Assembly (NCBI RefSeq): GCF_000422785.1 | Contig: NZ_AUGS01000015.1 | Location: forward strand, 1-64,000 | Direction of reading: 5' to 3' | Source: Pseudovibrio exalbescens DSM 16456 | Lineage (GTDB): Bacteria > Pseudomonadota > Alphaproteobacteria > Rhizobiales > Stappiaceae | DNA length: 64,000 nucleotides | Shown here: piece after piece, positions 1 through 64,000 of the stretch | Position numbering within the stretch: position 1 is the stretch's first letter | Layout: every line of letters begins with the position of its first letter | The notes under the pieces: model-generated | The model's input: only the letters and a program-made list of their open reading frames with translations | What the model was told of the DNA's origin: nothing | Database searches by the model: none | Translations under genes and position numbers: made by a program

Positions 1-615
<615 letters not shown>

Positions 616-626
<11 letters not shown>

Positions 627-1014
627 TCGCCGCCCTCACGGTGACGATTTCAATTTGCTCAATCCCGGATGCCTGCAGCTTTTTCAAAATAGCTGTCAGT
701 TGGGCCCCTTTCAGATTGCGGTCGGCTACGATCAATAGAGGCTCCCCCTCTTCAGGGCGCACGGTTTCAGGCAGAGCGGCCTCCTCAATCACCTGATCCT
801 GATAGTGAAAGACACCGGCTTCATCCACGACCAGGGCGTTCGCGATACGATCTCGTTCATCCTCGGCGCTAACCTGTGGTGGGTCGATATCTCGTGCCAC
901 GTCACTGTCGATCGTTCCTGCAACCATAAAAAAGATCAGCATCAAGAATACGATGTTGATCAACGGTATCGTGCTTTCGAAAGCACTTTTTTTGCGGGTA
1001 GTCCTCAGCCTCAT
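616..1014 (-). CDS. exbD: ExbD/TolR-type biopolymer transport protein (second copy)
   Basis: This 132-residue protein has the ExbD pattern: a short basic N-terminus (MRLRTTRKK), one transmembrane helix (about 15-35, PLINIVFLMLIFFMVAG) and a periplasmic domain. ExbD proteins have an essential Asp in the helix (usually L-I-D-V). Here the matching segment reads PLINIVFL with Asn in that position, so this copy may be a structural partner and not the proton-carrying subunit. The start codon overlaps the stop of the preceding exbD by 4 nt (ATGA) and its own end overlaps tonB, so the three are translationally coupled. Confidence 0.88.
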
Positions 1015-1418
1015 TCGCTGCTCCCCGCCGTCTGCGCCGACCCAACCAATGTGGGGGAAAAGCCTGCGTCCGACAGGCGTTCAAGCACTGTGATTACATC
1101 TTGAAGAAGGGATTTGGGACCCGGCAGGACGGCGACAGGTCGTGCCTGTGACGTGTCAGCTTGAGTGATAACGGACACCATCTCATCAAGTGACACATTG
1201 GCACCTTCTATAATCACCAGTTCATCACCTGCGACCATGACCACAATGGGAGCCAAGGCTTCACTGGAGGACTCCTTTGCTCCCGAGGAGACATTCATAC
1301 GCTGGTAGACTGAAAAGGTTGACGCCAGCATGAAGAACATCAACAGAAGAAAAATTACATCAATCAGCGATGTCAGAGACGGTGCTCGGCTGCGCCGCCG
1401 GGTCGATCCGAGTTGCAT
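1011..1418 (-). CDS. exbD: ExbD/TolR-type biopolymer transport protein (first copy)
   Basis: The 135-residue protein has a basic N-terminus, a helix containing SLIDVIFLLLMFFMLAS (about residues 16-34) and a periplasmic domain. The LIDV motif holds the Asp that ExbD and TolR proteins use for proton flow. The gene follows exbB with no spacer (exbB stop 1419-1421, start codon 1418-1416). It is clearly a paralogue of the next gene but more canonical at the Asp. The pair probably form a heteromeric ExbD unit with the single ExbB. Confidence 0.9.
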   Translation of the reverse strand: MQLGSTRRRSRAPSLTSLIDVIFLLLMFFMLASTFSVYQRMNVSSGAKESSSEALAPIVVMVAGDELVIIEGANVSLDEMVSVITQADTSQARPVAVLPGPKSLLQDVITVLERLSDAGFSPTLVGSAQTAGSSE

Positions 1419-2135
1419 TCAGGCGACCTCGAGCTTGGCCTTGCGATTGCGAACAGACACCACCGCGCGGTCGTCTTCCGTCGCAGCGCCAGTGAACAGA
1501 TGGGTCACGATGACTTCCATCGCGGCTTGCTCACGCTCCACTCGACTTTCGAAAAAGGTGAGCATGACGGAAGTTGGAATGGCAACGGCAAGACCCACCG
1601 CTGTTGTTAACAGTGCGACCCATATACCGCTCGCCAGATCCGACGGATTGACCTGCGCACCTGCATCAGCCATGGCCTGAAAGGCGGCGATCATACCCAA
1701 AACAGTACCAAACAGACCAAGGAGAGGTGCAATCTGAGCAATCATTTCCAAAGCCCGGAAATGGCTGCGCAGGCTATTCAAATGCAGCAAGCAAACCCGC
1801 TCCACATCCTCTCGTACCAGAGATTGCTCCAGTGCATTGTTCTGCAAACCGCGCATGGTATGCGCCGCAGCGTTTGACACAGGAGAGCGATGGCGCTGAA
1901 CGGACTTGTAGGCTTCCTCGCGGTATCCCTTGCGCCACAGCTCAACGGCCGTCTTGGCGGTTTTGTGGCGACCAAGCCCGGCACGCAGAAACTGGATCAT
2001 CTTTGCAACGATCAATGTCAGGGCTGCAACACTCAACACCAGCAGCAAGCCGACAACAAACCCGCCCTTGTCCAGCAAGTTGATAATCGGCTCGAGATAG
2101 GGTGCCGTTTCGGTCGGTGTGATAGATGACAACAC
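1419..2135 (-). CDS. exbB: ExbB/TolQ/MotA-family proton channel protein
   Basis: This inner-membrane protein forms the proton channel with ExbD that energises TonB. The 238 residues show three hydrophobic helices (about 25-45, 140-165 and 172-195). The last two carry the family signature with APLLGLFGTVLGMI and a Thr/Gly-rich third helix (LLTTAVGLAVAIP). Translation starts at GTG 2135 with AAGGAC about 8 nt upstream. It is first in the exbB-exbD-exbD-tonB operon. The divergent hemP and the iron operator near 2450 suggest a role in iron or heme uptake rather than the Tol-Pal system; no tolA, tolB or pal is nearby. Confidence 0.92.
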   Translation of the reverse strand: MLSSITPTETAPYLEPIINLLDKGGFVVGLLLVLSVAALTLIVAKMIQFLRAGLGRHKTAKTAVELWRKGYREEAYKSVQRHRSPVSNAAAHTMRGLQNNALEQSLVREDVERVCLLHLNSLRSHFRALEMIAQIAPLLGLFGTVLGMIAAFQAMADAGAQVNPSDLASGIWVALLTTAVGLAVAIPTSVMLTFFESRVEREQAAMEVIVTHLFTGAATEDDRAVVSVRNRKAKLEVA

Positions 2136-2413
2136 GGATCAGTCCTTTTTGATCTCTTTGCATTTTGCATTACGCAGCGATTCAATACCCATTCAGGATA
2201 ACAACGCAGCCCTTTGCCTCTTCAAGGCACCTGCCCTTTTGAGGGCTAGGGTCCACCCATAGCAAATCAATACAGCAATTTGCAGGCTGCTTCATAGGGG
2301 CAGCGCGGTTCCTGGAAAAATGTAGCTGGCTGGCCGTCGAGGGAGGAGCGGGTTGGCTTGCTACGTAGTTCGGGCATGACTAAGGTTGCCAAGTGCCAGA
2401 CGCGAATGACACT

Positions 2414-2432
2414 CAATGGCAAACAGCCATTG
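2414..2432. other. Hairpin CAATGGC-AAACA-GCCATTG in the exbB/hemP intergenic region
   Basis: A perfect 7-bp inverted repeat with a 5-nt loop is followed on the plus strand by CTTTTG. It could be a weak terminator or a regulator site. The region 2136-2525 between exbB and hemP holds this hairpin, the iron operator and a likely hemP -10. I see no other gene there: the 72-codon minus-strand frame at 2267-2485 has no family resemblance and no good ribosome-binding site. Confidence 0.4.
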
Positions 2433-2448
2433 CTTTTGTACTTAAATA

Positions 2449-2463
2449 TGACTATTAAAGTCA
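2449..2463. promoter_or_regulatory. Iron-responsive operator (IRO), TGA-N9-TCA, upstream of hemP
   Basis: The site reads TGACTATTAAAGTCA, an exact TGA-N9-TCA whose outer four bases are also palindromic (TGAC/GTCA). This is the consensus of the IRO bound by the Rrf2-type iron regulator RirA in rhizobia. A -10-like TATAAA lies just downstream at 2467-2472, so a bound repressor would cover the promoter of hemP. The nearest divergent start is exbB at 2135, so shared control is possible but not shown. Assignment to RirA is inference from the motif and gene content. Confidence 0.65.
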
Positions 2464-2525
2464 AGTTATAAATCACCGGAGGCATCCGGGTGCGCTAAAA
2501 CTTGTCGTAGAAGCGGGGGCTATAA

Positions 2526-2684
2526 GTGAACAAGATCGTACATCAGGACTCTGGCGCAGATGGCACTCAAAAGATTGATAGTAAGGCACTTTTCAAAGGA
2601 ACGCGCGAAGTGAAGATCGCACATAACGATGAAGAGTATCGCTTGACCATCACCAAACTTGGGAAGCTGATTCTGACCAAGTAG
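2526..2684 (+). CDS. hemP: Hemin uptake protein HemP/HmuP, 52 residues
   Basis: The small frame starts at GTG 2526, directly after an in-frame TAA, with AAGCGGGGG as ribosome-binding site. The product ends LFKGTREVKIAHNDEEYRLT-ITKLGKLILTK, the diagnostic C-terminal half of the HemP family (Pfam PF10636), which has a basic Arg-Glu-Val strand, a Tyr-Arg-Leu strand and a closing GKLILTK. In rhizobia the homologue HmuP is needed for heme-receptor expression and heme use. It lies 63 nt downstream of the iron operator and is divergent from exbB-exbD-exbD-tonB, the energy source of heme receptors. No receptor or heme ABC transporter is in the window. Confidence 0.88.
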   Translation: MNKIVHQDSGADGTQKIDSKALFKGTREVKIAHNDEEYRLTITKLGKLILTK

Positions 2685-2691
2685 CTACGAA

Positions 2692-2726
2692 AAAGGCCGG
2701 TCCAACATTTGTTGAAACCGGCCTTT
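2692..2726. terminator. Bidirectional terminator between hemP and the livK-type gene
   Basis: The 10-bp stem AAAGGCCGGT / ACCGGCCTTT has a 15-nt loop, with A-rich sequence before and a T-rich end after. It lies 8 nt after the hemP stop and about 20 nt after the convergent gene's stop, so it can serve both strands. Confidence 0.8.
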
Positions 2727-2747
2727 CGTCACCTTGCGGATGTGATC

Positions 2748-3950
2748 CTACTTGATCTCACCAATGGACTTGAAGGTGTCTTCCGAGACTTCGAACAACG
2801 CATATGCGCCCGGCACATCGCCATTTTCATCGAAGTCCAGATCACCCGAGGCCCCTTTGTAATCAATCGCAGTGCCTTCAGCGATCAGGCCTACCGCCTT
2901 TTCCCATTCACCAGGCAGAATCGGCTCTCCCTCGCCATTGGAAACTTCGCGCAAAGCGGTCGCGATTCCGGCCTTGTCGCCACCTGCCTTCTCAATTGCG
3001 AGCGCCATCAGGAAACCTGCGTCGTAAGATGTTGTCACGAAGATGGCATCCGGGTCACCGCCCACATTGGTAAACGCGTCACGGAACAGATCAAGGCTGG
3101 TGGAGGCTGTACCAACTGGAGAGGACGCAACGAAAGTCGTCAGATTTTCCGCACCCAGCTCGTTGATGACAGCTTCAGACTTCATGCCATCACCGCCAAC
3201 GAAGTTCTCGAAGAAGCCGTTTTCCAAAGCCTGACGCAAAATGGTGAGACCCGTGCCATCTCCATAATCGAAGATTACAAGTGTATCGGCACCACCACGA
3301 GACAACTCGGCTAGGTTGGAGCGGTAAGACGCCTTGCCTTCTTCATGCGCGGCGTAGCCTGCAACTGCACCGCCATTGGCTTCGAACTCATCCTTGAAGG
3401 ATTCCGCAAGTCCGGTGCCATAGTCGTTGTTCAGATACGCAACAGCAACCTTGCTGGTGCCACGCTCGAGAAGCGCACGTGCCAGCGCGCGGCCCTGATA
3501 GTCATCGGACGGGACCGTTCGCATGACAGTGTCGTTGTCTTGAAGGCCGGTAATTTCCGGGGATGTGCCAGATGGCGTCAGGAGTGTAACGCCCGCCGGA
3601 ACCGATACGGAATTTGCAACGGCCAACACGGCGCCGGAACAATGAGGACCAACAAGGCCGATCACCTGCTCCACATTCACCAGCTTGGTCGCGCTATCCA
3701 CACCGTTTTGCGGATTGCAGGCGCTGTCGCCAACAACGGCCTCGATGGACTGTCCACCCAGAATGCCCCCTTGGTCGTTCACCTGCTGAAAGGCCAGCTG
3801 AGCAGCGTCCAGCATGGGCGGAGCCATGGCGGCGATCGGACCCGACACGCCCCCAAGAAGGCCGACCTTCACGTCCGCAAGCGCGGATTGTGCCGTTAGC
3901 GCCGTAGCACCGGCAAGAGTAGCTGCAAATGCAAGATGCGTAAGCTTCAT
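2748..3950 (-). CDS. ABC transporter substrate-binding protein, branched-chain amino acid (Leu/Ile/Val) type
   Basis: This periplasmic receptor delivers ligand to the LivHM permease coded just upstream. I place the start at ATG 3950 (GGAGG 8-12 nt upstream), which gives a proper signal peptide, MKLTHLAFAATLAGATALTA..ALA, with cleavage before DVKVG. The mature protein opens VKVGLLGGVSGPIAAMAPPM, the start of Peripla_BP_6 receptors, and has LLTPSGTSPEIT, VAYLNNDYGTGLA and TTSYDAGFLMALA, typical of LivK/amide-receptor folds. The length of 400 residues fits. The longest open frame begins 28 codons earlier but would hide the signal peptide. The ligand cannot be read from sequence. The gene is last in a livG-F-H-M order, before the bidirectional terminator. 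Confidence 0.92.
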   Translation of the reverse strand: MKLTHLAFAATLAGATALTAQSALADVKVGLLGGVSGPIAAMAPPMLDAAQLAFQQVNDQGGILGGQSIEAVVGDSACNPQNGVDSATKLVNVEQVIGLVGPHCSGAVLAVANSVSVPAGVTLLTPSGTSPEITGLQDNDTVMRTVPSDDYQGRALARALLERGTSKVAVAYLNNDYGTGLAESFKDEFEANGGAVAGYAAHEEGKASYRSNLAELSRGGADTLVIFDYGDGTGLTILRQALENGFFENFVGGDGMKSEAVINELGAENLTTFVASSPVGTASTSLDLFRDAFTNVGGDPDAIFVTTSYDAGFLMALAIEKAGGDKAGIATALREVSNGEGEPILPGEWEKAVGLIAEGTAIDYKGASGDLDFDENGDVPGAYALFEVSEDTFKSIGEIK

Positions 3951-3996
3951 GTTCACTAACCTCCGATTGGTATCATTCTCCCCCCACAGACGGGGA

Positions 3997-4989
3997 TTAT
4001 TCTGCGGCGGATGCATCAGACGCCTTGTTGGCATCAGGCACCTTCTTCTTTTTTTCGTGATTGCTGTAATCGGGTTCGGGCAGGATGCCCTCCGGCCGAA
4101 AGCGCAGCACCAGCTGAAGCATCAAACCGATGATGAAGATGCGCATATACTTGGCCTTGATGGCGTATTCCTGAGGTAGTTGATCTGTTACCAGCTCGGA
4201 CATGGACCAGATAATCCAGACAACCGCCACCCCGAGAATGGCCCCCCGATTGTTTCCAGAGCCTCCCAAAATCAACATGATCCAGATCAGAAAAGTCGCA
4301 ACCATGGGATCAATGGCTTCGGGCGTTATCGAGCGATTGAAGTGGGCAAACAATGCACCTCCCAACCCCATCAACGCGGCCCCGAACACAAAGGCTTCAA
4401 GGCGGCGTTGTTCTATATCTTTGCCCATGGCGGCGGCAGCGGCCTCGTTGTCGCGAATGGCGCGCATCATGCGTCCCCACGGGGCCTTGATCTGACGTTC
4501 GACGAGAAAGTACACCAAGCCAACCACGGCGATGATCAGTGCCAAATAGGCCAATTGGGATTGGAAGTACGGCAACTCGCCAAACGGCCTTGGCACGTTG
4601 TTGATGCCGCGCGCGCCACCTGTCATCCAGCCTTCCGATTTCACGACAAGGCGGATGATTTCCGCTACACCGATCGTGGCAATGGCAAGATAATCCGAGC
4701 GAAAACGCAGACATACCTTCCCGATGGGCCATGCAATCAACGCCGCACACACCATGGCCCCAATCCACCCAACGACGATGGGCAGATCATATCCACCCAA
4801 CCGACCATCAGCGGCGGGCGAGGTAAAAACAGACGACGCATACGCCCCGACCGCAAAGAACCCCGCAATGCCGGCATTGAACAGGCCGGTAAAGCCCCAT
4901 TGAATGTTCAGCCCCAAGGCCAGGATGGCGTATATGCCGATGAATATCGCCATGTACACTGCATAGTTGGCAAGTCCGATGAGTTCCAT
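3997..4989 (-). CDS. livM: Branched-chain amino acid ABC transporter permease, LivM type
   Basis: The 330-residue integral membrane protein has about nine hydrophobic segments. It shows the LivM pattern NIQWGFTGLFNAGIAGFFAVG near the N-terminus, the cytoplasmic EAA-like loop MMRAIRDNEAAAAAMGKD (about 190-210) and the closing RPEGILPEP. The C-terminus has an unusual highly charged tail rich in Lys and Ala (EKKKKVPDANKASDASAAE). The start ATG 4989 has GGGAGG upstream and lies 11 nt after livH. Confidence 0.93.
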   Translation of the reverse strand: MELIGLANYAVYMAIFIGIYAILALGLNIQWGFTGLFNAGIAGFFAVGAYASSVFTSPAADGRLGGYDLPIVVGWIGAMVCAALIAWPIGKVCLRFRSDYLAIATIGVAEIIRLVVKSEGWMTGGARGINNVPRPFGELPYFQSQLAYLALIIAVVGLVYFLVERQIKAPWGRMMRAIRDNEAAAAAMGKDIEQRRLEAFVFGAALMGLGGALFAHFNRSITPEAIDPMVATFLIWIMLILGGSGNNRGAILGVAVVWIIWSMSELVTDQLPQEYAIKAKYMRIFIIGLMLQLVLRFRPEGILPEPDYSNHEKKKKVPDANKASDASAAE

Positions 4990-5000
4990 GAGCGACCTCC

Positions 5001-5873
5001 CTAAAGGACCTTGCCTTTGAGCAGCCCGGTGGGGCGCACAAGCAGAATGAGCAACAGAATAGCGAAGGCCAGCGCCGCCTTGTATTCGCTTGGAATGACA
5101 AGAACCGACATTTCTTCCACCACACCGATGATGAGTCCGCCGATAACGGCACCTTCCACGCGCCCCACACCGCCCAGAATGGCAGCGGCAAACATGGGGA
5201 GCAGCATCGTCCAGCCCATCAACGCCTTGAGCTCAGTGTTCAAGCCAAGGAAGAAACCCGCCGCCGCACACAACATTCCGACAATGGCCCATGTCAGCAT
5301 GGTCACCTTGCGGTTATCGACGCCGGACAGAAGAGCCAAATCCGGATTATCGGACATGGCACGCATGGCCTTGCCCCACTTGGTGTTTTGCAAAAACACC
5401 CAGAGCACACCAACAATCGCGAACATGGCCACGAATGTGTAGAGCTCGCGATCCCGAATGCGCAGTCCCCAATAGCTTTCGGGGCGCACAATGCCGCGCG
5501 TGTAGGTTTCCGTATCCACGCCCCAAAACACCTGAACGATGGCGCGCAACATCAGTGCAATACCAAGCGAGGCCATCACAGTCAGGATTTTGGGCCGCTC
5601 CCGCAGATAGTCGTAGAAATAACGGTCAAGGCCAATCGCGACGGCACCCGCTGCAACCATCGCAAGCGGGAGGGCCACCCAAACGCTCACCCCTAAAGCT
5701 GTGACAAAGGCCAAGGCTGCAAACGCACCAAAAGTTGCCAGATCGCCGTGTGCAAGATGAGCAAAGCGCAAGATACCAAAAACCAGTGTAATCCCGACAG
5801 CGCCCAACGCGTAAATGGAGCCCAGAACGACCCCCGGCACAAAATAGAAATTTATGAGGTCCATGAAAGTCAT
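5001..5873 (-). CDS. livH: Branched-chain amino acid ABC transporter permease, LivH type
   Basis: This inner-membrane permease pairs with LivM. I start it at ATG 5873 (MTFMDLINFYFVPGVVLGSI), 4 nt after the livF stop, instead of the longest frame from 6107, which would overlap livF by 230 nt with a non-hydrophobic extension. The 290 residues match the family length. Motifs are ALGAVGITLVFGILRFAHLA-HG at the first helix pair, the loop GKAMRAMSDNPDLALLSG and the end LLILLVRPTGLLKG. A second in-frame ATG at 5864 is a possible alternative start. Confidence 0.92.
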   Translation of the reverse strand: MTFMDLINFYFVPGVVLGSIYALGAVGITLVFGILRFAHLAHGDLATFGAFAALAFVTALGVSVWVALPLAMVAAGAVAIGLDRYFYDYLRERPKILTVMASLGIALMLRAIVQVFWGVDTETYTRGIVRPESYWGLRIRDRELYTFVAMFAIVGVLWVFLQNTKWGKAMRAMSDNPDLALLSGVDNRKVTMLTWAIVGMLCAAAGFFLGLNTELKALMGWTMLLPMFAAAILGGVGRVEGAVIGGLIIGVVEEMSVLVIPSEYKAALAFAILLLILLVRPTGLLKGKVL

Positions 5874-5877
5874 GTGA

Positions 5878-6603
5878 TCACCCACCCAGGAACATTTCAG
5901 CGACTTCACGGTCGGCCAGAAGATCTGCCGCGCGTCCCTCGTGCCGGTTTTGACCGGCCGCAAGGACATATCCGCGATCAGCGAAAGCCAATGCCTGTTT
6001 GGCGTGTTGTTCAACCAAGAGAATGGAGACGCCCGCATCGCGTACACCGCGCGCGATCTCGAAAATCTGTTCCATGTACTTGGGAGACAAGCCAGCCGTG
6101 GGCTCATCCAGCAACAAAAGCTTCGGATCCAACATCAACGCCCGGCCCATGGCAACCATCTGCCGTTGACCACCAGAGAGATTGCCCGCCAAAGCCCGGC
6201 GCCGTTCGCGTAAGTCCGGAAACAACCCGTAAACGCGATCATAGGCCGCTGACAGATCACCCTTTGACAGAAAGCCGCCCATCTCAAGGTTTTCATGAAC
6301 CGTCATTTCGCGGAAAACGTTATTGACCTGAGGCACATAACAAACGCCATGCTGGACAATGCGGTTAGGTTTCCACCCGGCAATATCAGTCCCGTTGAAA
6401 AGAATGGTTCCACCACGCACCTTCAGCAAGCCGAAGATGGCTTTCATCGCCGTTGATTTACCGGCGCCGTTCGGTCCAACGATGACAACAATTTCCTTGT
6501 CAGCCACATTCAACGACACGCCGTGGAGCACATCAGCATCGCCATACCCCCCTCGCACGTCGCTCATGGACAGAATATCCGTTACGGGAGTATGCAGCAT
6601 CAT
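5878..6603 (-). CDS. livF: Branched-chain amino acid ABC transporter ATP-binding protein, LivF type
   Basis: The 241-residue ATPase has Walker A GPNGAGKSTAMKAIFG (about 42-57), the Q-loop region VCYVPQVNNVFREMTV, the signature LSGGQRQMVAMGRAL and Walker B LLLLDEPTAGLSP, then the H-loop SILLVEQHAKQAL. The phrase ENLEMGG and the LivF-type spacing distinguish it from LivG. Its start overlaps the livG stop by 4 nt (ATGA), so the two ATPases are translationally coupled. Confidence 0.94.
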   Translation of the reverse strand: MMLHTPVTDILSMSDVRGGYGDADVLHGVSLNVADKEIVVIVGPNGAGKSTAMKAIFGLLKVRGGTILFNGTDIAGWKPNRIVQHGVCYVPQVNNVFREMTVHENLEMGGFLSKGDLSAAYDRVYGLFPDLRERRRALAGNLSGGQRQMVAMGRALMLDPKLLLLDEPTAGLSPKYMEQIFEIARGVRDAGVSILLVEQHAKQALAFADRGYVLAAGQNRHEGRAADLLADREVAEMFLGG

Positions 6604-7373
6604 GCTGTCTCCCCGTATGCGACTTCGCCCAGATAGGCTTCCAGAACTCGCGGATCTGAACGAACCGTCTGGAAGTCGCCAGAAATCAGCACCTGCCCTT
6701 CAGCCATACAAATCACCGGGTCGCAAAGCTTTTCGATCATTTCCATGTCATGCTCAATCAGAATGAACGTGTAGCCACGCTCCTGATTGAGGATCTGGAT
6801 TTTCTCTTCCAGTTTTCTAAGCAATGTGCGGTTAACCCCTGCGGCAGGCTCATCAAGCAACACAAGCTTGGCGTCGGTCATCATCGTTCGACCCAACTCC
6901 AGCAACTTCTTCTGCCCCCCGGACAGATTCCCGGCCCGTTCCGTGGCAACGTGGGTCAACTCCAGAAACTCAAGCGTTTCCATGGCCCGTTGACGCACCA
7001 CCTCTTCCTGCGCACGCACCGCGCCGAAACGCAACCAGTTGGACAAAAGGCTTTCACCTGATTGTTTGGGCGGCACCAGCATCAGATTCTCGAGCGTGGA
7101 GAGTCGATGAAATTCATGCGGGATTTGAAAGGTACGCACCAAGCCGCGATGAAACAGCTCGTCTGTGCTGAGTTTGGTAACGTCCTCGCCTTGAAAGCGG
7201 ATCGTCCCCGACGAAGGTTGAAATGCACCAGCAATCAGATTGAACAGTGTTGTCTTGCCTGCCCCATTCGGCCCAACAAGACCGGTGATGGTTCCCGCGT
7301 CCACTGAAAACGAACAGTGATCGACAGCCCGAAAGCCGCCGAAGCTCATCGTCAGCTCCTTGACGTCCAGCAT
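6600..7373 (-). CDS. livG: Branched-chain amino acid ABC transporter ATP-binding protein, LivG type
   Basis: The 257-residue ATPase has Walker A GPNGAGKTTLFNLIAG, LVRTFQIPHEFHRLSTLENL (LivG-type Q-loop region), signature LSGGQKKLLELGRTMM, Walker B LVLLDEPAAGVNRTL and H-loop LIEHDM, followed by the family phrase VICMAEGQVLISG. It is first in the five-gene transporter operon livG-F-H-M-receptor, starting at ATG 7373 with a GGGAGACAAG ribosome-binding site. The 245 nt up to kynureninase lie on the same strand and probably hold its promoter. Confidence 0.94.
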   Translation of the reverse strand: MLDVKELTMSFGGFRAVDHCSFSVDAGTITGLVGPNGAGKTTLFNLIAGAFQPSSGTIRFQGEDVTKLSTDELFHRGLVRTFQIPHEFHRLSTLENLMLVPPKQSGESLLSNWLRFGAVRAQEEVVRQRAMETLEFLELTHVATERAGNLSGGQKKLLELGRTMMTDAKLVLLDEPAAGVNRTLLRKLEEKIQILNQERGYTFILIEHDMEMIEKLCDPVICMAEGQVLISGDFQTVRSDPRVLEAYLGEVAYGETA

Positions 7374-7618
7374 CTTGTCTCCCCATGCGAGGCAGGCCGT
7401 ATTTTGTTATTGGCTCTGCCCCTGTTCCCCCACTCGATCCTCTGCCTGATGACCTGAAATGCCGATCGCCCAGCCAAAGCCCGAATGTTTCCTCTGAATT
7501 TATAGTAGTATTCGAATTTCTAACGGTTTTTGCGTAGCGTTGCCAGCGAAACCGGCGGCTGGCCGCCTAGTTCCATTGGCTATGTTCTTGTCCCACACCA
7601 GACAAGCCGTTCAGGCCG

Positions 7619-8848
7619 TTAGGTCACCGCAGCCCGAACACTGTATTCCGGCTTGTCCCATTTGCGGAACTTGAGCGTATCTTCAAGAATTTCAGCAGCT
7701 CGCACAACATCTTCGAGCGAGATGTAAAGTGGCGTGAAGCCGAAACGGATGATATCTGGCGCCCGGAAATCACCAATCACACCCGCTGCGATCAACGCCT
7801 GCATGACGGCGTACCCGTTCTGCGAGCGGAAAGACACCTGGGAGCCGCGCACATTCGCGTCTCGTGGACTTGCAAGCTCAAGCTCCGGACAACGCGCTTC
7901 CACTTCAGCGATGAACAACTCACACAGATCGACGGAACGCGTGCGAATGTCTTCCAGATCCACATCATCCCAAAGATCCAAAGCTGCATCCATAGCAGCC
8001 ATTGCCAGAATAGGCGCTGTACCTACCCGCATCTGGTCAATGCCGGAGGCAGGTCGATAGTTCAGGTCAAAATCAAACGGCGCTGCATGCCCCCACCATC
8101 CAGCGAGAGGGGTGCGCATGGTTTCATGATGTTTCTTGTTGGCGTAAACAAAGGCAGGCGCCCCAGGACCGCCATTGAGGTATTTGTAGCCACAGCCAAT
8201 GGCAAAATCCGCATCACATGCGTCCAATTTGACTGGAAAGGCACCTGCGGAATGGGCAAGGTCCCAAATCGCCAAAGCTCCAGCGTCGTGTGCAGCTTTT
8301 GTGAGGTGCTTCATGTCATGACGACGGCCTGTGCGATAGTCAACCTCCGTCACCATCATGACCGCGATGGTGTCATCGAGCGCCGCCTCTACCTCTTCGG
8401 GCGCGACCAGCTTCAATTCGTGCCCTGCATCCAATAGCTGGTTCAATCCCTGCGCCATGTAGAGGTCCGTGGGGAAATTCCCGGTATCAGAGAGAATTAC
8501 TTTGCGGTCTGGACGCAGTTTCAGTGCAGCCCCCAAAACCTTGAACACGTTGATGGAGGTGTTGTCTGTACATAGCACCGTACCCGGCGCAGCGCCGATC
8601 AGTTGACCAATACGGTCCCCAATGGTGCTTGGAGTGTGAATCCATCCATGATCATTCCACCCACGGATGAGACTTGTGCCCCACTGGTCATTGACCACAC
8701 GCTGAACCCGCTCAGCCACTCCTTTTGGCAAGGCGCCCAAAGAGTTTCCATCCAGATAAATGACATTTTCCGGAAGATTGAACCGGGTCTTGGTTGCCGT
8801 AAAGTCCGTTTTGGTTGGACGCACAGTCACGTTCTTTTGACTACTCAC
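7619..8848 (-). CDS. kynU: Kynureninase
   Basis: This PLP enzyme cleaves kynurenine to anthranilate and alanine in tryptophan breakdown. Evidence is FNLPENVIYLDGNSLGALPK near the N-terminus, RGWNDHGWI, TDNTSINVFKVLGA, WDLAHSAGAFPVKLD with the cofactor Asp, and GCGYKYLNGGPGAPAFVY with the Schiff-base Lys. The longest frame begins at 8983 and gives 454 residues; I prefer GTG 8848 (GGGGAA about 9 nt upstream), giving 409 residues, the usual length. The neighbouring downstream liv-type transporter may belong to the same amino-acid catabolic function. No kynA or kynB homologue is in the window. Confidence 0.93.
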   Translation of the reverse strand: MSSQKNVTVRPTKTDFTATKTRFNLPENVIYLDGNSLGALPKGVAERVQRVVNDQWGTSLIRGWNDHGWIHTPSTIGDRIGQLIGAAPGTVLCTDNTSINVFKVLGAALKLRPDRKVILSDTGNFPTDLYMAQGLNQLLDAGHELKLVAPEEVEAALDDTIAVMMVTEVDYRTGRRHDMKHLTKAAHDAGALAIWDLAHSAGAFPVKLDACDADFAIGCGYKYLNGGPGAPAFVYANKKHHETMRTPLAGWWGHAAPFDFDLNYRPASGIDQMRVGTAPILAMAAMDAALDLWDDVDLEDIRTRSVDLCELFIAEVEARCPELELASPRDANVRGSQVSFRSQNGYAVMQALIAAGVIGDFRAPDIIRFGFTPLYISLEDVVRAAEILEDTLKFRKWDKPEYSVRAAVT

Positions 8849-8983
8849 CGTCGATAGTTCCCCGTTATTTATAGCTAGCAACAAGCCACCCACCTGCGGC
8901 AAATTTGCATTTGTAAGCAGTTTTCCGGTATACGTTGGTGAGGGCAAGTACATTTTAAGGGGACGTTGGCGAGAAATTCTCAA

Positions 8984-9009
8984 GAAAAATAGGTGGCCTC
9001 AATCCACCT
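8984..9009 (-). terminator. Terminator-like hairpin in the kynU leader (possible attenuator)
   Basis: On the minus strand AGGTGG-ATTGAGG-CCACCT is followed at once by ATTTTTC, the form of an intrinsic terminator, 136 nt before the preferred kynU start. A terminator facing a gene it precedes suggests attenuation or the end of a short leader RNA. The remaining intergenic stretch 8849-9198 (350 nt) is AT-rich and probably holds divergent promoters for kynU and the Nudix gene; I see no further gene in it. Confidence 0.4.
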
Positions 9010-9198
9010 GCCGTTTTTGGAATTTGTCGCCTCAGAAACCTTGTGGACAGCCTGTACGCTGCGGAAATTTTTGGTTTTTTGATATATTTCCGTGTTTTAC
9101 CGCACTTGAGAAAAATAGTATTTGGCCAGATATCTAGACAAATATTATTCACTAATAACCCAGACGCCGGGAAACGGGTCTGATGAGGAATACAAGGG

Positions 9199-9657
9199 AT
9201 GAGCAAACCCATCGCCCATTCAAAACGCCCATTTTTCGAAGAAGGGGAACAGTGCGCCGCGCTGCCTTTCCGCATGGGCAAGAAGGGGCGGCCTGAGATC
9301 ATGCTTATCACCTCGCGGGAAACAAAACGCTGGATCATTCCCAAAGGCTGGCCCATGAAGGGTAAGTCGGACCCTGAAGCGGCGGAGCAGGAAGCTTTTG
9401 AAGAAGCTGGCATCAAGGGCAAGATCGGCACCAGAAAAATCGGCAGCTACCACTACCTGAAACTGCGCAGTGACCGAGATCCAGTTCTGTGCGAGGTGAG
9501 CGTTTTTCCTTTGAAGGTAAAAGGCGAAGTCAAGAAGTGGCCCGAAAAAGACGAGAGATGCCGTCAGTGGTTTTCGTTTACCGAGGCCGTAGATCTGGTT
9601 GACGAGGACGGTTTGAAAGAGCTGCTATTGGAATGGGAAGACATCCTGACCAGTTGA
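9199..9657 (+). CDS. Nudix hydrolase (DIPP/MutT-like)
   Basis: Nudix enzymes hydrolyse nucleoside or inositol diphosphates linked to another group. The 152 residues carry ETKRWIIPKGWPMKGK and a Nudix box GWPMKGKSDPEAAEQEAFEE (about 55-74) followed by AGI. The metal-binding core E-x2-E-E is intact, but the box departs from G-x5-E-x7-R-E at two positions: Lys replaces the first Glu, and Gln replaces the Arg. The phrase RWIIPKGWP and the short length resemble the diphosphoinositol-polyphosphate group. The start ATG 9199 has AAGGG upstream. Substrate unknown. Confidence 0.88.
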   Translation: MSKPIAHSKRPFFEEGEQCAALPFRMGKKGRPEIMLITSRETKRWIIPKGWPMKGKSDPEAAEQEAFEEAGIKGKIGTRKIGSYHYLKLRSDRDPVLCEVSVFPLKVKGEVKKWPEKDERCRQWFSFTEAVDLVDEDGLKELLLEWEDILTS

Positions 9658-9666
9658 CCCTTGGCG

Positions 9667-11028
9667 TCAACCTTGGTTTGCGGCGTCCTGACCAAGCCAC
9701 TCATGTAATTTTTGCATAATGCTTCCCTTTGCAACTGGTTTGGCCAAATAGTCATCCATACCTGCCGCAATGCATTTGCGGCGATGTTCCTCTGTGGCAT
9801 TTGCTGTCAAAGCGATGATGTGGCAAGGCGCGCGCTTTTCATCCCGCTCTATGTCACGAATCAAACGCGTGGCCTCATATCCATCCATTTCCGGCATGGA
9901 TACGTCCATGAAGATCAAGTCTGGCTGGTAGTGGCGAAACACCTCAACGGCGGATTTGCCATCGCCAGCCAGCACCACGTCCACTGGCTCCGTGTCGAGG
10001 TAGGCTTTCATCACCAGTTGATTTGTCGGTGTATCTTCAACCAATAGCACACGCGCGCCCTCTGGAATGGTCAGCTTCTCTTTATTTCGACTGGCAGCCG
10101 TCTGTGGCTCATGTTCGATCACGGTTCGGCGTTGGTCATCAGGCACCAATGGCAATTCAACGGAAAAGGTGGTCCCTTCTCCGAGGGCAGAGACAACACT
10201 AATCTCCCCGTCCAGCAAATCGACAAGGGAGTTGGTGATGGCCAGACCCAGCCCCGTGCCAGCGTATCGACGCACAGACCCTGTCTCCACTTGCCGGAAC
10301 TTTTCAAATATCAACGGCAATTGGTCTTCCGACAGACCAATCCCAGTGTCCGAGACTTGTATCCGGATGCCACGCAGCAGCACTTCAGTTGTGTCATCCA
10401 CGGTTACTGTAACGCGACCTTCCTCGGTAAACTTGACGGCGTTGCTGACAAGGTTGGAGAAGATCTGCCGGATCAAGGCGGGATCTGAAATATAGCGTGT
10501 GGGGAGCGTCTCTGGATATATCAAGTCCAGCTCAAGGCACTTGGTAGCCGCGCGATGGTAGTTGATGTTGAACACCGATTGCAGCAACGCCTTTAGATCG
10601 AAATAGTCCACATGAACGGTCATCTGACCCGCCTCGATCTTCGAGAAATCAAGGATGTCGTTGATGATCTCCAACAGTGCGCCGGAGGAATCCTGAATCA
10701 TTTGAGCAAACTGGTGTTGGCGCGTGTCCAGATGGGTTTCGAGCAATAACTGACTGATACCAATGATGCCGTTCAGCGGGGTTCGGATTTCATGGCTCAT
10801 GTTAGCCAGAAATTCAGACTTTGCACGACTGGCGCTTTCAGCGAGGCGGGTCGCCTCCCGCAGTTCTTCCGTGCGTTTGAGAATGCGCACTTCCAGCTCT
10901 TCCAGAGTGTGCGAAAGCGCCTGATTGGCCATATACAGTTCGCGTGATTTATCCTCCAACAGCCGCTCGGCTTCCTTGCGAGCCTTGCGCTCGCGCTCAA
11001 GTCGGCGCTGGAACCTGTATGCGTCCAT
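9667..11028 (-). CDS. Soluble hybrid histidine kinase with receiver domain, H-NOX partner
   Basis: The 453-residue protein begins [18 protein letters not shown] with a coiled coil (about 5-65). A HisKA domain follows with the phospho-acceptor His79 in [12 protein letters not shown], then a HATPase domain ([28 protein letters not shown]), then a C-terminal receiver ([13 protein letters not shown], acceptor Asp in [12 protein letters not shown], Lys in DDYLAKPV). There is no transmembrane helix. I start it at ATG 11028, 5 nt after the H-NOX stop, rather than at 11130 inside that gene. The arrangement is that of H-NOX-associated kinases (HnoK/HahK), whose autophosphorylation is controlled by the NO-bound sensor. 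No separate response regulator is adjacent. Confidence 0.9.
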
Positions 11029-11033
11029 GAAAA

Positions 11034-11585
11034 TCAGATCCGTCTGAGCGTAAAAGTTGCCGAACTGCCGTGCCGATCCTTTGGTTGAAACAGGTCTACT
11101 TCCACCTTTTGGCCGAAGTGATCTATGCACCCAAGGATGAGACCATGTGCAAGGCTGGCAAACGGTCGTTTGGACTCGTAGTGCATAATGAGTGTGCGCT
11201 CATCCGGAGCCGAACAGTTGAAACGCGGCAACTCGGCATGCGGATACAACTTTCGCACTTCACGGTGAATGTAGTTTTCGATGGAGGCAAGAAACGCGAA
11301 TGTATCGTCTGCATCCGTGAAAAACTCAGGATAAAGCACTGTAAAGCGACCAAACAGATACTGCCCGAACCGCTGGACAAGCTCATCAGCAGGTACTCCG
11401 GTTTGCTGGCTGAGCTGCGCTATCAGCGTGAGGATCTCGCTGTGATGGTACTCACCAACCGCTGTGTACGCGCCTCCACTGGGCAGGGCATCTTCCACCG
11501 CTTCGAAAACCTGGTCTGCAACATCAGGTGAGAACTCCTCCTCCACCATCTCGATGAATTCGGCAAAGACCACTCCGAGCATCAT
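11034..11585 (-). CDS. hnoX: H-NOX heme nitric-oxide sensor protein
   Basis: H-NOX proteins bind heme and sense NO (or O2). The 183 residues contain all the landmarks: N-terminal [48 protein letters not shown], the proximal heme ligand His107 in [20 protein letters not shown], and the heme-propionate motif Y-x-S-x-R as Tyr136-Ser138-Arg140 (HYESKRP). The length is typical of bacterial stand-alone H-NOX. The distal Tyr of O2-binding clostridial proteins is not evident, so an NO-selective sensor is likely (inference). The kinase follows after 5 nt. The next gene upstream (mog) is divergent, so the pair has its own promoter. Confidence 0.94.
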
Positions 11586-11857
11586 CCGCCTCTCTCGTTT
11601 TTATTGGTTGGGCGTTGCTTCTGGCATGACCTTAGGGAAGGAAAGAGAAAATCCCCTTAACGAACAGCGTGTTTTTTAAATGAATGAAGGCAAACACAAT
11701 TCTTGCACCCGTTTGGACGCCCCGAGGATTTTCAGAGGAATCAACAGATTATCACTGGCGCTCCCTGTCACGCCTGCCTAGGTTTGAGAACACTGCTCAA
11801 CACCCAAGTCAACTGCATGGAAGTGCAAGGCGAAAAGCGAACCAAACGGAGGATGGA

Positions 11858-12382
11858 GTGAAGATTGCAGCCGTAACCATTTCAGACCGGGCCACCTCTG
11901 GAGAATATGAGGACAAGAGCGGCCCAGCCATTCTGGACTACATGAAAGCCGCCGTGACAGTGCCTTGGGAGCCAATCGCCCGCGTCATTCCCGATGGGAT
12001 TGAAAGTGTGCGTGACTGCCTGACAGAGTTGTGCGATGAGGTCGGTGCGGACTTGATCCTTACCACGGGCGGCACTGGTCCGGCCCCGCGCGACCTCACA
12101 CCTGAAGCCATGGCACTGGTCATGGAGCGCGAACTGGCTGGCTTTGGCGAGTTGATGCGGCGTGTAAGCCTTGAGGAAGTCCCCACAGCGATTCTGTCAC
12201 GGCAAACCGCCGGAATTCGCGGCAAGAGCCTCATCATTAATTTACCGGGCAAACCTTCAGCAATCAAAACCTGTCTTGATGCCGTGTTCCCTGCCGTACC
12301 CTATTGTCTTGATCTCATTGGCGCCGGACGGATCGAAACGAACCCGGATGTTATTGACGTCTTTCGACCGAAAGCGAAATAA
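11858..12382 (+). CDS. mog: Molybdopterin adenylyltransferase, MogA/MoaB family
   Basis: MogA adenylates molybdopterin before molybdenum insertion. The family core begins VKIAAVTISDRATSGEYEDK and contains TTGGTGPAPRDLTPEA (the MPT-binding GGTG motif), SRQTAGIRGKSLIINLPGKP and the C-terminal domain. GTG 11858 with CGGAGG 5 nt upstream is the start; the 58 extra codons of the longest frame (from 11684) do not resemble the family. Length 174 residues fits. The region 11586-11857 is intergenic. The gene is convergent with the nitroreductase gene, only 2 nt apart. Confidence 0.9.
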   Translation: MKIAAVTISDRATSGEYEDKSGPAILDYMKAAVTVPWEPIARVIPDGIESVRDCLTELCDEVGADLILTTGGTGPAPRDLTPEAMALVMERELAGFGELMRRVSLEEVPTAILSRQTAGIRGKSLIINLPGKPSAIKTCLDAVFPAVPYCLDLIGAGRIETNPDVIDVFRPKAK

Positions 12383-12384
12383 CC

Positions 12385-12981
12385 TCAGAAAAAAGACAGC
12401 GCACCCTGAGGTGCGTCCAGCTCTCGCGCTGGTTTGGGATTGTCACTCATTCCAAGTGAGATGAAGCAGAGAAACCTCTCATGAGGCCCCAGTTCAAGGC
12501 CGTTGCGGAAAATATCGGAGCGCGCGGCCCGGCCTGTGGTTATGCGACTTGAAAACCCCAATGCGGTTGCGGTCAGGAGCATGTTTTGCAACGCCGCACC
12601 TGCGGCGATCAATTGCTCATCCTGCGGAATACCGGTTTCCAGATCGTCCTTGACAGCACCAATCATGATAAGAAGTGTTGGACCTCGGAAGGCCTTCTCA
12701 CGGACACGAGCAATCCGATCCGGCGTGACGTCCGGATTGTTTTGGTGCTCGACCGCTTCGAACAGCTCCGCCAGGCGCTGGCGGCCTTTCGGCGTTACCT
12801 CGATGAATCTGAAGGGCTTGAGGCCTCCATGATCAGGCGCCGTGCTTGCGGCACATATCAACTGGTGCACTTGATCGGGCGAGAGCCCCGGCGGCCTCAT
12901 GGATTTAAGCGATGCCGAGCGACGTCGCGCCATGCAGTTCATGAGATTCAAAAAGAGATCGCTTGGGTTTTTTGCTGTCAT
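12385..12981 (-). CDS. Nitroreductase family protein, YdjA-like
   Basis: These are FMN-dependent NAD(P)H oxidoreductases of small reach. The sequence has ARRRSASLKSMRPPGLSPDQ and AASTAPDHGGLKPFRFIEV, the FMN-binding start of the YdjA subgroup, then IGAVKDD..PQDEQLIAAGA and LGFSSRITTGRAARSDIF. I start at ATG 12981, giving 198 residues; the longest frame begins 20 codons earlier, near the tRNA, and looks extraneous. The physiological substrate of this subgroup is not known. Confidence 0.85.
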   Translation of the reverse strand: MTAKNPSDLFLNLMNCMARRRSASLKSMRPPGLSPDQVHQLICAASTAPDHGGLKPFRFIEVTPKGRQRLAELFEAVEHQNNPDVTPDRIARVREKAFRGPTLLIMIGAVKDDLETGIPQDEQLIAAGAALQNMLLTATALGFSSRITTGRAARSDIFRNGLELGPHERFLCFISLGMSDNPKPARELDAPQGALSFF

Positions 12982-13059
12982 GCCAGCACTTTGCCACGCA
13001 ATAGGGCAGCCATAAACGCTACATGCAAGCTTTTTAACCAATTTTGATTTTTGGGGAAG

Positions 13060-13136
13060 TGGCGCACCGGGGAGGATTCGAACCCCCGACCCCCAGATTC
13101 GTAGTCTGGTGCTCTATCCAGCTGAGCTACCGGTGC
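13060..13136 (-). tRNA. tRNA-Arg (anticodon ACG), copy 1
   Basis: The 77-nt gene folds as a full cloverleaf: acceptor GCACCGG paired with CCGGTGC, D arm GCTCAGCTGGATAGAGC, anticodon arm CCAGA-CTACGAA-TCTGG with ACG at 34-36, T arm with GGTTCGAATCC, discriminator G and an encoded CCA. ACG (A34 modified to inosine) reads CGU, CGC and CGA. It is identical to the copy at 13217-13293. Confidence 0.97.
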
Positions 13137-13216
13137 ATATAACAATGTGTTGCGCCCGACCTTAATGGCTATGCGACGCTTCAACAAGACAACTTGAGAA
13201 AGAAGACTTGAAGAAA

Positions 13217-13293
13217 TGGCGCACCGGGGAGGATTCGAACCCCCGACCCCCAGATTCGTAGTCTGGTGCTCTATCCAGCTGAGCTACCGGTGC
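13217..13293 (-). tRNA. tRNA-Arg (anticodon ACG), copy 2
   Basis: Base-for-base identical to the copy 80 nt downstream, including the encoded CCA. This copy is transcribed first. The two were probably produced by a tandem duplication, because the spacer lacks other tRNA genes and the duplicated part ends at the mature RNA boundaries. Confidence 0.97.
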
Positions 13294-13323
13294 AGGCCGT
13301 GTGTTCCGTGCGGAACGGGGCTC

Positions 13324-13352
13324 TATCTATCCCCGATACCGACGGTTGGCAA
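13324..13352 (-). promoter_or_regulatory. Sigma70-type promoter for the tRNA-Arg pair
   Basis: On the minus strand TTGCCA and TAGATA are separated by 17 nt, about 30 nt before the first tRNA. The spacer between the tRNAs has a weaker TTGTTG-N17-TAAGGT that could serve the second copy alone. Confidence 0.5.
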
Positions 13353-13494
13353 GCGCTTTTGTATCTTTTTTTTGTCACTCCACTCGTTTTGGGGAAAAAC
13401 GACTATCGGAGCTGGCGAACCTGTGGGCATTTGGCGAGCCATCCTCGGACCACGCGGCTTATTGCTTGTTATTTAAGAGGAATCCCGGCCTCGT

Positions 13495-15033
13495 CTACGG
13501 CTCTTTCCGTAGGCGGCCATTTGCATCCTTGGGAAACAGCCGGGCAATCTTGCTCTTCTGTGTGGGGCGTTGATGGTGTGGCAGCGTGATGACAAAACAG
13601 GCCCCGGGACCGGCCTGGTCGCGCAAGGTGAGTGTGCCTTCATGGGCCTTGACGATTTCCGCGGCGATCGCGAGCCCCAAACCGGTTCCGCCTGATTTTC
13701 CGGCGGTGTGGAATGCCCGAAACAGGTTCTCACGCAGGTGATCAGGCACTCCCGGCCCCGTATCACACACAATGATTTCGACCGTATTGCCTTTTTCCTC
13801 TGCCGCGATCGATATGCGTTTGATGACAGAGATGTCGACGGTCTTGTCTTCTTGCATGGCCTGCAAGGCATTGCGACACAGGTTCATGATCACGCGGAAA
13901 ATCTGCTCAGGGTCGGCGTCAATTTCGAAGTCCTGCGAGATCGCACTTTCAAAGCGAATATCAGAGTTGGTGCCGATCCCCAACACATCCTCCACATCCG
14001 AGATGATATCCGCCAGACGAATTACCCGAATGTTGGGGGCTGCTTCCTGAGCCTTGCCATAGGACATAACCGCTTTGGTATAGCCCGTTGCTCGGTCCAG
14101 AGTGGCCAAAAGCTTGGGCGCGATACGTTGTACCGTTGGGTCCGGCAAGCCCTCCAGGCGCTCGATGAACAGCTGTGCTGAGGAGAGAATGTTGCGCAAG
14201 TCATGGTTGATCTTTGAAACCGCAAGGCCAAGATCTGCAAGTTTTCGTTGCTGCTTGAGGGCCTGATTGAGCTTGGTTTCCATCTCGGCCAATTGACGCT
14301 CGGCTTCGCCCAGTTCGTCTGCTCTCCCACTTGGCTGGATGATCGCAACCTTGTCCTCGGGTTCACGCGCAAATCGCGCCATTGATGCGGTCAGGCGCTG
14401 CATGGGCCGAAGGAATAGCCAGCGCAGCGATGAATACACCAAAGTTGCGGTAATAATGGAAATAACCAGCGATAGCTGTAGAATGTTGAGCGAATAGGCC
14501 AACAGATCTCGTCGCATGTTGGCGATCGGAATGACCATATCCACCTGCCCGCCGCCCATTCGCACATCACCAATTACACGAAGATTGCCGGTTTTCACGC
14601 CAATCAACGTCTGAAAGCTGCAGGCGATGGCGGACCACGGCGTCTCATTCTCCATGACAATCGTGTCTGCAATGCCTTCCGGAGGCTCGTTCATGGCGAT
14701 CAGTCGTCGCATACCCTCGTGATTGAGGGAGATCGCCACAGCGCCTGTGGCATCAAGCAGTTCTTGCTGCACCCCGGCAGAGACCGAACCGGCATCCTCA
14801 ATCAATGCACCTGCAACGCCAGCAACCGCCAGTTTATCCTGCAGCCACGTATTGCGAAAGTTGGCAATGGACGGAACAAAGATCAGCACTTCGCTGAGCA
14901 TCACAAACAAAATGGTCAGCACCAGCAGCTTGCTGGACAACCCAAAGCCCATGCGCCGTCCAGATGGACGTTGCACAGTTTGGTGCGCCTGCTTGTCTGC
15001 TTCGATGCGATGCCGGTCCTGCACGGTTCCCAC
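13495..15033 (-). CDS. Membrane sensor histidine kinase with HAMP domain
   Basis: The 512-residue kinase has a first transmembrane helix (about 32-52, KLLVLTILFVMLSEVLIF), a periplasmic sensor loop of about 140 residues, a second helix (about 187-207) followed by a HAMP domain, a His-box KINHDLRNILSSAQLFIERL with His-Asp-Leu-Arg-Asn in place of the common His-Glu-x-x-x-Pro, and a HATPase domain ([30 protein letters not shown]). No response regulator is adjacent. It lies 71 nt after the flavoprotein gene on the same strand, so it is probably part of a TVP38-flavoprotein-kinase transcription unit. The signal sensed is unknown. Confidence 0.9.
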   Translation of the reverse strand: MGTVQDRHRIEADKQAHQTVQRPSGRRMGFGLSSKLLVLTILFVMLSEVLIFVPSIANFRNTWLQDKLAVAGVAGALIEDAGSVSAGVQQELLDATGAVAISLNHEGMRRLIAMNEPPEGIADTIVMENETPWSAIACSFQTLIGVKTGNLRVIGDVRMGGGQVDMVIPIANMRRDLLAYSLNILQLSLVISIITATLVYSSLRWLFLRPMQRLTASMARFAREPEDKVAIIQPSGRADELGEAERQLAEMETKLNQALKQQRKLADLGLAVSKINHDLRNILSSAQLFIERLEGLPDPTVQRIAPKLLATLDRATGYTKAVMSYGKAQEAAPNIRVIRLADIISDVEDVLGIGTNSDIRFESAISQDFEIDADPEQIFRVIMNLCRNALQAMQEDKTVDISVIKRISIAAEEKGNTVEIIVCDTGPGVPDHLRENLFRAFHTAGKSGGTGLGLAIAAEIVKAHEGTLTLRDQAGPGACFVITLPHHQRPTQKSKIARLFPKDANGRLRKEP

Positions 15034-15104
15034 TTCATTCTGAGGCTTGGCTTGTCAGTTCTACCAGATAACCGTAACACCGCAACTTGCCAAATCTTTG
15101 ACCT

Positions 15105-16526
15105 TCAACCGAATTTGCGAAGTAAAGCGAGGACCCGGCGGATCCACGGTTTTTCCGCAGCTCCAGCATAGTAGGAAAGCGCAGCCCGCTTGAGAACTTC
15201 AGACAGCGTTGGGTATGGTAACGTCAAATCCAGAAGCGCCTTGATGTGAAGCCGCCGCGATATCATCAGCGCAAGAGGAGCAAGAAGCTCTCCCGCGTGG
15301 GGCCCGACGATATCAGCTCCCACCAACCTGCCGCCTTTGCCGACCAAAAGCTTGACCTTGCCTTCAGCCTGTCCCTCTGTGAGGGCCCTGTCATTGCCGG
15401 AGAACTCTGCGGTCAAGACCTTAAGTTTATTGCCATGAGCCTCGCGTGCCTCAGCCTCTTGCATTCCAATATGCGCAAGCTCCGGGTCCGTGTAGGTAAC
15501 AGCCGGCACGACAAGGCGGTGATGGTTGACGGGCAACCGGAAAAGCAGCGAGCGAACCACCAACGACGCGTGTGCGCCAGCCAAATGGGTGAACTGCTGT
15601 CCGCCGATGACATCACCAATGGCATATACCTTTTTGTTGGAAGTCCTCAGCCTATCATCAACCTTGATGCCGTTGGCATGGGTCGCAATGCCGGCAGCCT
15701 CAAGGCCAAGCCCTTTTGTATTTGCAACTCGTCCTGCCGCGATGAGAATGTGGGAAGCGTCAAGTGTGCGTGTGGCGTCAAGAAAAGCACGCACGCCCCC
15801 ATTCACTTTCTCCAGGCGCTTTACCTTCACGCCCTCCATTATAGCCACCCCTTCTGCACGCAGTTTATCCAGAACCAGAGAGGCAAACTCAGGATCGGCC
15901 GCCCCAAGCGCGCGAGCCGCTTCCACCACCGTGACCTTCGCGCCGAGCCGTCGATGAGCCTGAGCCATTTCCATACCAATCGGTCCACCGCCAACAATCA
16001 ACAAATGCTCCGGAGTTCGCGTCAGCTCAAAGAGCGTTTCATTGGTAAGGTAAGGCAGCGTCTCCAAACCGGGAAGCGGAGGCACAAATGCGGATGATCC
16101 CGTGGCGATAACAAAACGCCGGGCCCGTATTGCTACCTCGCCAGCCTCGACCGTATTCGCATCGACAAAACGTGCTTCAGCCTTGATGACGGTTACACCC
16201 AATCCTTCAAAACGTTCTTCGGAATCGTGTGGCTCAATGGCAGCGATGACACTGCGAAGATGAGCGTTGGCCTTTGAGAAATCGATCGAGGGTTCGTTCG
16301 CCTCAACACCATACTTCTCGGAGGTTCTATGAGCCTGCGCTGCCTTGCCAGCCGCAATCAGAGCTTTCGATGGCACGCATCCATAGTTAAGGCAGTCGCC
16401 GCCCATTTTGCCCTTCTCGATCAGGACAACGTCGACCCCAAATGCCGCGGCAGCAGCTGCGACCGTCAGACCGGCAGACCCTGCTCCAATGACACAAATG
16501 TCCGGGGTGAGAGTGTTTGTTGCCAT
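15105..16526 (-). CDS. Mercuric-reductase/dihydrolipoamide-dehydrogenase-like flavoprotein
   Basis: Pyridine nucleotide-disulfide oxidoreductase, 473 residues. FAD site ICVIGAGSAGLTVAAAAAAF at the N-terminus, redox disulfide in GGDCLNYGCVPSKALI, NAD(P) site LLIVGGGPIGMEMAQAHRRL, second FAD motif KKVYAIGDVIGG, and a C-terminal dimer domain. The catalytic His of lipoamide dehydrogenases (HPT-x-x-E) is Tyr here (PYPTLSEV), so it is not a classical Lpd, and MerA-type C-terminal Cys pairs are also absent. It follows the TVP38 gene by 24 nt; this pairing of a TVP38 protein with such a flavoprotein occurs in many bacteria. The role is likely redox chemistry at or near the membrane; substrate unknown. 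Confidence 0.87.
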   Translation of the reverse strand: MATNTLTPDICVIGAGSAGLTVAAAAAAFGVDVVLIEKGKMGGDCLNYGCVPSKALIAAGKAAQAHRTSEKYGVEANEPSIDFSKANAHLRSVIAAIEPHDSEERFEGLGVTVIKAEARFVDANTVEAGEVAIRARRFVIATGSSAFVPPLPGLETLPYLTNETLFELTRTPEHLLIVGGGPIGMEMAQAHRRLGAKVTVVEAARALGAADPEFASLVLDKLRAEGVAIMEGVKVKRLEKVNGGVRAFLDATRTLDASHILIAAGRVANTKGLGLEAAGIATHANGIKVDDRLRTSNKKVYAIGDVIGGQQFTHLAGAHASLVVRSLLFRLPVNHHRLVVPAVTYTDPELAHIGMQEAEAREAHGNKLKVLTAEFSGNDRALTEGQAEGKVKLLVGKGGRLVGADIVGPHAGELLAPLALMISRRLHIKALLDLTLPYPTLSEVLKRAALSYYAGAAEKPWIRRVLALLRKFG

Positions 16527-16550
16527 GCCTTTTCCTGATGCCGATACAAT

Positions 16551-17384
16551 CTATCGGTTATTATCGCGATTAACATGAGGTTCACCGGCTCCACCCTGCG
16601 CGGCAAGCCTTTGGCGCAAATGATTGGTTAACGCCGGTATCAAAGCCACAATGCCCAATGCAATCAACGCCCAGACAATCTCCGGCGTAATGAGAGCACG
16701 CAACTCGATCTCGCAGGTCCCTGCGGCAGCGCAGCCGGGATTGAGCGCTTCCTGAGCCTCGACAACACTGCCAAGCCCTGCACCAACAAATGTATACGCA
16801 AAGGTTCCGGGCAAGATGCCGATGAAGGTTGCCATCAGATAGGTCGGTAGACTCACATTGAACAAAGCCGGCGCGATATTCACCAACCAAAACGGAAAAA
16901 CGGGCGTGAGACGCAGGAACAAGAGGTAGCTGAAGGCGTTCTGGCGGAACCCGGAGGCCATCTTCCCTATAAAGGGCCCAGCACGTTCCTTCAGCGTTGC
17001 TCCCAAGGAAGATCGTGCGGCAATAAAAAGAACCGTCGCACCAATTGTGGCGCTGACTATCGTCATCATGCCACCGAACAGCCACCCGAACATGAAGCCA
17101 CCGGCAATGGTAATAAGTGAAGCTCCCGGAAACGACACAGCGACAGCAACAATATAAATAGTCATGTAGACAACAGCGATACGTACCGGATGGTTCACCA
17201 CCCAATCTTGCAGTAGCTGTTTGTTCCGAATGATCTCACTAAGAGACAAATGATGATGCCAACCTTGGGACACTCCGAGTATCAAAAGCACCAGGAGCAG
17301 GCCGAGCGGCATCCATCGCAACATACGTCCCTTACGCCCGCCCGCCGCCTTGGCAGCCTTTTCCTTGTCTTTCTGGTTGGACAC
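16551..17384 (-). CDS. TVP38/TMEM64 (SNARE-associated, DedA-like) membrane protein
   Basis: The protein has a basic cytoplasmic N-terminus, then about five to six helices. The family core is YIVAVAVSFPGASLITIAGG-FMFGWLFGG, followed by LLFLRLTPVFPFWLVNIAPA and a GTFAYTFVGAGLGS re-entrant segment. The start is GTG 17384 with AAGGGG just upstream, giving 277 residues; the longest frame (from 17630) has an unlikely 82-residue lead. DedA/TVP38 proteins include lipid scramblase or flippase relatives. A Cys-containing loop (NPGCAAAGTCEIE) between the last helices is unusual and may be a periplasmic redox pair that the flavoprotein downstream could serve (inference). Confidence 0.88.
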   Translation of the reverse strand: MSNQKDKEKAAKAAGGRKGRMLRWMPLGLLLVLLILGVSQGWHHHLSLSEIIRNKQLLQDWVVNHPVRIAVVYMTIYIVAVAVSFPGASLITIAGGFMFGWLFGGMMTIVSATIGATVLFIAARSSLGATLKERAGPFIGKMASGFRQNAFSYLLFLRLTPVFPFWLVNIAPALFNVSLPTYLMATFIGILPGTFAYTFVGAGLGSVVEAQEALNPGCAAAGTCEIELRALITPEIVWALIALGIVALIPALTNHLRQRLAAQGGAGEPHVNRDNNR

Positions 17385-17632
17385 ACTCGCCCCTTTCCGC
17401 TTACACCTTTCGCTTGTGCAGTGCTGCAGGACGACGATTACCCGGCGCAGCGAATCCCCCAGCCTGCCTCTACCATCAGTCCTAGCGTTTTTATCGGGTC
17501 CGGGATAATCACAGGTTCGTGGGCTTTTGTGAAATACGCGAGTCCATGCCCATTCCCGCAATTCCGCCTGCGCCTGCGCAAAGAACAACGCTTGAACTGC
17601 GCCAAAATGCGCATTTTCCGTCCGGCTCAATA

Positions 17633-17661
17633 TTGACTTGACCGGCTCCGGCTAATATAAG
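17633..17661 (+). promoter_or_regulatory. Sigma70-type promoter for rpmH
   Basis: TTGACT and TATAAG are 17 nt apart, about 130 nt before the rpmH start. The stretch 17385-17792 (408 nt) holds this promoter and presumably the divergent promoter for the TVP38 unit; I see no gene in it. Confidence 0.6.
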
Positions 17662-17792
17662 CGCGCTCGACTAGGATGCACATCCCTCGCCGTCACTTGA
17701 CTGATGACCCGGCCTGAAAAGGCTGCATTGAGGGGTGCGCACTAACTGAAAGATTTTTCGGGGCCATAGCCCTGAACACTGGGTAGAAAAAA

Positions 17793-17927
17793 ATGAAGCG
17801 TACTTATCAACCAAGCCGCCTCGTTCGCAAGCGGCGTCATGGGTTCCGCGCACGCATGGCAACCAAGAGCGGTCGTCAGGTGCTTTCTCGTCGTCGTGCC
17901 AAGGGCCGTAAGCGTCTGAGCGCTTAA
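17793..17927 (+). CDS. rpmH: 50S ribosomal protein L34
   Basis: The 44-residue basic protein [20 protein letters not shown] continues with [20 protein letters not shown] and ends LSA, the highly conserved L34 sequence. It is followed by rnpA, the universal order. The start ATG 17793 is the only choice that gives the conserved N-terminus. Confidence 0.98.
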
Positions 17928-17992
17928 TCTCGGCGACGCTAAGCGGCGGCATGACCTGTATTTACTCGAGTCCAACCGCCGCAGTTAACAAA

Positions 17993-18436
17993 ATGAAAAC
18001 ACTCAAAAAGCGCTCCGAGTTTCTAACCGTTGCCAAAGGCGGAAGGACAACTCGGCGTGCTTTTGTGCTTCAAGCAGCCAAAACAAGGGGCTGCGGCGAC
18101 CCACGGGTCGGTTACACGGTCACGAAAAAGACCGGAAATGCTGTCGAGCGGAATCGGATTAAGCGCCGATTGAGAGCCGCCATTGCCATTGCAGGCCCAA
18201 GGGCAGCAGAAGATGGGGCGGACTATGTGCTCATTGGGCGGCGCGGTGCGTTGTCACAACCCTTCGACAAACTGGTTCAAGACCTCTCCGGCAGCATATA
18301 TAACGCATTCAAGAAACCGAAACCGCGTAAGGGTGGAGGTGAGCGAGCCGCAACAGGCGCGACCCGCTCCTCATCGCGGACGCGGGTGCAAACATTCACC
18401 AGTTCAAACACGAGTGATCTAGTCGATGAACGATAA
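17993..18436 (+). CDS. rnpA: Ribonuclease P protein component
   Basis: RnpA is the protein cofactor of RNase P, which trims the 5' end of tRNA precursors. The conserved core includes LKKRSEFLTVAKGGRTTRR, RVGYTVTKKTGNAVERNRIK-RRLR (RNA-binding RNR motif) and DYVLIGRRGALSQPFDKLVQDL. I choose ATG 17993 (MKTLKKRSEF) over 17951, because rnpA proteins start a few residues before the Leu-x-Lys-x-x-Phe. The 147-residue length includes a basic Gly/Arg/Ser-rich tail of about 30 residues absent from shorter homologues. It overlaps yidC by 11 nt. Confidence 0.94.
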   Translation: MKTLKKRSEFLTVAKGGRTTRRAFVLQAAKTRGCGDPRVGYTVTKKTGNAVERNRIKRRLRAAIAIAGPRAAEDGADYVLIGRRGALSQPFDKLVQDLSGSIYNAFKKPKPRKGGGERAATGATRSSSRTRVQTFTSSNTSDLVDER

Positions 18437-20237
18437 TCGCAATATGATTCTGGCGATTGTGTTGTCGCTCGGCGTGCTGCTCGCATGGCAGTTTTTTTAC
18501 GCCGGCCCACAACTCGAACGCCAGCAGGCCGAACAGCAGGCTCAGCTTGCAGAAACAGAGCAGCAGAGCGGCTCGTCCACGCCGGTCGTGAATCCAGATG
18601 GCTCTACCGCAACACCTGCAGGACCAGGCACCCAACAGGCAGCGTCACAGGTTCTGAACCGTGATGCGGCCCTCAGCCAGTCCGAGCGCGTCAAGCTGAA
18701 CACGCCGCGGCTTTCCGGTTCCATCAATCTCCTGGGCGGTCGTTTTGATGACCTCCACCTGAAGGATTACCGTCAGACCACGGATCCAACCAGCGATACG
18801 GTCATCTTGCTGTCTCCCAAGGGCAGCCCCAAACCTTACTATGCCGAGTATGGCTGGGTGGCCGATCCGGGCGCAGAAGTGACCTTGCCGACATCCGAAA
18901 CATTGTGGAATGTAGAGGATGGCGCGGAACTCACGCCTGAAACCCCACTGACCCTGACATGGGACAACGGCGAAGGCTTAGCCTTCAAGCGCACAATCAG
19001 CGTTGACGAGAACTACATGTTCACCGTCAACCAGACCGTTGAGAATGCGACCGACAGCGATGTAAAGCTGTATCCTTACGGCTTGGTGGTTCGTACAGGC
19101 GAACCCAAAACAACCGGCTACTTCGTACTGCACGAAGGCCTGCTGGGCGTTATTGGCGAAGAAGGCCTGAAAGAAATCGACTACAGCGATCTGGCTGAAG
19201 AAGGTGCCATTCGCCCAGCTAAGGCTGCCCAGGGGTGGCTCGGATTTACCGACAAGTACTGGGCTGCGACCCTCATTCCAACGCCTGGCACCGAGTTCCA
19301 GCCGAGCTTTTCCTATTCTCCAGCCAGTGACAACTTTCAGGCTGACTATCTGGGCGATGGCGTAACCATTCCCGCCGGTGGCGTTGCTGAAACAACAGCT
19401 GACCTGTTCGCCGGCGCAAAGGTATCGAGCCTGATTGACGGCTATGAAGAAACCAAGAACATCTTGAACTTCGATCTCATGATCGACTGGGGATGGTTCT
19501 ACTTCATCACCAAGCCGATGTTCTGGTTGATTGATGCGCTGTACACACTGGTAGGCAACTTTGGCGTTGCCATCCTGCTGGTGACCGTCCTCGTAAAGGC
19601 ACTGTTCTTCCCGCTCGCCAACAAATCCTACGTCTCCATGAGCAAAATGAAGCTCGTGCAGCCGCAGATGAACGAGATCCGGGAAAAGTACAAGGACGAC
19701 AAGCAAAAGCAGCAGCAAGCTCTCATGGAGCTTTACAAGACCGAGAAAATCAATCCACTGGCCGGTTGTTTGCCAGTCGTGATCCAGATCCCGGTCTTCT
19801 TCTCGCTGTACAAGGTGCTGTTCGTCACCATTGAAATGCGCCATGCGCCGTTCTTTGGCTGGATTCAGGATTTGTCGGCGCCTGATCCGACAACCATCTT
19901 CAATCTGTTCGGTATGATCCCGTGGGATCCGCCAGCGATGTTGATGATTGGCGTCTGGCCGCTGATCATGGGTGTCACCATGTTCCTGCAAATGAAGATG
20001 AACCCTGCACCAGCCGAACCGGCACAGCAGATGATATTCAACTGGATGCCGGTACTGTTCACCTTTATGCTGGCCACATTCCCGGCTGGTCTGGTGATCT
20101 ACTGGGCGTGGAACAACTTCCTGTCCATCCTGCAGCAGGGCGTCATCATGCGCCGCCAGGGTGTCAAGCTGGAGCTGTTCGACAACCTGAAGAACATGTT
20201 TGGCCGCAAATCCTCCCAAGGAGGGGATGCGAAGTAA
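18426..20237 (+). CDS. yidC: Membrane protein insertase YidC
   Basis: YidC inserts and folds inner-membrane proteins, alone or with Sec. At 603 residues it is the Gram-negative long form: an N-terminal anchor (MILAIVLSLGVLLAWQFFYA), a low-complexity Gln/Ala/Thr linker, a large periplasmic beta domain (about 90-350), then the five-helix insertase core with WGWFYFITKPMFWLIDAL, VKALFFPLANKSYVSMSKM-KLVQP, the coiled-coil hairpin REKYKDDKQKQQQALMELYK, and GCLPVVIQIPVFFSLYKVLF. The C-terminal part ends with a basic tail. Third in the rpmH-rnpA-yidC series. A strong terminator follows. Confidence 0.97.
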   Translation: MNDNRNMILAIVLSLGVLLAWQFFYAGPQLERQQAEQQAQLAETEQQSGSSTPVVNPDGSTATPAGPGTQQAASQVLNRDAALSQSERVKLNTPRLSGSINLLGGRFDDLHLKDYRQTTDPTSDTVILLSPKGSPKPYYAEYGWVADPGAEVTLPTSETLWNVEDGAELTPETPLTLTWDNGEGLAFKRTISVDENYMFTVNQTVENATDSDVKLYPYGLVVRTGEPKTTGYFVLHEGLLGVIGEEGLKEIDYSDLAEEGAIRPAKAAQGWLGFTDKYWAATLIPTPGTEFQPSFSYSPASDNFQADYLGDGVTIPAGGVAETTADLFAGAKVSSLIDGYEETKNILNFDLMIDWGWFYFITKPMFWLIDALYTLVGNFGVAILLVTVLVKALFFPLANKSYVSMSKMKLVQPQMNEIREKYKDDKQKQQQALMELYKTEKINPLAGCLPVVIQIPVFFSLYKVLFVTIEMRHAPFFGWIQDLSAPDPTTIFNLFGMIPWDPPAMLMIGVWPLIMGVTMFLQMKMNPAPAEPAQQMIFNWMPVLFTFMLATFPAGLVIYWAWNNFLSILQQGVIMRRQGVKLELFDNLKNMFGRKSSQGGDAK

Positions 20238-20260
20238 GACATCTATCAAATGATGAAAAG

Positions 20261-20291
20261 AGAGCGCGGTCAGTTGGCCGCGCTCTTTTTG
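20261..20291 (+). terminator. Intrinsic terminator after yidC
   Basis: Stem AGAGCGCGG / CCGCGCTCT with an 8-nt loop followed by a T run, 24 nt after the yidC stop. Confidence 0.9.
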
Positions 20292-20366
20292 CCTGATGGG
20301 CTTGTCTGAACGCCTGACCTGTGGCACGAACGATACCTAACCACCACCAAAGAGGAGTCTGGGGCA

Positions 20367-20440
20367 ATGAACAAGTAAGCTGCCGATCTCAAGCTCCGCA
20401 CGGGCCTAGTCCGCGCGGCCAATTACCACTATCGCAGCTT
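20367..20440 (+). promoter_or_regulatory. Structured leader with minimal ORF (Met-Asn-Lys-stop) before the CatB-type gene
   Basis: After the yidC terminator lies an AGAGGAG...ATG AAC AAG TAA unit (20351-20378), a three-codon reading frame with its own ribosome-binding site. Its stop overlaps the first arm of a long-range stem, AAGCTGC-C-GAT (20377-20387) with ATC-GCAGCTT (20431-20440). The stem ends only 6 nt before the GAGGAGG ribosome-binding site of the acetyltransferase. This layout resembles translational-attenuation leaders of antibiotic-resistance genes, but no experiment or conservation is known to me for this one. Confidence 0.4.
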
Positions 20441-20456
20441 ATCTTGAGGAGGCGTC

Positions 20457-21095
20457 ATGCCTTGCCCAGACCCTGATGCACTGTTCCCCATGAATGGGGA
20501 GAGCCATACCGTTTTTCTGAAAAACGTCATTTCGCGACCCACCATTCGAGTGGGCGACTTCACCTATTATAACGACCCGGAGCACGCCACCGCCTTCGAG
20601 GAGCGAAACGTACTCTATCATTTTGATTTTATCGGCGACGCTCTGGAAATAGGCAGGTTCTGCGCGCTCGCAACCGATGTTCAGTTCATCATGAACGGTG
20701 CCACGCACGCGCTCGGCGGCATCTCCACCTATCCGTTCAACATTTTCGGTCATGGATGGGAAGAAGGGATGGACCTGTCCACCTTTCTTACCTCGCAAAA
20801 AGGCGACACGATTGTCGAACACGATGTTTGGATTGGTCGGGGAGCGACAATCATGCCGGGGGTTCGGATCGGCAGCGGTGCCATTATTGGCGCCTATTCG
20901 GTTGTGACCAAAGATGTGCCAGCCTATACCATTGCCGCGGGCAATCCTGCGAAGGTAGTCAAGCAGCGTTTTCATCCGGACGAAGCGAGCCGTTTGTTGG
21001 AGATCGCCTGGTGGAATTGGCCAATCGAAAAAATAACACGAAACCTCAACGCAATTCGCGGTGCAGATCTTGCGGCTTTGGAGCGCGCAGTGTAA
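20457..21095 (+). CDS. CatB/Vat-type xenobiotic acetyltransferase (left-handed beta-helix)
   Basis: The hexapeptide-repeat enzyme uses acetyl-CoA to modify a hydroxyl group. It has [33 protein letters not shown] with the probable catalytic His, the class signature [16 protein letters not shown], a beta-helix run [19 protein letters not shown] and the family end [16 protein letters not shown]. These features mark the CatB/VatD group (chloramphenicol or streptogramin acetyltransferases), but relatives may act on other substrates, so resistance is not shown. GAGGAGG lies just upstream. It interrupts the usual yidC-engB succession. Confidence 0.88.
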
Positions 21096-21142
21096 CAGCA
21101 CAGACGAAATGAAAGCGGGCTCGGATCTAACTGGAAAGTCTC

Positions 21143-21790
21143 ATGACACCTGAAGAAGAAAAGCAAAAAGAACTGCTCGAGGCAGGCCGTCTTCTGTTTT
21201 CGCAGGAGTGGGACTTCATCACATCGGTGGCGGAGCTGGGACAGTTGCCTCCGCTTCGCCAACCGGAAATCGCATTTGCTGGCCGTTCAAACGTTGGCAA
21301 GTCCAGTTTGATCAACGCCCTTACAGGACGCAAGGGGCTCGCCCGCACGTCCAATACGCCGGGCCGCACCCAGATGCTGAATTTCTTCGGCGCACCAGAC
21401 AGCCCCATCACCATTGTCGACATGCCCGGCTATGGCTACGCCCAAGCACCGAAGGGGCTGGTCGATGCATGGACTGATCTGGTTTTCGACTACCTCAAAG
21501 GCCGCTCGACGTTGCGCCGGGTCTTCACGCTCATTGATAGCCGCCACGGATTGAAGAAGAACGACCTTGAAGCAATGGAAGTTCTCGACAAGGCTGCGGT
21601 GGCCTATCAGGTGGTCTTGACGAAGGCTGATAAAATCAAGCCCGGACAACTTGAACGCGTCAAGACCGAAACGCTTGAGAAGCTTTCAAAACGACCTGCA
21701 GCCTATCCTGAAGTGATTGCCACTTCCTCCGAAAAAGGATGGGGGCTGCCGGAAGTCCGTGCAGAGATTTACAAGTTGGCCACGCAATAA
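21143..21790 (+). CDS. engB: Ribosome biogenesis GTPase EngB/YihA/YsxC
   Basis: EngB is a small essential GTPase for large-subunit assembly. The 215 residues show G1 [16 protein letters not shown], the G2 Thr in [16 protein letters not shown]3 [12 protein letters not shown]4 TKADKI and G5 ATSSEKGWG. It is normally found between yidC and argB in Rhizobiales, as here apart from the two inserted genes. Confidence 0.96.
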
Positions 21791-22038
21791 AGTCATCTCT
21801 TTCGCCACTGTATACGAGCAAACGTTCTCAGATCCGGGCAGCTTCTGAGAACAATTCCCCTTTCCGTGTTGTGACTAAGCTTTCGAACCGGCACACATGC
21901 AGCAACGTGGTTAATAATTAGATATTGACGCAACGGAAACTGTGTGGCCTCATGACACTTTAGGGGCAATTCGGGGCTCCATTCTTATCAAGTAATAGTA
22001 TTTGATCGTTCACTTTCGTGCATTTACAAGGCGAAACC

Positions 22039-22977
22039 ATGCTGCCTAAAAGCCAGATCCCTGTGCAGGATTACGGAGCCATTCCGTCAAACCTTCCAGC
22101 GTCTAGAGCAGACGACAGGCTGCCTTCTGGTGAGGCAACAGGCAAAGCAGGATTGCTTCCGCAGGCAAATGACAATCCACCTCTCCGCCTTGAAGAACAT
22201 CAGTTCAGTTCACAGCTGGTAGGAGCCTACCGCCGGAAAGAGTTCGAAGTCTTCTACCAACCCAAGGTTCGCGTCAGCGATCACGAAATCATTGGCGCCG
22301 AAGCATTGATCCGATGGAACCACCCCGACCTTGGCATTCTCGCGCCGCAGTCTTTTGGACATCATCTGTACCATGGCGAGTTGGGTCGTTCTGTCAGCTA
22401 CTGGTGTCTTGAAACAGCATGTAAGCAGGCTGCAAGCTGGCGGTGCGACCATGCCCCAGATTTTGTGGTCAGCGTAAACACATGCGCGGCCCAGCTATCC
22501 TGCCGTGACATGCCGGCACGAGTTGCCAGCATCCTTTCACTCACCGGGCTTCCACCTACTGCTCTGGAACTGGAACTGACGGAAGACCATGATCTGGACG
22601 GACTGCCCAACTTGCCACGCAACTTGGACCAGTTGCGCGACATGGAAGTGGGCATTGCTGTTGACGATTTTGGAACCGGATTTGCCTCACTCAAACATGT
22701 TTTGAATTACCCGATTTCGCGCTTGAAGATTGATCGTCTGTTCGTTGCATCACTGGATAAGCCATCCCAAACGATGAGAACTTGTGCCAGTATCGTTGAG
22801 ATGGCCACAAAACTTGGCGTCGACGTCACTGTGGAAGGCGTCGAGACGCAAGAGCAGCTCCGTGTGTTGAAAGCCATCGGATGTACTGAAGTGCAGGGTT
22901 TTTTATACTCTCGTCCGATACCAGCAGCCCAGTTTGAACGGCTCCTGATCAACGGTTTTGCATTCGCACCAGCGTGA
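22039..22977 (+). CDS. Stand-alone EAL-domain cyclic-di-GMP phosphodiesterase
   Basis: EAL proteins degrade the second messenger cyclic di-GMP. After about 60 mostly disordered residues the EAL domain runs to the end, with EALIRW (about residue 88), Asn in VSVNTCAAQL, Glu in ELELTEDHD, DDFGTGFASL, Lys in SRLKIDRLFV, the Glu of EGVET and the Gln in EVQGFLYSRP. All catalytic positions appear intact, so an active enzyme is likely. There is no GGDEF or PAS partner and no transmembrane helix. I take ATG 22039 (AAGGCGA upstream) rather than the GTG at 22018; 312 residues. It lies between engB and argB and is probably monocistronic. Confidence 0.9.
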   Translation: MLPKSQIPVQDYGAIPSNLPASRADDRLPSGEATGKAGLLPQANDNPPLRLEEHQFSSQLVGAYRRKEFEVFYQPKVRVSDHEIIGAEALIRWNHPDLGILAPQSFGHHLYHGELGRSVSYWCLETACKQAASWRCDHAPDFVVSVNTCAAQLSCRDMPARVASILSLTGLPPTALELELTEDHDLDGLPNLPRNLDQLRDMEVGIAVDDFGTGFASLKHVLNYPISRLKIDRLFVASLDKPSQTMRTCASIVEMATKLGVDVTVEGVETQEQLRVLKAIGCTEVQGFLYSRPIPAAQFERLLINGFAFAPA

Positions 22978-23112
22978 CAACGACGAAAGGACGGCGCCAA
23001 GTAGTTTGAGAAAACTCAAGAAACACGTTATAAGCGCATAAGTAATTTTGTGCGCCTGGTTTGGCGTTAATTTTGATGAGCACCTTTCATCTTAACTAGG
23101 TGAATATCGACG

Positions 23113-24000
23113 ATGAGTTCTCTTGAGTCCGCCTCCCGCGCCCGGATCATTGCCCAGGCCCTTCCTTACATGCAGCGCTACGACAAGACAAAAGTCGTGG
23201 TCAAATACGGCGGCAACGCCATGGGGGACGAAGAATTGTCCCGAGCATTTGCGCGTGACATCACGTTGCTGCGACAGTCCGGCGTTCACCCAGTGGTGGT
23301 GCACGGCGGAGGGCCTCAAATCGGCAGCATGCTTAAACGCCTGAACATTCAATCGGAGTTCAAAGGCGGATTGCGCGTTACCGACCGCGCGACTGTAGAA
23401 GTGGTCGAGATGGTTTTGAGCGGCTCAATCAACAAGAGCATCGTTCAAAACATCAACTACGAAGGAGGACGCGCAATCGGGTTGAGCGGCAAGGATGGCG
23501 ACATGCTTCTGGCCCGCAAGCTGCACCGCAAGTTCCGGGATCCGGATTCCAAAATCGAGGAGATTCTGGATCTCGGTTTCGTCGGCGAGCCGGATGTTGT
23601 GAACCCGAAGGTGCTGGAGCTCATCCTTGAGAAAGATCTGATTCCGGTGGTCGCGCCGGTGGCCCCGGGCCGGGATGGCGAGACCTACAATATCAATGCG
23701 GATACCTTCGCAGGCGCCATCGCAGGCTCCTTGAACGCCAAACGCCTGTTGTTCCTAACGGACGTACCGGGCGTTCTGGACAAGGACGGCAAGCTCATAA
23801 AGCAGCTCACCGTGGCCGGTGCCCGCGCCCTTATAGCCGACGGCACCATTTCTGGCGGCATGATCCCGAAAGTTGAAACATGCATGGAAGCCCTCGACCG
23901 CGGCGTCGAGGGAGTGGTAATCGTTGACGGAAAGGTACCCCATTCTGTCCTGCTTGAGCTGTTTACAGACCATGGAGCCGGAACGCTCATCGTTCCTTAA
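23113..24000 (+). CDS. argB: Acetylglutamate kinase
   Basis: ArgB phosphorylates N-acetylglutamate, the second step of arginine synthesis. The 295 residues have [46 protein letters not shown]-like [19 protein letters not shown] and [15 protein letters not shown], all family hallmarks. The next gene downstream is the HAD nucleotidase, as in many Rhizobiales. A terminator follows 20 nt after the stop. Confidence 0.97.
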
Positions 24001-24018
24001 CTCCAGACTGGTCTGATA

Positions 24019-24044
24019 AAAAGGTCCTTCCCGGGACCTTTTTT
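24019..24044 (+). terminator. Intrinsic terminator after argB
   Basis: AAAGGTCC and GGACCTTTT form a compact stem followed by six T residues. Confidence 0.85.
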
Positions 24045-24090
24045 AATTCAAGAGCTTCCAACGATCACAGCGGTTCCCTATCTTGACACC

Positions 24091-24822
24091 ATGATTAAGC
24101 AAAACGGTCGATTAGACTTCTCCTCGTTTGACGAGATCGATACTTGGATATTTGATCTCGACAATACTCTGTATCCGGCACACTCGGACCTGTTCCCGCA
24201 GATCAACCAAAAGATCAATGCGTATGTTCAGATGTTGACGGGCAAGCCGCAGGAAGAGGCGCGTCTGATCCAAAAAGAGTATTACAAAACCTACGGCACC
24301 ACATTGCGCGGCCTGATGATGGAACATGACATCATGCCAGATGAATTTCTGGAGTTTGTACATGACATCGATCATTCCTGCCTCGATCCGGACCCACAAT
24401 TAGGTGACGCCATTCGCCAACTCCCTGGACGGCGTTTCATTCTGACGAATGGCACACGCAAGCACGCCGAGGCTGTGGCAGGAGTTTTGGGCATTACCGA
24501 GCACTTCGAAGACATTTTCGGCATTGTTGAAGCCGATCTGGTACCCAAACCCGCCCAGGAGAACTATGACAAGTTCATCAAGAAGTACGGCGTAGACCCG
24601 ACCTCCGCGGTCATGTTCGAGGATCTGGCCCGTAACCTGCAGGTGCCTCATCAACTGGGCATGCGCACGGTATTGGTCGTGCCTCAAGGCACACGCGAAG
24701 TATTTCGGGAAAACTGGGAACTGGAAGGTGCAGCAGCACCGCACGTTGAGTTTATCACCGACCATTTGGGAGAGTTTCTCTCTCACATCCTTTCGGTTAA
24801 GGCCGGTCGTCATCCCTCCTGA
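24091..24822 (+). CDS. Pyrimidine 5'-nucleotidase-like HAD hydrolase
   Basis: HAD superfamily, subgroup of yeast Sdt1/Phm8. Motif I DLDNTLYP near residue 22, motif II Thr in FILTNGTRKHAE, motif III Lys in LVPKPAQENY, motif IV MFEDLARNL. The helical cap region carries the GTTLRGLM.. segment typical of the pyrimidine 5'-nucleotidases. Expected activity is dephosphorylation of UMP/CMP-type nucleotides. It follows argB as in related genomes and has its own terminator-separated transcript start. Confidence 0.88.
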   Translation: MIKQNGRLDFSSFDEIDTWIFDLDNTLYPAHSDLFPQINQKINAYVQMLTGKPQEEARLIQKEYYKTYGTTLRGLMMEHDIMPDEFLEFVHDIDHSCLDPDPQLGDAIRQLPGRRFILTNGTRKHAEAVAGVLGITEHFEDIFGIVEADLVPKPAQENYDKFIKKYGVDPTSAVMFEDLARNLQVPHQLGMRTVLVVPQGTREVFRENWELEGAAAPHVEFITDHLGEFLSHILSVKAGRHPS

Positions 24823-24920
24823 CGCCTGAACCGCCCCTCTTCACCCGTTCTGTTGCCTCAAGTCCCCACAAGATAGTGGGCCTAAGGGTTGACGCAGTAG
24901 ACGAGAAAAAAGCAATGCTT

Positions 24921-24939
24921 TATTGAGTTGAATTCAATA
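24921..24939. promoter_or_regulatory. Inverted repeat before the LysR-type gene (candidate autoregulatory site)
   Basis: TATTGA-GTTGAAT-TCAATA is a perfect 6-bp inverted repeat centred about 42 nt before the regulator's ATG. It contains the T-N11-A core of LysR-type operators. Confidence 0.4.
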
Positions 24940-24971
24940 GCTAACGAATAAACAGATCTGGGTGAAGACGA

Positions 24972-25865
24972 ATGGTTTCCTTGCGGGCGTTGCATGCGTT
25001 CTCTCTGCTTGCAAAACACGGTCGTGCAGCGCGCGCGGCTGAAGACTTGGGCGTGACACCATCTGCGCTGACGCACTTGTTGCGTTCGCTGGAGAGCGAA
25101 CTGGGCGCAGCCCTTGTCATTCGCGATGGTCGCGGGCTTGTTCTGACCGAGGAAGGACAACGCCTTTCCTCCAATTTAGGCAATTCATTTGATCAGATTG
25201 AGCACGCCGTAGAGGCCTTTCGAAGGCGCAGCCGAACGGAACTTCGCATCTCAACACTGTCAACGGTCGCAACGCGTTGGCTTATTCCGCGCCTGCCTGA
25301 TTTCCAGCAGAAACACCCGGATATCGAGCTGCTCATTTCGACGAGCATGCGTGTCGTCGACCTGGATCGAGAAGCTTATGACTGCGCCATTCGGCTTGGA
25401 AAGGGCGGATGGCCCAACGTTGAAACGCAGAAGCTGTGGCAAGAAGACCTCGTGGTGGCATTTGCACCTCAGCTCAGCCCCAACAATCCCAATCCGGACA
25501 TCAGCTTTCTTGATGAGCTGAAATTGCTTCACACATCCACTCGCCGCGACGACTGGCCGGTGTGGTTGAAGGCTGCAGAGATCGAGCACATAGACCCTTC
25601 ATCCGGAGCCATGTTCGAAAGCCGCAACATGGCCATTCAGGGTGCTGTTGCTGGAATGGGAGCGATTGCCATCGACACCCATTTCGTGAAGCAGGAGGTC
25701 GAGGCTGGTCATCTGATGGTACCGGACTGGCCGAAGACATCGCTGGAAACAGGGTACTGGTTCGTTCGCAACGCCGGTCGACCGCTGACCCGTCCAGTCG
25801 CCGCCTTTCGTGACTGGTTGCTGGAGCAGTCCAACGACGGCATTGCCTCCGAAGCCGCAGAATAA
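24972..25865 (+). CDS. LysR-family transcriptional regulator (GcvA-like)
   Basis: The 297 residues have an N-terminal winged helix (SLRALHAFSLLAKHGRAARA-AEDLGVTPSALTHLLRSLE) and a C-terminal effector domain (RISTLSTVATRWLIPRLPDF, then SMRVVDLDREAYDCAIRLGK). RWLIPRL and the DCAIRLG signature are those of the GcvA/AmpR-like branch of LysR regulators. Targets are not clear; no divergent gene is adjacent and the next gene, dapD, is in the same direction 115 nt downstream. An inverted repeat lies just before its start. Confidence 0.9.
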   Translation: MVSLRALHAFSLLAKHGRAARAAEDLGVTPSALTHLLRSLESELGAALVIRDGRGLVLTEEGQRLSSNLGNSFDQIEHAVEAFRRRSRTELRISTLSTVATRWLIPRLPDFQQKHPDIELLISTSMRVVDLDREAYDCAIRLGKGGWPNVETQKLWQEDLVVAFAPQLSPNNPNPDISFLDELKLLHTSTRRDDWPVWLKAAEIEHIDPSSGAMFESRNMAIQGAVAGMGAIAIDTHFVKQEVEAGHLMVPDWPKTSLETGYWFVRNAGRPLTRPVAAFRDWLLEQSNDGIASEAAE

Positions 25866-25980
25866 CAAGCTTCCCGCCGTGCGCAGGGCTGGTTTGTATT
25901 GACTTGCCCTGCCCATGTGGGTACCTCCTCTTTCGATCATCTCTTCTTTCCATGGACTTCACACAGAGGACCCATCCCGC

Positions 25981-26832
25981 ATGAGCCAGACAGATCTTGC
26001 AGCTCTCGAAGCAACCATCGACGCGGCCTTCGACAACCGTGATGCGATTACAACCGAGACCACAGGGGACGTGCGCGACGCCGTCGAGAAGGCCCTGGAT
26101 CTGATGGATAAAGGCATTTTGCGTGTTGCTGATAAATCCTCAGGTGAATGGGTCGTCAACCAGTGGGCCAAGAAAGCTGTGCTGCTGTCGTTCCGCCTCA
26201 ATCCGATGGAGATCATCAAAGGCGGACCGGATGGCGCAACATGGTGGGACAAAGTCCCATCCAAGTTTCTGGGCTGGAGCGACGAGCAGTTCAAGGATGC
26301 CGGCTTTCGTGCCGTTCCAGGAAGCATTGTTCGCCGGTCAGCGTTCATTGGCAAGTCGGCAGTATTAATGCCCTCATTCGTGAACTTGGGTGCCTATGTT
26401 GACGAAGGCTCCATGGTCGATACATGGGTGACCGTGGGATCTTGTGCGCAAATTGGCAAGAACGTTCACCTGTCCGGTGGCGTCGGTATTGGCGGCGTTT
26501 TGGAGCCCCTGCAAGCAGGTCCGGTCATCATCGAAGACAATTGCTTTATCGGTGCGCGGTCCGAGGTCGTTGAAGGTGTCATCGTCCGTGAAGGCGCAGT
26601 GCTTGCGATGGGCGTGTTCATTTCGGCAACTACCAAGATCATCGACCGAAACACGGGTGAGGTATTCGTTGGCGAAGTCCCGCCATACTCGGTTGTTGTC
26701 CCAGGCGCGATGCCGGGCAAGCCACTCCCGGATGGCACCCCTGGCCCCAGCCTGGCCTGCGCCGTGATCGTAAAGCGTGTGGATGCCCAAACCCGCGCAA
26801 AGACCTCTGTCAACGATCTGCTTCGCGACTAA
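25981..26832 (+). CDS. dapD: 2,3,4,5-tetrahydropyridine-2,6-dicarboxylate N-succinyltransferase
   Basis: DapD catalyses the succinylation step of lysine and diaminopimelate synthesis; dapE at 55.3 kb codes the later desuccinylation. I start at ATG 25981 ([20 protein letters not shown]), which has AGAGGA upstream; the longest frame starts 22 codons earlier. The left-handed beta-helix is visible in [20 protein letters not shown], the conserved [40 protein letters not shown] and [14 protein letters not shown]. The length of 283 residues fits. Confidence 0.97.
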
Positions 26833-26858
26833 TTCGCTCATGCATTCATGAGATGTGC

Positions 26859-26886
26859 AAGCCGGGGCCATGCGCTCCGGCTTTCT
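26859..26886 (+). terminator. Intrinsic terminator after dapD
   Basis: AAGCCGGGG and CTCCGGCTT form a stem with a 7-nt loop, followed by TCT; 27 nt after the dapD stop. Confidence 0.7.
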
Positions 26887-26940
26887 ATTGCGTCCTGCCC
26901 CATACGGTCTATAGTGCCGCCACTTCAAGCGAGAGAGATC

Positions 26941-27414
26941 ATGAGCAAGCAGTCCGCCGTCACAAAAATGGAAATCAAACTAAACCCCGACGACTGGCAT
27001 GGCATGTTACGCGAGACGGTTTTTGCGACCACTCTTGGCAATAACCGTTATCGGATTGAAAACACCCCTTTTCTTGCCAAGGGTGTGAGCTTGGGTGATG
27101 AAGTAGCCGCCGTGCGCAGCAAACGTGGGCTGGTGCTTTCAGAGGTTCTCAAGCACTCCGGACATTCCACACTGCGTATTCTAGTGGACGAAAGCGCCAG
27201 TCCGGCCGAGTTTCAGCAACAATGGCTCAAACTGGAAAAACTCGGGTGTACATGCGAAGATGCAGACGGTGACATTCCTTTGTTCAGTGTTGACATCCCC
27301 CCACAGGTAAAGCTGCAAACCGCGCTGAAAATTCTGGACGAAGGATATGACATGGGGATCTGGACCTATGACGAAGGCCACATCGGACATACCCTTGCCG
27401 ACAACGACCGGTAA
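26941..27414 (+). CDS. DUF4265-type protein of unknown function
   Basis: The 157-residue protein matches the DUF4265 pattern: FATTLGNNRYRIENTPFLAK-GVSLGDEV near the N-terminus, HSTLRILV, and a C-terminal LDEGYDMGIWTYDEGHIGH. It is acidic, has no signal or transmembrane segment, and no catalytic motif I recognise. I start at ATG 26941 with GAGAGAG just upstream. It lies between the dapD terminator and a convergent HAD gene, so it is probably transcribed alone. Confidence 0.75.
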   Translation: MSKQSAVTKMEIKLNPDDWHGMLRETVFATTLGNNRYRIENTPFLAKGVSLGDEVAAVRSKRGLVLSEVLKHSGHSTLRILVDESASPAEFQQQWLKLEKLGCTCEDADGDIPLFSVDIPPQVKLQTALKILDEGYDMGIWTYDEGHIGHTLADNDR

Positions 27415-27468
27415 GCGGACAACACACCTGCCCGCCCACTACGACGGCATCTGATGCAGTTCAAAAAG

Positions 27469-28086
27469 CTACCATTGAAGCCCTAGAGTTTTCAGATCAG
27501 CGCGCAACTTTTCCGGTGTTTCAAAGTGCAGGGCCTGCATTCCAACAGCCTGAGCTCCTAAAACGTTCTTGTAAGTGTCGTCGACAAAGACCAACTCACT
27601 CGGGTTCAAGTTGTTTCGTTCAATGAGGATTTCATAGATCCGGCGATCTGGTTTCAAGAGCTTTTCTTCAGCAGAAACGACAGTGTCGCGGAATGAATCG
27701 GCGAGGAAAGGAAAAATCTGCTTTGCAACCTCGAACTTCTCCGAGGAGAAATTGGTGATCGCATAAAGCGGTACGCCGCCATCCTTAAGCTCTTTCAGAA
27801 GCTTGACCGTTCCTTCAACATGGCCATCCAGCATTTCTTCCCAGCGGTCGTAGTAGGCCCGGATCAAGTCCTCATGATGAGGGAACTGGCCAATTCGCTC
27901 CTCAAGTGCTTCCTGCCATCCACGCCCTTTGTCCTGTTCCAGATTCCAGTCGTAGTGACAAACAGTATTCAAAAAATAATCACGTTCCGTGTCGTCTGGA
28001 ATGAGCTTGCGGTAAAGATTGTGCGGGTCCCAGTGAATAAGGACATTGCCTACATCAAAAACGACTGTGGTAACTTTGCTTGTCAT
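27469..28086 (-). CDS. HAD-superfamily hydrolase (YihX-like phosphatase)
   Basis: HAD subfamily IA, with motif I VVFDVGNVLIHWDPHNLYRK near residue 6, motif II Ser/Asn in YAITNFSSEKFEV, motif III Lys in KLLKPDRRIYEIL and motif IV LVFVDDTYKN. The order and the phrase FDVGNVLIHWDP mark the YihX-type group, which includes alpha-glucose-1-phosphatase; the substrate here is unknown. Start ATG 28086 (MTSKVTTVVFD) is preferred over 28104. It converges with the DUF4265 gene. Confidence 0.85.
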   Translation of the reverse strand: MTSKVTTVVFDVGNVLIHWDPHNLYRKLIPDDTERDYFLNTVCHYDWNLEQDKGRGWQEALEERIGQFPHHEDLIRAYYDRWEEMLDGHVEGTVKLLKELKDGGVPLYAITNFSSEKFEVAKQIFPFLADSFRDTVVSAEEKLLKPDRRIYEILIERNNLNPSELVFVDDTYKNVLGAQAVGMQALHFETPEKLRADLKTLGLQW

Positions 28087-28265
28087 GAATCTGATCCGTT
28101 TCATCAGCGAGAGTCGAGGGTGAAGAACAGCTGGACATTTAGCATAGGCACGGCCAGCTCAACACAGGCTTTAACTATGGCTTGCAATGGCTGATTGAAT
28201 AAGCAGCGGTCGTGGCAACACAATGACCATCACCCGAACCAGCAAGGTCTCTTGATCCCAACAAG

Positions 28266-28296
28266 CAAAAAGGGCCACCTCGAATGAGGCGGCCCT
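28266..28296 (-). terminator. Intrinsic terminator after ackA
   Basis: On the minus strand AGGGCCGCCTC-ATTC-GAGGTGGCCCT is an 11-bp stem (one mismatch) with a 4-nt loop followed by TTTT, 26 nt after the ackA stop. Confidence 0.92.
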
Positions 28297-28322
28297 GATC
28301 GAACACGGCATTTGCCGAGTGA

Positions 28323-29504
28323 TTACGCTTCGCAGATTTCACGTGTCTGGCGTGCAATCATCGCTTCTTCATTGGTTGGGATCGCCATGATCTTAACCTT
28401 GGAAGATGGCTTGGAAATCGTGATTGCTTCCTTGGCACGAGCGCCATTGGCTTCCTCGTCAATTTCGATTCCAAGGAATTCCAGGCCCTTACACACACCA
28501 GCGCGGGTCTTGGCGGAGTTTTCGCCAATACCACCGGTGAATACCAGCGCGTCGATACCGCCCATGACAGCAACCAGAGCACCCAACTCGCGCTTGACGC
28601 GGTTGTCGTAGTACTCAAGTGCCTGTTTGGCGCGCGGATCTTCGGACTGCTCCAGGTCACGCATGTCCTGCGAGATGCCGGAAAGACCCTTCATACCGGA
28701 TTCCTTGTTGAGCAGGTGCGCAACTTCCTTCGAAGTCATGCCCTTCTCTTCCATCAGGTAGAAGATGACACCCGGATCGATAAGGCCACAGCGAGTGCCC
28801 ATTGCCAAACCGTCCAATGGGGTAAAGCCCATGGTGGTGGTGACGCACTTGCCATTATCGATCGCGCACATGGAAGCGCCATTGCCCAGGTGAGCAACCA
28901 CAACCTTGCCGTTAGCTACTTCCGGAGCCACATTATGCAACTCCTCTGAAATGTAGTGGAACGACTGGCCGTGCATGCCGTAGCGGCGAACGCCCTCTTC
29001 GTAGTACTTCAGCGGAATTGCGTAGGCTTCGTTCTTGAATTCCTGCGTCCGGTGGAACGCAGTATCGAAGCAAGCAACGTTCGGCTTACCTGGGAAGGCT
29101 GCCTTTGCACCGCGGATACCCGCCAGGTTATGCGGGTTGTGGAGCGGTGCAAGGTGATTGATGCCTTCCAGCTCCTTGTCCACTTCTTCGGTCACCAGAA
29201 CCGGTGCGGAGAAGTTGGTGGAGCCATGGACAACCCGGTGCCCGATAGCGTCCACTTCAAGATTCGCATCAAATTCCTTGAGCAGAGCCAGAATGACCTG
29301 CAGTGCAGCAGTGTGATCCTTGGCTTCTTCCTCAGAAAGGGCGCGGTCCATCAGAACCTTGCCTTCTGCGGTTTTGCCCTTCACCCAAGCGGACGCACCC
29401 AGACCATCGATCTGACCGGACAGCACGGACTCTTCGCCTTGGAACAGCTGGAACTTGATGGAGGAAGAACCTGCGTTCAGTACCAGAATAGTTTCAATTG
29501 TCAT
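28323..29504 (-). CDS. ackA: Acetate/propionate kinase
   Basis: AckA transfers phosphate between ATP and acetate. The 393 residues start TILVLNAGSSSIKFQLF (phosphate-1 motif), with GHRVVHGSTNF, RRYGMHGQSFHYI, VVAHLGNGASMCAI, MGFTPLDGLAMGTRCGLIDP and FTGGIGENSAKTRAGVC, all acetokinase signatures. The stop of the upstream fused phosphotransacetylase overlaps this start by one base (TAATG), so the pair is a translationally coupled operon that exchanges acyl-CoA, acyl phosphate and ATP. Confidence 0.97.
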   Translation of the reverse strand: MTIETILVLNAGSSSIKFQLFQGEESVLSGQIDGLGASAWVKGKTAEGKVLMDRALSEEEAKDHTAALQVILALLKEFDANLEVDAIGHRVVHGSTNFSAPVLVTEEVDKELEGINHLAPLHNPHNLAGIRGAKAAFPGKPNVACFDTAFHRTQEFKNEAYAIPLKYYEEGVRRYGMHGQSFHYISEELHNVAPEVANGKVVVAHLGNGASMCAIDNGKCVTTTMGFTPLDGLAMGTRCGLIDPGVIFYLMEEKGMTSKEVAHLLNKESGMKGLSGISQDMRDLEQSEDPRAKQALEYYDNRVKRELGALVAVMGGIDALVFTGGIGENSAKTRAGVCKGLEFLGIEIDEEANGARAKEAITISKPSSKVKIMAIPTNEEAMIARQTREICEA

Positions 29505-30922
29505 TATTCAGCTGCCTTAGCAATGTCTTCGCCGTTGAATGCGGTTTTGTTACGGCTGTAGTAGTCGTAAAGGCTTGCAAGAGCGCAAGATACGAGACGT
29601 GCACGATCGTTGTCGGCACGGCTGGTCAGAATAACAGGGCAACGTGCACCGATGACCAGACCAGCGGTTTCAGCATGGGCCACGAAGGTCAGTTCCTTCG
29701 CGATCATGTTACCAGCTTCGAGGTTCGGTACGATCAGCACTTCCGCGCGACCAGCAACGAGGGAGTCGATACCCTTCGTGCGGGCTGCTTCAAGATCGAT
29801 CGCGTTGTCCATGGCCAGTGGGCCATCCACGATACCACCCTTGATCTGACCACGATCAGCCATCTTGGACAGAACCGCAGCGTCAATTGTGGATGGAATT
29901 GCCGGGTTTACTGTTTCCAGAGCGGAAAGTACGCCGACCTTTGGAGGCTCAATGCCGATAGAACGCGCAACGTTGATGGCATTCTGAGTGATGTCCACCT
30001 TGGTTGGCAGATCTGGCGCGATGTTGATCGCCGCATCAGAAATGATAACCGGAGTGGAGCGACCCGGTACGTCCATGACGAACGCATGGGAGATACGACG
30101 CTTGGTGCGCAGGCCGCCTTCGCGCTTCACAACGTGGCGCAGCAGGTCGTCGGTGTGCAGGTGCCCCTTCATCACAGAACGTACACGGCCTTCGTGAACC
30201 AGCGCAACGGCGCGAGCTGCGGAAGAGTTTTCGTCTTCACAGTCGATGAGCTCGTAACCGGAGATATCGACCCCAATCTTTTCGGCTGCTGCCTGGATAC
30301 GTGCAGCAGGACCACAGAGAATCGGTACGATGAGGCCAGCTTCGGCTGCCATTACAGTGCCACCCAAAGAGTTGGCATCGTCAGGGCAAACAACGGAAGT
30401 CGGAATTGCTGGCAGCTGTTTTGCCAAAGCAACCAGACGGTCAAAATGCTGATGGCGCTTCATGAGAAGGCTCGGCAGCTTTTCCGGGTCGTAGCTGATG
30501 GTCTTTTCAGGCGCAATAACGATTGCTTCGCCTTCTGCAACCAGGGTTCCGTCGTCGCGCTTGACAACGGTGGACAGGCGCACATGACGGTCTGCCAGCT
30601 TTTCCAGAACGGTTACGGTTACATCAAGAACCTGATCAACCTTCACCTTTTCGTGGAACTTCAGGGTCTGGTCACGGTACACACTGCCTGGACCAGGCAG
30701 AACGTTGCCGATGACTGCGGAAATCAGCGTACCACCCCACATGAAGGGAGCGGAAGGGCCATCGCCGTCCTTTTCGCCTTCCCACTCTGCGTTTGGCAGA
30801 TGAAGCGGGTTGATGTTGCCGGAAGCATGAGCAAATACAAACAGATCATTCGCCGTACAAATACGGGAACGAGTCACGGTGTCACCAACCTGAATTTGGT
30901 CGTATGTCCGGTTAGTTGCCAT
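29504..30922 (-). CDS. MaoC-phosphate acetyl/butyryltransferase fusion
   Basis: The 472 residues join two domains. Residues about 1-130 are a MaoC-type hotdog domain (DTVTRSRICTANDLFVFAHA-SGNINPLHLPN), which binds acyl-CoA in hydratases. Residues about 150-470 are a phosphate acetyl/butyryltransferase domain (MAAEAGLIVPILCGPAARIQ, SVMKGHLHTDDLL, RRISHAFVMDVPGR, INIAPDLPTKVDITQNAINV). The family is often named bifunctional enoyl-CoA hydratase / phosphate acetyltransferase. The hotdog has the Asn-Pro-Leu-His stretch common to MaoC, but whether it is catalytic or only an acyl-CoA sensor or subunit is unknown. It is coupled to ackA. Confidence 0.9.
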   Translation of the reverse strand: MATNRTYDQIQVGDTVTRSRICTANDLFVFAHASGNINPLHLPNAEWEGEKDGDGPSAPFMWGGTLISAVIGNVLPGPGSVYRDQTLKFHEKVKVDQVLDVTVTVLEKLADRHVRLSTVVKRDDGTLVAEGEAIVIAPEKTISYDPEKLPSLLMKRHQHFDRLVALAKQLPAIPTSVVCPDDANSLGGTVMAAEAGLIVPILCGPAARIQAAAEKIGVDISGYELIDCEDENSSAARAVALVHEGRVRSVMKGHLHTDDLLRHVVKREGGLRTKRRISHAFVMDVPGRSTPVIISDAAINIAPDLPTKVDITQNAINVARSIGIEPPKVGVLSALETVNPAIPSTIDAAVLSKMADRGQIKGGIVDGPLAMDNAIDLEAARTKGIDSLVAGRAEVLIVPNLEAGNMIAKELTFVAHAETAGLVIGARCPVILTSRADNDRARLVSCALASLYDYYSRNKTAFNGEDIAKAAE

Positions 30923-31179
30923 TGGGGCCTCTTCGTTGTGAGGTGCTGATCCTGAAGGTTGTCACTGCGCTTCGCCGGGAGGATTTGACGTCGCGTCTTC
31001 GACCCACATTGTCAGCACTCGAGTGTATACATATCGCCGGGCTTGGTTGCCTTATTCTACTTTTTGAGTAGTCCTGCCATTGATCCTTGTCATTTACAAA
31101 GAAATTTTAGGACTGATTTTCCGCTCTGCGGGATTATGCCACAGTGTTCCTATCTACCCTACCGGAAAGCTATCAGACA

Positions 31180-31806
31180 CTATCTATACTGAATACAGTT
31201 TGTCTGGCGAGGCTCGGAAAAATACAGATCCTCCAATGTGATCGTGCCAATCCCAAGTAAGGTATCCATAACCTCGCCCAATATGGGCTCATAGACATGT
31301 GTCACCTGAGTGATCACAAGGCATGCGCCGTCCGTTTTAATAGTATTGGGGATATTTATCCCCTTCGGAAGAGGGCTACCTTTGCTCCACGGCTCCGTGG
31401 TTCCGGAATTTCCAAGCACCTTTCCAGCGCTCCACAGGACTTCTGTCGTGAAGGTGTTGCCAGACTTTTTCTCGAACTCCACAACACCCGACTCAATAAC
31501 GGTGCCAGTTGCGTTGTAAGGTGTCATGATCTGCTCCGATGCCGAAAACAAATCATTCATCATTGCTGAGTTGACTTCGGTTTCACGAGCGATCAGATCT
31601 GCGACGGACGAGCCGATCCGTCCGACTTTTCTGTCGACGCTCAACACCGTCGTGAGCTCGATCATACCAACCAGCAGAATCAGAAAGACGGGCAGAATGA
31701 CGGCAAACTCCACCGCAGCCACACCGTTGCGATCGTCACCAAAACGGCGCAGCCACGACCACAATGCACCTGTGCGCACTCCATGCTCTTTTTGCCGTGC
31801 CCGCAT
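31180..31806 (-). CDS. TadE-like pilus assembly pseudopilin (larger)
   Basis: The signature is an N-terminal DRNGVAAVEFAVILPVFLIL followed by a hydrophobic stretch and a periplasmic domain with two Cys near the end. That is the TadE/TadF pseudopilin pattern, in which a prepilin peptidase cuts before the hydrophobic segment. I choose ATG 31806; the longer frame starts at a TTG (31857) that overlaps the preceding gene by 3 nt. Together with the next gene it forms a TadE/TadF pair. Confidence 0.75.
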   Translation of the reverse strand: MRARQKEHGVRTGALWSWLRRFGDDRNGVAAVEFAVILPVFLILLVGMIELTTVLSVDRKVGRIGSSVADLIARETEVNSAMMNDLFSASEQIMTPYNATGTVIESGVVEFEKKSGNTFTTEVLWSAGKVLGNSGTTEPWSKGSPLPKGINIPNTIKTDGACLVITQVTHVYEPILGEVMDTLLGIGTITLEDLYFSEPRQTNCIQYR

Positions 31807-31853
31807 TACCTTTTGCCCTGTTTCAAAGCCTTGAACGCGTTTCAACGCTGTTC

Positions 31854-32396
31854 TCAATACGGCTCATTCCGAAAAATTGCTGTCGAGATAATGAGCCTGT
31901 CTCCATCGGCGGTATCTTGCATGGCATCCTTGATCCAGTTGGTGACCATGGGCCATTTGTAGACCACTCGAACCATCATGACCGAAGAACGGCTCCCCAA
32001 ATTGAACGTCGTAGGTGGTTGGAATTTCTTATTGCTGTCCACAAGCGGCGGTGCACTGGCTAAATCTTTAAACGAAGGATAATTCTTGACTTCGACAAAC
32101 AAACGATCACGATCGGTGCATAACAAGCCAGACATGCGGTCGCATATGAGATCTTCAATTTTACTCTTGGACATACTCGAAACCTGAGCTTGGCCGGTGC
32201 GCACCATACGGGCCGCATCAAAGGTCGCGTTATCCAGCAATTGGCCAGCGAAGAAAATGACACCGAGCTCAAGTATAGCAGAGATAAGGATGAAAAACGG
32301 CATCGCGATCATTGCAAATTCAACGGCAGTTACGCCCCTGTTGTCTTTGCTAAAGCCGCGCAGCCGCCGTACAAACCTTTGCCCGTACGCTTTCAT
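31854..32396 (-). CDS. tadE: TadE-like pilus assembly pseudopilin
   Basis: The 180 residues begin MKAYGQRFVRRLRGFSKDNR, then GVTAVEFAMIAMPFFILISA, with the Glu that pilin-like substrates use after cleavage, and FAGQLLDNATFDAARMVRTG which is highly typical of TadE proteins. Two Cys pairs suggest a disulfide-stabilised periplasmic domain. It is the first of the two pseudopilins and probably helps start or anchor the Flp pilus. Coupled to the downstream larger paralogue. Confidence 0.88.
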   Translation of the reverse strand: MKAYGQRFVRRLRGFSKDNRGVTAVEFAMIAMPFFILISAILELGVIFFAGQLLDNATFDAARMVRTGQAQVSSMSKSKIEDLICDRMSGLLCTDRDRLFVEVKNYPSFKDLASAPPLVDSNKKFQPPTTFNLGSRSSVMMVRVVYKWPMVTNWIKDAMQDTADGDRLIISTAIFRNEPY

Positions 32397-32422
32397 TTGC
32401 CTGCTCCTGACGCGATTGAGCG

Positions 32423-32923
32423 CTATTCGTCCTCATCCGATGATCTCGGCAGGCTTCCGTTCTCGCCTAGTGTGTTGCGCATTTCGACCTGTTTGGCGGT
32501 GTTTTCGTAAAAGTCTTTTTGGTCGCCAACCCGCATCAGCGGCTCACAATCGGGCTCGCAAGAATACGAGAAGCGGTTGGTATTGCGCTGAACTGTCACC
32601 ATATTGTCTACAAGGCTGCGAACAACAATCTGGTCATCAACAATAGGCTCTGACTGCTCGTTCAAAACGATCAGATTGGTAACGCCATAGGATTTTCCGG
32701 TCACAACGATCGTCATGCGGTCATGTAAGGTAACATCAGCAATGGCCGGATTGCCCAGAATTACCGTACCGGCTGGCTCCTCAATACGGAAAACCTTGGC
32801 TTGGTCCAAGAAGACCGACACTTCCTTTGCATGGGCTGAACTCGTGATTCCGCCAATGCCGGCCAATCCAACACCAATGATGAGGGCTGAAAGCCAGCCT
32901 GTCTTCACATGTTTGTAGCGCAT
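32423..32923 (-). CDS. Pilus assembly protein with RcpA/CpaC N-terminal (pil_N) domain
   Basis: A signal peptide (GWLSALIIGVGLAGIGGITS..AHA) is followed by KEVSVFLDQAKVFRIEEPAG-TVILGNPAIADVTL, which matches the type II/III secretion secretin N-terminal domain found in CpaC (Pfam PF13629). There is no secretin barrel, so at 166 residues it is a free copy of that domain. A C-terminal acidic tail with SCEPDCEP holds two Cys. It lies first in the 31-33 kb pilus group, ahead of the two pseudopilins, and probably acts in the periplasm with the secretin coded at 42-44 kb (inference). Confidence 0.83.
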   Translation of the reverse strand: MRYKHVKTGWLSALIIGVGLAGIGGITSSAHAKEVSVFLDQAKVFRIEEPAGTVILGNPAIADVTLHDRMTIVVTGKSYGVTNLIVLNEQSEPIVDDQIVVRSLVDNMVTVQRNTNRFSYSCEPDCEPLMRVGDQKDFYENTAKQVEMRNTLGENGSLPRSSDEDE

Positions 32924-33004
32924 TGATCCCCCACGATCTTAAATCCGTTGGATTTTACTAGGTATTTAGTGAAGGAAGCGCTAACAATCGTGCTTGCTCT
33001 CCTC

Positions 33005-33880
33005 TCAATCCAGAAGCGCAGGCAGCCGTCGTACAGCCGTTAGCTGGCCAAACTCATTCTTGGCAATTCGTTCCAGCGCCGCATCCAACGGCTCATAGGC
33101 CACTGTCATGGTATAGCCATTAGCATGCAGAAGTGTTTGTGGATCAGATAAGACACCCACATGCCCCTTCCAGAACAGAAGGTCGCCTCTTTGCAACTCG
33201 GGCAGCCCTGCACTGATGTCCAGTGCACGCCCAGCCGTTGCCTCTTGCATATCCGCATCCCGCAACAAGAGGTGCCCCCCTGTTGCCGCACTGAGTTGAA
33301 CCAGCCCAGAGCAATCCAACCCGAGTGACGAGCGTCCGCCCCAAAGGTACGGAATGCCAAGCAGGGCTTCCGCCGTCGACACCCAATCATCCTGGCGTGC
33401 AGTTATTTCAGTCAGATGCTTGGCAACAACAAATGTTCCATCATGCAGTTCGGCATACGCCAGATCGCGGTTGACGTGCATGCGGGTTACCCGAACCTGA
33501 GAGCCAAGAGAGATCAAACCGACTGGCGGGTGTTTCAGTTCTGCCGCCGGATATCGGTAGGTTCGCAAGGCCAACACACGATGCGTCGGCTCGAACGGCG
33601 TGGAAAGTGCCGCAGACGGCAACCAACCAACATACCCGTCGGTCTTGTTGCGTCCCCAAGTCCACCCCTCGCGTTCATCAAACGCTTCAAATGTTTCACC
33701 ATAAAGCAGTTCAGTATCAACACCGGCGCTTTGAGAGGGTTCTGCCCGAAGCGCAACGCGATCCGCACCGATGGCATGAAGCTGCCCATCAACGAAGCGA
33801 GCTGCAGAGCATTTACCTTCATACTCACGGGCAGCAACATCGGGGCGCACGGGATGCAGACGACGGTCGAATTGGGACAT
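33005..33880 (-). CDS. NlpC/P60-family peptidase with SH3b domain
   Basis: Murein-peptide hydrolase. The N-terminal half has SH3b repeats (VALRAEPSQSAGVDTELLYG, GRNKTDGYVGWLPSAALS); the C-terminal catalytic domain has Cys in LWGGRSSLGLDCSGLVQLS, His in WKGHVGVLSD and a second polar residue in LLHANGYTM. The pattern is like gamma-D-glutamyl-L-diamino acid peptidases. No signal peptide is visible, so it may work on imported cell-wall peptides in the cytoplasm. It shares its operon direction with the MarR gene (26 nt spacing) and lies beside an M17 aminopeptidase that could finish the digestion. Confidence 0.9.
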   Translation of the reverse strand: MSQFDRRLHPVRPDVAAREYEGKCSAARFVDGQLHAIGADRVALRAEPSQSAGVDTELLYGETFEAFDEREGWTWGRNKTDGYVGWLPSAALSTPFEPTHRVLALRTYRYPAAELKHPPVGLISLGSQVRVTRMHVNRDLAYAELHDGTFVVAKHLTEITARQDDWVSTAEALLGIPYLWGGRSSLGLDCSGLVQLSAATGGHLLLRDADMQEATAGRALDISAGLPELQRGDLLFWKGHVGVLSDPQTLLHANGYTMTVAYEPLDAALERIAKNEFGQLTAVRRLPALLD

Positions 33881-33906
33881 GCTATTTCCAGTGATTTGTT
33901 TGTTGT

Positions 33907-34257
33907 TCAGCGAGGCAGTGCAGCCGCTTTGTCGACAACGAGATCGCCCAGCCGCTCAAGGTACAAGGCGCCTTCCAACGTCCGGGTAATGATAACATTG
34001 CGTCGATCGGCGTCGTCGCGGCGGCGAGACAAGAGTTTCTTGCTGCCCAGGGTATCAAGTGCGCGCGTGATCGCCGGCTTTGTAACACCGAGTTTTTCCG
34101 CAAGTCCACGCACCGTATGGGGTGGTGGTTCCATGTAAACGCTCAACAAGATGGCAAGCTGACGAGCTGAAAGATCCTCATCTTCACCGCGCACCAAGGA
34201 CAGTGTCACATCCTGCCAGAGTTTCAAGGCATGTGATGGGCGCATCTCAATCGGCAT
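33907..34257 (-). CDS. MarR-family transcriptional regulator
   Basis: The 116-residue protein has a MarR winged helix: ARQLAILLSVYMEPPPHTVR, LAEKLGVTKPAITRALDTLG and SKKLLSRRRDDADRRNVIIT, with the Asp-x-x-Asp-x-Arg wing. It is short for the family at the C-terminal dimer helix. It lies between the M17 aminopeptidase and the NlpC/P60 gene, on the same strand, and may control one or both of them or the divergent tadD. Confidence 0.87.
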   Translation of the reverse strand: MPIEMRPSHALKLWQDVTLSLVRGEDEDLSARQLAILLSVYMEPPPHTVRGLAEKLGVTKPAITRALDTLGSKKLLSRRRDDADRRNVIITRTLEGALYLERLGDLVVDKAAALPR

Positions 34258-34324
34258 TCCAAGAGATCTCGCTTACTCAGAAAGTTGACCATAAGGGCTT
34301 GTTTCGGTTCCGTTATGGCAGAGG

Positions 34325-34348
34325 AAAGCCGGTTCAACAACCGGCTTT
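34325..34348 (-). terminator. Terminator after the M17 aminopeptidase gene
   Basis: AAAGCCGGTT and AACCGGCTTT form a perfect 10-bp stem with a 4-nt loop. The T run after it is short in both directions. It lies 19 nt after the aminopeptidase stop and 68 nt before the MarR start. Confidence 0.7.
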
Positions 34349-34366
34349 CTCATGTAGCTGTGCAGA

Positions 34367-35749
34367 TTACTTGAAACGGGCCTGCAAAAGATCAAAAAGG
34401 GCTCGAATTCCCTGTGCTTCACCGCCTTGAGGCTTGATATCCTTTTCAATTGGTGTCCAGCCATAAATGTCAAAATGAACCCAACTCTGGCGGTGCTCCG
34501 AAAACTCCTTGAGGAACAAGGCCGCAGTGGTGGATCCCGCAAAGCCTGCGCCAGATGTATTCATATTGCAGATGTCGGCCACCCGAGACGAAATGTATTC
34601 GCGATAGGGCTCCCAGAGAGGCATGCGCCACAATGGATCGTTCACCGCCTCGCTGTGAACGGCAATCGTTTCTGCCAGTTCCTCATCGTCGGTGTAAAAT
34701 GGTGGCAAATCGGGCCCAAGAGCCACACGAGCAGCGCCGGTCAGGGTTGCCATATCAATCAGCAAATCGGGTTTTTCTTCATCCGCATACGTGAGTGCAT
34801 CGGCCAGAACCAGCCGACCTTCAGCGTCGGTATTGCCCACTTCAACAGTAAGTCCGCGGCGACTGCGCAACACATCGGATGGTCTGAAGGCATTGCTCGA
34901 TACTGCATTTTCCACGGCAGGAACCAACACCCGCAACCGCACAGGCAGGTCGGCTTCCATGATCATGGCGGCCAATCCCAGCACATTGGCTGCTCCACCC
35001 ATATCTTTCTTCATCAACAGCATGCCTGATGCCGGTTTCAGGTCCAGTCCGCCGGTATCAAACACGACCCCCTTGCCTACCAAGGTAATCTTGGGAGCAT
35101 CATCCGCACCCCAACGGCAATCAATCAGCCTTGGCGCGCGGTCACTGGCCTTGCCCACCGCATGAATGAGGGGAAAGCCCTCCTCAAGATCAGATCCAGA
35201 GATTACCTGAGTGTGACCCGAGAATTTGGCAAACAGATTTTCGGCGGCTGAGGCGAGTTCCGCCGGTCCCATGTCATTTGCAGGCGTATTGATGAGATCA
35301 CGCGCGAGTTGCACCCCATTCAGAATCGGCGACAAAACGTCAAGCGGTACTGACTTTGGTTGTTTCAACTGAGCACGCTTGGTCTCCTTGTTCTGATAGG
35401 AATTGAAGCTGTAGGAAGCCAAAGCAAAACCGAGAGCAAAGCCGGCCTCGTCTTCAACCCCACCTTCCAAATGAAATGCAGTAGCGGGAGCCTGGCGCGC
35501 CAAAGCAGCGCCAGCCTTCATGGCGTTATTGTCCCGGTCGCCCAATCCCAAAAGCGCAATGGCTGACCCACCATCAGAGCCGGGCACAATACACAAACTA
35601 TCGACAGCCCCGTTAAAGCCTTGCAATGCCGTCCATTTTTCGGCGACGTCCCCGAGTTCAGTCAGTTTGGCGTTGAGCGTTTCACTTGTAACGCCAACAA
35701 CTGGAATTGTTGTTCCCTTACTTTCTGGTGGCAGAATTGCATTAAGCAC
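34367..35749 (-). CDS. M17 leucyl aminopeptidase family protein
   Basis: The metallopeptidase removes N-terminal residues from peptides. The 460 residues show the metal/substrate motifs GKGVVFDTGGLDLKPASGML, KKDMGGAANVLGLA and the NTDAEGRLVLADAL signature, with the Lys and Asp/Glu residues intact. The start is GTG 35749 with AGGAG 7 nt upstream. The catalytic domain follows a macro-like N-terminal domain. The context with the NlpC/P60 enzyme suggests recycling of cell-wall peptides, as in other alphaproteobacteria. Confidence 0.92.
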   Translation of the reverse strand: MLNAILPPESKGTTIPVVGVTSETLNAKLTELGDVAEKWTALQGFNGAVDSLCIVPGSDGGSAIALLGLGDRDNNAMKAGAALARQAPATAFHLEGGVEDEAGFALGFALASYSFNSYQNKETKRAQLKQPKSVPLDVLSPILNGVQLARDLINTPANDMGPAELASAAENLFAKFSGHTQVISGSDLEEGFPLIHAVGKASDRAPRLIDCRWGADDAPKITLVGKGVVFDTGGLDLKPASGMLLMKKDMGGAANVLGLAAMIMEADLPVRLRVLVPAVENAVSSNAFRPSDVLRSRRGLTVEVGNTDAEGRLVLADALTYADEEKPDLLIDMATLTGAARVALGPDLPPFYTDDEELAETIAVHSEAVNDPLWRMPLWEPYREYISSRVADICNMNTSGAGFAGSTTAALFLKEFSEHRQSWVHFDIYGWTPIEKDIKPQGGEAQGIRALFDLLQARFK

Positions 35750-35934
35750 CGTTTTTCTCCTGTTTCTGGAACATTTCTTTTGTACGGGTCCGCGGCTTGG
35801 GCGGTTTCGGTGAGCGTGAGCACACTAATTCGCCACGATCCGCCCGGCAAGACAGGCACAAGAATAGTCCGATACTAACTTGTTGCAGAACAGTTCGGCA
35901 TCTGGGTGTTAACGGGTGATTAGGGTTAATGCTT

Positions 35935-35946
35935 CACTAATTAGTG
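35935..35946. promoter_or_regulatory. 12-bp palindrome CACTAATTAGTG before tadD
   Basis: A perfect palindrome centred about 41 nt before the tadD start, in the tadD / aminopeptidase divergent region. A TTAA-N7-TTAG site at 35909-35923 resembles CtrA binding with one mismatch. Owner and function unknown. Confidence 0.35.
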
Positions 35947-35981
35947 GTAATTTCAAATCATGCTTATTTTAGGGGCTGACC

Positions 35982-36785
35982 ATGATCAGGATAACGCGCA
36001 AGGGGCAATCCGCGATATCAAAGCCGCGTCGGCAGACCATTGTCACGTTGACGGCGCTATGCCTTGGCTTGTCGATCGTGGCCGGGTGCAACACCACCCG
36101 CAATGCGCAGGTTTCGGCAACACACGCCACCAAACCCCTCCAGCCGGGAACCCCTGAACTACAGAAGGCCTTGTCATACTGGGGCAACAGCTACGAGCGT
36201 AATCCGGCGGACAAGTCGGCCTCCATGAACTACGCTGCCGCATTGCGTATCAACAATCAGGGCACTCAAGCCGAGGCGGTACTGCGCAAGTCCGTCATTG
36301 CTCATCAAGGTGATCCGGAAATCGCAGCGGCCTATGGCAAGGTTCTGGCAGAGAACGGCAAACTTCAGGAAGCTCTTGGCGTTCTGGATACAGCCATTGA
36401 CCCAGCCAATCCGGATTGGCGGATGCTGTCTGCCAAAGGGGCCATTCATGATCAACTGGGTCAGCCGGAACAAGCACGCAAGCTCTACACCCAAGCGCTC
36501 CAGATCGCGCCGAATGAGCCAAGTATCCTGAACAATCTTGGCATGTCTTACATTCTGACCGAAGAACTTCCCAAAGCAGAACAAGCCTTGCGCCTTGCGC
36601 TTGAAAAACCGGGCGCAACAAGCAGAGTGCGCCAGAATCTTGCTCTTGCCATGGGACTGCAGGGAAAATTCGACCAAGCTATCGCTGTCGCCGAAGCGGA
36701 ACTGGACCCGGCTCAAGCTCAGGCCAATATCGCCTATCTGCAAGCCATGTTGCAAAAGCGGCTTCAAAAACAACAGGCCGGTTAA
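35982..36785 (+). CDS. tadD: TadD-like TPR lipoprotein, inverted in the pilus locus
   Basis: TadD is the outer-membrane-anchored pilotin-like protein of Flp pilus assembly. A lipoprotein signal ends LGLSIVAGC (Cys36), then come about four to five TPR repeats (SYWGNSYERNPADKSASMNY, PEIAAAYGKVLAENGKLQEA, AKGAIHDQLGQPEQARKLYT, NNLGMSYILTEELPKAEQAL), giving 267 residues. It lies on the plus strand opposite tadC, its neighbour, with 3 nt between the stops. In most Caulobacter-type loci tadD lies in the same direction as tadC, so this is a local inversion. Confidence 0.87.
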   Translation: MIRITRKGQSAISKPRRQTIVTLTALCLGLSIVAGCNTTRNAQVSATHATKPLQPGTPELQKALSYWGNSYERNPADKSASMNYAAALRINNQGTQAEAVLRKSVIAHQGDPEIAAAYGKVLAENGKLQEALGVLDTAIDPANPDWRMLSAKGAIHDQLGQPEQARKLYTQALQIAPNEPSILNNLGMSYILTEELPKAEQALRLALEKPGATSRVRQNLALAMGLQGKFDQAIAVAEAELDPAQAQANIAYLQAMLQKRLQKQQAG

Positions 36786-36788
36786 GAT

Positions 36789-37763
36789 CTAAAAGGTATC
36801 AAGTACCTGAATGATCGCTGGTCCCATGATGACGCAGAACAATACCGGCAAAAAGAACACGATCATGGGAACGGTGAGCTTTGGCGGCAGGGAAGCTGCC
36901 TTCTTCTCGGCGAGCTGCATACGTTGTAGGCGATTTTCCTCTGCCATGACCCGAAGTGCATAGCCAAGCGAGGTCCCGTACCGCTCGGCCTGATTGAGCG
37001 CAAGAACAGCATTCTTGACCGCATCCAATCCAGTTCTGTCCGCCAGGTTCTGATAAGCAACCGATCGGTCCTGCAGGTAAGAAAGCTCGGCGTTCGCAAG
37101 GGCCAGCTCCTCAGAAAGCTCAACGGACTGAATGCCGATTTCCTCGGATACGCGCTTGAAAGCGGCTTCAATCGACATGCCCGATTCAACACAGATCAGC
37201 ATCAAATCTAGGGCATCTGGCCAGGCCCGGCGGATAGATGTCTGGCGGTTGGTGATCTTGTTTTGAACGTAAATGTTGGGCCCATAAAAACCAATGGCGG
37301 CAACAACCATCGAAATAAGAAGCGCAGCGCCGAAGGACAACTGCCCCTTGAGAAGGACCATTGTGTAGAGCATGGCCACAAGCAACAAGAGGATAGGCAT
37401 GACGATGCGCATGAACAGGAACGTGTAGAGTGGTCCCGAGCCGCGAAAACCGGCCATCCGCAATTTGGCGATTGTCTCTTCATTGGAAAGGAGATCCCGC
37501 AGCCGATACTTGTCAACGAACTCCTTCACGGTCTGTTTGGGTTGGTTACGCAGGCTTACGCGCTGTGTTTCCTTTTCTGCTGCCAATCTGGCTCGCTCCT
37601 TGGCGCGTAGTTGCTCGCGCTCCAAGGCAACAGATTTCATTCGCGACTTGAGGTGATCGCGCTCAAGAAGCGGAACGACCAGTGTGAATACCGTTCCCGC
37701 AACGGCCACCAGGACAAGAAGAGCAATAAGGGTTTCCTGATTGGCTAGCGCAGTCAGACTCAT
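36789..37763 (-). CDS. tadC: Type II secretion F-domain platform protein TadC
   Basis: The 324-residue inner-membrane protein has four hydrophobic regions and a T2SSF domain (RAWPDALDLMLICVESGMSI, AAFKRVSEEIG). It is the second platform subunit of the Flp assembly machine, paired with TadB upstream. The first ATG (37769) follows AGGGG with no spacer, so I use the second in-frame ATG at 37763. Gap to tadB is 9 nt. Confidence 0.92.
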   Translation of the reverse strand: MSLTALANQETLIALLVLVAVAGTVFTLVVPLLERDHLKSRMKSVALEREQLRAKERARLAAEKETQRVSLRNQPKQTVKEFVDKYRLRDLLSNEETIAKLRMAGFRGSGPLYTFLFMRIVMPILLLLVAMLYTMVLLKGQLSFGAALLISMVVAAIGFYGPNIYVQNKITNRQTSIRRAWPDALDLMLICVESGMSIEAAFKRVSEEIGIQSVELSEELALANAELSYLQDRSVAYQNLADRTGLDAVKNAVLALNQAERYGTSLGYALRVMAEENRLQRMQLAEKKAASLPPKLTVPMIVFFLPVLFCVIMGPAIIQVLDTF

Positions 37764-37772
37764 ATCCATCCC

Positions 37773-38789
37773 CTATATGTCGAAGTTGATCATGCCGCGC
37801 ATGACGAACACGCCGAGGGACATCCAGATCAACGAACCTGCAATGATGACGTTTCCAGCAAATGTCTGAAACAGCACCATGATGTACTCGGGACTGAGAA
37901 TGTAGACCAGACCGGCGACAATAATCGGCAATGAACCGATAATGCCCGCAGACGCCTTGGCTTCCGAACTGACCGCCTTGATCTTGCCCTTCATCGCCTT
38001 GCGATCACGCAGCACCTTCGACAGGTTGCCCAATGCTTCTGACAAACCGCCCCCGGCCTGAGATTGGATTGTGATGACAATTGCGAAAAAATTCGCCTCG
38101 GCCACCGGCACTCGCTTCGCCAACGAATGAACCGCTTCAGATACAGGAATCCCCATTTGCTGGGCGTCGACCATACGCGCGAACTCCGTCTTGATCGGTT
38201 CCTGCCCATCGGAAGCGATCAGGCGGATACAGTCACTTAACGGCAAACCGGCCTTGACACCGCGCACGATGACGTCAATGGCGTTAGGAAACTCGTCGAG
38301 GAATTTCTGCAAGCGGCGCTTGCGCAAGTAGCCAACTACCCAGCGCGGCACACCAAAGAGACCAGTAAACGTGAGCGCAATGACGATCAGCAAGGATTGC
38401 CCGAGGCTGTAGGTCAAGAACCCAACGCCCAACCCGAACACGATGCTGTAGAGATAAAACTGCTTCTTGCTCAGATGCAGGCCTGCTTGTGCCATCCATT
38501 CCCCGAACGCGGGCTTGTCGGCATGTTTTTTCTTTTCCTGTAGCTTCTGTTCGTGCGCCTTCAATTGCTCCTGGACCGATTTGCGTCGCAACGCACTATC
38601 CGTTTTGGCTTGAGCGGCTGCCGCCATGCGCTGGTCTGTGCGTATAACCCGGTCCAAGCGCTGCTCTCTGCATCGTTCCCCTGAAAAAAGAGGTAGAAGT
38701 AATGCGTAGAGCAGTCCTCCGACTGCCAGCATCACAAGCACGGCGACAACAAGACCCAACACCTCGGGACGCGCGACAAACTCAGCCAT
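37773..38789 (-). CDS. tadB: Type II secretion F-domain platform protein TadB
   Basis: The 338 residues have an N-terminal helix pair, a charged cytoplasmic stretch (VQEQLKAHEQKLQEKKKHAD), a T2SSF domain (LDEFPNAIDVIVRGVKAGLP-LSDCIR) and C-terminal helices. Its start lies inside the end of cpaF (overlap 8 nt), with GGGGAGGG just upstream. It anchors the pilus ATPase at the membrane together with TadC. Confidence 0.94.
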   Translation of the reverse strand: MAEFVARPEVLGLVVAVLVMLAVGGLLYALLLPLFSGERCREQRLDRVIRTDQRMAAAAQAKTDSALRRKSVQEQLKAHEQKLQEKKKHADKPAFGEWMAQAGLHLSKKQFYLYSIVFGLGVGFLTYSLGQSLLIVIALTFTGLFGVPRWVVGYLRKRRLQKFLDEFPNAIDVIVRGVKAGLPLSDCIRLIASDGQEPIKTEFARMVDAQQMGIPVSEAVHSLAKRVPVAEANFFAIVITIQSQAGGGLSEALGNLSKVLRDRKAMKGKIKAVSSEAKASAGIIGSLPIIVAGLVYILSPEYIMVLFQTFAGNVIIAGSLIWMSLGVFVMRGMINFDI

Positions 38790-40296
38790 TCAAGCCCTCC
38801 CCGACGTCTGAAGCGTCCAGCATCTTGGCCAATCGCTCCTCCTCGCCAAAGTAGCGCGCACGTTCCCACATCTGCGGCCGCCCAATACCAGTGGAACGGT
38901 GACGTCCCATGATGCGACCCTGGGCATCTTCCCCAAGCATATCGTAAAGGAAAATATCCTGAGTGGTGATGACATCGCCTTCCATGCCAACCACTTCTGT
39001 AACGTGGGTTATGCGCCTGGATCCGTCGCGTAGCCGCGCCGCCTGAATGATCAGGTCGACAGACCCGACAATCATCTCACGCACCGTGCGTGCTGGCAGA
39101 CTGTATCCCCCCATGGCAATCATGGATTCCATACGCTTGAGGCACTCGCGCGGCGAGTTCGAGTGGATCGTACCCATCGAACCGTCATGACCGGTGTTCA
39201 TGGCCTGAAGCAGATCGAAAACCTCCGGTCCACGAACCTCACCCACGATGATGCGTTCCGGACGCATACGCAGACAGTTTTTCACAAGGTCGCGCATGGT
39301 CACCTGCCCCTCACCTTCAAGGTTTGGAGGACGGGTTTCAAGGCGCACAACATGCGGCTGCTGCAATTGAAGCTCGGCGCTGTCTTCGCAGGTGATGATA
39401 CGTTCGGACTTGTCGATATACCGGGTCAAACAATTCAGCAGTGTTGTCTTACCCGAGCCGGTACCACCGGAAATGATCACATTACACCGAACGCGTCCTA
39501 TGATCTCCAAAAGTCCGGCGCCCTCGCGAGAAATACTGCCGTACCGCACCAACTGCTCAAGCGTCAGCTTGTCTTTCTTGAACTTTCGGATTGTCAGGCT
39601 TGGCCCGTCCAATGACAACGGCGGCGCGATGACGTTGACACGCGAACCATCGGGAAGACGCGCATCACAGATGGGGCTGGACTCATCCACCCGGCGACCC
39701 ACCTGCGAAACGATGCGCTGGCAGATATTCATCAACTGTTTGTTGTCGCGGAACTGAATTTCGGTCTTTTCGACCTTACCCTCGGTTTCGATGTAAACCG
39801 TATCCGCCCCATTGACCATGATGTCGGCAATGTCGTCGCGCGCCAGAAGCGGTTCCAATGGACCATATCCGAGAACGTCGTTACAGATGTCCTCCAGCAG
39901 GTCTTCCTGCTCAGCAATGGACATGACCACGTTCTTGAGCGCAATGATGTCGTTGACGACGTCACGAATTTCATCGCGTGCGTCTTCTGGGCCAAGCCGC
40001 GACAATTGCGAGAGATCGATCGCCTCTACCAGCGCGTTGAAGATCGACGCTTTCGTCGCGTAGTAATCCGGTGAGCGCCGTGTGCTGTTGCGCACCTCAG
40101 GTTCAGGCTGCGGCGCCGGATTAACAGGCGTTGGTGTCGCTGGCTCGTAGGAAGGCTCGGGAGAGACTGGCGCAGCCGATGGGGCTGGCGGCTCAACGGT
40201 ATCAACTGACGTGACACCTTGTGCGTCCGACCCGATCGACGACTTGGCCGGCGCCTTGCGCGATTGATCCGCGCTGGATCCACGGCGTCCGAACAT
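38782..40296 (-). CDS. cpaF: Flp pilus assembly ATPase CpaF/TadA
   Basis: This hexameric secretion ATPase drives pilus extension and retraction. The 504 residues start with a Pro-rich linker region, then [20 protein letters not shown], Walker [21 protein letters not shown], the Asp-box [20 protein letters not shown] and the His-box [18 protein letters not shown]. The gene is followed by tadB with overlap and preceded by cpaE after 31 nt. Confidence 0.96.
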
Positions 40297-40327
40297 TTAT
40301 TCGCGCTCCCCTCTATGAGACATCAGA

Positions 40328-41617
40328 TTATTCGGCCTTTCGCTTCAACTTGCCGATCAACGACGTAAGCGGTGACGCCTTTCTCGCACGCGCATCGCCT
40401 CGGCCCGTCACAGAGCGCGCGATATCTTCAAACAACCCACCCACGGCGTGTTTGCGATCGTATTCACCGATCATCTGACCATTGTTGGAAGCTGTGCCAA
40501 ACAAACCGGGCTCGAACGGAACACTCGCGAGATTTTGCACATCGAGCGCCTTGCTGAACTCGTCCGGCTTTATTTCCGGTCGCTTGGGCATGTTGACCTT
40601 GTTCAGCACCAGGTAGGGCCGCGCATCATTGGGCCGCAACTGCACCAGTGCATCAACCAGATTCTTGGCATTGCGCAGGTTCGCCAGATCCGGTTCGGCA
40701 ACAACAATGATGATATCAACAGTAGCAAGCACCCGCCGGACCCACGCATTCCAGGTATGCGGCAGATCCAGTACCACCATGGGCGTACCAGTGCGCATGG
40801 TTTCTACAAGCTGATCGAAATGGCTCTCAGAAAAGTCATAGGGTTTGTCCAGAGAAGCTGGAGCAGCCAGAAAACTCAGCCGATCATTACACTTGGCAAG
40901 CAGACGATCCAAGAATGTTTGATCGAGCCGTTCGGGCGCAGACACCGCCTCCCAAATCCCCTGGAGAGGATCCTGATTGAAGTCCAAACCCGCAGTACCA
41001 AACGGCAAATCGCAATCCGCCAGCGCCACGTCCGTTTCAAGGGTTTTGGAAATAACCCAGGAGAGGTTGTGAGCGATCGTGGACGCGCCACATCCTCCCT
41101 TTGACCCGATCAGAGCCACCGTTTTGCCCAGAGGTTCGGTTCCCGGTTCAGTGTAGAAGCTGCTCACCGTGGCGATCAACTGATGCACACCAACGGGCCC
41201 CAAGAGGTACTCACTGATCCCACGTGAAATCAACGCTCGGTACAACTCGACATCATTGATCTGGCCAATGACCATCACACGGGTACCGGCATCACAAACA
41301 TCGGCCAACTGGTCCAGTTCGTCCAGCAGCGTTGCGCTGTCTCGCAAGCTTTCAATGATCAACAGGTTTGGCGTTGGCGCATTCTGGAAAAGCTCGACAG
41401 CCGCCGCCAGTGTGCCGTGATGAACATCCACATGGGCTTTGCTCATTCGCCGATCACTGGCTGCTTTTTCGACAACCTGCGCTGCGTCCTCAGTTTCACA
41501 GAACGCAGCAATGGAGATACGCGGCACCGATGCACTCTCGTAACTCGCAATCGGATTGGTCGTTACTGGCGTTTGCGGCGCTTCCGCCAATTTTTGTTCT
41601 GATGCAAGATCTGCCAT
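40328..41617 (-). CDS. cpaE: Pilus localisation ATPase CpaE (MinD/receiver-like)
   Basis: CpaE places the pilus apparatus at the cell pole in Caulobacter. The 429 residues have an N-terminal receiver-like domain (about 30-150, with TRVMVIGQINDVELYRALIS) and a MinD-like ATPase domain with VALIGSKGGCGASTIAHNLS, a deviant Walker motif, LADCDLPFGTAGLDFNQDP and VVLDLPHTWNAWVRRVLATV. It lies 12 nt after cpaD. Confidence 0.93.
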   Translation of the reverse strand: MADLASEQKLAEAPQTPVTTNPIASYESASVPRISIAAFCETEDAAQVVEKAASDRRMSKAHVDVHHGTLAAAVELFQNAPTPNLLIIESLRDSATLLDELDQLADVCDAGTRVMVIGQINDVELYRALISRGISEYLLGPVGVHQLIATVSSFYTEPGTEPLGKTVALIGSKGGCGASTIAHNLSWVISKTLETDVALADCDLPFGTAGLDFNQDPLQGIWEAVSAPERLDQTFLDRLLAKCNDRLSFLAAPASLDKPYDFSESHFDQLVETMRTGTPMVVLDLPHTWNAWVRRVLATVDIIIVVAEPDLANLRNAKNLVDALVQLRPNDARPYLVLNKVNMPKRPEIKPDEFSKALDVQNLASVPFEPGLFGTASNNGQMIGEYDRKHAVGGLFEDIARSVTGRGDARARKASPLTSLIGKLKRKAE

Positions 41618-41629
41618 TAACTCATGCCT

Positions 41630-42364
41630 TTAAAAAGAAGAGACTCGTGCGCCGACACCCTCTTTGTAGTCACCTGCAGTGATCGCGCCCGTCCGATACT
41701 TCTCGTTCAGGCTGCGACGCTGCTCGGCATCGACTGGCGATTCGGCACGTGGCGTCAGAAGGTCAGCCGGATTGTCCACCATGGCAGCCAGATTGGCCTG
41801 GGTCGCGCAACCAAAGTTGTCCATATCCGTGTTTTCGGGGCCAGACACCACATTCTCCGGCCATTGCCCGCACCTATGCGGTACCTTCGCCTTCATGCGA
41901 GCAAATGACAGGCGTATCGGTGCTGACACATAGCTGTCATTGACCGGGTAGGTGCGCACAACTACCTTTGACGGAGAGACCCCGCCCTTTTTCAATGCCG
42001 ATCGTATCTGCGGGGTTACTGCCTTGGCCGCGGCCTCGTTGGCAGAGCCCCGTGGCACCAACACCTCAACATACCCGTTGCCCTCCTCGCGCGCCTGCTG
42101 ACCAAACGCCAGAATGGTCGAGGAAACCTGACGGTTTAGATTTCTCGTTCCACCGGCCAGTGGAATATCGAAATTCTCGGGCTCTTCACTGAGAATAATC
42201 GGATGTCGCTTCTGGTAGTCAAAATCAGCCAGCGTCAACCGCTCCTGATCTGCTGTTGTGCCCTGACATGCGGCCAGCACTCCCCCCACCAGGCACAGGA
42301 TACCGATACGTACTGCTACACCGCGCGCCAATGCGCTTTTTGTGCTCGCAATAAAAGCGTTCAT
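41630..42364 (-). CDS. cpaD: Pilus biogenesis lipoprotein CpaD
   Basis: CpaD is an outer-membrane lipoprotein needed for the secretin. The lipobox VGGVLAACQGT follows a signal segment; the body has DFDYQKRHPIILSEEP, GYVEVLVPRGSANEAAAKAV and DNFGCATQANLAAMVDNPAD, with the Cys-Ala-Thr-Gln-Ala-Asn-Leu motif of CpaD. The start ATG 42364 has GGGAGC upstream; the longest frame begins 14 codons earlier within cpaC. Length 244. Confidence 0.93.
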   Translation of the reverse strand: MNAFIASTKSALARGVAVRIGILCLVGGVLAACQGTTADQERLTLADFDYQKRHPIILSEEPENFDIPLAGGTRNLNRQVSSTILAFGQQAREEGNGYVEVLVPRGSANEAAAKAVTPQIRSALKKGGVSPSKVVVRTYPVNDSYVSAPIRLSFARMKAKVPHRCGQWPENVVSGPENTDMDNFGCATQANLAAMVDNPADLLTPRAESPVDAEQRRSLNEKYRTGAITAGDYKEGVGARVSSF

Positions 42365-42377
42365 GAGGCCCTGCTCC

Positions 42378-43826
42378 CTACTCATAGATGTAGCCGATGT
42401 CGCCATGGTACCCGCCCTTCAAAGGCACTTCCTTGGTGTTGTAAATGCGGTTCAGCTGATTGAGGAACACGGTTGACGCATCGCTGGGTGGTGCCAGATT
42501 GTCTGTCGGGCGCGATAGATCGGCAGTGGCCACCGGTCGCACAACATAAGGTGTCACGAACACCACCAATTCGGTCTGGTTGTTACGGAAATCACGGCTT
42601 TTAAAGAGCGGGCCGAGGATCGGCAGGTTCTTCAGGCCTGGCGTTGCATCAATTTCCTGTTTGTAGTCCTCTTGCAGCAGGCCCGCCATCACGAGCGTGC
42701 CACCTGATGGCAGCTCCACAGTCGACTCGGCCCGACGCACCTTTAGTGCTGACACAGCGATACCATTGGTGATGCTTACAGCACCGTCGGTTGACAGTTC
42801 ACTGACCTCTGTCTTGACACGCAGACGAATACGGCCTTCAGCCAGGACTACGGGTGTAAAGTCGAGACCCACCCCATAGGGTTTGAACTCCAAGCTGACC
42901 TTGCCATCCTCATAACCTGTTGGAATGGGAAATTCACCACCAGCAAGAAAGCTAGCGTTCTCCCCGGAGACAGCCACAAGCGTTGGTTCCGCCAGCGTAC
43001 GTGCTATCCCATCGCGCTGTAGGGCGCGTACTTCCGCTGACACAGACGAACCGCCCGCCAAGAAGCCCCCGACAAGACTGCTCTGATTAACCGCAGATGG
43101 ATTGACATTGAACCCAGGTTCGGTGTTGAAGCCGACACCAAAGTTACCGGTATTGATGGCCCCCGACAAATTGACGCCAAGCTGCTTCAAAACCGTTCGG
43201 TTGACTTCTGCCACCGTCACCCGCAACTGCACCTGATCCCGTTCAGCGATAGTAACAGCGGATACGACGTTTTCTGGAGAACCGGCGAAACGCTCGGCAA
43301 TATCAACTGCCATCTGAGCTTCTTGAGCGTTCAGCGCGACGCCGGAGAGAATGATATTGCTGTTGAGGGACTCAACCTCGATATCAGAATTTGGAAGCAA
43401 GCGAGAAATGAGCTGCGCCAAGTCGGTCGAATCCTGCTCAACACGGACCTTGAAGGTGGCAATCTGGCGTCCGCCCTCTCCAAAAAGAACAACAGTGCCC
43501 TGCCCTGGCTGGTTACCAAAGATGTAGACCTTCTTGTCCGTGCGAACGACCGCATCGACAAACTCGGGGCTGGAAACGAGAACATCCCGCACGATCCGGG
43601 CCGAGTTGACCACCACAGATCTGCCTACCCCAACCGGCAACAATTGCTCTTGCCGGGACAGGCCGTCAATGGAGACCTCCGAGGGGAAGACTGTTTGCGC
43701 ATGGGCCTGTCCATTGACACCACCAACGGCACCAATCCCCAGAAGCGCCCAGCATGCAACAACCGCCCAGCCTAATAGGCGCGCTTTCCTGTTAAATTTC
43801 TGAAGTATGTCCAACACTCTGGTCAT
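42378..43826 (-). CDS. cpaC: Flp pilus secretin CpaC/RcpA
   Basis: The outer-membrane secretin channel through which the Flp pilus passes. A signal peptide (LLGWAVVACWALLGIGAVGG..AHA) is followed by a pil_N domain, a BON-like domain (NIILSGVALNAQEAQMAVDI) and the secretin barrel (LAEPTLVAVSGENASFLAGG-EFPIP, VELPSGGTLVMAGLLQEDYK, NQTELVVFVTPYVVRP). Start ATG 43826, 4 nt after cpaB, gives 482 residues; the longest frame adds 49 codons that overlap cpaB. Confidence 0.95.
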   Translation of the reverse strand: MTRVLDILQKFNRKARLLGWAVVACWALLGIGAVGGVNGQAHAQTVFPSEVSIDGLSRQEQLLPVGVGRSVVVNSARIVRDVLVSSPEFVDAVVRTDKKVYIFGNQPGQGTVVLFGEGGRQIATFKVRVEQDSTDLAQLISRLLPNSDIEVESLNSNIILSGVALNAQEAQMAVDIAERFAGSPENVVSAVTIAERDQVQLRVTVAEVNRTVLKQLGVNLSGAINTGNFGVGFNTEPGFNVNPSAVNQSSLVGGFLAGGSSVSAEVRALQRDGIARTLAEPTLVAVSGENASFLAGGEFPIPTGYEDGKVSLEFKPYGVGLDFTPVVLAEGRIRLRVKTEVSELSTDGAVSITNGIAVSALKVRRAESTVELPSGGTLVMAGLLQEDYKQEIDATPGLKNLPILGPLFKSRDFRNNQTELVVFVTPYVVRPVATADLSRPTDNLAPPSDASTVFLNQLNRIYNTKEVPLKGGYHGDIGYIYE

Positions 43827-43830
43827 GCTC

Positions 43831-44607
43831 TTACTGCCCACTGGAAGACTGTGAGGTGACGCCGAATTTGACGAAGTTGATCGCGCCCCGTTTCCGTGGA
43901 GGCTCCTCGCCTTCCCCATAGACGTCTCGTGCACTGCGCAGCGCCAATGAGAGGCTGCCGACTTGTTGAGCACGCGTCACGATCTCCGCCTGATAAGGTG
44001 TCAACTCGAGCGTTGCGGTATTATCCGGTGTCATCGCCTTGTCCTCACGTTCACCTTCGGTGGTCGTATCAATGGCAAGCACGCGAATATTCTCTAAAAT
44101 GGTCTCACTTAAAAACTGCTCACGAGAACTCGACTCGCGGGTTAGTATGAGGTCCACCTTGTCACCGGGTAGAATGAAGCCACCGGCTGTATTGACCGCT
44201 TCTACCGATACAGCAACCGCGCGCTTTCCTTTTGGCAGGATGGCAGAAAGAAAGCCGCTTTCAGTATCAATGATCCGCTCGGTGCGTACTGGCTCGCCCG
44301 CAAAGATCGCTGAGCGGGTAATGTGCCCTACCATGTCCTCAAGCGCATTGGGTCTCGCGCTCCGGCGAATGGTGCCATCTGAAACCGCCTGTTTCGGCCA
44401 ATGCACCCATTCAAGTTGGTCAACCTTGATTTTCTGTCCCAACTGCAGGTCGGTCACCGCAACAAGCACCTCTTCCGTTTCAACGGGTTTTGTTTCAGTG
44501 ACAACAGGTGCCGGTTCCTGGGAAGACGTCATGCTGAGCACCAACATTGACGCCAGAATGCCTGCAATCAACGCGATACAGAGGACTATTACTCGCGCCT
44601 TACTCAT
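43831..44607 (-). CDS. cpaB: Flp pilus assembly protein CpaB/RcpC
   Basis: CpaB is a periplasmic SAF-domain protein that may process or tether the pilus. The 258 residues have an N-terminal anchor (VIVLCIALIAGILASMLVLS), the SAF domain (VLVAVTDLQLGQKIKVDQLE-WVHWPK, IFAGEPVRTERI) and the CpaB core (GKRAVAVSVEAVNTAGGFIL-PGDKVDLILT). It opens the cpaB-C-D-E-F-tadB-C run. Two CtrA-like half sites precede it. Confidence 0.94.
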   Translation of the reverse strand: MSKARVIVLCIALIAGILASMLVLSMTSSQEPAPVVTETKPVETEEVLVAVTDLQLGQKIKVDQLEWVHWPKQAVSDGTIRRSARPNALEDMVGHITRSAIFAGEPVRTERIIDTESGFLSAILPKGKRAVAVSVEAVNTAGGFILPGDKVDLILTRESSSREQFLSETILENIRVLAIDTTTEGEREDKAMTPDNTATLELTPYQAEIVTRAQQVGSLSLALRSARDVYGEGEEPPRKRGAINFVKFGVTSQSSSGQ

Positions 44608-44644
44608 GTTCGACCAGCCCTTTCCAACAGGGAAATTTTCGCAA

Positions 44645-44688
44645 TTGGTTAACTGTAAGCTACTTCAAAATGGTCAAGACATGGTTAA
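44645..44688 (-). promoter_or_regulatory. Paired TTAACCA half-sites upstream of cpaB (CtrA-like)
   Basis: On the minus strand TTAACCAT (44681-44688) and TTAACCAA (44645-44652) lie 36 nt apart, upstream of cpaB. TTAACCAT is the half-site of the cell-cycle regulator CtrA in alphaproteobacteria, which controls pilus genes in Caulobacter. The assignment is inference from the motif. The rest of 44608-44817 is AT-rich and shows no gene. Confidence 0.45.
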
Positions 44689-44817
44689 TTTTATCTAGTA
44701 TTTGTAGAGAGGGTGGAATGTATAGGCCACTACTCACGGCAGTACACAGGCTGACAAAACATGCAGCGCGCACAAAACTGCGGCATTTTACTATTCGTTA
44801 ATACTTGAGAGGCGATT

Positions 44818-45351
44818 TCACATCCCTGAAAGCTGAGAGATCTGCTCAAACCAAAAACTGGAGCCATAAACCTGAAGGGCCGCAATCGCGATTGCAATGC
44901 CATAGGGCACGCCGGATTCCCGTCTATGGAGCCTGGAAATCCATGTTTGCCGCTCCAAAGCCAAGGGCAACATGGGCCAGGATCGAAAGGCAAGGACGGC
45001 AAGCGTCAGCACACCACCATAGACCGCCATCAAAAGCAGAAACTCAACAGAAGCAACCGAGTAACCGAGCCAAAGCGCAACGCATGCCGCAAATTTGGCA
45101 TCGCCTCCCCCCATTACGCCCAGCGCGAACAGGCCGAACCCTGCAGCAAGAACAACCAGAGCGGTCAGGATATGGGCCCCGATCGCCGTTAAGGGCATGC
45201 CAATGGCCAACGCCATGACGGCGAAACCAGCAACCAGAATGATCGATAGGTAGTTTGGTATCGTCATCGTGAACAGATCGCTGATCGCAGCGAAAATCAT
45301 GAGAAGGGGAAAGAAAACCAACAAAGCAGCAGCAAGCATCGATGAATCCAT
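44818..45351 (-). CDS. cpaA: Prepilin peptidase CpaA (A24 family)
   Basis: CpaA cleaves the Flp prepilin and pseudopilins. The protein has the A24 aspartic protease motifs, AAISDLFTMTIPNYLSIILV and GVMGGGDAKFAACVALWLG (the G-x-GD catalytic Asp), and five to six helices. I start at ATG 45351 (MDSSMLAAALLVFF), 177 residues, the usual length of the short N-methylation-free Flp peptidases. The longest frame begins at 45510 inside the pilin gene region. Confidence 0.9.
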   Translation of the reverse strand: MDSSMLAAALLVFFPLLMIFAAISDLFTMTIPNYLSIILVAGFAVMALAIGMPLTAIGAHILTALVVLAAGFGLFALGVMGGGDAKFAACVALWLGYSVASVEFLLLMAVYGGVLTLAVLAFRSWPMLPLALERQTWISRLHRRESGVPYGIAIAIAALQVYGSSFWFEQISQLSGM

Positions 45352-45430
45352 TGCAGAAAAAGCCCATAAACAACTAATGGGTAAAATTGCAAATATCGGA
45401 TTAACGTTGCAGCGTCTTGCGTTCGCCGTG

Positions 45431-45637
45431 TCAGCGATCGGGCGCCAACATCGCATCCAGACTATCGGTGGATTGTTGTATCGTATCTGAAGCGACAGGT
45501 CGGGACTCATGTGGGCCTTGTTGATTGAGCCCAGTCATTGTGATGAGTGCAAGTGCGATGACACCACCAATGAGCGCATACTCAATGGGGCTGCTCCCAC
45601 GACGATCTTTCAGGAATGCTTTGAGGTTTAAACGCAT
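45431..45637 (-). CDS. Flp/Fap-type pilin
   Basis: Flp pilins form the major pilus subunit. This 68-residue precursor starts MRLNLKAFLKDRRG, the leader, and the mature part begins SSPIEYALIGGVIALALITM, with the Glu at position +5 and Tyr at +6 that all Flp pilins share. Unlike the common Flp start, the first mature residues are SSP, an unusual Pro at +3. The C-terminal tail is acidic and longer than in many Flp pilins. Only one pilin gene is found near the locus. Confidence 0.92.
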   Translation of the reverse strand: MRLNLKAFLKDRRGSSPIEYALIGGVIALALITMTGLNQQGPHESRPVASDTIQQSTDSLDAMLAPDR

Positions 45638-45735
45638 GCTGCACCGTTTTATGGAGAGCATGCGTTTTGAGTGTTAGCAGCCTGTAAAAATCCCTCGGGG
45701 ATGTAAAGGACAGGTCTGTTTTTCGTTGGTCTCGC

Positions 45736-46680
45736 TTAATAACCGGTTTTGCGATCGACGACGTTTTGAAGCGGAAGGCCCTGCTCGTATCCTCGAATTT
45801 GGCCAGCAATGTAGTCTGACAAAGCTTCGGGGTCACTTTCAGCCGCTACGTGGGGAGTGATCACACAGCCCGGCGCATCCCATAAGGGGCTGTCTTCGGC
45901 GAGAGGCTCCGTCTCGAACACGTCAAGGCTTGCGCCGCGAAGCGCGCCGGATGTCAGCATCTCCGCAATGTCTGCTTCATTTTGCGTTGCACCTCGACCG
46001 GCGTTGATGTAGACGGGCGCTCCATGAACACCGTTCTTGGCCAACTTGCTCAACACGGCTCGATCAACAAGACCCTTGGTATCGGGCGTTAGAGGCAACA
46101 AGTTCACCAAAATGTCGGTACCTTGCAAAAACTCCTCAAACCGATCTTCACCTGCATAACACTTGACGCCTTCGATCACCTTGGAGCGACGCGACCAACC
46201 AGCAACCTGAAAACCAATACGGGCTAGTGCGCGCGCCGCGTCCCCACCGAGTTCACCAAGTCCCAGAAGGCCGACACGCACTTTCGAGGCTTGAGGCTGA
46301 GCATGAGCCTTCCACAAGTGCTCGGCTTGCTGTGCATCGTAGGTCAAGTGATTGCGATGATGTAGAAGCACCTGAAAAACGACCCACTCTGTCATGCGTG
46401 TGGTCAGGCTTGGATCAACAATGCGCACCAAAGGGGCCTCTGGTAGGTTAGGCATCTTGATCAGGTGATCCACACCCGCACCCAGTGAGAACACAACCTT
46501 CGGCTGCGGCACCTCATCGAAAGCTGAGGGGTCCGGCTTCCAAGCAAGCATATAGTCTACCTTGCCGTCCAAAGGTTCCCCCTTCTTCCAAATCTGGACG
46601 GAATGGTCTGGCAAGCGGACCTTCATTCGGTCTGCCCACGCTTCCGCGTTGAAGTTGGTTACAGCGATGACTATCGACAT
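45736..46680 (-). CDS. ghrA: Glyoxylate/hydroxypyruvate reductase A (D-2-hydroxyacid dehydrogenase)
   Basis: GhrA reduces glyoxylate and hydroxypyruvate with NADPH. The 314 residues have the Rossmann motif VGLLGLGELGGDAARALARI, and the catalytic residues in NAGRGATQNEAD (Arg), DVFETEPLAEDSPLWD (Glu) and ITPHVAAESDP (His). SLGAGVDHLIKMPNLPEAPL is the GhrA subgroup phrase. It lies 50 nt after the nitrilase gene, so it is probably the last gene of a VOC-nitrilase-ghrA operon. Confidence 0.94.
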   Translation of the reverse strand: MSIVIAVTNFNAEAWADRMKVRLPDHSVQIWKKGEPLDGKVDYMLAWKPDPSAFDEVPQPKVVFSLGAGVDHLIKMPNLPEAPLVRIVDPSLTTRMTEWVVFQVLLHHRNHLTYDAQQAEHLWKAHAQPQASKVRVGLLGLGELGGDAARALARIGFQVAGWSRRSKVIEGVKCYAGEDRFEEFLQGTDILVNLLPLTPDTKGLVDRAVLSKLAKNGVHGAPVYINAGRGATQNEADIAEMLTSGALRGASLDVFETEPLAEDSPLWDAPGCVITPHVAAESDPEALSDYIAGQIRGYEQGLPLQNVVDRKTGY

Positions 46681-46730
46681 TACGTGTATTCCTAGTGTGG
46701 TTGGAGAGGTGTCGCTGGACTGACCAAGTT

Positions 46731-47723
46731 CTAATCCTCAAATTGAGCCATGGATTGGCGATGGCGGTTCACCACCAGACGCGTAACATCGGGGCGACAG
46801 TAGTGGCCGGCCAAATCAAGGTTCTGCCGCTCTCCACGCACCTTGGCATGATCCAGAACAGCGGTGACAAGAACCTCTTCGCCCACTTGCGGTTCAACAA
46901 GCCATGTCCCATCCGGCGCGGCAATACAGGAGCCACCGTTGGCCATGAACGGCTCACCGTCGGCCAGTATCTCCTCACGGGCGGGCGTTTTCTCGGGACA
47001 GTCTTCCGGGCGCATCAAACCGGATACCGACAGGACGTAGCTCCGGCTTTCCTTGGCGATGAAACGTGTCGTATCCTCAGTATTGTGAAGGCCACCCGGC
47101 CAAACGGCCACATGCAGGTCTTCTCCTTGAGCGTAAAGGGCTGACCGTGACAGAGGCATCCAATTCTCGTAGCAATTCAGCCCCCCTACCGTAAACGGAG
47201 CCAGGTCGTGCACCTGAAGGCCGTTGCCATCCCCTTGGGCCCACACCAACCGCTCTTCATAGGTCGGCTGCAACTTGCGATGGACAGATCTGATCTGTCC
47301 GTCACGATTGATGTAGACGAGGGAGCAATAAAGACTGTGCCCGCTGCGGTCTGGAGCACGCTCCATTATGCCAAGATAAACGGCGGTTCCGCCAGACCGA
47401 GCGGCATCGCAAACGCCATCGAGATCGCCACGTTCAATCACCACGGCTTGATCCACGTAGTTGGCGTAAAGCGCTTTTTGCTTTGCATCATTGAACCGGG
47501 CGCCGTCCGTACGTTCCACCCAAAACGGATATCCCGGCACCAATGCCTCGCCAAATACCGTCAACTGGCAATTCTGCTCGGCGGCTTGATCGATACCGTC
47601 GATGACCTTGTCCAGTGTGCCGGCACGATCCAGCCATATGGGTGCAATCTGAGCCAGACCGACAGTCAGTTGATCCGCAGAGCGGCCACTTTCGGTCAAA
47701 TGTGTCTTGTCGATAAGTTGCAT
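46731..47723 (-). CDS. Nitrilase
   Basis: Aliphatic or aryl nitrilases hydrolyse nitriles to acids plus ammonia. The 330 residues have the catalytic Glu in FGEALVPGYPFWVE, the Lys in RKLQPTYEERLVW and the Cys in GGLNCYENWMPLSR, plus VAVWPGGLHNTEDTTRFIAK. The C-terminal part DGTWLVEPQVGEEVLVTAVL is typical of true nitrilases (branch 1) rather than amidases. Its position between a VOC protein and GhrA suggests a pathway in which a hydroxynitrile becomes a hydroxy acid that GhrA then oxidises or whose keto form it reduces (inference). Confidence 0.92.
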   Translation of the reverse strand: MQLIDKTHLTESGRSADQLTVGLAQIAPIWLDRAGTLDKVIDGIDQAAEQNCQLTVFGEALVPGYPFWVERTDGARFNDAKQKALYANYVDQAVVIERGDLDGVCDAARSGGTAVYLGIMERAPDRSGHSLYCSLVYINRDGQIRSVHRKLQPTYEERLVWAQGDGNGLQVHDLAPFTVGGLNCYENWMPLSRSALYAQGEDLHVAVWPGGLHNTEDTTRFIAKESRSYVLSVSGLMRPEDCPEKTPAREEILADGEPFMANGGSCIAAPDGTWLVEPQVGEEVLVTAVLDHAKVRGERQNLDLAGHYCRPDVTRLVVNRHRQSMAQFED

Positions 47724-47734
47724 GAAAACTGCCC

Positions 47735-48160
47735 TTACACTGCAAACAATGCTTCGCTGGATTTGAAACCCTTGAATTCAAGAGCATTTCCAGACGGATC
47801 CATAATGAAAAATGTTCCCTGCTCGCCCGGCTCACCTGCAAACCGCGTTTTCGGCTGCATGATCCACTGAACTTCCTCATGGGACTGAAGGCGCGTGGCC
47901 AATTGCTGCCATTGATCCATGGTCAACACCACCCCGAAATGCGGGATGGGTACCGCATCGCCATCCACCTGACCCGAATTCGACAACTCTCCAGTGGTTT
48001 TGGGACGCAGATGCGCCGAGAGCTGATGCCCATACAAATCGAGGTCGACCCATGCACCGGGGCTTTCACGACCGATCCGACATCCAAGGCACCTTTGATA
48101 AAACTGCTTGGTGGCCTCCAGATCAGTCACCGGGAAAGCCAGATGGAAAGGCTGAACCAT
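47735..48160 (-). CDS. VOC-family (glyoxalase/dioxygenase-like) protein
   Basis: The 141 residues have the VOC pattern: FHLAFPVTDLEATKQFYQRC, GRESPGAWVDLDLYGHQLSA and FIMDPSGNALEFKGF, with the metal-ligand-like His and Glu. It is a single VOC module that probably dimerises. The start at ATG 48160 is preferred because GGAGGAA lies upstream within the longer frame. The gene is 11 nt before the nitrilase gene and heads that operon. Substrate unknown. Confidence 0.88.
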   Translation of the reverse strand: MVQPFHLAFPVTDLEATKQFYQRCLGCRIGRESPGAWVDLDLYGHQLSAHLRPKTTGELSNSGQVDGDAVPIPHFGVVLTMDQWQQLATRLQSHEEVQWIMQPKTRFAGEPGEQGTFFIMDPSGNALEFKGFKSSEALFAV

Positions 48161-48269
48161 AAATTCCTCCACAAATCTATGGGGAACACCTTATATGGTT
48201 CGCTTCATAGGTGTAAGCGGGTATTTTGTGCGTGCGATGCCTCAAAACGCGGCGACCCGAACGGAGACT

Positions 48270-49508
48270 TTATGTTCGATAGCTCTCGAAAAAGGACGGG
48301 AGTTCATCCTCATCCAGAGGTCTGCCAGCTACCGAACCGCGCTGTGGCTTCACAGAGCCTTCGCTGTTTGCGGTGTCATCCCCGGCTCCCAAACCCAGAT
48401 CCACAATCACTTGGCCACGCTTTTGAATTTTGTCGCTGGAAATCATGACCTGATCGAGATCCCGACTTGTTTGACTGAAATGGCTCTGGAGTTTTCCTGC
48501 GCGCTCGGTCAGTCGGCCGACATCTTCCATCAGCCGCGCCACCTCTTTTTGAATGACGTGTGCCTGCTCGCGCATACGCGCATCGCGCAATACGGACTGA
48601 ACAACTTGAACAGACAGCATGAGCAATGACGGCGAGACGATCACCACACGCGCTTTGTAGGCTCGTTGCACTAAATCCTCAAAATGCTCATAAATGTGCG
48701 CGAAAACGCTCTCCGACGGCACAAACATCAGCGCCGTTTCCTGTGTCTCGCCATTGATGAGGTATTTTTGACTGATATCGTCAATATGCTTGGCGATATC
48801 CTTTCTGAACCGAGCCGCAGCTTGCTTGTTCTCTTCCACGCTGTTCGCCTGTTGCAACGCCTCGAAAGCCTCCAATGGAAACTTGGCATCAATGACCAGG
48901 GGCGGGGCACCTGACGGCATGTGGATCAGACAGTCGGGGCGGGCATTATTGCTCAGAACAGCTTGGAACGAATAGTTGGAGGGTGCCAAGGCATCTTCAA
49001 TGATGGCTTCCATACGCCCTTGTCCGAAGGCCCCGCGAGACTGTTTGTCAGAAAGCACCTGCCGCAATCCGGTCACTTCGCCAGCCAGGTCACCCATTGT
49101 TTTTTGCGCTTGGTCTAAAAGAGCGAGACGTTCATGAACTGCTTGAAGGCTCTCGTGTGTGTGTTTGGAGCTTTGCAACATGGACGAGCCGAGACTCTTG
49201 CCAACGCCGTCCAGACGTTCATTCACCACCCGCAACAGGTCGGCCTGACGGGATCCGAAGATCTCAGCCATAGTCTGCATGCGACCAGTCATCTCTGACT
49301 GGCTTTTGGCCAATTGTGCCAGCATGGCCTCCATCTCCTCTGCCCGCCGTGTTGCCAAGGCGCTTTCACGCTCGGCCAAACCAGCTCTACGACGCGCACG
49401 AAAGGCAGCCCATAGCGCCAAAAGACCGCCAAAAAAGACCGCTGTGGCAACAAGTTGCTCAAAAGAAACAGGCAGGGAGGCAAGGCTCGTAACGATGTCG
49501 TGCAGCAT
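48270..49508 (-). CDS. rmuC: DNA recombination protein RmuC
   Basis: RmuC limits DNA inversions and is thought to be a nuclease-like protein. The protein has an N-terminal hydrophobic segment (FEQLVATAVFFGGLLALWAA), a coiled coil (about 35-150, RAEEMEAMLAQLAKSQSEMT), and the RmuC core with PDCLIHMPSGAPPLVIDAKF-PLEAFEAL and ALMFVPSESVFAHIYEHFED. I start at ATG 49508; the longest frame begins 12 codons earlier. It stands alone between the VOC operon and the SDR gene. Confidence 0.93.
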   Translation of the reverse strand: MLHDIVTSLASLPVSFEQLVATAVFFGGLLALWAAFRARRRAGLAERESALATRRAEEMEAMLAQLAKSQSEMTGRMQTMAEIFGSRQADLLRVVNERLDGVGKSLGSSMLQSSKHTHESLQAVHERLALLDQAQKTMGDLAGEVTGLRQVLSDKQSRGAFGQGRMEAIIEDALAPSNYSFQAVLSNNARPDCLIHMPSGAPPLVIDAKFPLEAFEALQQANSVEENKQAAARFRKDIAKHIDDISQKYLINGETQETALMFVPSESVFAHIYEHFEDLVQRAYKARVVIVSPSLLMLSVQVVQSVLRDARMREQAHVIQKEVARLMEDVGRLTERAGKLQSHFSQTSRDLDQVMISSDKIQKRGQVIVDLGLGAGDDTANSEGSVKPQRGSVAGRPLDEDELPSFFESYRT

Positions 49509-49612
49509 GAAACAAACATAGAACGATTCTGCTGCAAGAACCATTCGCTGATCTGGCAGAACCTTCGGTCACGCACAGATCAGCAATGGCATTTTCCAAT
49601 ATGCAGGAGAGC

Positions 49613-50362
49613 CTATCGCCCGCCCGACACATCCAGGATGGCACCAACACAATACGAGGACTGCTCTGACAGGAACCACAAAATTGCTTCCGCAATTTCG
49701 TTGGGCTCAGCAACCCGGTTGATGGGAACCGTGGGGGCGAGAGTGACAATACGCTCTGGATCCCCGGTACTTGCATGCAGATCCGTGTCCGTCAAACCGG
49801 GACGCACGCAGTTCACGCGGATGCCATCTGAGGCCACTTCCTTCGCCAAACCTTTGGTAAAAGAGTCGATTGCGCCCTTGCTGGCCGCATAATCGACGTT
49901 TTCACCCGGTGCGCCATGAACCGACGCGACGGAACTTAAATTGACGATGGAACCACCATGGCCACCGTTGGTCCGCGACATTCGGCGTACGGCTTCCTTT
50001 GCACAGAGAATCGAGCCGAGAACATTGATGCGGAACACTCGTTCAAGGCGAGCAAATTCCATGCTTTCAAGACGCATGTTCGCGCTCATGATGCCAGCAC
50101 AATTCACCAGTCCCGTGATCGGACCCAGTTCCTGTTCACAGCGATCGAACATACGGGAGACCTCGTCTTCCCGACTGACATCCGCCTGGAAAGCAATGGC
50201 CATACCGCCGTTTTCGCGAATTTTTGCAACAACTTGTTCGGCTGCTTCTTCGTTGGCCGTATAGTTTACACATACATGGTATCCGCGCTTTGCAGCCTCC
50301 AAAGCTGTTGCTGCGCCAATCCCCCGACTTGCACCCGTAACGACGACAGTTCCTAAAGACAT
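49613..50362 (-). CDS. Short-chain dehydrogenase/reductase (SDR)
   Basis: Classical SDR of 249 residues. The cofactor motif VVTGASRGIGAATALEAAKR, the NAG motif VNCAGIMSANMRL, the active-site Ser in IVNLSSVASVHGAPGENVDY and Tyr-x3-Lys in VDYAASKGAIDSFTKGLAKE, then the PG motif VNCVRPGLTDTDLH. It resembles FabG-like oxidoreductases, but there is no fatty-acid gene nearby, so the substrate is unknown. Start ATG 50362 has a strong GGAGG ribosome-binding site. Confidence 0.93.
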   Translation of the reverse strand: MSLGTVVVTGASRGIGAATALEAAKRGYHVCVNYTANEEAAEQVVAKIRENGGMAIAFQADVSREDEVSRMFDRCEQELGPITGLVNCAGIMSANMRLESMEFARLERVFRINVLGSILCAKEAVRRMSRTNGGHGGSIVNLSSVASVHGAPGENVDYAASKGAIDSFTKGLAKEVASDGIRVNCVRPGLTDTDLHASTGDPERIVTLAPTVPINRVAEPNEIAEAILWFLSEQSSYCVGAILDVSGGR

Positions 50363-50522
50363 ATGTATCTTATCCTCCTGTTGTTTTTGATTTGGGAGCC
50401 CTTCGGGCGGACGCAGTGTGGCCAACACACCGTTCTATGTCCATGGTTTGACCCAATATTTATCTTCTCAGCTCGCCAAATGTCTCGTTGACGAGCAAAG
50501 GTTAATCCCATATCTGAAAGCT

Positions 50523-51047
50523 ATGACGACACGCGAGATAGTTATTCTGCCAGACTCTGTTCTGCGCCAAAAATGCCTCCCGATCGAGGAGGTCGACGAT
50601 GAGGTCCGCAAGCTGGCGGACGATATGCTAGAGACCATGTATGCGGCACCGGGTATCGGTTTGGCCGCAAGCCAGATTGGTGTGCTTAAACGCATCTTTG
50701 TGATGGATGTAGCCGAGCGCGCCGAGGGTGAGGAAGACAAAAAGGAACCCATGGTTTTCATCAACCCCGAGATTACCTGGTTCTCAGAGGAAAAGGCGCC
50801 CTATCAGGAAGGCTGCCTTTCCATTCCTGATGTGTACGAGGAAGTGGAACGGCCCACGGCTATTACGGTCAAGTATCTCGACCGGGATGGGAAACAGTGC
50901 GAACTCAACGCCAATGGCTTGATGGCGACTTGCATTCAACACGAGCTTGACCATTTGGACGGTGTACTTTTCATTGACTATCTCTCCCGCCTCAAGAAGG
51001 GGCGGATCATGAAAAAGTTTCAAAAGGCTGCGAAAATTCGCGCCTAA
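50523..51047 (+). CDS. def: Peptide deformylase
   Basis: Def removes the N-formyl group from new proteins. The three motifs are present: GIGLAASQIGVLKRIFVMD, EGCLSIPDVYEEVERP and HELDHLDGVLFIDYL, with the metal ligands Cys and two His. The start is ATG 50523 (MTTREIVILPDSVLRQ), 174 residues; the longest frame begins at 50418 in the region upstream. It is followed by a terminator and then fmt, the formylation enzyme. Confidence 0.95.
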   Translation: MTTREIVILPDSVLRQKCLPIEEVDDEVRKLADDMLETMYAAPGIGLAASQIGVLKRIFVMDVAERAEGEEDKKEPMVFINPEITWFSEEKAPYQEGCLSIPDVYEEVERPTAITVKYLDRDGKQCELNANGLMATCIQHELDHLDGVLFIDYLSRLKKGRIMKKFQKAAKIRA

Positions 51048-51074
51048 ACACCTCCACCATTGCAGACGTGTCCC

Positions 51075-51099
51075 ACGGCGCCTTTGGCGCCGTTTTTTT
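51075..51099 (+). terminator. Intrinsic terminator between def and fmt
   Basis: ACGGCGCC-TTT-GGCGCCGT is a perfect 8-bp stem with a 3-nt loop followed by seven T residues. It lies 27 nt after def and 104 nt before fmt, so the pair are separate or attenuated units. Confidence 0.93.
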
Positions 51100-51203
51100 G
51101 TTGGCATGCGTGTTTGACAGTTTGATATCAGCGGTTTCCTTCAAACCTGATCCCCGTTAAGACTGGGCACACAACCAAGCGACTGAAACACAACAGGATC
51201 ATC

Positions 51204-52145
51204 ATGACACTTCGCATCGTTTTCATGGGCACCCCGGAGTTTTCCGTTCCTACATTGATGGAGGTTGTTGGACAGGGATGGGACGTCGTCGCCTGCTACA
51301 GTCAGCCTCCGCGTAAATCTGGCCGTGGCATGGAGTTGCACAAAACGCCCGTTCATGAAGCAGCGGAAAGTCTTGGCATTCCAGTGTTCACCCCCACCTC
51401 CTTGAAATCCGAAGAAGAACAGGAACGCTTTCGTGCACTGGAAGCAGACGTTGCTGTGGTTGTGGCCTACGGCCTGCTTCTACCGCGGCCCATTCTTGAG
51501 GCCCCGGAGTTTGGTTGTTTGAATGGACATGCCTCGCTGTTGCCACGTTGGCGCGGTGCAGCCCCGATCAACCGTGCGATCATGGCAGGTGATACGGAAA
51601 CGGGCATTCAGGTCATGCGCATGGAAGCGGGATTGGACACCGGCCCAGTGTGCATGAGCGAGACAGTCGCCATTACGCCAAACATGACGGCGGGCGAACT
51701 CCATGACCACTTGTCGCCCTTGTGCGGTGATGTGATGGTTCGTGCACTCTCAGCCCTGTCGCGTGGGGGCTTGACCGAAACCCCTCAAAGTGACGAGGGC
51801 ATCACCTATGCCTCGAAGATCGAAAAAACGGAAACGCGAATAGATTGGACAAAACCTGCCACTGAGGTTCACAACCATATCAGGGGGCTATCTTCTTTTC
51901 CGGGCGCATGGACTGAAATGAACTTCGGCGGCAAGCCAGAGCGGGTTAAAGTGTTACGCTCCATACTGGCAGAAGGCTCTGGACAGCCGGGTGAGATCCT
52001 GGCCGCAAGCGGCAAGAAGCTTCTTATCGCCTGCGGCGATGGAGCGGTTGAACTCACACAGGTGCAACGCGCAGGGAAAAAAGCCATGTCCGCAGAGGAG
52101 TTGCTGCGCGGAGGACATCTTGAGGTTGGCACGCTACCAAGCTAA
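51204..52145 (+). CDS. fmt: Methionyl-tRNA formyltransferase
   Basis: Fmt formylates initiator Met-tRNA. The 313 residues have [40 protein letters not shown] (the catalytic loop with Asn, His and SLLP), [20 protein letters not shown] and the C-terminal OB-like domain with [10 protein letters not shown]. It has the usual partner def before it. Confidence 0.97.
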
Positions 52146-52188
52146 CTTAAGGTAAGTCTTGGCAGGACCATCGGAGAAACTGAACACC

Positions 52189-52728
52189 ATGCAGCCCAGA
52201 GACGTTTCGACAAACCCGATCACGGTGCGACCCGTGGAGGAAGAACGCGACGCAACAACGATCCGCAAGTTGGTGGAACGAAGCTTCGGGCGTGACGTTG
52301 AAGCACAGCTCGTTGACGATCTGCGTGATTGCGGCATGTTGGTTCTGGAACGGGTAGCGGTGGTTGAGAGCGGTACGATCGTCGGACATATTGCATATTC
52401 ACGCGTGACAGGAGCAGGAGCCGGGCACCGGCTGAACATCACGTGCCTTGCTCCTGTTTGTGTCGAACCCAAGCTTCAACGTCATGGCATCGGGGCTCAG
52501 ATGATCCGTGAGACAATTGATGATCTGCAAGGCATGGGCGAGGATCTCGTCCTTGTGTTGGGCGATCCCAATTATTACCCGCGCTTTGGTTTTGACGCCG
52601 AAGTAGCAAAAAAAGTGCGAGCGCCATTCGCCGGACCAATCTTCATGGCGCTCCCCCTCACCCAGTTGGGGCGTGAAGGACTGCCCATAGAGGTCTCTTA
52701 CGCCACTCCCTTCCAAAAGCTGGGGTGA
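52189..52728 (+). CDS. GNAT-family N-acetyltransferase (YhbS-like)
   Basis: The protein has the GNAT core VGHIAYSRVTGAGAGHRLNI, LAPVCVEPKLQRHGIGAQMI (acetyl-CoA P-loop Arg-x-x-Gly-x-Gly) and VLGDPNYYPRFGFDAEVAKK, which is the YhbS-type pattern. I start at ATG 52189 instead of TTG 52159, giving 179 residues. Target unknown. It lies between fmt and truA, where some Rhizobiales have no gene. Confidence 0.87.
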   Translation: MQPRDVSTNPITVRPVEEERDATTIRKLVERSFGRDVEAQLVDDLRDCGMLVLERVAVVESGTIVGHIAYSRVTGAGAGHRLNITCLAPVCVEPKLQRHGIGAQMIRETIDDLQGMGEDLVLVLGDPNYYPRFGFDAEVAKKVRAPFAGPIFMALPLTQLGREGLPIEVSYATPFQKLG

Positions 52729-52894
52729 GATGGCCTCGCTTTGGCACCGAGCTGCAAGGTCTTCCCGCAAACAAGCTGGCAAGTGCTCGAACGGCCTACG
52801 GGTTGCGTTTGAGAAATTTTGGCGTTAACAGGCCCTACGCTAACGACCCTGATGCCGCCAGATGCGCACCAAACGCCACTTTTCGGGACATACA

Positions 52895-53728
52895 ATGCCA
52901 CGCTACAAGATAACAATTGAATATGATGGCCGCCCTTTCGTTGGATGGCAGCGTCAGGATAACGGTCCAACAGTTCAAGCGGTCATTGAACGCGCTGTAA
53001 AGTCTTTCAGCGGCGAAACGGTCACGATTGGCGGCGCAGGGCGCACGGATTCAGGGGTTCATGCCACAGGCCAAGTTGCTCATATCGATCTGGAAAGAGA
53101 GTGGCCCGCCAAAACCGTGATGAATGCCCTGAATTTTCATTGCCAGCCGGATCCAGTAGCCATTCTCGCGTGTGAAACAACCGGCCCCGGTTTTGATGCC
53201 CGGTTTTCTGCCATTCGACGACATTACCTGTATCGCATTGTCAATCGCCCTCACCCATTGACCTATGACAAGGGGCTGGCTTGGCACGTCAAGCCGCCTC
53301 TGGATGCGGAGGCCATGCACGATGCTGCGCAGGAGCTTGTTGGCCATCACGACTTCACCACATTCCGCCACACACGGTGTCAGGCCAAAAGCCCTTGGAA
53401 AACCATGGAACGCATTGCGGTCTACCGACAAAACGACTCCGTGTACTTGGAGTGTTCGTCTCGCTCATTCCTGCATAATCAGGTGCGTTCAATGGTGGGC
53501 ACACTGAAGCTCGTTGGCGAAGGCCGCTGGACAAGAGCAGATGTGAAAAAGGCACTGGAAGCACGTGATCGCAAGGCATGTGGTCCGGTGGCCGTGGCCG
53601 AAGGCCTTTATCTTACTCAGGTGGACTATCGAAGCCCGGCGGAAGATGCCGCTGCGCTTGCAGACTACCAAGCCAGCCTGAACGAAGCGCAGCCCGCATC
53701 CTTGTCGGACGAAGCATCGTCGACCTAA
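52895..53728 (+). CDS. truA: tRNA pseudouridine(38-40) synthase TruA
   Basis: TruA makes pseudouridine in the anticodon stem. The sequence starts [20 protein letters not shown], with [18 protein letters not shown] holding the catalytic Asp, [20 protein letters not shown], and [21 protein letters not shown] use ATG 52895, giving 277 residues; the longest frame starts 11 codons earlier. Its stop overlaps the convergent DUF2189 gene by 4 nt. Confidence 0.97.
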
Positions 53729-54552
53729 AGGTCGGCGGGTTTATCCTCGAAACTGACTGCCTTTCGATAGAGGTGCCATGTCGTGTGGCCCAGAACCGGA
53801 AGCGTGAAGACCAATCCGATGAAGGCCGGCGCCATCGATGCCAACAGAACCAGTGTAATGGTCAATCCCCATCCAACCATGACGACAGGACTTGCAAGCA
53901 CCACCTTTACGCTTGTGATCATGGCGGTGATGAAGTCGTAGTCCTTATCCAACAGGAGCGGAAAGGACACTACGGTCAGTGAGAACAGGATCAGCGAGAT
54001 CAACGCTCCAACGATGTTGCCCACAAACAGGAACAGCAAACCTTCCGGGGTTGTAAACAAAACGCGCAAGAAATCCCCGAACGTGGCGAAACCGCTGAAG
54101 CCAAGGAACAAGGCCAGCAGCAAACGCACCTCGAACATCCACATCAGCAGGATGAACATGACGACGAATGCCATCCATGCAAGTTCTCGTCGATGCTGGT
54201 CCCACATGACACCAAGAACCGCGCGCCAACTCAATGGCTCCCCCTGCTCAAGACGCCTTGAGACTTCATAGAGCCCCACAGCGATGAAAGGCCCAATGAG
54301 CCAAAAACCAACCGCCAAGGGATAGCTCAAATGGCTTTGATTAAAGATAAAGCTCATGAGCACAACGACATTTCCGCCTATGGCAAAGAACACGCCAAAG
54401 AACAGGCCGTACAAAGGCTGGCGGTAAAAGTCTTTCAAACCAAGGCGCACTGCTTGTTTGATATCCTCCACATCCAGTTGGTTCACAACAGGCACTTGCC
54501 GCTGAGATGTTTCGGTTATACCTGAGGCAGGACTTTCATGCTCCGCAACCAT
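53725..54552 (-). CDS. DUF2189 integral membrane protein
   Basis: The 275-residue protein has about six hydrophobic segments and starts cytoplasmic, with a conserved block [20 protein letters not shown], then [30 protein letters not shown] and a [29 protein letters not shown] loop; these are the DUF2189 (cytochrome c oxidase subunit I-like) hallmarks. Its function is not known. It is convergent with truA and codirectional with the following membrane gene and dapE. Confidence 0.88.
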
Positions 54553-54645
54553 ATCAAACTCCCTCTACGTTTTCTCCCGAATGTAGAGTGCCGTTAAATG
54601 GAGCTGGACGCTAGATCACTTAAAGTAGTTTCTCTTATTATTTAG

Positions 54646-55236
54646 TTACAGAGCCCACAAGCCGTCGATTATCTGCACGATAAACAGGCTCAATATGAAA
54701 TCCAGCACAACGAGACCGATAGCCAGACCTGCACTTACCGCCAATGCGATGCGGGTTACAGTGAAATGCACCCACAAAAACCAACCCACGATGAACAAAC
54801 TCAACGTCAGCAAGATGTCGGCGTTGATGATGCCAAGCAAGAACAGGGTGTTCAAAACAGCGTGCGGCAACACCAGAAGCATCGTGATCCAATTGCGTAC
54901 CGTGACATAGGCCCCATAAGTGGACCGTATATCCAGCATGGATGCCAAAAATGCCAAGAGAATGGGGAACGCGACCCAATCCGCCACAATGGTCAGTAGC
55001 TTCGGCAGCGGCATCCAGCCGCCACCAGAAGCCAATTGTTCACCCAACTCAGCGGCGAGCCGAGTTTCCGTCAGATTGCCGAGAACATAAAATGGCAGTA
55101 CATAAATCAGCACGGCAAAGGACCGCCAAAAGCCCTCAACCGACAGATCATAATAGCGCATACCCTCGGGTCGGCCGCAGATCATCATCCACGAGCCCTG
55201 TGCCGAACTTCTTACTTCCTGCAGTGAAGGCAACAT
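54646..55236 (-). CDS. Conserved alphaproteobacterial membrane protein of unknown function, beside dapE
   Basis: The 196-residue protein opens MLPSLQEVRSSAQGSWMMIC and then VEGFWRSFAVLIYVLPFYVL, followed by about four further helices. Homologues of this size lie next to dapE and truA in many Rhizobiales, so its position is conserved, but no function is known to me. GGGAG lies 8 nt before the ATG. It is 27 nt after dapE, probably cotranscribed. Confidence 0.75.
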   Translation of the reverse strand: MLPSLQEVRSSAQGSWMMICGRPEGMRYYDLSVEGFWRSFAVLIYVLPFYVLGNLTETRLAAELGEQLASGGGWMPLPKLLTIVADWVAFPILLAFLASMLDIRSTYGAYVTVRNWITMLLVLPHAVLNTLFLLGIINADILLTLSLFIVGWFLWVHFTVTRIALAVSAGLAIGLVVLDFILSLFIVQIIDGLWAL

Positions 55237-55263
55237 CTTACGGGCTCCCGGCCAATCTGCCTG

Positions 55264-56433
55264 CTACTTGATGAAATAGCTCTTCAGGAACTGAAGGTAG
55301 ATCTCGCTCAACTGATCCAGATCTGCCACAGCAACCTGCTCATCAACCTTATGCATGGTCTGGCCTACCAAGCCGAACTCCACGACTGGACAATAGTTTT
55401 TGATGAACCGGGCATCCGAGGTTCCGCCTCCCGTAGACAGTTCAGGTGTGCGGCCCGTCACCGTTGCAACAGCCGCTGACAACGTTGCAATGAGATCTTC
55501 ATCATGGGTAAGGAAGCTCTCGCTGTTGTCCGGCTTGAACTCAAGCGTCCAATCCAATCCGTTTGGCGCCGCCTCCTTCAGGAGCGCTTCCAGATAGGCT
55601 TTCAGGCTATCCAGTGACCAAGTGTCATTGAAGCGAACGTTGAAGCGCGCTTCAACTTTGGCCGGAATGATGTTGTAGGCTGTATTGCCCACATCCACAC
55701 TGGTGATTTCCAGGTTGGACGGCAGGAAGCGCTCGTTTCCACGATCCAGCTCAATGCTGGCCAGTGCGCCGAGCAATTTGAGCATGCCCGGAATCGGATT
55801 GTCTGCCAAATGTTGATAGGCGACATGACCTTGTGTCCCGCGCACCTGAAGAGCCCCTGACAGAGACCCGCGACGACCTACCTTGATGGCATCGCCCAAC
55901 TGCTCAGGATTTGTCGGCTCGCCGACAATGCAGGCATCAAATGTATAGCCCTGATCCTTGGCCCATTGAAGTAGTTTTGCTGTGCCATTGACCGCAGGGC
56001 CTTCTTCATCTCCGGTGATCAAGAAAGAAATGCGGCCCTGAGGACCCGCAGGATGAGCCTTCACAAACGCCAGAGCAGCCGCCGCAAAGGCAGCCACACC
56101 ACCCTTCATGTCTGCCGTTCCACGTCCGTGGATCATGCCATCAGAAATCGTGCCTTCGAACGGCGCGTGGGTCCAGGCAGCCTCGTCGCCTGCCGGAACA
56201 ACATCAGTATGACCTGCGAAGACAAAATGCGGACCACCTGAGCCAATTGTGGCAAACAGGTTTTCAACGTCCGGCGTGCCTTCCTCGGAAAAAACGACCC
56301 GATGCACCTCAAACCCAGCTGGCTTGAGAAGGTCTTCGAGCACCTTCAAGGCACCAGCTTCTGCAGGTGTTACGGAAGGGCAACGGATAAGATCGCGGCA
56401 TATGGAAACCGCAGGGGAAAGCTGTTTTGTCAT
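55264..56433 (-). CDS. dapE: Succinyl-diaminopimelate desuccinylase
   Basis: DapE removes succinate from N-succinyl-LL-diaminopimelate in lysine and cell-wall synthesis, after DapD (26 kb). The 389 residues have the zinc-site motifs [20 protein letters not shown] and [20 protein letters not shown], the catalytic Glu in [40 protein letters not shown] and [22 protein letters not shown]. Codirectional with two membrane genes downstream. Confidence 0.97.
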
Positions 56434-56533
56434 AAGCTTGATGTAGCCCTATGCCCGAGCGCGGTCAATCATCGCTGGCTGCCATACAATGAACTATTCT
56501 CAATACCCACCGTTTGGCAGTCCTACAGCCGCA

Positions 56534-56953
56534 TCAAGCGGGCACACTGTTAGGCCGCGGGCCATATTTGTTGGGTCCCTGCTCACTGGGCTGCAAGCCA
56601 ACAAACAGCGTGACCGGTATGCTGAGAAGCGGCACAAAAACCAGAAGCACGAAAAAGCCACTCCACCCGCGGTCATGCAAGCGCTTGGTGATCAAGGCGA
56701 CCTCAAACCATTTTGAAATGAAGACCATCATCGGCAGAATGGCGTTGGCTTGCATGACCATGTTGATCAGCTCACCCGGTGGCGTATCTGGTGAAGCAGC
56801 AGACATGACGTTGCCAGCCGTAACATAGAAGGCAAGAAACATGACTGTCCACATCAGCGCCATTGCCAGCCAGAATGGCTCGCGGGAAACACGCCCGACA
56901 GGACTGAAAAACAGCCAGAACACGCCCAGTTTTTGGCTTGATGCCTTCGCCAT
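56534..56953 (-). CDS. DUF805 family membrane protein
   Basis: The 139-residue protein has the DUF805 pattern: LFFSPVGRVSREPFWLAMAL at the N-terminus and KRLHDRGWSGFFVLLVFVPL later, with about four helices. Function unknown; found across bacteria, often as a stand-alone small membrane protein. It lies between dapE and the HDAC-like gene, on the same strand. Confidence 0.85.
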   Translation of the reverse strand: MAKASSQKLGVFWLFFSPVGRVSREPFWLAMALMWTVMFLAFYVTAGNVMSAASPDTPPGELINMVMQANAILPMMVFISKWFEVALITKRLHDRGWSGFFVLLVFVPLLSIPVTLFVGLQPSEQGPNKYGPRPNSVPA

Positions 56954-57070
56954 TACCTATCACTTCGTTCGGATCACATTGTGCTGTGATGTACGTGCTC
57001 GTGAGCGTGTATTCAAGAGGCTTTACACAAGAAACGAGCCCAGCAGCAAGCCATAACAGTTGGTTAGCAC

Positions 57071-57090
57071 GGCAGGGCCGCGGCCCTGCC
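57071..57090. repeat. Perfect 20-bp GC-rich palindrome
   Basis: Two 10-bp arms (GGCAGGGCCG and CGGCCCTGCC) meet with no loop, between the DUF805 gene and the end of the HDAC-like gene. There is no T run, so it is not a classical terminator. Function unknown; only one copy was noticed in the window. Confidence 0.6.
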
Positions 57091-57117
57091 ATGTCAAGGA
57101 GCTGGTTCAGAGAGGGT

Positions 57118-58152
57118 TCAGCGTTGCCTGAACCCGGTCAGTGTGTTGACACAGTTCACGCCCAAGTCCTCCACCGCGTAACCACCTTCCATGATAAACA
57201 AGGTCGGCAAGCCCAATTTGGCGAGGCGCTCTCCGATAAGGTTGAACTCTTCCGACTTCAGTTTGAACTGGGATATTGGATCCTTTTCGAACGTATCCAT
57301 ACCCAGCGAGACAACAAGAACATCCGGCTTGTAAGCCTCAATGCTTGCGCAGCCCTCCTCTAACGCCCGGGACCAGACCTCCCAAGGAGTGCCATGGGGG
57401 AGCGGGTAGTTCAGATTGAACTCTTCGCCTTCCCCCACCCCCTTTTCGTCCGCATGGCCAAGGTAGTAGGGAAATTCAACTTTGGGATCAGCGTGTATCG
57501 ACAGGAACTGAACATCCGCGCGATCATAGAAAATCGCTTGCGTGCCATTGCCGTGGTGATAGTCAACGTCAAATACGCTGACGCGTTTTGCACCATGATC
57601 ACGCAGATATTGCGCCGCCACGGCCGCATTGTTGATGAAACAGTAGCCGCCAAAAAAACTCTTATGTGCATGATGTCCCGGCGGACGACACAGGGCAAAT
57701 GCACTACGTGCTCCCTCCGCCATCATCGCAGCACCAGTAAGTGCAGTTTCAGCGCTGCGGCGAACCGCCGTCCAAGTATGCGGTCCCATGGGGGTGCCTG
57801 CATCAAACGAATAGTGACCCAGCTTCCCATCAATCTGATCGGGAACGATGTCGGTACGCAATTGTCTTACAGGCCATACAAAGGGAAAGGCCTCTTGTTC
57901 GGTGCGGCCTTCTTCAGTCCATAAGCGCCAAAAATCACTCAAGAACTCGATGTAGTCAGATGCATGAATTTTCAGGATCGGATCCAGAGAGAAAGAACGC
58001 GGTTCAATGATCTCGCCAAACTGAACCGCCTTGAGCCGATCCAGCACCATTTGCGCACGCGATGGTATTTCCTTGGCAGGTTCCAGCTTGCCATCCGATA
58101 CCTCGAATTGAGGCGCATGCAGCATTTGGTCCGGGGAAAATATGGTTTTCAA
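57118..58152 (-). CDS. Histone deacetylase family protein, acetylpolyamine amidohydrolase-like
   Basis: Zinc amidohydrolase of the HDAC fold, 344 residues. RPPGHHAHKSFFGGYCFINN, SVFDVDYHHGNGTQAIFYDR (zinc and catalytic residues) and LVVSLGMDTFEKDPISQFKL, then FIMEGGYAVEDLGVNCVNTL. The length and FEKDPISQF match bacterial acetylpolyamine amidohydrolases, which remove acetyl groups from acetylated putrescine, spermidine or cadaverine. The start is TTG 58152 with GGGAG upstream, so the N-terminus is MKTIFSPDQMLH. No polyamine transporter is adjacent. Confidence 0.9.
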   Translation of the reverse strand: MKTIFSPDQMLHAPQFEVSDGKLEPAKEIPSRAQMVLDRLKAVQFGEIIEPRSFSLDPILKIHASDYIEFLSDFWRLWTEEGRTEQEAFPFVWPVRQLRTDIVPDQIDGKLGHYSFDAGTPMGPHTWTAVRRSAETALTGAAMMAEGARSAFALCRPPGHHAHKSFFGGYCFINNAAVAAQYLRDHGAKRVSVFDVDYHHGNGTQAIFYDRADVQFLSIHADPKVEFPYYLGHADEKGVGEGEEFNLNYPLPHGTPWEVWSRALEEGCASIEAYKPDVLVVSLGMDTFEKDPISQFKLKSEEFNLIGERLAKLGLPTLFIMEGGYAVEDLGVNCVNTLTGFRQR

Positions 58153-58221
58153 ATCGGGCTCCCTTGGAAAATCCAGCCACCCCGGTGACCGGCTTATCCC
58201 CGTTTGCCCCCGAACATGGCC

Positions 58222-59157
58222 CTATGAAAATCTGAATTCTGTGCGTTGCTTGTATACCTCACCCGGCTTCAGAATTACATTGGAAAATTCGTGCTTTTCC
58301 TTAGTTCGCGGCCAACCCTGCGGCTCTATGGAGAAGCCTTGGCGCGCTGGCTGGTTGGGCGCTCGACAATGACTGCCGGGCCTAATACTCAGCCCCTCCC
58401 GGTAGACAAGACCTGGCTCCGTGGACCAGACCTCCATCTTGGTTCCGGTTGTGTCTTCCTGAACAACTGCCGAAAGCTCTGGAACCGTCAGGCGGTTCAA
58501 TCGCATGTAGTAGGTCACATCGAGGGGACGTCCCGCATCTGACGCCATTCGATGCGCATTACGCAGATCATAGCGTGTTCCTTCAACATCTGCGATCTGC
58601 AACCAGGCGGCCTTGCCAGATACGGGGGAGGAATAGCCACTGGCGGGGATGGAAACACAATGTGTCTCAAGCTTCTGAGTGGGGCTCAGATTAAAAACAC
58701 CGTGAAATCTGGGATTAAAATACGCTTCCTTATCACTATGCCCCTCAAGTTCGATGCGCAGCGTGTTGTTGGGCATCAAGATGTACTGGCAAATGAGTTC
58801 GGCCCGTTCCCCCTTGTCTGCTGCACCGATAGGCACACTCAAAGACAGGCGGACACGATCGGCGGCAGCCTCCTCCAGAGTCCACAAATGAAGATCGGGC
58901 CAATTGTTCCAAGATTGCATTTTGGTGGGGGATTGATCCGGGTCTTCTTCCGTTGACAATATGGCACCCAGATCCGGTGCATACCGGAGGTAGTCTTCAA
59001 TACTGTCAAACCCCAGTGCAATCTCCCGGCCTTCAAAGGTCAAGCTTCGTATTGCTGCACCGTAGGTGAGGACGCTCGCAGTGAGTTGCCCGCGGCGCAA
59101 AATGATTTCCTGCACTTCCTGTTTGTTGGCAAGATGCCCAAATTTTCGCAATACCAT
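58222..59157 (-). CDS. Aldose 1-epimerase family protein (atypical)
   Basis: The 311-residue protein has the beta-sandwich of galactose mutarotase: SVLTYGAAIRSLTFEGREIA-LGFDS near the start, NPRFHGVFNLSPTQKLETHC, EVWSTEPGLVYREG and GFSIEPQGWP. The first catalytic His (before V-F-N-L-S) and the Glu of IEPQ are present. The usual GRYANRI loop is replaced by LGAILSTEEDPDQ, and the second catalytic His, expected in an Asp-His pair near DVTYYMRL, is missing. So it is a mutarotase relative with uncertain activity. It lies 69 nt after the HDAC-like gene on the same strand. Confidence 0.82.
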   Translation of the reverse strand: MVLRKFGHLANKQEVQEIILRRGQLTASVLTYGAAIRSLTFEGREIALGFDSIEDYLRYAPDLGAILSTEEDPDQSPTKMQSWNNWPDLHLWTLEEAAADRVRLSLSVPIGAADKGERAELICQYILMPNNTLRIELEGHSDKEAYFNPRFHGVFNLSPTQKLETHCVSIPASGYSSPVSGKAAWLQIADVEGTRYDLRNAHRMASDAGRPLDVTYYMRLNRLTVPELSAVVQEDTTGTKMEVWSTEPGLVYREGLSIRPGSHCRAPNQPARQGFSIEPQGWPRTKEKHEFSNVILKPGEVYKQRTEFRFS

Positions 59158-59285
59158 GACCCTACTCCCAGCTTTGAGACCTGCCCTCCTCTCAAGTCTG
59201 TTTCAAGTCATGTTCAGGGTCTCTTGAAAACACATGGTGCACAAGTGCAACCTATGGATAATTCCTAGGTTTTCGGGTCATGCAC

Positions 59286-59792
59286 CTATTTCGGATAACG
59301 AATAACAAGTCGATCAGGCTCAAATTGAACCGACCCAAGGCGATTCATTGCGGTCATTCCCAGCAACACTTCGCTCAAAGCCTCATCAGGAAGAACGGCA
59401 GCATGAACATCGCGCAGACGCAAGCCCTCGATATCAAGTCGATCCAATGTGACAGGCGCGAAATCAACCTCGCCGTTCGCGGTGACCGCTACCTTCGTAA
59501 AATCATTTGGACTGACGTGAATGCCTGCACGCTTTGCGATACTTTGGGGGAGCGCTACCATGGTCGCCCCTGTATCCAGAACACCCACGATAGAATAGCC
59601 GTTGACACGCAAGGATACCTTGAAGCGCCCCTGTCGATCCGCTGACAATACAATGCTGCGAGAAGTGGTTCCTGACGGCTCCGCAGCAGCCAATGTCTGG
59701 CGTTCCTGACGCTCCATATATCCTTGGAGCACGCGCGGAACGAACACCGCGAGGGCGCATGCGATAGCCAAAATGGCCAGATACCGTATCAC
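59286..59792 (-). CDS. Retropepsin-like aspartic protease (TIGR02281 family)
   Basis: The 168 residues have an N-terminal membrane anchor (YLAILAIACALAVFVPRVLQ), then a retropepsin domain with the catalytic DTGATMVALPQSIAKRAG and the closing VLLGMTAMNRLGSVQFEPDR. The family (TIGR02281) is common in alphaproteobacteria as clan AA aspartic proteases of unknown target. Start is GTG 59792 with GGGAGAG upstream. It lies 30 nt before the ribokinase gene end. Confidence 0.87.
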   Translation of the reverse strand: MIRYLAILAIACALAVFVPRVLQGYMERQERQTLAAAEPSGTTSRSIVLSADRQGRFKVSLRVNGYSIVGVLDTGATMVALPQSIAKRAGIHVSPNDFTKVAVTANGEVDFAPVTLDRLDIEGLRLRDVHAAVLPDEALSEVLLGMTAMNRLGSVQFEPDRLVIRYPK

Positions 59793-59821
59793 GCCCTGCT
59801 CTCCCGTTCTCCCGCATCGAC

Positions 59822-60739
59822 CTAAGTCGCGGTGCCCTGCTCTAGTGCATCCGCCAGACGGGCGATTTCATCACCGGTTGGTGCGCTCGTTTGAGCCCCA
59901 GTGCGCGTACATGCCAGCCCGCCAGCAGCGTTGGCTTCATAAAGCGCCCGCTTCAAGTTTGCGCCCCGGTCTAACGCAACCACAAGCGCTCCAACGAAGG
60001 CATCCCCGGCGCCAGTGGTATCAATCGGTTCAATCGGCGCAGGCGGCACATGGCCCAAAGACTGTTGGCCATCATGAGCCATTGCTCCATTCCGCCCCAT
60101 TGTCAGCACGACGGCACGTCCGGGACGCGCCAAAGCACTTATAAAATCTTCCGGATCTTTCGGGTAACCATTCAGGTCAGCCAGTGCAGCCGCTTCCTTA
60201 CGGCTGGCGACAATCACATCGGCAGCCTCGACCAGTTCAGCTACGGCCGGGTTGGTGGCTGGATCCGGGTTCAGAACAACGCGCGCACCTTTTGCTTTGG
60301 CAATCTGAATTGCCCGAGCCACAACATGAGAGGGCACCTCCATCTGCAAAAGCAACGTGTCTTCCGAGGTCAGGCACTCTTCAAGCCAAGCGGCGTCGAT
60401 ACGTGTATTCACCCCGCTTGCAACAAGGATCTGGTTTTCACCGCCAGCGTCAACTCCGATCATGGCCAGACCGGTTGCCCCATCAAGGACCCGAACGCCA
60501 CTAAGATCCACACCAACGGATTTCAGGTTCACAAGTGCAGGTTCACCAAACAGATCCGAGCCGACGGCACCAATGAGGCGAACATCTGCCCCTGCCATCT
60601 TGGCAGCAAACGCCTGATTGCCGCCCTTGCCACCAGCAAAATATTGATGATCCGGACCAACAACCGTTTCGCCCGCAGCCGGCAATCGATCCACAGCTAC
60701 CACGATGTCAAGATTAATGGACCCCAGAACAACTATCAT
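59822..60739 (-). CDS. rbsK: Ribokinase
   Basis: RbsK phosphorylates D-ribose. The 305 residues start IVVLGSINLDIVVAVDRLPA and carry YFAGGKGGNQAFAAKMAGAD, the substrate motif of ribokinases, TVVLNPDPAT-like VVLNPDPATNPAVAELVEAA and the active-site PIDTTGAGDAFVGALVVALD with the catalytic Asp. Related PfkB sugar kinases are an alternative, but GGKGGNQA is that of ribokinase. Its position near the URC cluster could serve ribose released from nucleoside catabolism (inference). Confidence 0.92.
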   Translation of the reverse strand: MIVVLGSINLDIVVAVDRLPAAGETVVGPDHQYFAGGKGGNQAFAAKMAGADVRLIGAVGSDLFGEPALVNLKSVGVDLSGVRVLDGATGLAMIGVDAGGENQILVASGVNTRIDAAWLEECLTSEDTLLLQMEVPSHVVARAIQIAKAKGARVVLNPDPATNPAVAELVEAADVIVASRKEAAALADLNGYPKDPEDFISALARPGRAVVLTMGRNGAMAHDGQQSLGHVPPAPIEPIDTTGAGDAFVGALVVALDRGANLKRALYEANAAGGLACTRTGAQTSAPTGDEIARLADALEQGTAT

Positions 60740-60872
60740 CCGACCACGCCCTCAGACTTCAACGGGTATCTTCAGCTACCCAACCATAAGCAACCGTGTT
60801 ATGCGACCGCTCGAATTTTCCTGAGTAACACCAATTCACTAACTGGTGCAAATCGTCTTTTTCATCCGCACC

Positions 60873-61511
60873 TCAGGCAGTTGATACGGCATCAAAAAAC
60901 GCTGCCAGCTTGGCCCGATCCAGTTTACCATTGGTGCGCACACCCGAGCAGACATCCACCGCAAACGGCCGTACGGTCTGGATCGCTTCAGTGATATTGT
61001 CAGGTGTCAGCCCCCCCGCCAGAAAAACCGGTGCTGCTGCGCTGTCGACAATGGCCTTGCTATGTGTCCAGTCATGAGTGCGGCCTGTCCCTCCAAGTTG
61101 ATCCTCTGAAGGTTTGCCGGAATCGAGAAGAAGCGCGTCCACATAAGGAGCATAGTCCTGTGCCATCTCCACCGCATGCTCGTCTTCCACGTGGATGACC
61201 TGAATGACCTTGAGGCCGCGAGGAAGCTTCTTGCGCAACCGCTCGTGTTCCGTAGGATCAATGTGATTGACAATCTGGACCGTGTTCGCACCCGAATGCA
61301 CCAGATGATCCGCGATAGCATCGGCCTTGACTTCTGAGGTAAGCAGAACAGAGGCCACAGGGGGTGAAATCATCTGAGCGATCTCGTAGATCAGGCTGTC
61401 ACTAATGACGCCCGGCCCACTCGGCATTTTGGAGACCAGCCCCAGCGCATCAGCGCCATAGGCCACAGCGATCTGGGCTTCTTCAAACGAAGAAATACAG
61501 CAGACCTTCAT
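60873..61511 (-). CDS. TrpF-like (phosphoribosylanthranilate isomerase family) protein, atypical
   Basis: The TIM-barrel protein has KVCCISSFEEAQIAVAYGAD at the start, DALLLDSGKPSEDQLGGTG and LAGGLTPDNITEAIQTVRPF and AVDVCSGVRTNGKLDRAKLA, the TrpF phosphate-binding end. The catalytic Cys (Cys4) and Asp (Asp130) of TrpF are present. But the loop F-x-x-K-S-P-R, whose Arg binds the anthranilate carboxylate, is replaced by VSKMPSGPGVI, and VQLHG is VQIVNH. There is no other trp gene here. I start at ATG 61511 (212 residues). So it is probably a TrpF relative with another phosphoribosyl substrate. It lies beside upp and urc4. Confidence 0.8.
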   Translation of the reverse strand: MKVCCISSFEEAQIAVAYGADALGLVSKMPSGPGVISDSLIYEIAQMISPPVASVLLTSEVKADAIADHLVHSGANTVQIVNHIDPTEHERLRKKLPRGLKVIQVIHVEDEHAVEMAQDYAPYVDALLLDSGKPSEDQLGGTGRTHDWTHSKAIVDSAAAPVFLAGGLTPDNITEAIQTVRPFAVDVCSGVRTNGKLDRAKLAAFFDAVSTA

Positions 61512-61598
61512 ACGGGTCCGTCCTGCGTAGCTATCCATGGTATGCCCCATCAAATATAAGTGGGATTAAGGTACTGTTATCTAGGTGCCTTTGAAAGA

Positions 61599-61628
61599 CA
61601 AAAGAAAACCCGGTGCGATGACCGGGTT
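61599..61628 (-). terminator. Intrinsic terminator after upp
   Basis: On the minus strand AACCCGGT-CATCGC-ACCGGGTT is followed by TTCTTTTG, 14 nt after the upp stop. It separates upp from the TrpF-like gene. Confidence 0.9.
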
Positions 61629-61642
61629 CTTTCGTCCAATGT

Positions 61643-62272
61643 TTATTTTGTACCATACATACGATCGCCGGCATCACCGAGGCCGGGGACGATATAGCCT
61701 TTCTCGTTAAGCTTTTCGTCCACTGCGGCGGTATAGATCGGCACGTCCGGATGGGCTTCATTGAAGCGCTGCACACCTTCAGGTGCCGCGAGCAAACACA
61801 CGAAGCACATGTTGTTGGCTCCGCGCTGCTTCAAGCGCTCAACCGCTGCAATTGCGGAATTGGCGGTGGCCAACATGGGATCAACAACAATGATGCGGCG
61901 CTCATTCATATCTGCCGGCGCCTTGAAATAGTACTCAATAGCTTCCAGCGTTTCCGGATCACGATAAAGACCGATATGTGCAACTCGTGCAGATGGAATA
62001 AGCTCCAGCATCCCTTCCAGCAGGCCGTTCCCAGCGCGCAGGATGGAGGCGAACACCAGCTTTTTGCCTGCGAGAACTGGCGCATTCATCTCGGAGACAG
62101 GTGTTTCAATTGACGTGTCCACCAGCTTCAGGTCGCGCGTCACCTCATAGCAAAGAAGTAGAGAAATTTCCCGGAGCAGGCGACGGAAGCCTTGCGTCGA
62201 GGTGTCCTTCATCCGCATGTGTGTCATCTTGTGCTGGACGAGTGGGTGGTCGATTACAGTTGCGCCAGGCAT
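61643..62272 (-). CDS. upp: Uracil phosphoribosyltransferase
   Basis: Upp makes UMP from uracil and PRPP. It has [38 protein letters not shown], the PRPP motif [20 protein letters not shown], and [13 protein letters not shown] at the end. The start is ATG 62272 ([11 protein letters not shown]) with GAGG upstream, 209 residues. The longest frame adds 25 charged residues. In the URC pathway UMP formed by this activity is the entry substrate. Third of the group urc1-urc4-upp. Confidence 0.97.
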
Positions 62273-62398
62273 CTTTACCTCTTTATTCTCCCTCTCGCGG
62301 CTGACCTTACCATCCGGCATCACCTCGAGAGACGGGTCAATTCTCATAATTCAGACAGGCTTGTGACTCACCATCACGCTGCTGTCCAGTCTCTGCCA

Positions 62399-63640
62399 TC
62401 AAAAAACGGTGGCATCACTGATAATGGTCAAGGGCGGTTCCCCGCCGGGCCTTTTTTCAAAGGCTATCTGGCGACCCGCGGACCAAGATCCCCCTTCCAA
62501 CACACAGGCCAACGGCAATTGATCAGCCGATACGCCAAGATCCGCCCGGATCCAATCGGCCAACTTGTCCAAAAGAGCGACCGTGAGAGCTCGCCACTCT
62601 ACAACCAACTCGCTGCTGATGTCATGATTGCCCAAAGCCTCTTGCGGATTGCGTAGAGACAGAACGCCAGTATCCAAGAACAGGCCTCCGTTGCGATACT
62701 CCGCCAGACCTGTCAGCCCATCCAGATCACTCACCTCGACACCCGCCCACGCCAGCGGTTCAACCAATGAATATGCCATCCATTGGCTCAGTTTGTGGAA
62801 CGGGATCAAACCGTTGGTTTTGTTGGTGCGTTCGATTTTTGTATGTCGCCAGGTATCACCCAGCCCCACTCCATCAATCTCTTCTCGTCCAGGCCAGATT
62901 GGGCCCAACCCGTCCAACAACAACTCCAGTATGCGCGGCGCAGGCACCGGGGCGCTTTGCCCTTCATCATAAAGCAGATCAAACAGACCACCCGGCCGTG
63001 GCTCATCCTTGGTCCCGAAAAGGTCCGGCCGTAATGACACGGCCTCCCCCAACCGACGCAACAGGTCGGCCCGTTCCTTCAAGCCGACGATGGGATTATC
63101 TGGGCCGGCCTGCAAGCCTTCTCGCACTTCATCAGGATCAATGCGAAAAAGCTCTCCGGCATCGGCTCGGAAAGGATCCAGTGGGCTGCCGGAGAAAGTA
63201 CCGCCGGAAAACATCAAAAGGGATGCAATTGCCAGTCCTTCAGAACGGCTGAATGTTTCCCCTGTAACGCCTTCATGAAATTTCCACTCCGGCCCGGCCC
63301 CTGCATCCAACAGCACAGACAGGATTGCCAGATCGAAGGCAGCGCGCCCCATGCCGTGAACGTCGGAGAACCGTCTCGCCCCCGCCAGCATCGCCCAACG
63401 ATCAACCCCTCCAGCCTCAAAATGGCGCCATCGGGCGTGGAATGGGATCTGAAGATCCGGATAAGCAGCCCGCGTAGCAGCCAGGGTGCGGCGGGCAGCT
63501 TCTGCCAGTTTACTCAAATCAACTGCAAAATGATCGAGTTTTCCCTCAAGGCCGAGCGTGAGCATTTCATGCGCACGTTCTCGCACGGCTGAGGCGTTAA
63601 GTAGAGAGAGAGCCTCGGACTCTTGTGTTTCAGTAGTCAT
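62399..63640 (-). CDS. urc4: URC4/Urg3 family protein (DUF1688), uracil catabolism
   Basis: The 413 residues show the DUF1688 hallmarks: ARRTLAATRAAYPDLQIPFH-ARWRHFEAGGVDRW, FDLAILSVLLDAGAGPEWKF, TFSRSEGLAIASLLMFSGGT, and KLSQWMAYSLVEPLAWAGVE, ending EGGSWSAGRQIAFEKRPGG and PLTIISDATVF. In yeast URC4 is required for the URC route that turns uracil into 3-hydroxypropionate and urea, with no assigned reaction. Its start overlaps the urc1 stop by 11 nt, so they are translationally coupled. Gap to upp is 126 nt. Confidence 0.9.
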   Translation of the reverse strand: MTTETQESEALSLLNASAVRERAHEMLTLGLEGKLDHFAVDLSKLAEAARRTLAATRAAYPDLQIPFHARWRHFEAGGVDRWAMLAGARRFSDVHGMGRAAFDLAILSVLLDAGAGPEWKFHEGVTGETFSRSEGLAIASLLMFSGGTFSGSPLDPFRADAGELFRIDPDEVREGLQAGPDNPIVGLKERADLLRRLGEAVSLRPDLFGTKDEPRPGGLFDLLYDEGQSAPVPAPRILELLLDGLGPIWPGREEIDGVGLGDTWRHTKIERTNKTNGLIPFHKLSQWMAYSLVEPLAWAGVEVSDLDGLTGLAEYRNGGLFLDTGVLSLRNPQEALGNHDISSELVVEWRALTVALLDKLADWIRADLGVSADQLPLACVLEGGSWSAGRQIAFEKRPGGEPPLTIISDATVF

Positions 63641-64000
63641 CGATTGACCGACCGTGGATGTTTTTCAGTTCATCACCAACAACCGGTGGCGCATCACTAT
63701 AATACCCCGCCGCCTTCTTGGCCTCCATTTCCACCTGAGCATCGGCTGGGATCAGCTCATCGGGCAATGCGATACGCTCATCGATAGAAATACCGGATTC
63801 AACAAGGGCATTGTACTTCATGTCCGACATTGAAATGAACCGCCCAATCCGCGTTATCCCGAGCCAGTGCAAGACATCAGGCATCAATTCCTGGAAACGC
63901 GCGTCCTGAACGCCGGCGACACACTCCGTTCGGGCAAAATAAGTTGCAGCCGTGTCTCCGCCTTCCTGACGTTTTCGGGCGTTGTAGACGAGGAATTTTG
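63630..64000 (-). CDS. urc1: URC1-type GTP cyclohydrolase II homologue, C-terminal part
   Basis: The frame is open at the window edge and reads, from the edge, FLVYNARKRQEGGDTAATYF, RTECVAGVQDARFQELMPDV and LHWLGITRIGRFISMSDMKY, then IPADAQVEMEAKKAAGYYSD and ends GRSIDDY. This matches the C-terminal part of the RibA-like proteins that form the URC1 family (uracil catabolism), which act on a nucleotide other than GTP. The N-terminal zinc-binding catalytic region lies outside, so the call rests on the C-terminal sequence and on the coupled urc4. The apparent 85-codon frame starting near 63887 is only the tail. Confidence 0.87.
   Translation of the reverse strand, partial: KFLVYNARKRQEGGDTAATYFARTECVAGVQDARFQELMPDVLHWLGITRIGRFISMSDMKYNALVESGISIDERIALPDELIPADAQVEMEAKKAAGYYSDAPPVVGDELKNIHGRSIDDY

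Follow-up and report, generated by a model that had tools for sequence, protein, structure and literature searches.

What a TrpF-like protein does beside the genes of the URC route of pyrimidine catabolism is the question raised by this locus. The window, i.e., the whole stretch of 64,000 nucleotides of Pseudovibrio exalbescens DSM 16456 that was analysed, contains on its minus strand a homologue of phosphoribosylanthranilate isomerase (TrpF, or PRAI), with urc4 and upp upstream of it and urc1 running across the window edge. The first-pass annotation, which had rightly placed the gene beside the URC genes, proposed that it may encode an isomerase missing from the route, one that would open the ring of phosphoribosylurea, and that the adjacent ribokinase serves the released sugar. 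Our analysis leans towards a different reading, namely that the protein belongs to a distinct family split off from TrpF, probably an Amadori-type isomerase of a small N-(5-phosphoribosyl) compound, with a changed substrate.

Reading frame, fold and active-site residues

The minus-strand frame running from 61511 to 60873 translates, with no internal stops, into a protein of 212 amino acids. The interval 60873-61511, singled out by the first-pass annotation, stands as a real gene and is here assigned to the minus strand; its start, however, should probably be moved to the in-frame ATG at 61538, which would give a protein of 221 residues (gene at 60873-61538). An R-T-R tripeptide ahead of the K-[IV]-C-C motif is common to the window protein and its homologues in G155 (MPFRTRLKVCC) and L137 (MRTRVKICC), so that Met1 of the 212-residue version is probably internal. 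The call of this gene as a putative orphan phosphoribosyl isomerase draws on the open reading frame, the match to PF00697, conservation within the family, the AF2 model and the match to known structures.

The window protein matches the PRAI family of Pfam (PF00697) with 89.6 bits against a gathering cut-off of 22.7, and has no match at E 0.01 to the HisA/PriA-type Pfam family. All 13 NCBIfam PRAI-type models listed score it under their cut-offs; the TrpF equivalog cut-off of 215 bits is missed, the best score being 140.4. AF2 confidently predicts a TrpF barrel (mean pLDDT 92.3), for which the closest PDB chain is TrpF 1v5x, with Z of 26.7 and an rmsd of 1.7 over 196 residues. HisA/PriA isomerases (PDB 2y85, 4w9t, 1vzw), which perform the same type of reaction as TrpF, share the fold class but are a weaker match (Z 17.6-18.1). 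A sequence search of PDB found TrpFs at E 1e-19 or weaker, and no solved member of the family.

Residues were counted in one alignment of 102 family rows and 31 canonical TrpF rows, the former including identical or near-identical Phreatobacter pairs. Other divergent PRAI homologues (L022-L025), two long branches (L159 and L175), two rows with short flanks (L163 and L167) and a fragment (L020) were left out of the counts, and the sister rows L160, L173 and L174, discussed below, were tallied separately. The likeness to TrpF (PF00697; PDB 1v5x, 1nsj, 1lbm) extends from the fold to Cys4, found in 101 of the 102 family rows with a gap in the remaining one, and to Asp130, found in all 102; Asp186, GGxG and AGGL are retained as well. 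Thus, the first-pass description of a TrpF-like protein that keeps Cys4, Asp130 and the phosphate-binding end is borne out by the alignment. Cys4, Asp130 and Arg33 align with Cys7, Asp126 and Arg36 of tPRAI, and we take their roles to correspond also: Cys4 and Asp130 presumably form the catalytic acid-base pair, and the Arg of the S-P-R motif presumably binds the anthranilate carboxylate.

The family departs from TrpF at five positions and gains four further residues. Arg33 of S-P-R, present in 31/31 canonical rows, is replaced by Gly in 100/102 family rows, including the window protein, whose lack of this Arg had been noticed in the first pass; the two other family members carry an Arg at the S-P-R site (position 34). 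His80 of the V-Q-L-H motif (29/31 canonical rows) gives way to Val or Cys in 100 of the 102, and Lys101 (26/31) to Gln in 99. Glu188 and Lys194, each invariant in the 31 canonical rows, are replaced by Arg in all 102 and by Leu in 101 family rows, respectively. In place of Phe144 (26/31), every family row has His146; Cys5 (97/102), His107 (102/102) and a near-invariant Arg192 are gained in addition. In the secondary structure of the model, His107 closes strand 5, and Cys4-Cys5, His146 and Arg192 are found at or after strand ends, which would put all of them on the TrpF active-site face. Sequences conserved at about 50% identity between phyla point to an enzyme with a definite role.

Extent of the family and the other TrpF copies

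Among the matches listed for 199 genomes of the order to which the window belongs, 16 genomes hold the gene, i.e., the window's own genome and 15 others with copies 51-64% identical to the window protein; all other listed matches are at most 39% identical. The copy in G089 is a fragment. In a profile search of genome contigs, the best 80 of 507 relatives were retained, and these are spread over about 14 phyla: Pseudomonadota, Bacteroidota, Acidobacteriota, Planctomycetota, Myxococcota, Cyanobacteriota, Ignavibacteriota, Calditrichota, Fidelibacterota, Verrucomicrobiota, Gemmatimonadota, Armatimonadota, and candidate Krumholzibacteriota and Sumerlaeota. One Arthrobacter record clusters with Alphaproteobacteria and is possibly mislabelled, and two Bacillota records fall outside the family.

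A tree of 61 rows recovers the 27 family rows as monophyletic at 100/99, apart from the 31 canonical rows, and a sister group of three rows joins the family, also at 100/99. A quick tree of 122 rows has the same split between family and canonical sequences, with long branches that leave some placements unsure. The sister group (L160:2027-2644, L173:1501-2124 and L174:1501-2121, with L159 more distant) comes from two small alphaproteobacterial genomes and a Clostridia MAG. Like the family, it has His107 and His146 and lacks the S-P-R Arg, which is Asp in 3/3; unlike the family, it resembles TrpF in retaining Gly5, the V-Q-x-H His, Glu188 and Lys194, and has a G-x-LVG-x-TH-type loop in the place of the MPSGPG of the family. 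Further divergent PRAI homologues with no evident S-P-R (L023 and L024) come from G171 and G198, two large genomes of the order with three PRAI matches each.

Eight of 72,556 plasmid records give a match. Identity reaches 50% or more in three, of which two are near-identical regions. The plasmid copies belong to Sphingomonas, Sphingobium and Acaryochloris, and are annotated as 'phosphoribosylanthranilate isomerase'. Phage records yield just three matches, at 31-33% identity. A PRAI-like gene annotated as trpC is found in a record labelled 'Acinetobacter phage' (CAKLQH020000002.1:60525-61133), which is possibly host DNA. In the PMC titles and beginnings of abstracts that were searched, nothing on this TrpF-like family was found.

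The window gene lies away from trp genes, and is a paralogue of the TrpF of its genome. A second, canonical trpF, for which the first-pass annotation suggested a search, is present: a PRAI match of 158.9 bits with K-I-C-G and S-P-R is found on a separate contig (C2:92153-92764), next to a gene that reads as trpB. PRAI copies were counted in 52 genomes, of which 51 are carriers, since G113 has no PRAI match at all. Two or more matches are found in 44 of the 51 carriers, and 40 of these 44 have a match of at least 117 bits, as compared with 89 bits for the window's gene in the search of its own genome; the second match is only partial in G202 and G238. All 20 of the second copies that were fetched retain the S-P-R Arg.

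The other seven carriers have a single PRAI match, and four of these seven have no trpC match either. This leaves G036, G181 and G215, where trpC is present with no other PRAI match. In G036, given as 99% complete, the contig stops 814 bases upstream of trpA, which is too short for trpB and trpF; together with G113, a genome of the same genus with neither PRAI gene, this means that the apparent absence may be a matter of missing assembly. G181 has no trpA match, and G215 has both trpA and trpC. The family member may serve as TrpF in some carriers with a single match or only a partial second one.

Gene order and co-occurrence with the URC genes

All genes of interest in the window are on the minus strand. 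The 3' part of urc1, encoding a GTP cyclohydrolase II-like protein, occupies 63630-64000 (NF005536, 211.6 bits for a fragment, under the cut-off of 403) and continues past the window edge; the whole open reading frame, seen in L003, encodes 420 amino acids. It is followed by urc4 (DUF1688) at 62399-63640, which matches PF07958 with 466.2 bits, and by upp, the gene of uracil phosphoribosyltransferase, at 61643-62347 (PF14681, 247.9 bits; the TIGR01091 equivalog is above its cut-off). Directly past upp, the terminator suggested in the first pass is represented by a terminator-like stem-loop (61630-61605; 10 base pairs, T-rich tail), the longest stem listed, which makes separate control of the TrpF-like gene plausible; the search gave seven terminator-type sites where shuffled sequence gave 4.6 on average, a count that carries little weight. 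Downstream of the TrpF-like gene lie a ribokinase-like PfkB kinase at 59822-60739 (PF00294, 194.1 bits; TIGR02152, 257.3 bits, under the equivalog cut-off of 299.65), a clan AA aspartic protease matching TIGR02281 at 59286-59792, and an aldose-epimerase-like gene.

The wider setting of the URC genes is a long same-strand nucleoside cluster (L003:119-18706; gene names read by eye). Further upstream it contains genes for a nucleoside ABC transporter, cytidine deaminase (cdd) and a nucleoside phosphorylase, along with deoC, deoA, deoB and adenosine deaminase (add), after which come urc1, urc4, upp, the TrpF-like gene, rbsK, the protease and the epimerase. Parts of this cluster recur in G155, G058, G044, G070 and G116. 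A TIGR02281-like protease is also found near six of 20 URC loci inspected, as well as in the window and in G155, for no evident reason.

Adjacency of the TrpF-like gene to urc4 or upp is confined, among the loci examined, to the window, G155 and G230. In G155 the gene begins 17 bases past upp and its end overlaps the ribokinase match, so that in both this genome and the window it occupies the same slot between upp and rbsK. In G230 (L137) it is divergent from a DUF1688 gene, with upp adjacent; the DUF1688 protein there is strongly diverged, about 29% identical to that of the window (L137:970-2157). The best tree pairs the copy of the window with that of G155, with weak support (86/0), and a single insertion event would suffice to explain them; placing the G230 copy with them is compatible with the topology test but not established by it (p-AU 0.29). 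The window having been chosen for its neighbourhood, fresh evidence for the association comes only from G155 and G230. In G116, a genome from the window's family, ribokinase comes 27 bases after upp and is followed by the genes of the protease and the epimerase, with no TrpF-like gene. The DUF1688 protein of this locus (L214:6170-8912) has diverged to 41% identity with the window's, urc1 is absent from its side, and an MFS-like transporter, identified by eye, takes the place of urc1; this URC locus is possibly decaying or altered.

If the protein were an isomerase of the URC route, it should track urc4 across genomes, and for the most part it does not. A lack of co-occurrence with urc genes, named in the first-pass annotation as grounds for refuting its proposal, is therefore largely what is observed. 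In the 199 genomes of the order, DUF1688 is encoded in 46, and 12 have both genes, so that the TrpF-like gene is missing from 34 of the 46. In 385 genomes of the class, where at most eight first-look candidates were scored per genome, there are 15 carriers and 38 genomes with DUF1688, with an overlap of four, and the gene is again missing from 34 of the 38; three of the 15 class matches (139 to 182 bits) represent the sister group or distant sequences. Among 45 carriers from the genome-contig search, which were picked from the 80 loci mainly for their long contigs, are the same 45 that entered the PRAI count, and may in part fall in the window's order, DUF1688 is present in five and missing from 40. 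A weak enrichment does exist: within the order, 12/16 carriers have DUF1688 as compared with 34/183 other genomes (Fisher p 6e-6). The signal is reduced when genera of the order are counted (5/8 vs 22/92, p 0.03) and in the class (4/15 vs 34/370, p 0.05), which indicates that relatedness accounts for much of it, and in the remaining three class genomes with both genes these are on different contigs.

The URC loci themselves tell the same story. Twenty DUF1688 loci were inspected, selected from the 46 of the order; 17 are from genomes that lack the TrpF-like gene, and three from G019, G036 and G100, which carry it elsewhere. None of the 20 contains the TrpF-like gene, whereas urc1 and upp are found in 18 each. 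Ribokinase follows upp in four of these loci, and therefore need not be the partner that the first-pass annotation saw in it. Urc1, Urc4 and Upp, known from Lachancea kluyveri and bacteria, are thus neighbours of the TrpF-like gene in the window and G155, as are urc4 and upp in G230, but the majority of the DUF1688 genomes sampled lack the gene, and the majority of the genome-contig carriers tested lack DUF1688. Some Alphaproteobacteria may have a loose functional tie between the gene and the URC pathway; a required role in it is not supported.

Neighbours at large give no better lead. Clustering of genes around 80 loci of the genome-contig search and 16 of the order, with crude gene calling and names mostly read by eye, detected no common partner and no shared function. 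Guilt by association was tried and abandoned, as the recurring groups follow lineage: an ABC-2 ATPase/permease pair in Phreatobacter-like genomes, a GNAT-like gene at six Ignavibacteriota/Bacteroidota loci, dapB/dapA-like genes in three Acidobacteriota, and infB/rbfA-like genes in two Alphaproteobacteria. In the last of these (L146:5625-6215 and L154:5811-6431), the TrpF-like gene appears, by eye, to sit between the infB-like and the rbfA-like gene. In G037, it is found beside a gene with a phosphoribosyltransferase domain.

Urc4, and what the TrpF-like family may do

The other part of the answer comes from Urc4. Its AF2 model, built from an alignment of 20 rows (pLDDT 92.1), matches the DUF2419/Qng1 structures 7ugk, 7ulc and 7u5a with Z of 26.0-27.1 over 308-329 residues; the top match, 7ugk, has an rmsd of 3.4 over 329 residues at Z 27.1, and the next structural group, DNA glycosylases, scores 10.9 and below. 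Qng1 is the queuosine-5'-phosphate nucleosidase of queuine salvage, in accord with the titles of these PDB entries. At the sequence level, the link is faint: 22 bits in BLASTP, hhalign probability of 13.9 with E 0.002, and, for one Urc4, an E of 0.0062 with the Pfam Q_salvage model, under the cut-off. The motifs can nevertheless be lined up, 'PFHKLSQW ... DLDGLTGLAE' in Urc4 with 'PFYKRAQI ... DLDRLTLFAD' in a Q_salvage protein. Lys283 and Glu314, which do not vary among the 20 Urc4 rows, fall opposite a Lys and an Asp in the latter, which we take to be K199 and D231 of Qng1, judging from the titles of mutant entries and the spacing of 32 residues. If this equation holds, the Lys would be alike in the two proteins, and the acid would be Glu in Urc4 and Asp in Qng1.

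This resemblance suggests that Urc4 itself probably splits phosphoribosylurea into urea and ribose-5-phosphate, as a Qng1-like N-glycosidase, in which case URC may need no isomerase. In a paper on an L. kluyveri metabolic model, the yeast URC4 product is said to break ribosylurea down to urea (PMC7530994). The urea from the route could be used, as a gene for the urease beta subunit is present in the genome of the window. None of the three PMC papers turned up by the search on this link, as judged by title and beginning of abstract, pairs DUF1688 or URC4 with DUF2419 or Qng1.

The role originally proposed for the TrpF-like protein, ring opening of phosphoribosylurea in the URC route with ribokinase for the released sugar, has in its favour the position of the gene next to upp and urc4 at three loci and the enrichment with DUF1688. 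It is made highly improbable by the absence of DUF1688 from most genome-contig carriers tested, by the absence of the gene from most DUF1688 genomes and from all 20 other URC loci inspected, by the ribokinases that follow upp without it, by the possibility that the window and G155 copies derive from one insertion, and by the availability of Urc4 as a good candidate for the sugar-releasing step; as a general role, it is rejected on co-occurrence and synteny. That the family is a second working phosphoribosylanthranilate isomerase, as public annotation has it, is improbable too. The PF00697 score, the TrpF fold, the preserved catalytic pair, the plasmid annotations and the three genomes with trpC and no other PRAI match would all agree with such an isozyme, but Arg33 and His80 have each been lost in nearly the whole family, Glu188 and Lys194 have been replaced, most carriers have another PRAI, and the exceptional genomes include one whose trpA contig stops too early for trpF, so we reject it as the likeliest role.

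Repair or detoxification of a phosphoribosylated by-product common to many cells, for which nucleoside clusters would be one useful setting, we regard as rather unlikely when taken as a separate proposal. It would suit a gene that is scattered, stand-alone, sometimes plasmid-borne and without a fixed partner, and yet has a near-invariant active site, and also one found beside upp in the window and in G155 and beside a phosphoribosyltransferase-domain gene in G037. Such distribution and contexts, however, fit other accessory enzymes too, and where the role stays general the proposal overlaps with that of an orphan isomerase.

The orphan isomerase is the reading we prefer. In it, Cys4 and Asp130 would drive an acid-base isomerisation, of Amadori type, of an N-(5-phosphoribosyl) compound devoid of the anthranilate carboxylate; the gene would be a stand-alone unit that in the window and in G155 is found between upp and rbsK and is not needed there. 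We infer that the protein is an isomerase at all, and that its substrate is a phosphoribosyl compound; the kept acid-base pair is not in itself proof of an Amadori reaction. The stand-alone position, scattered distribution and occasional presence on plasmids suit an accessory enzyme, perhaps one of metabolite repair. A more specific version, to which we give an even chance, is that the pair has remained unchanged while the pocket was rebuilt around Arg192, His107, His146 and Cys5 to carry out a novel reaction with another phosphoribosyl compound, and that in some nucleoside clusters the enzyme handles a phosphoribosyl by-product of URC, with Urc4 as the Qng1-type nucleosidase for phosphoribosylurea.

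For the URC pathway, the Qng1 fold provides a specific candidate enzyme, and two candidate catalytic residues, for the step in which ribosylurea is broken down. For the TrpF-like family, the copies seen are annotated as TrpF, and metabolic models may therefore count a tryptophan gene that probably is none. The probable misnaming would hide a widely shared enzyme activity, and the residue replacements provide a sharp signature by which the family can be found.
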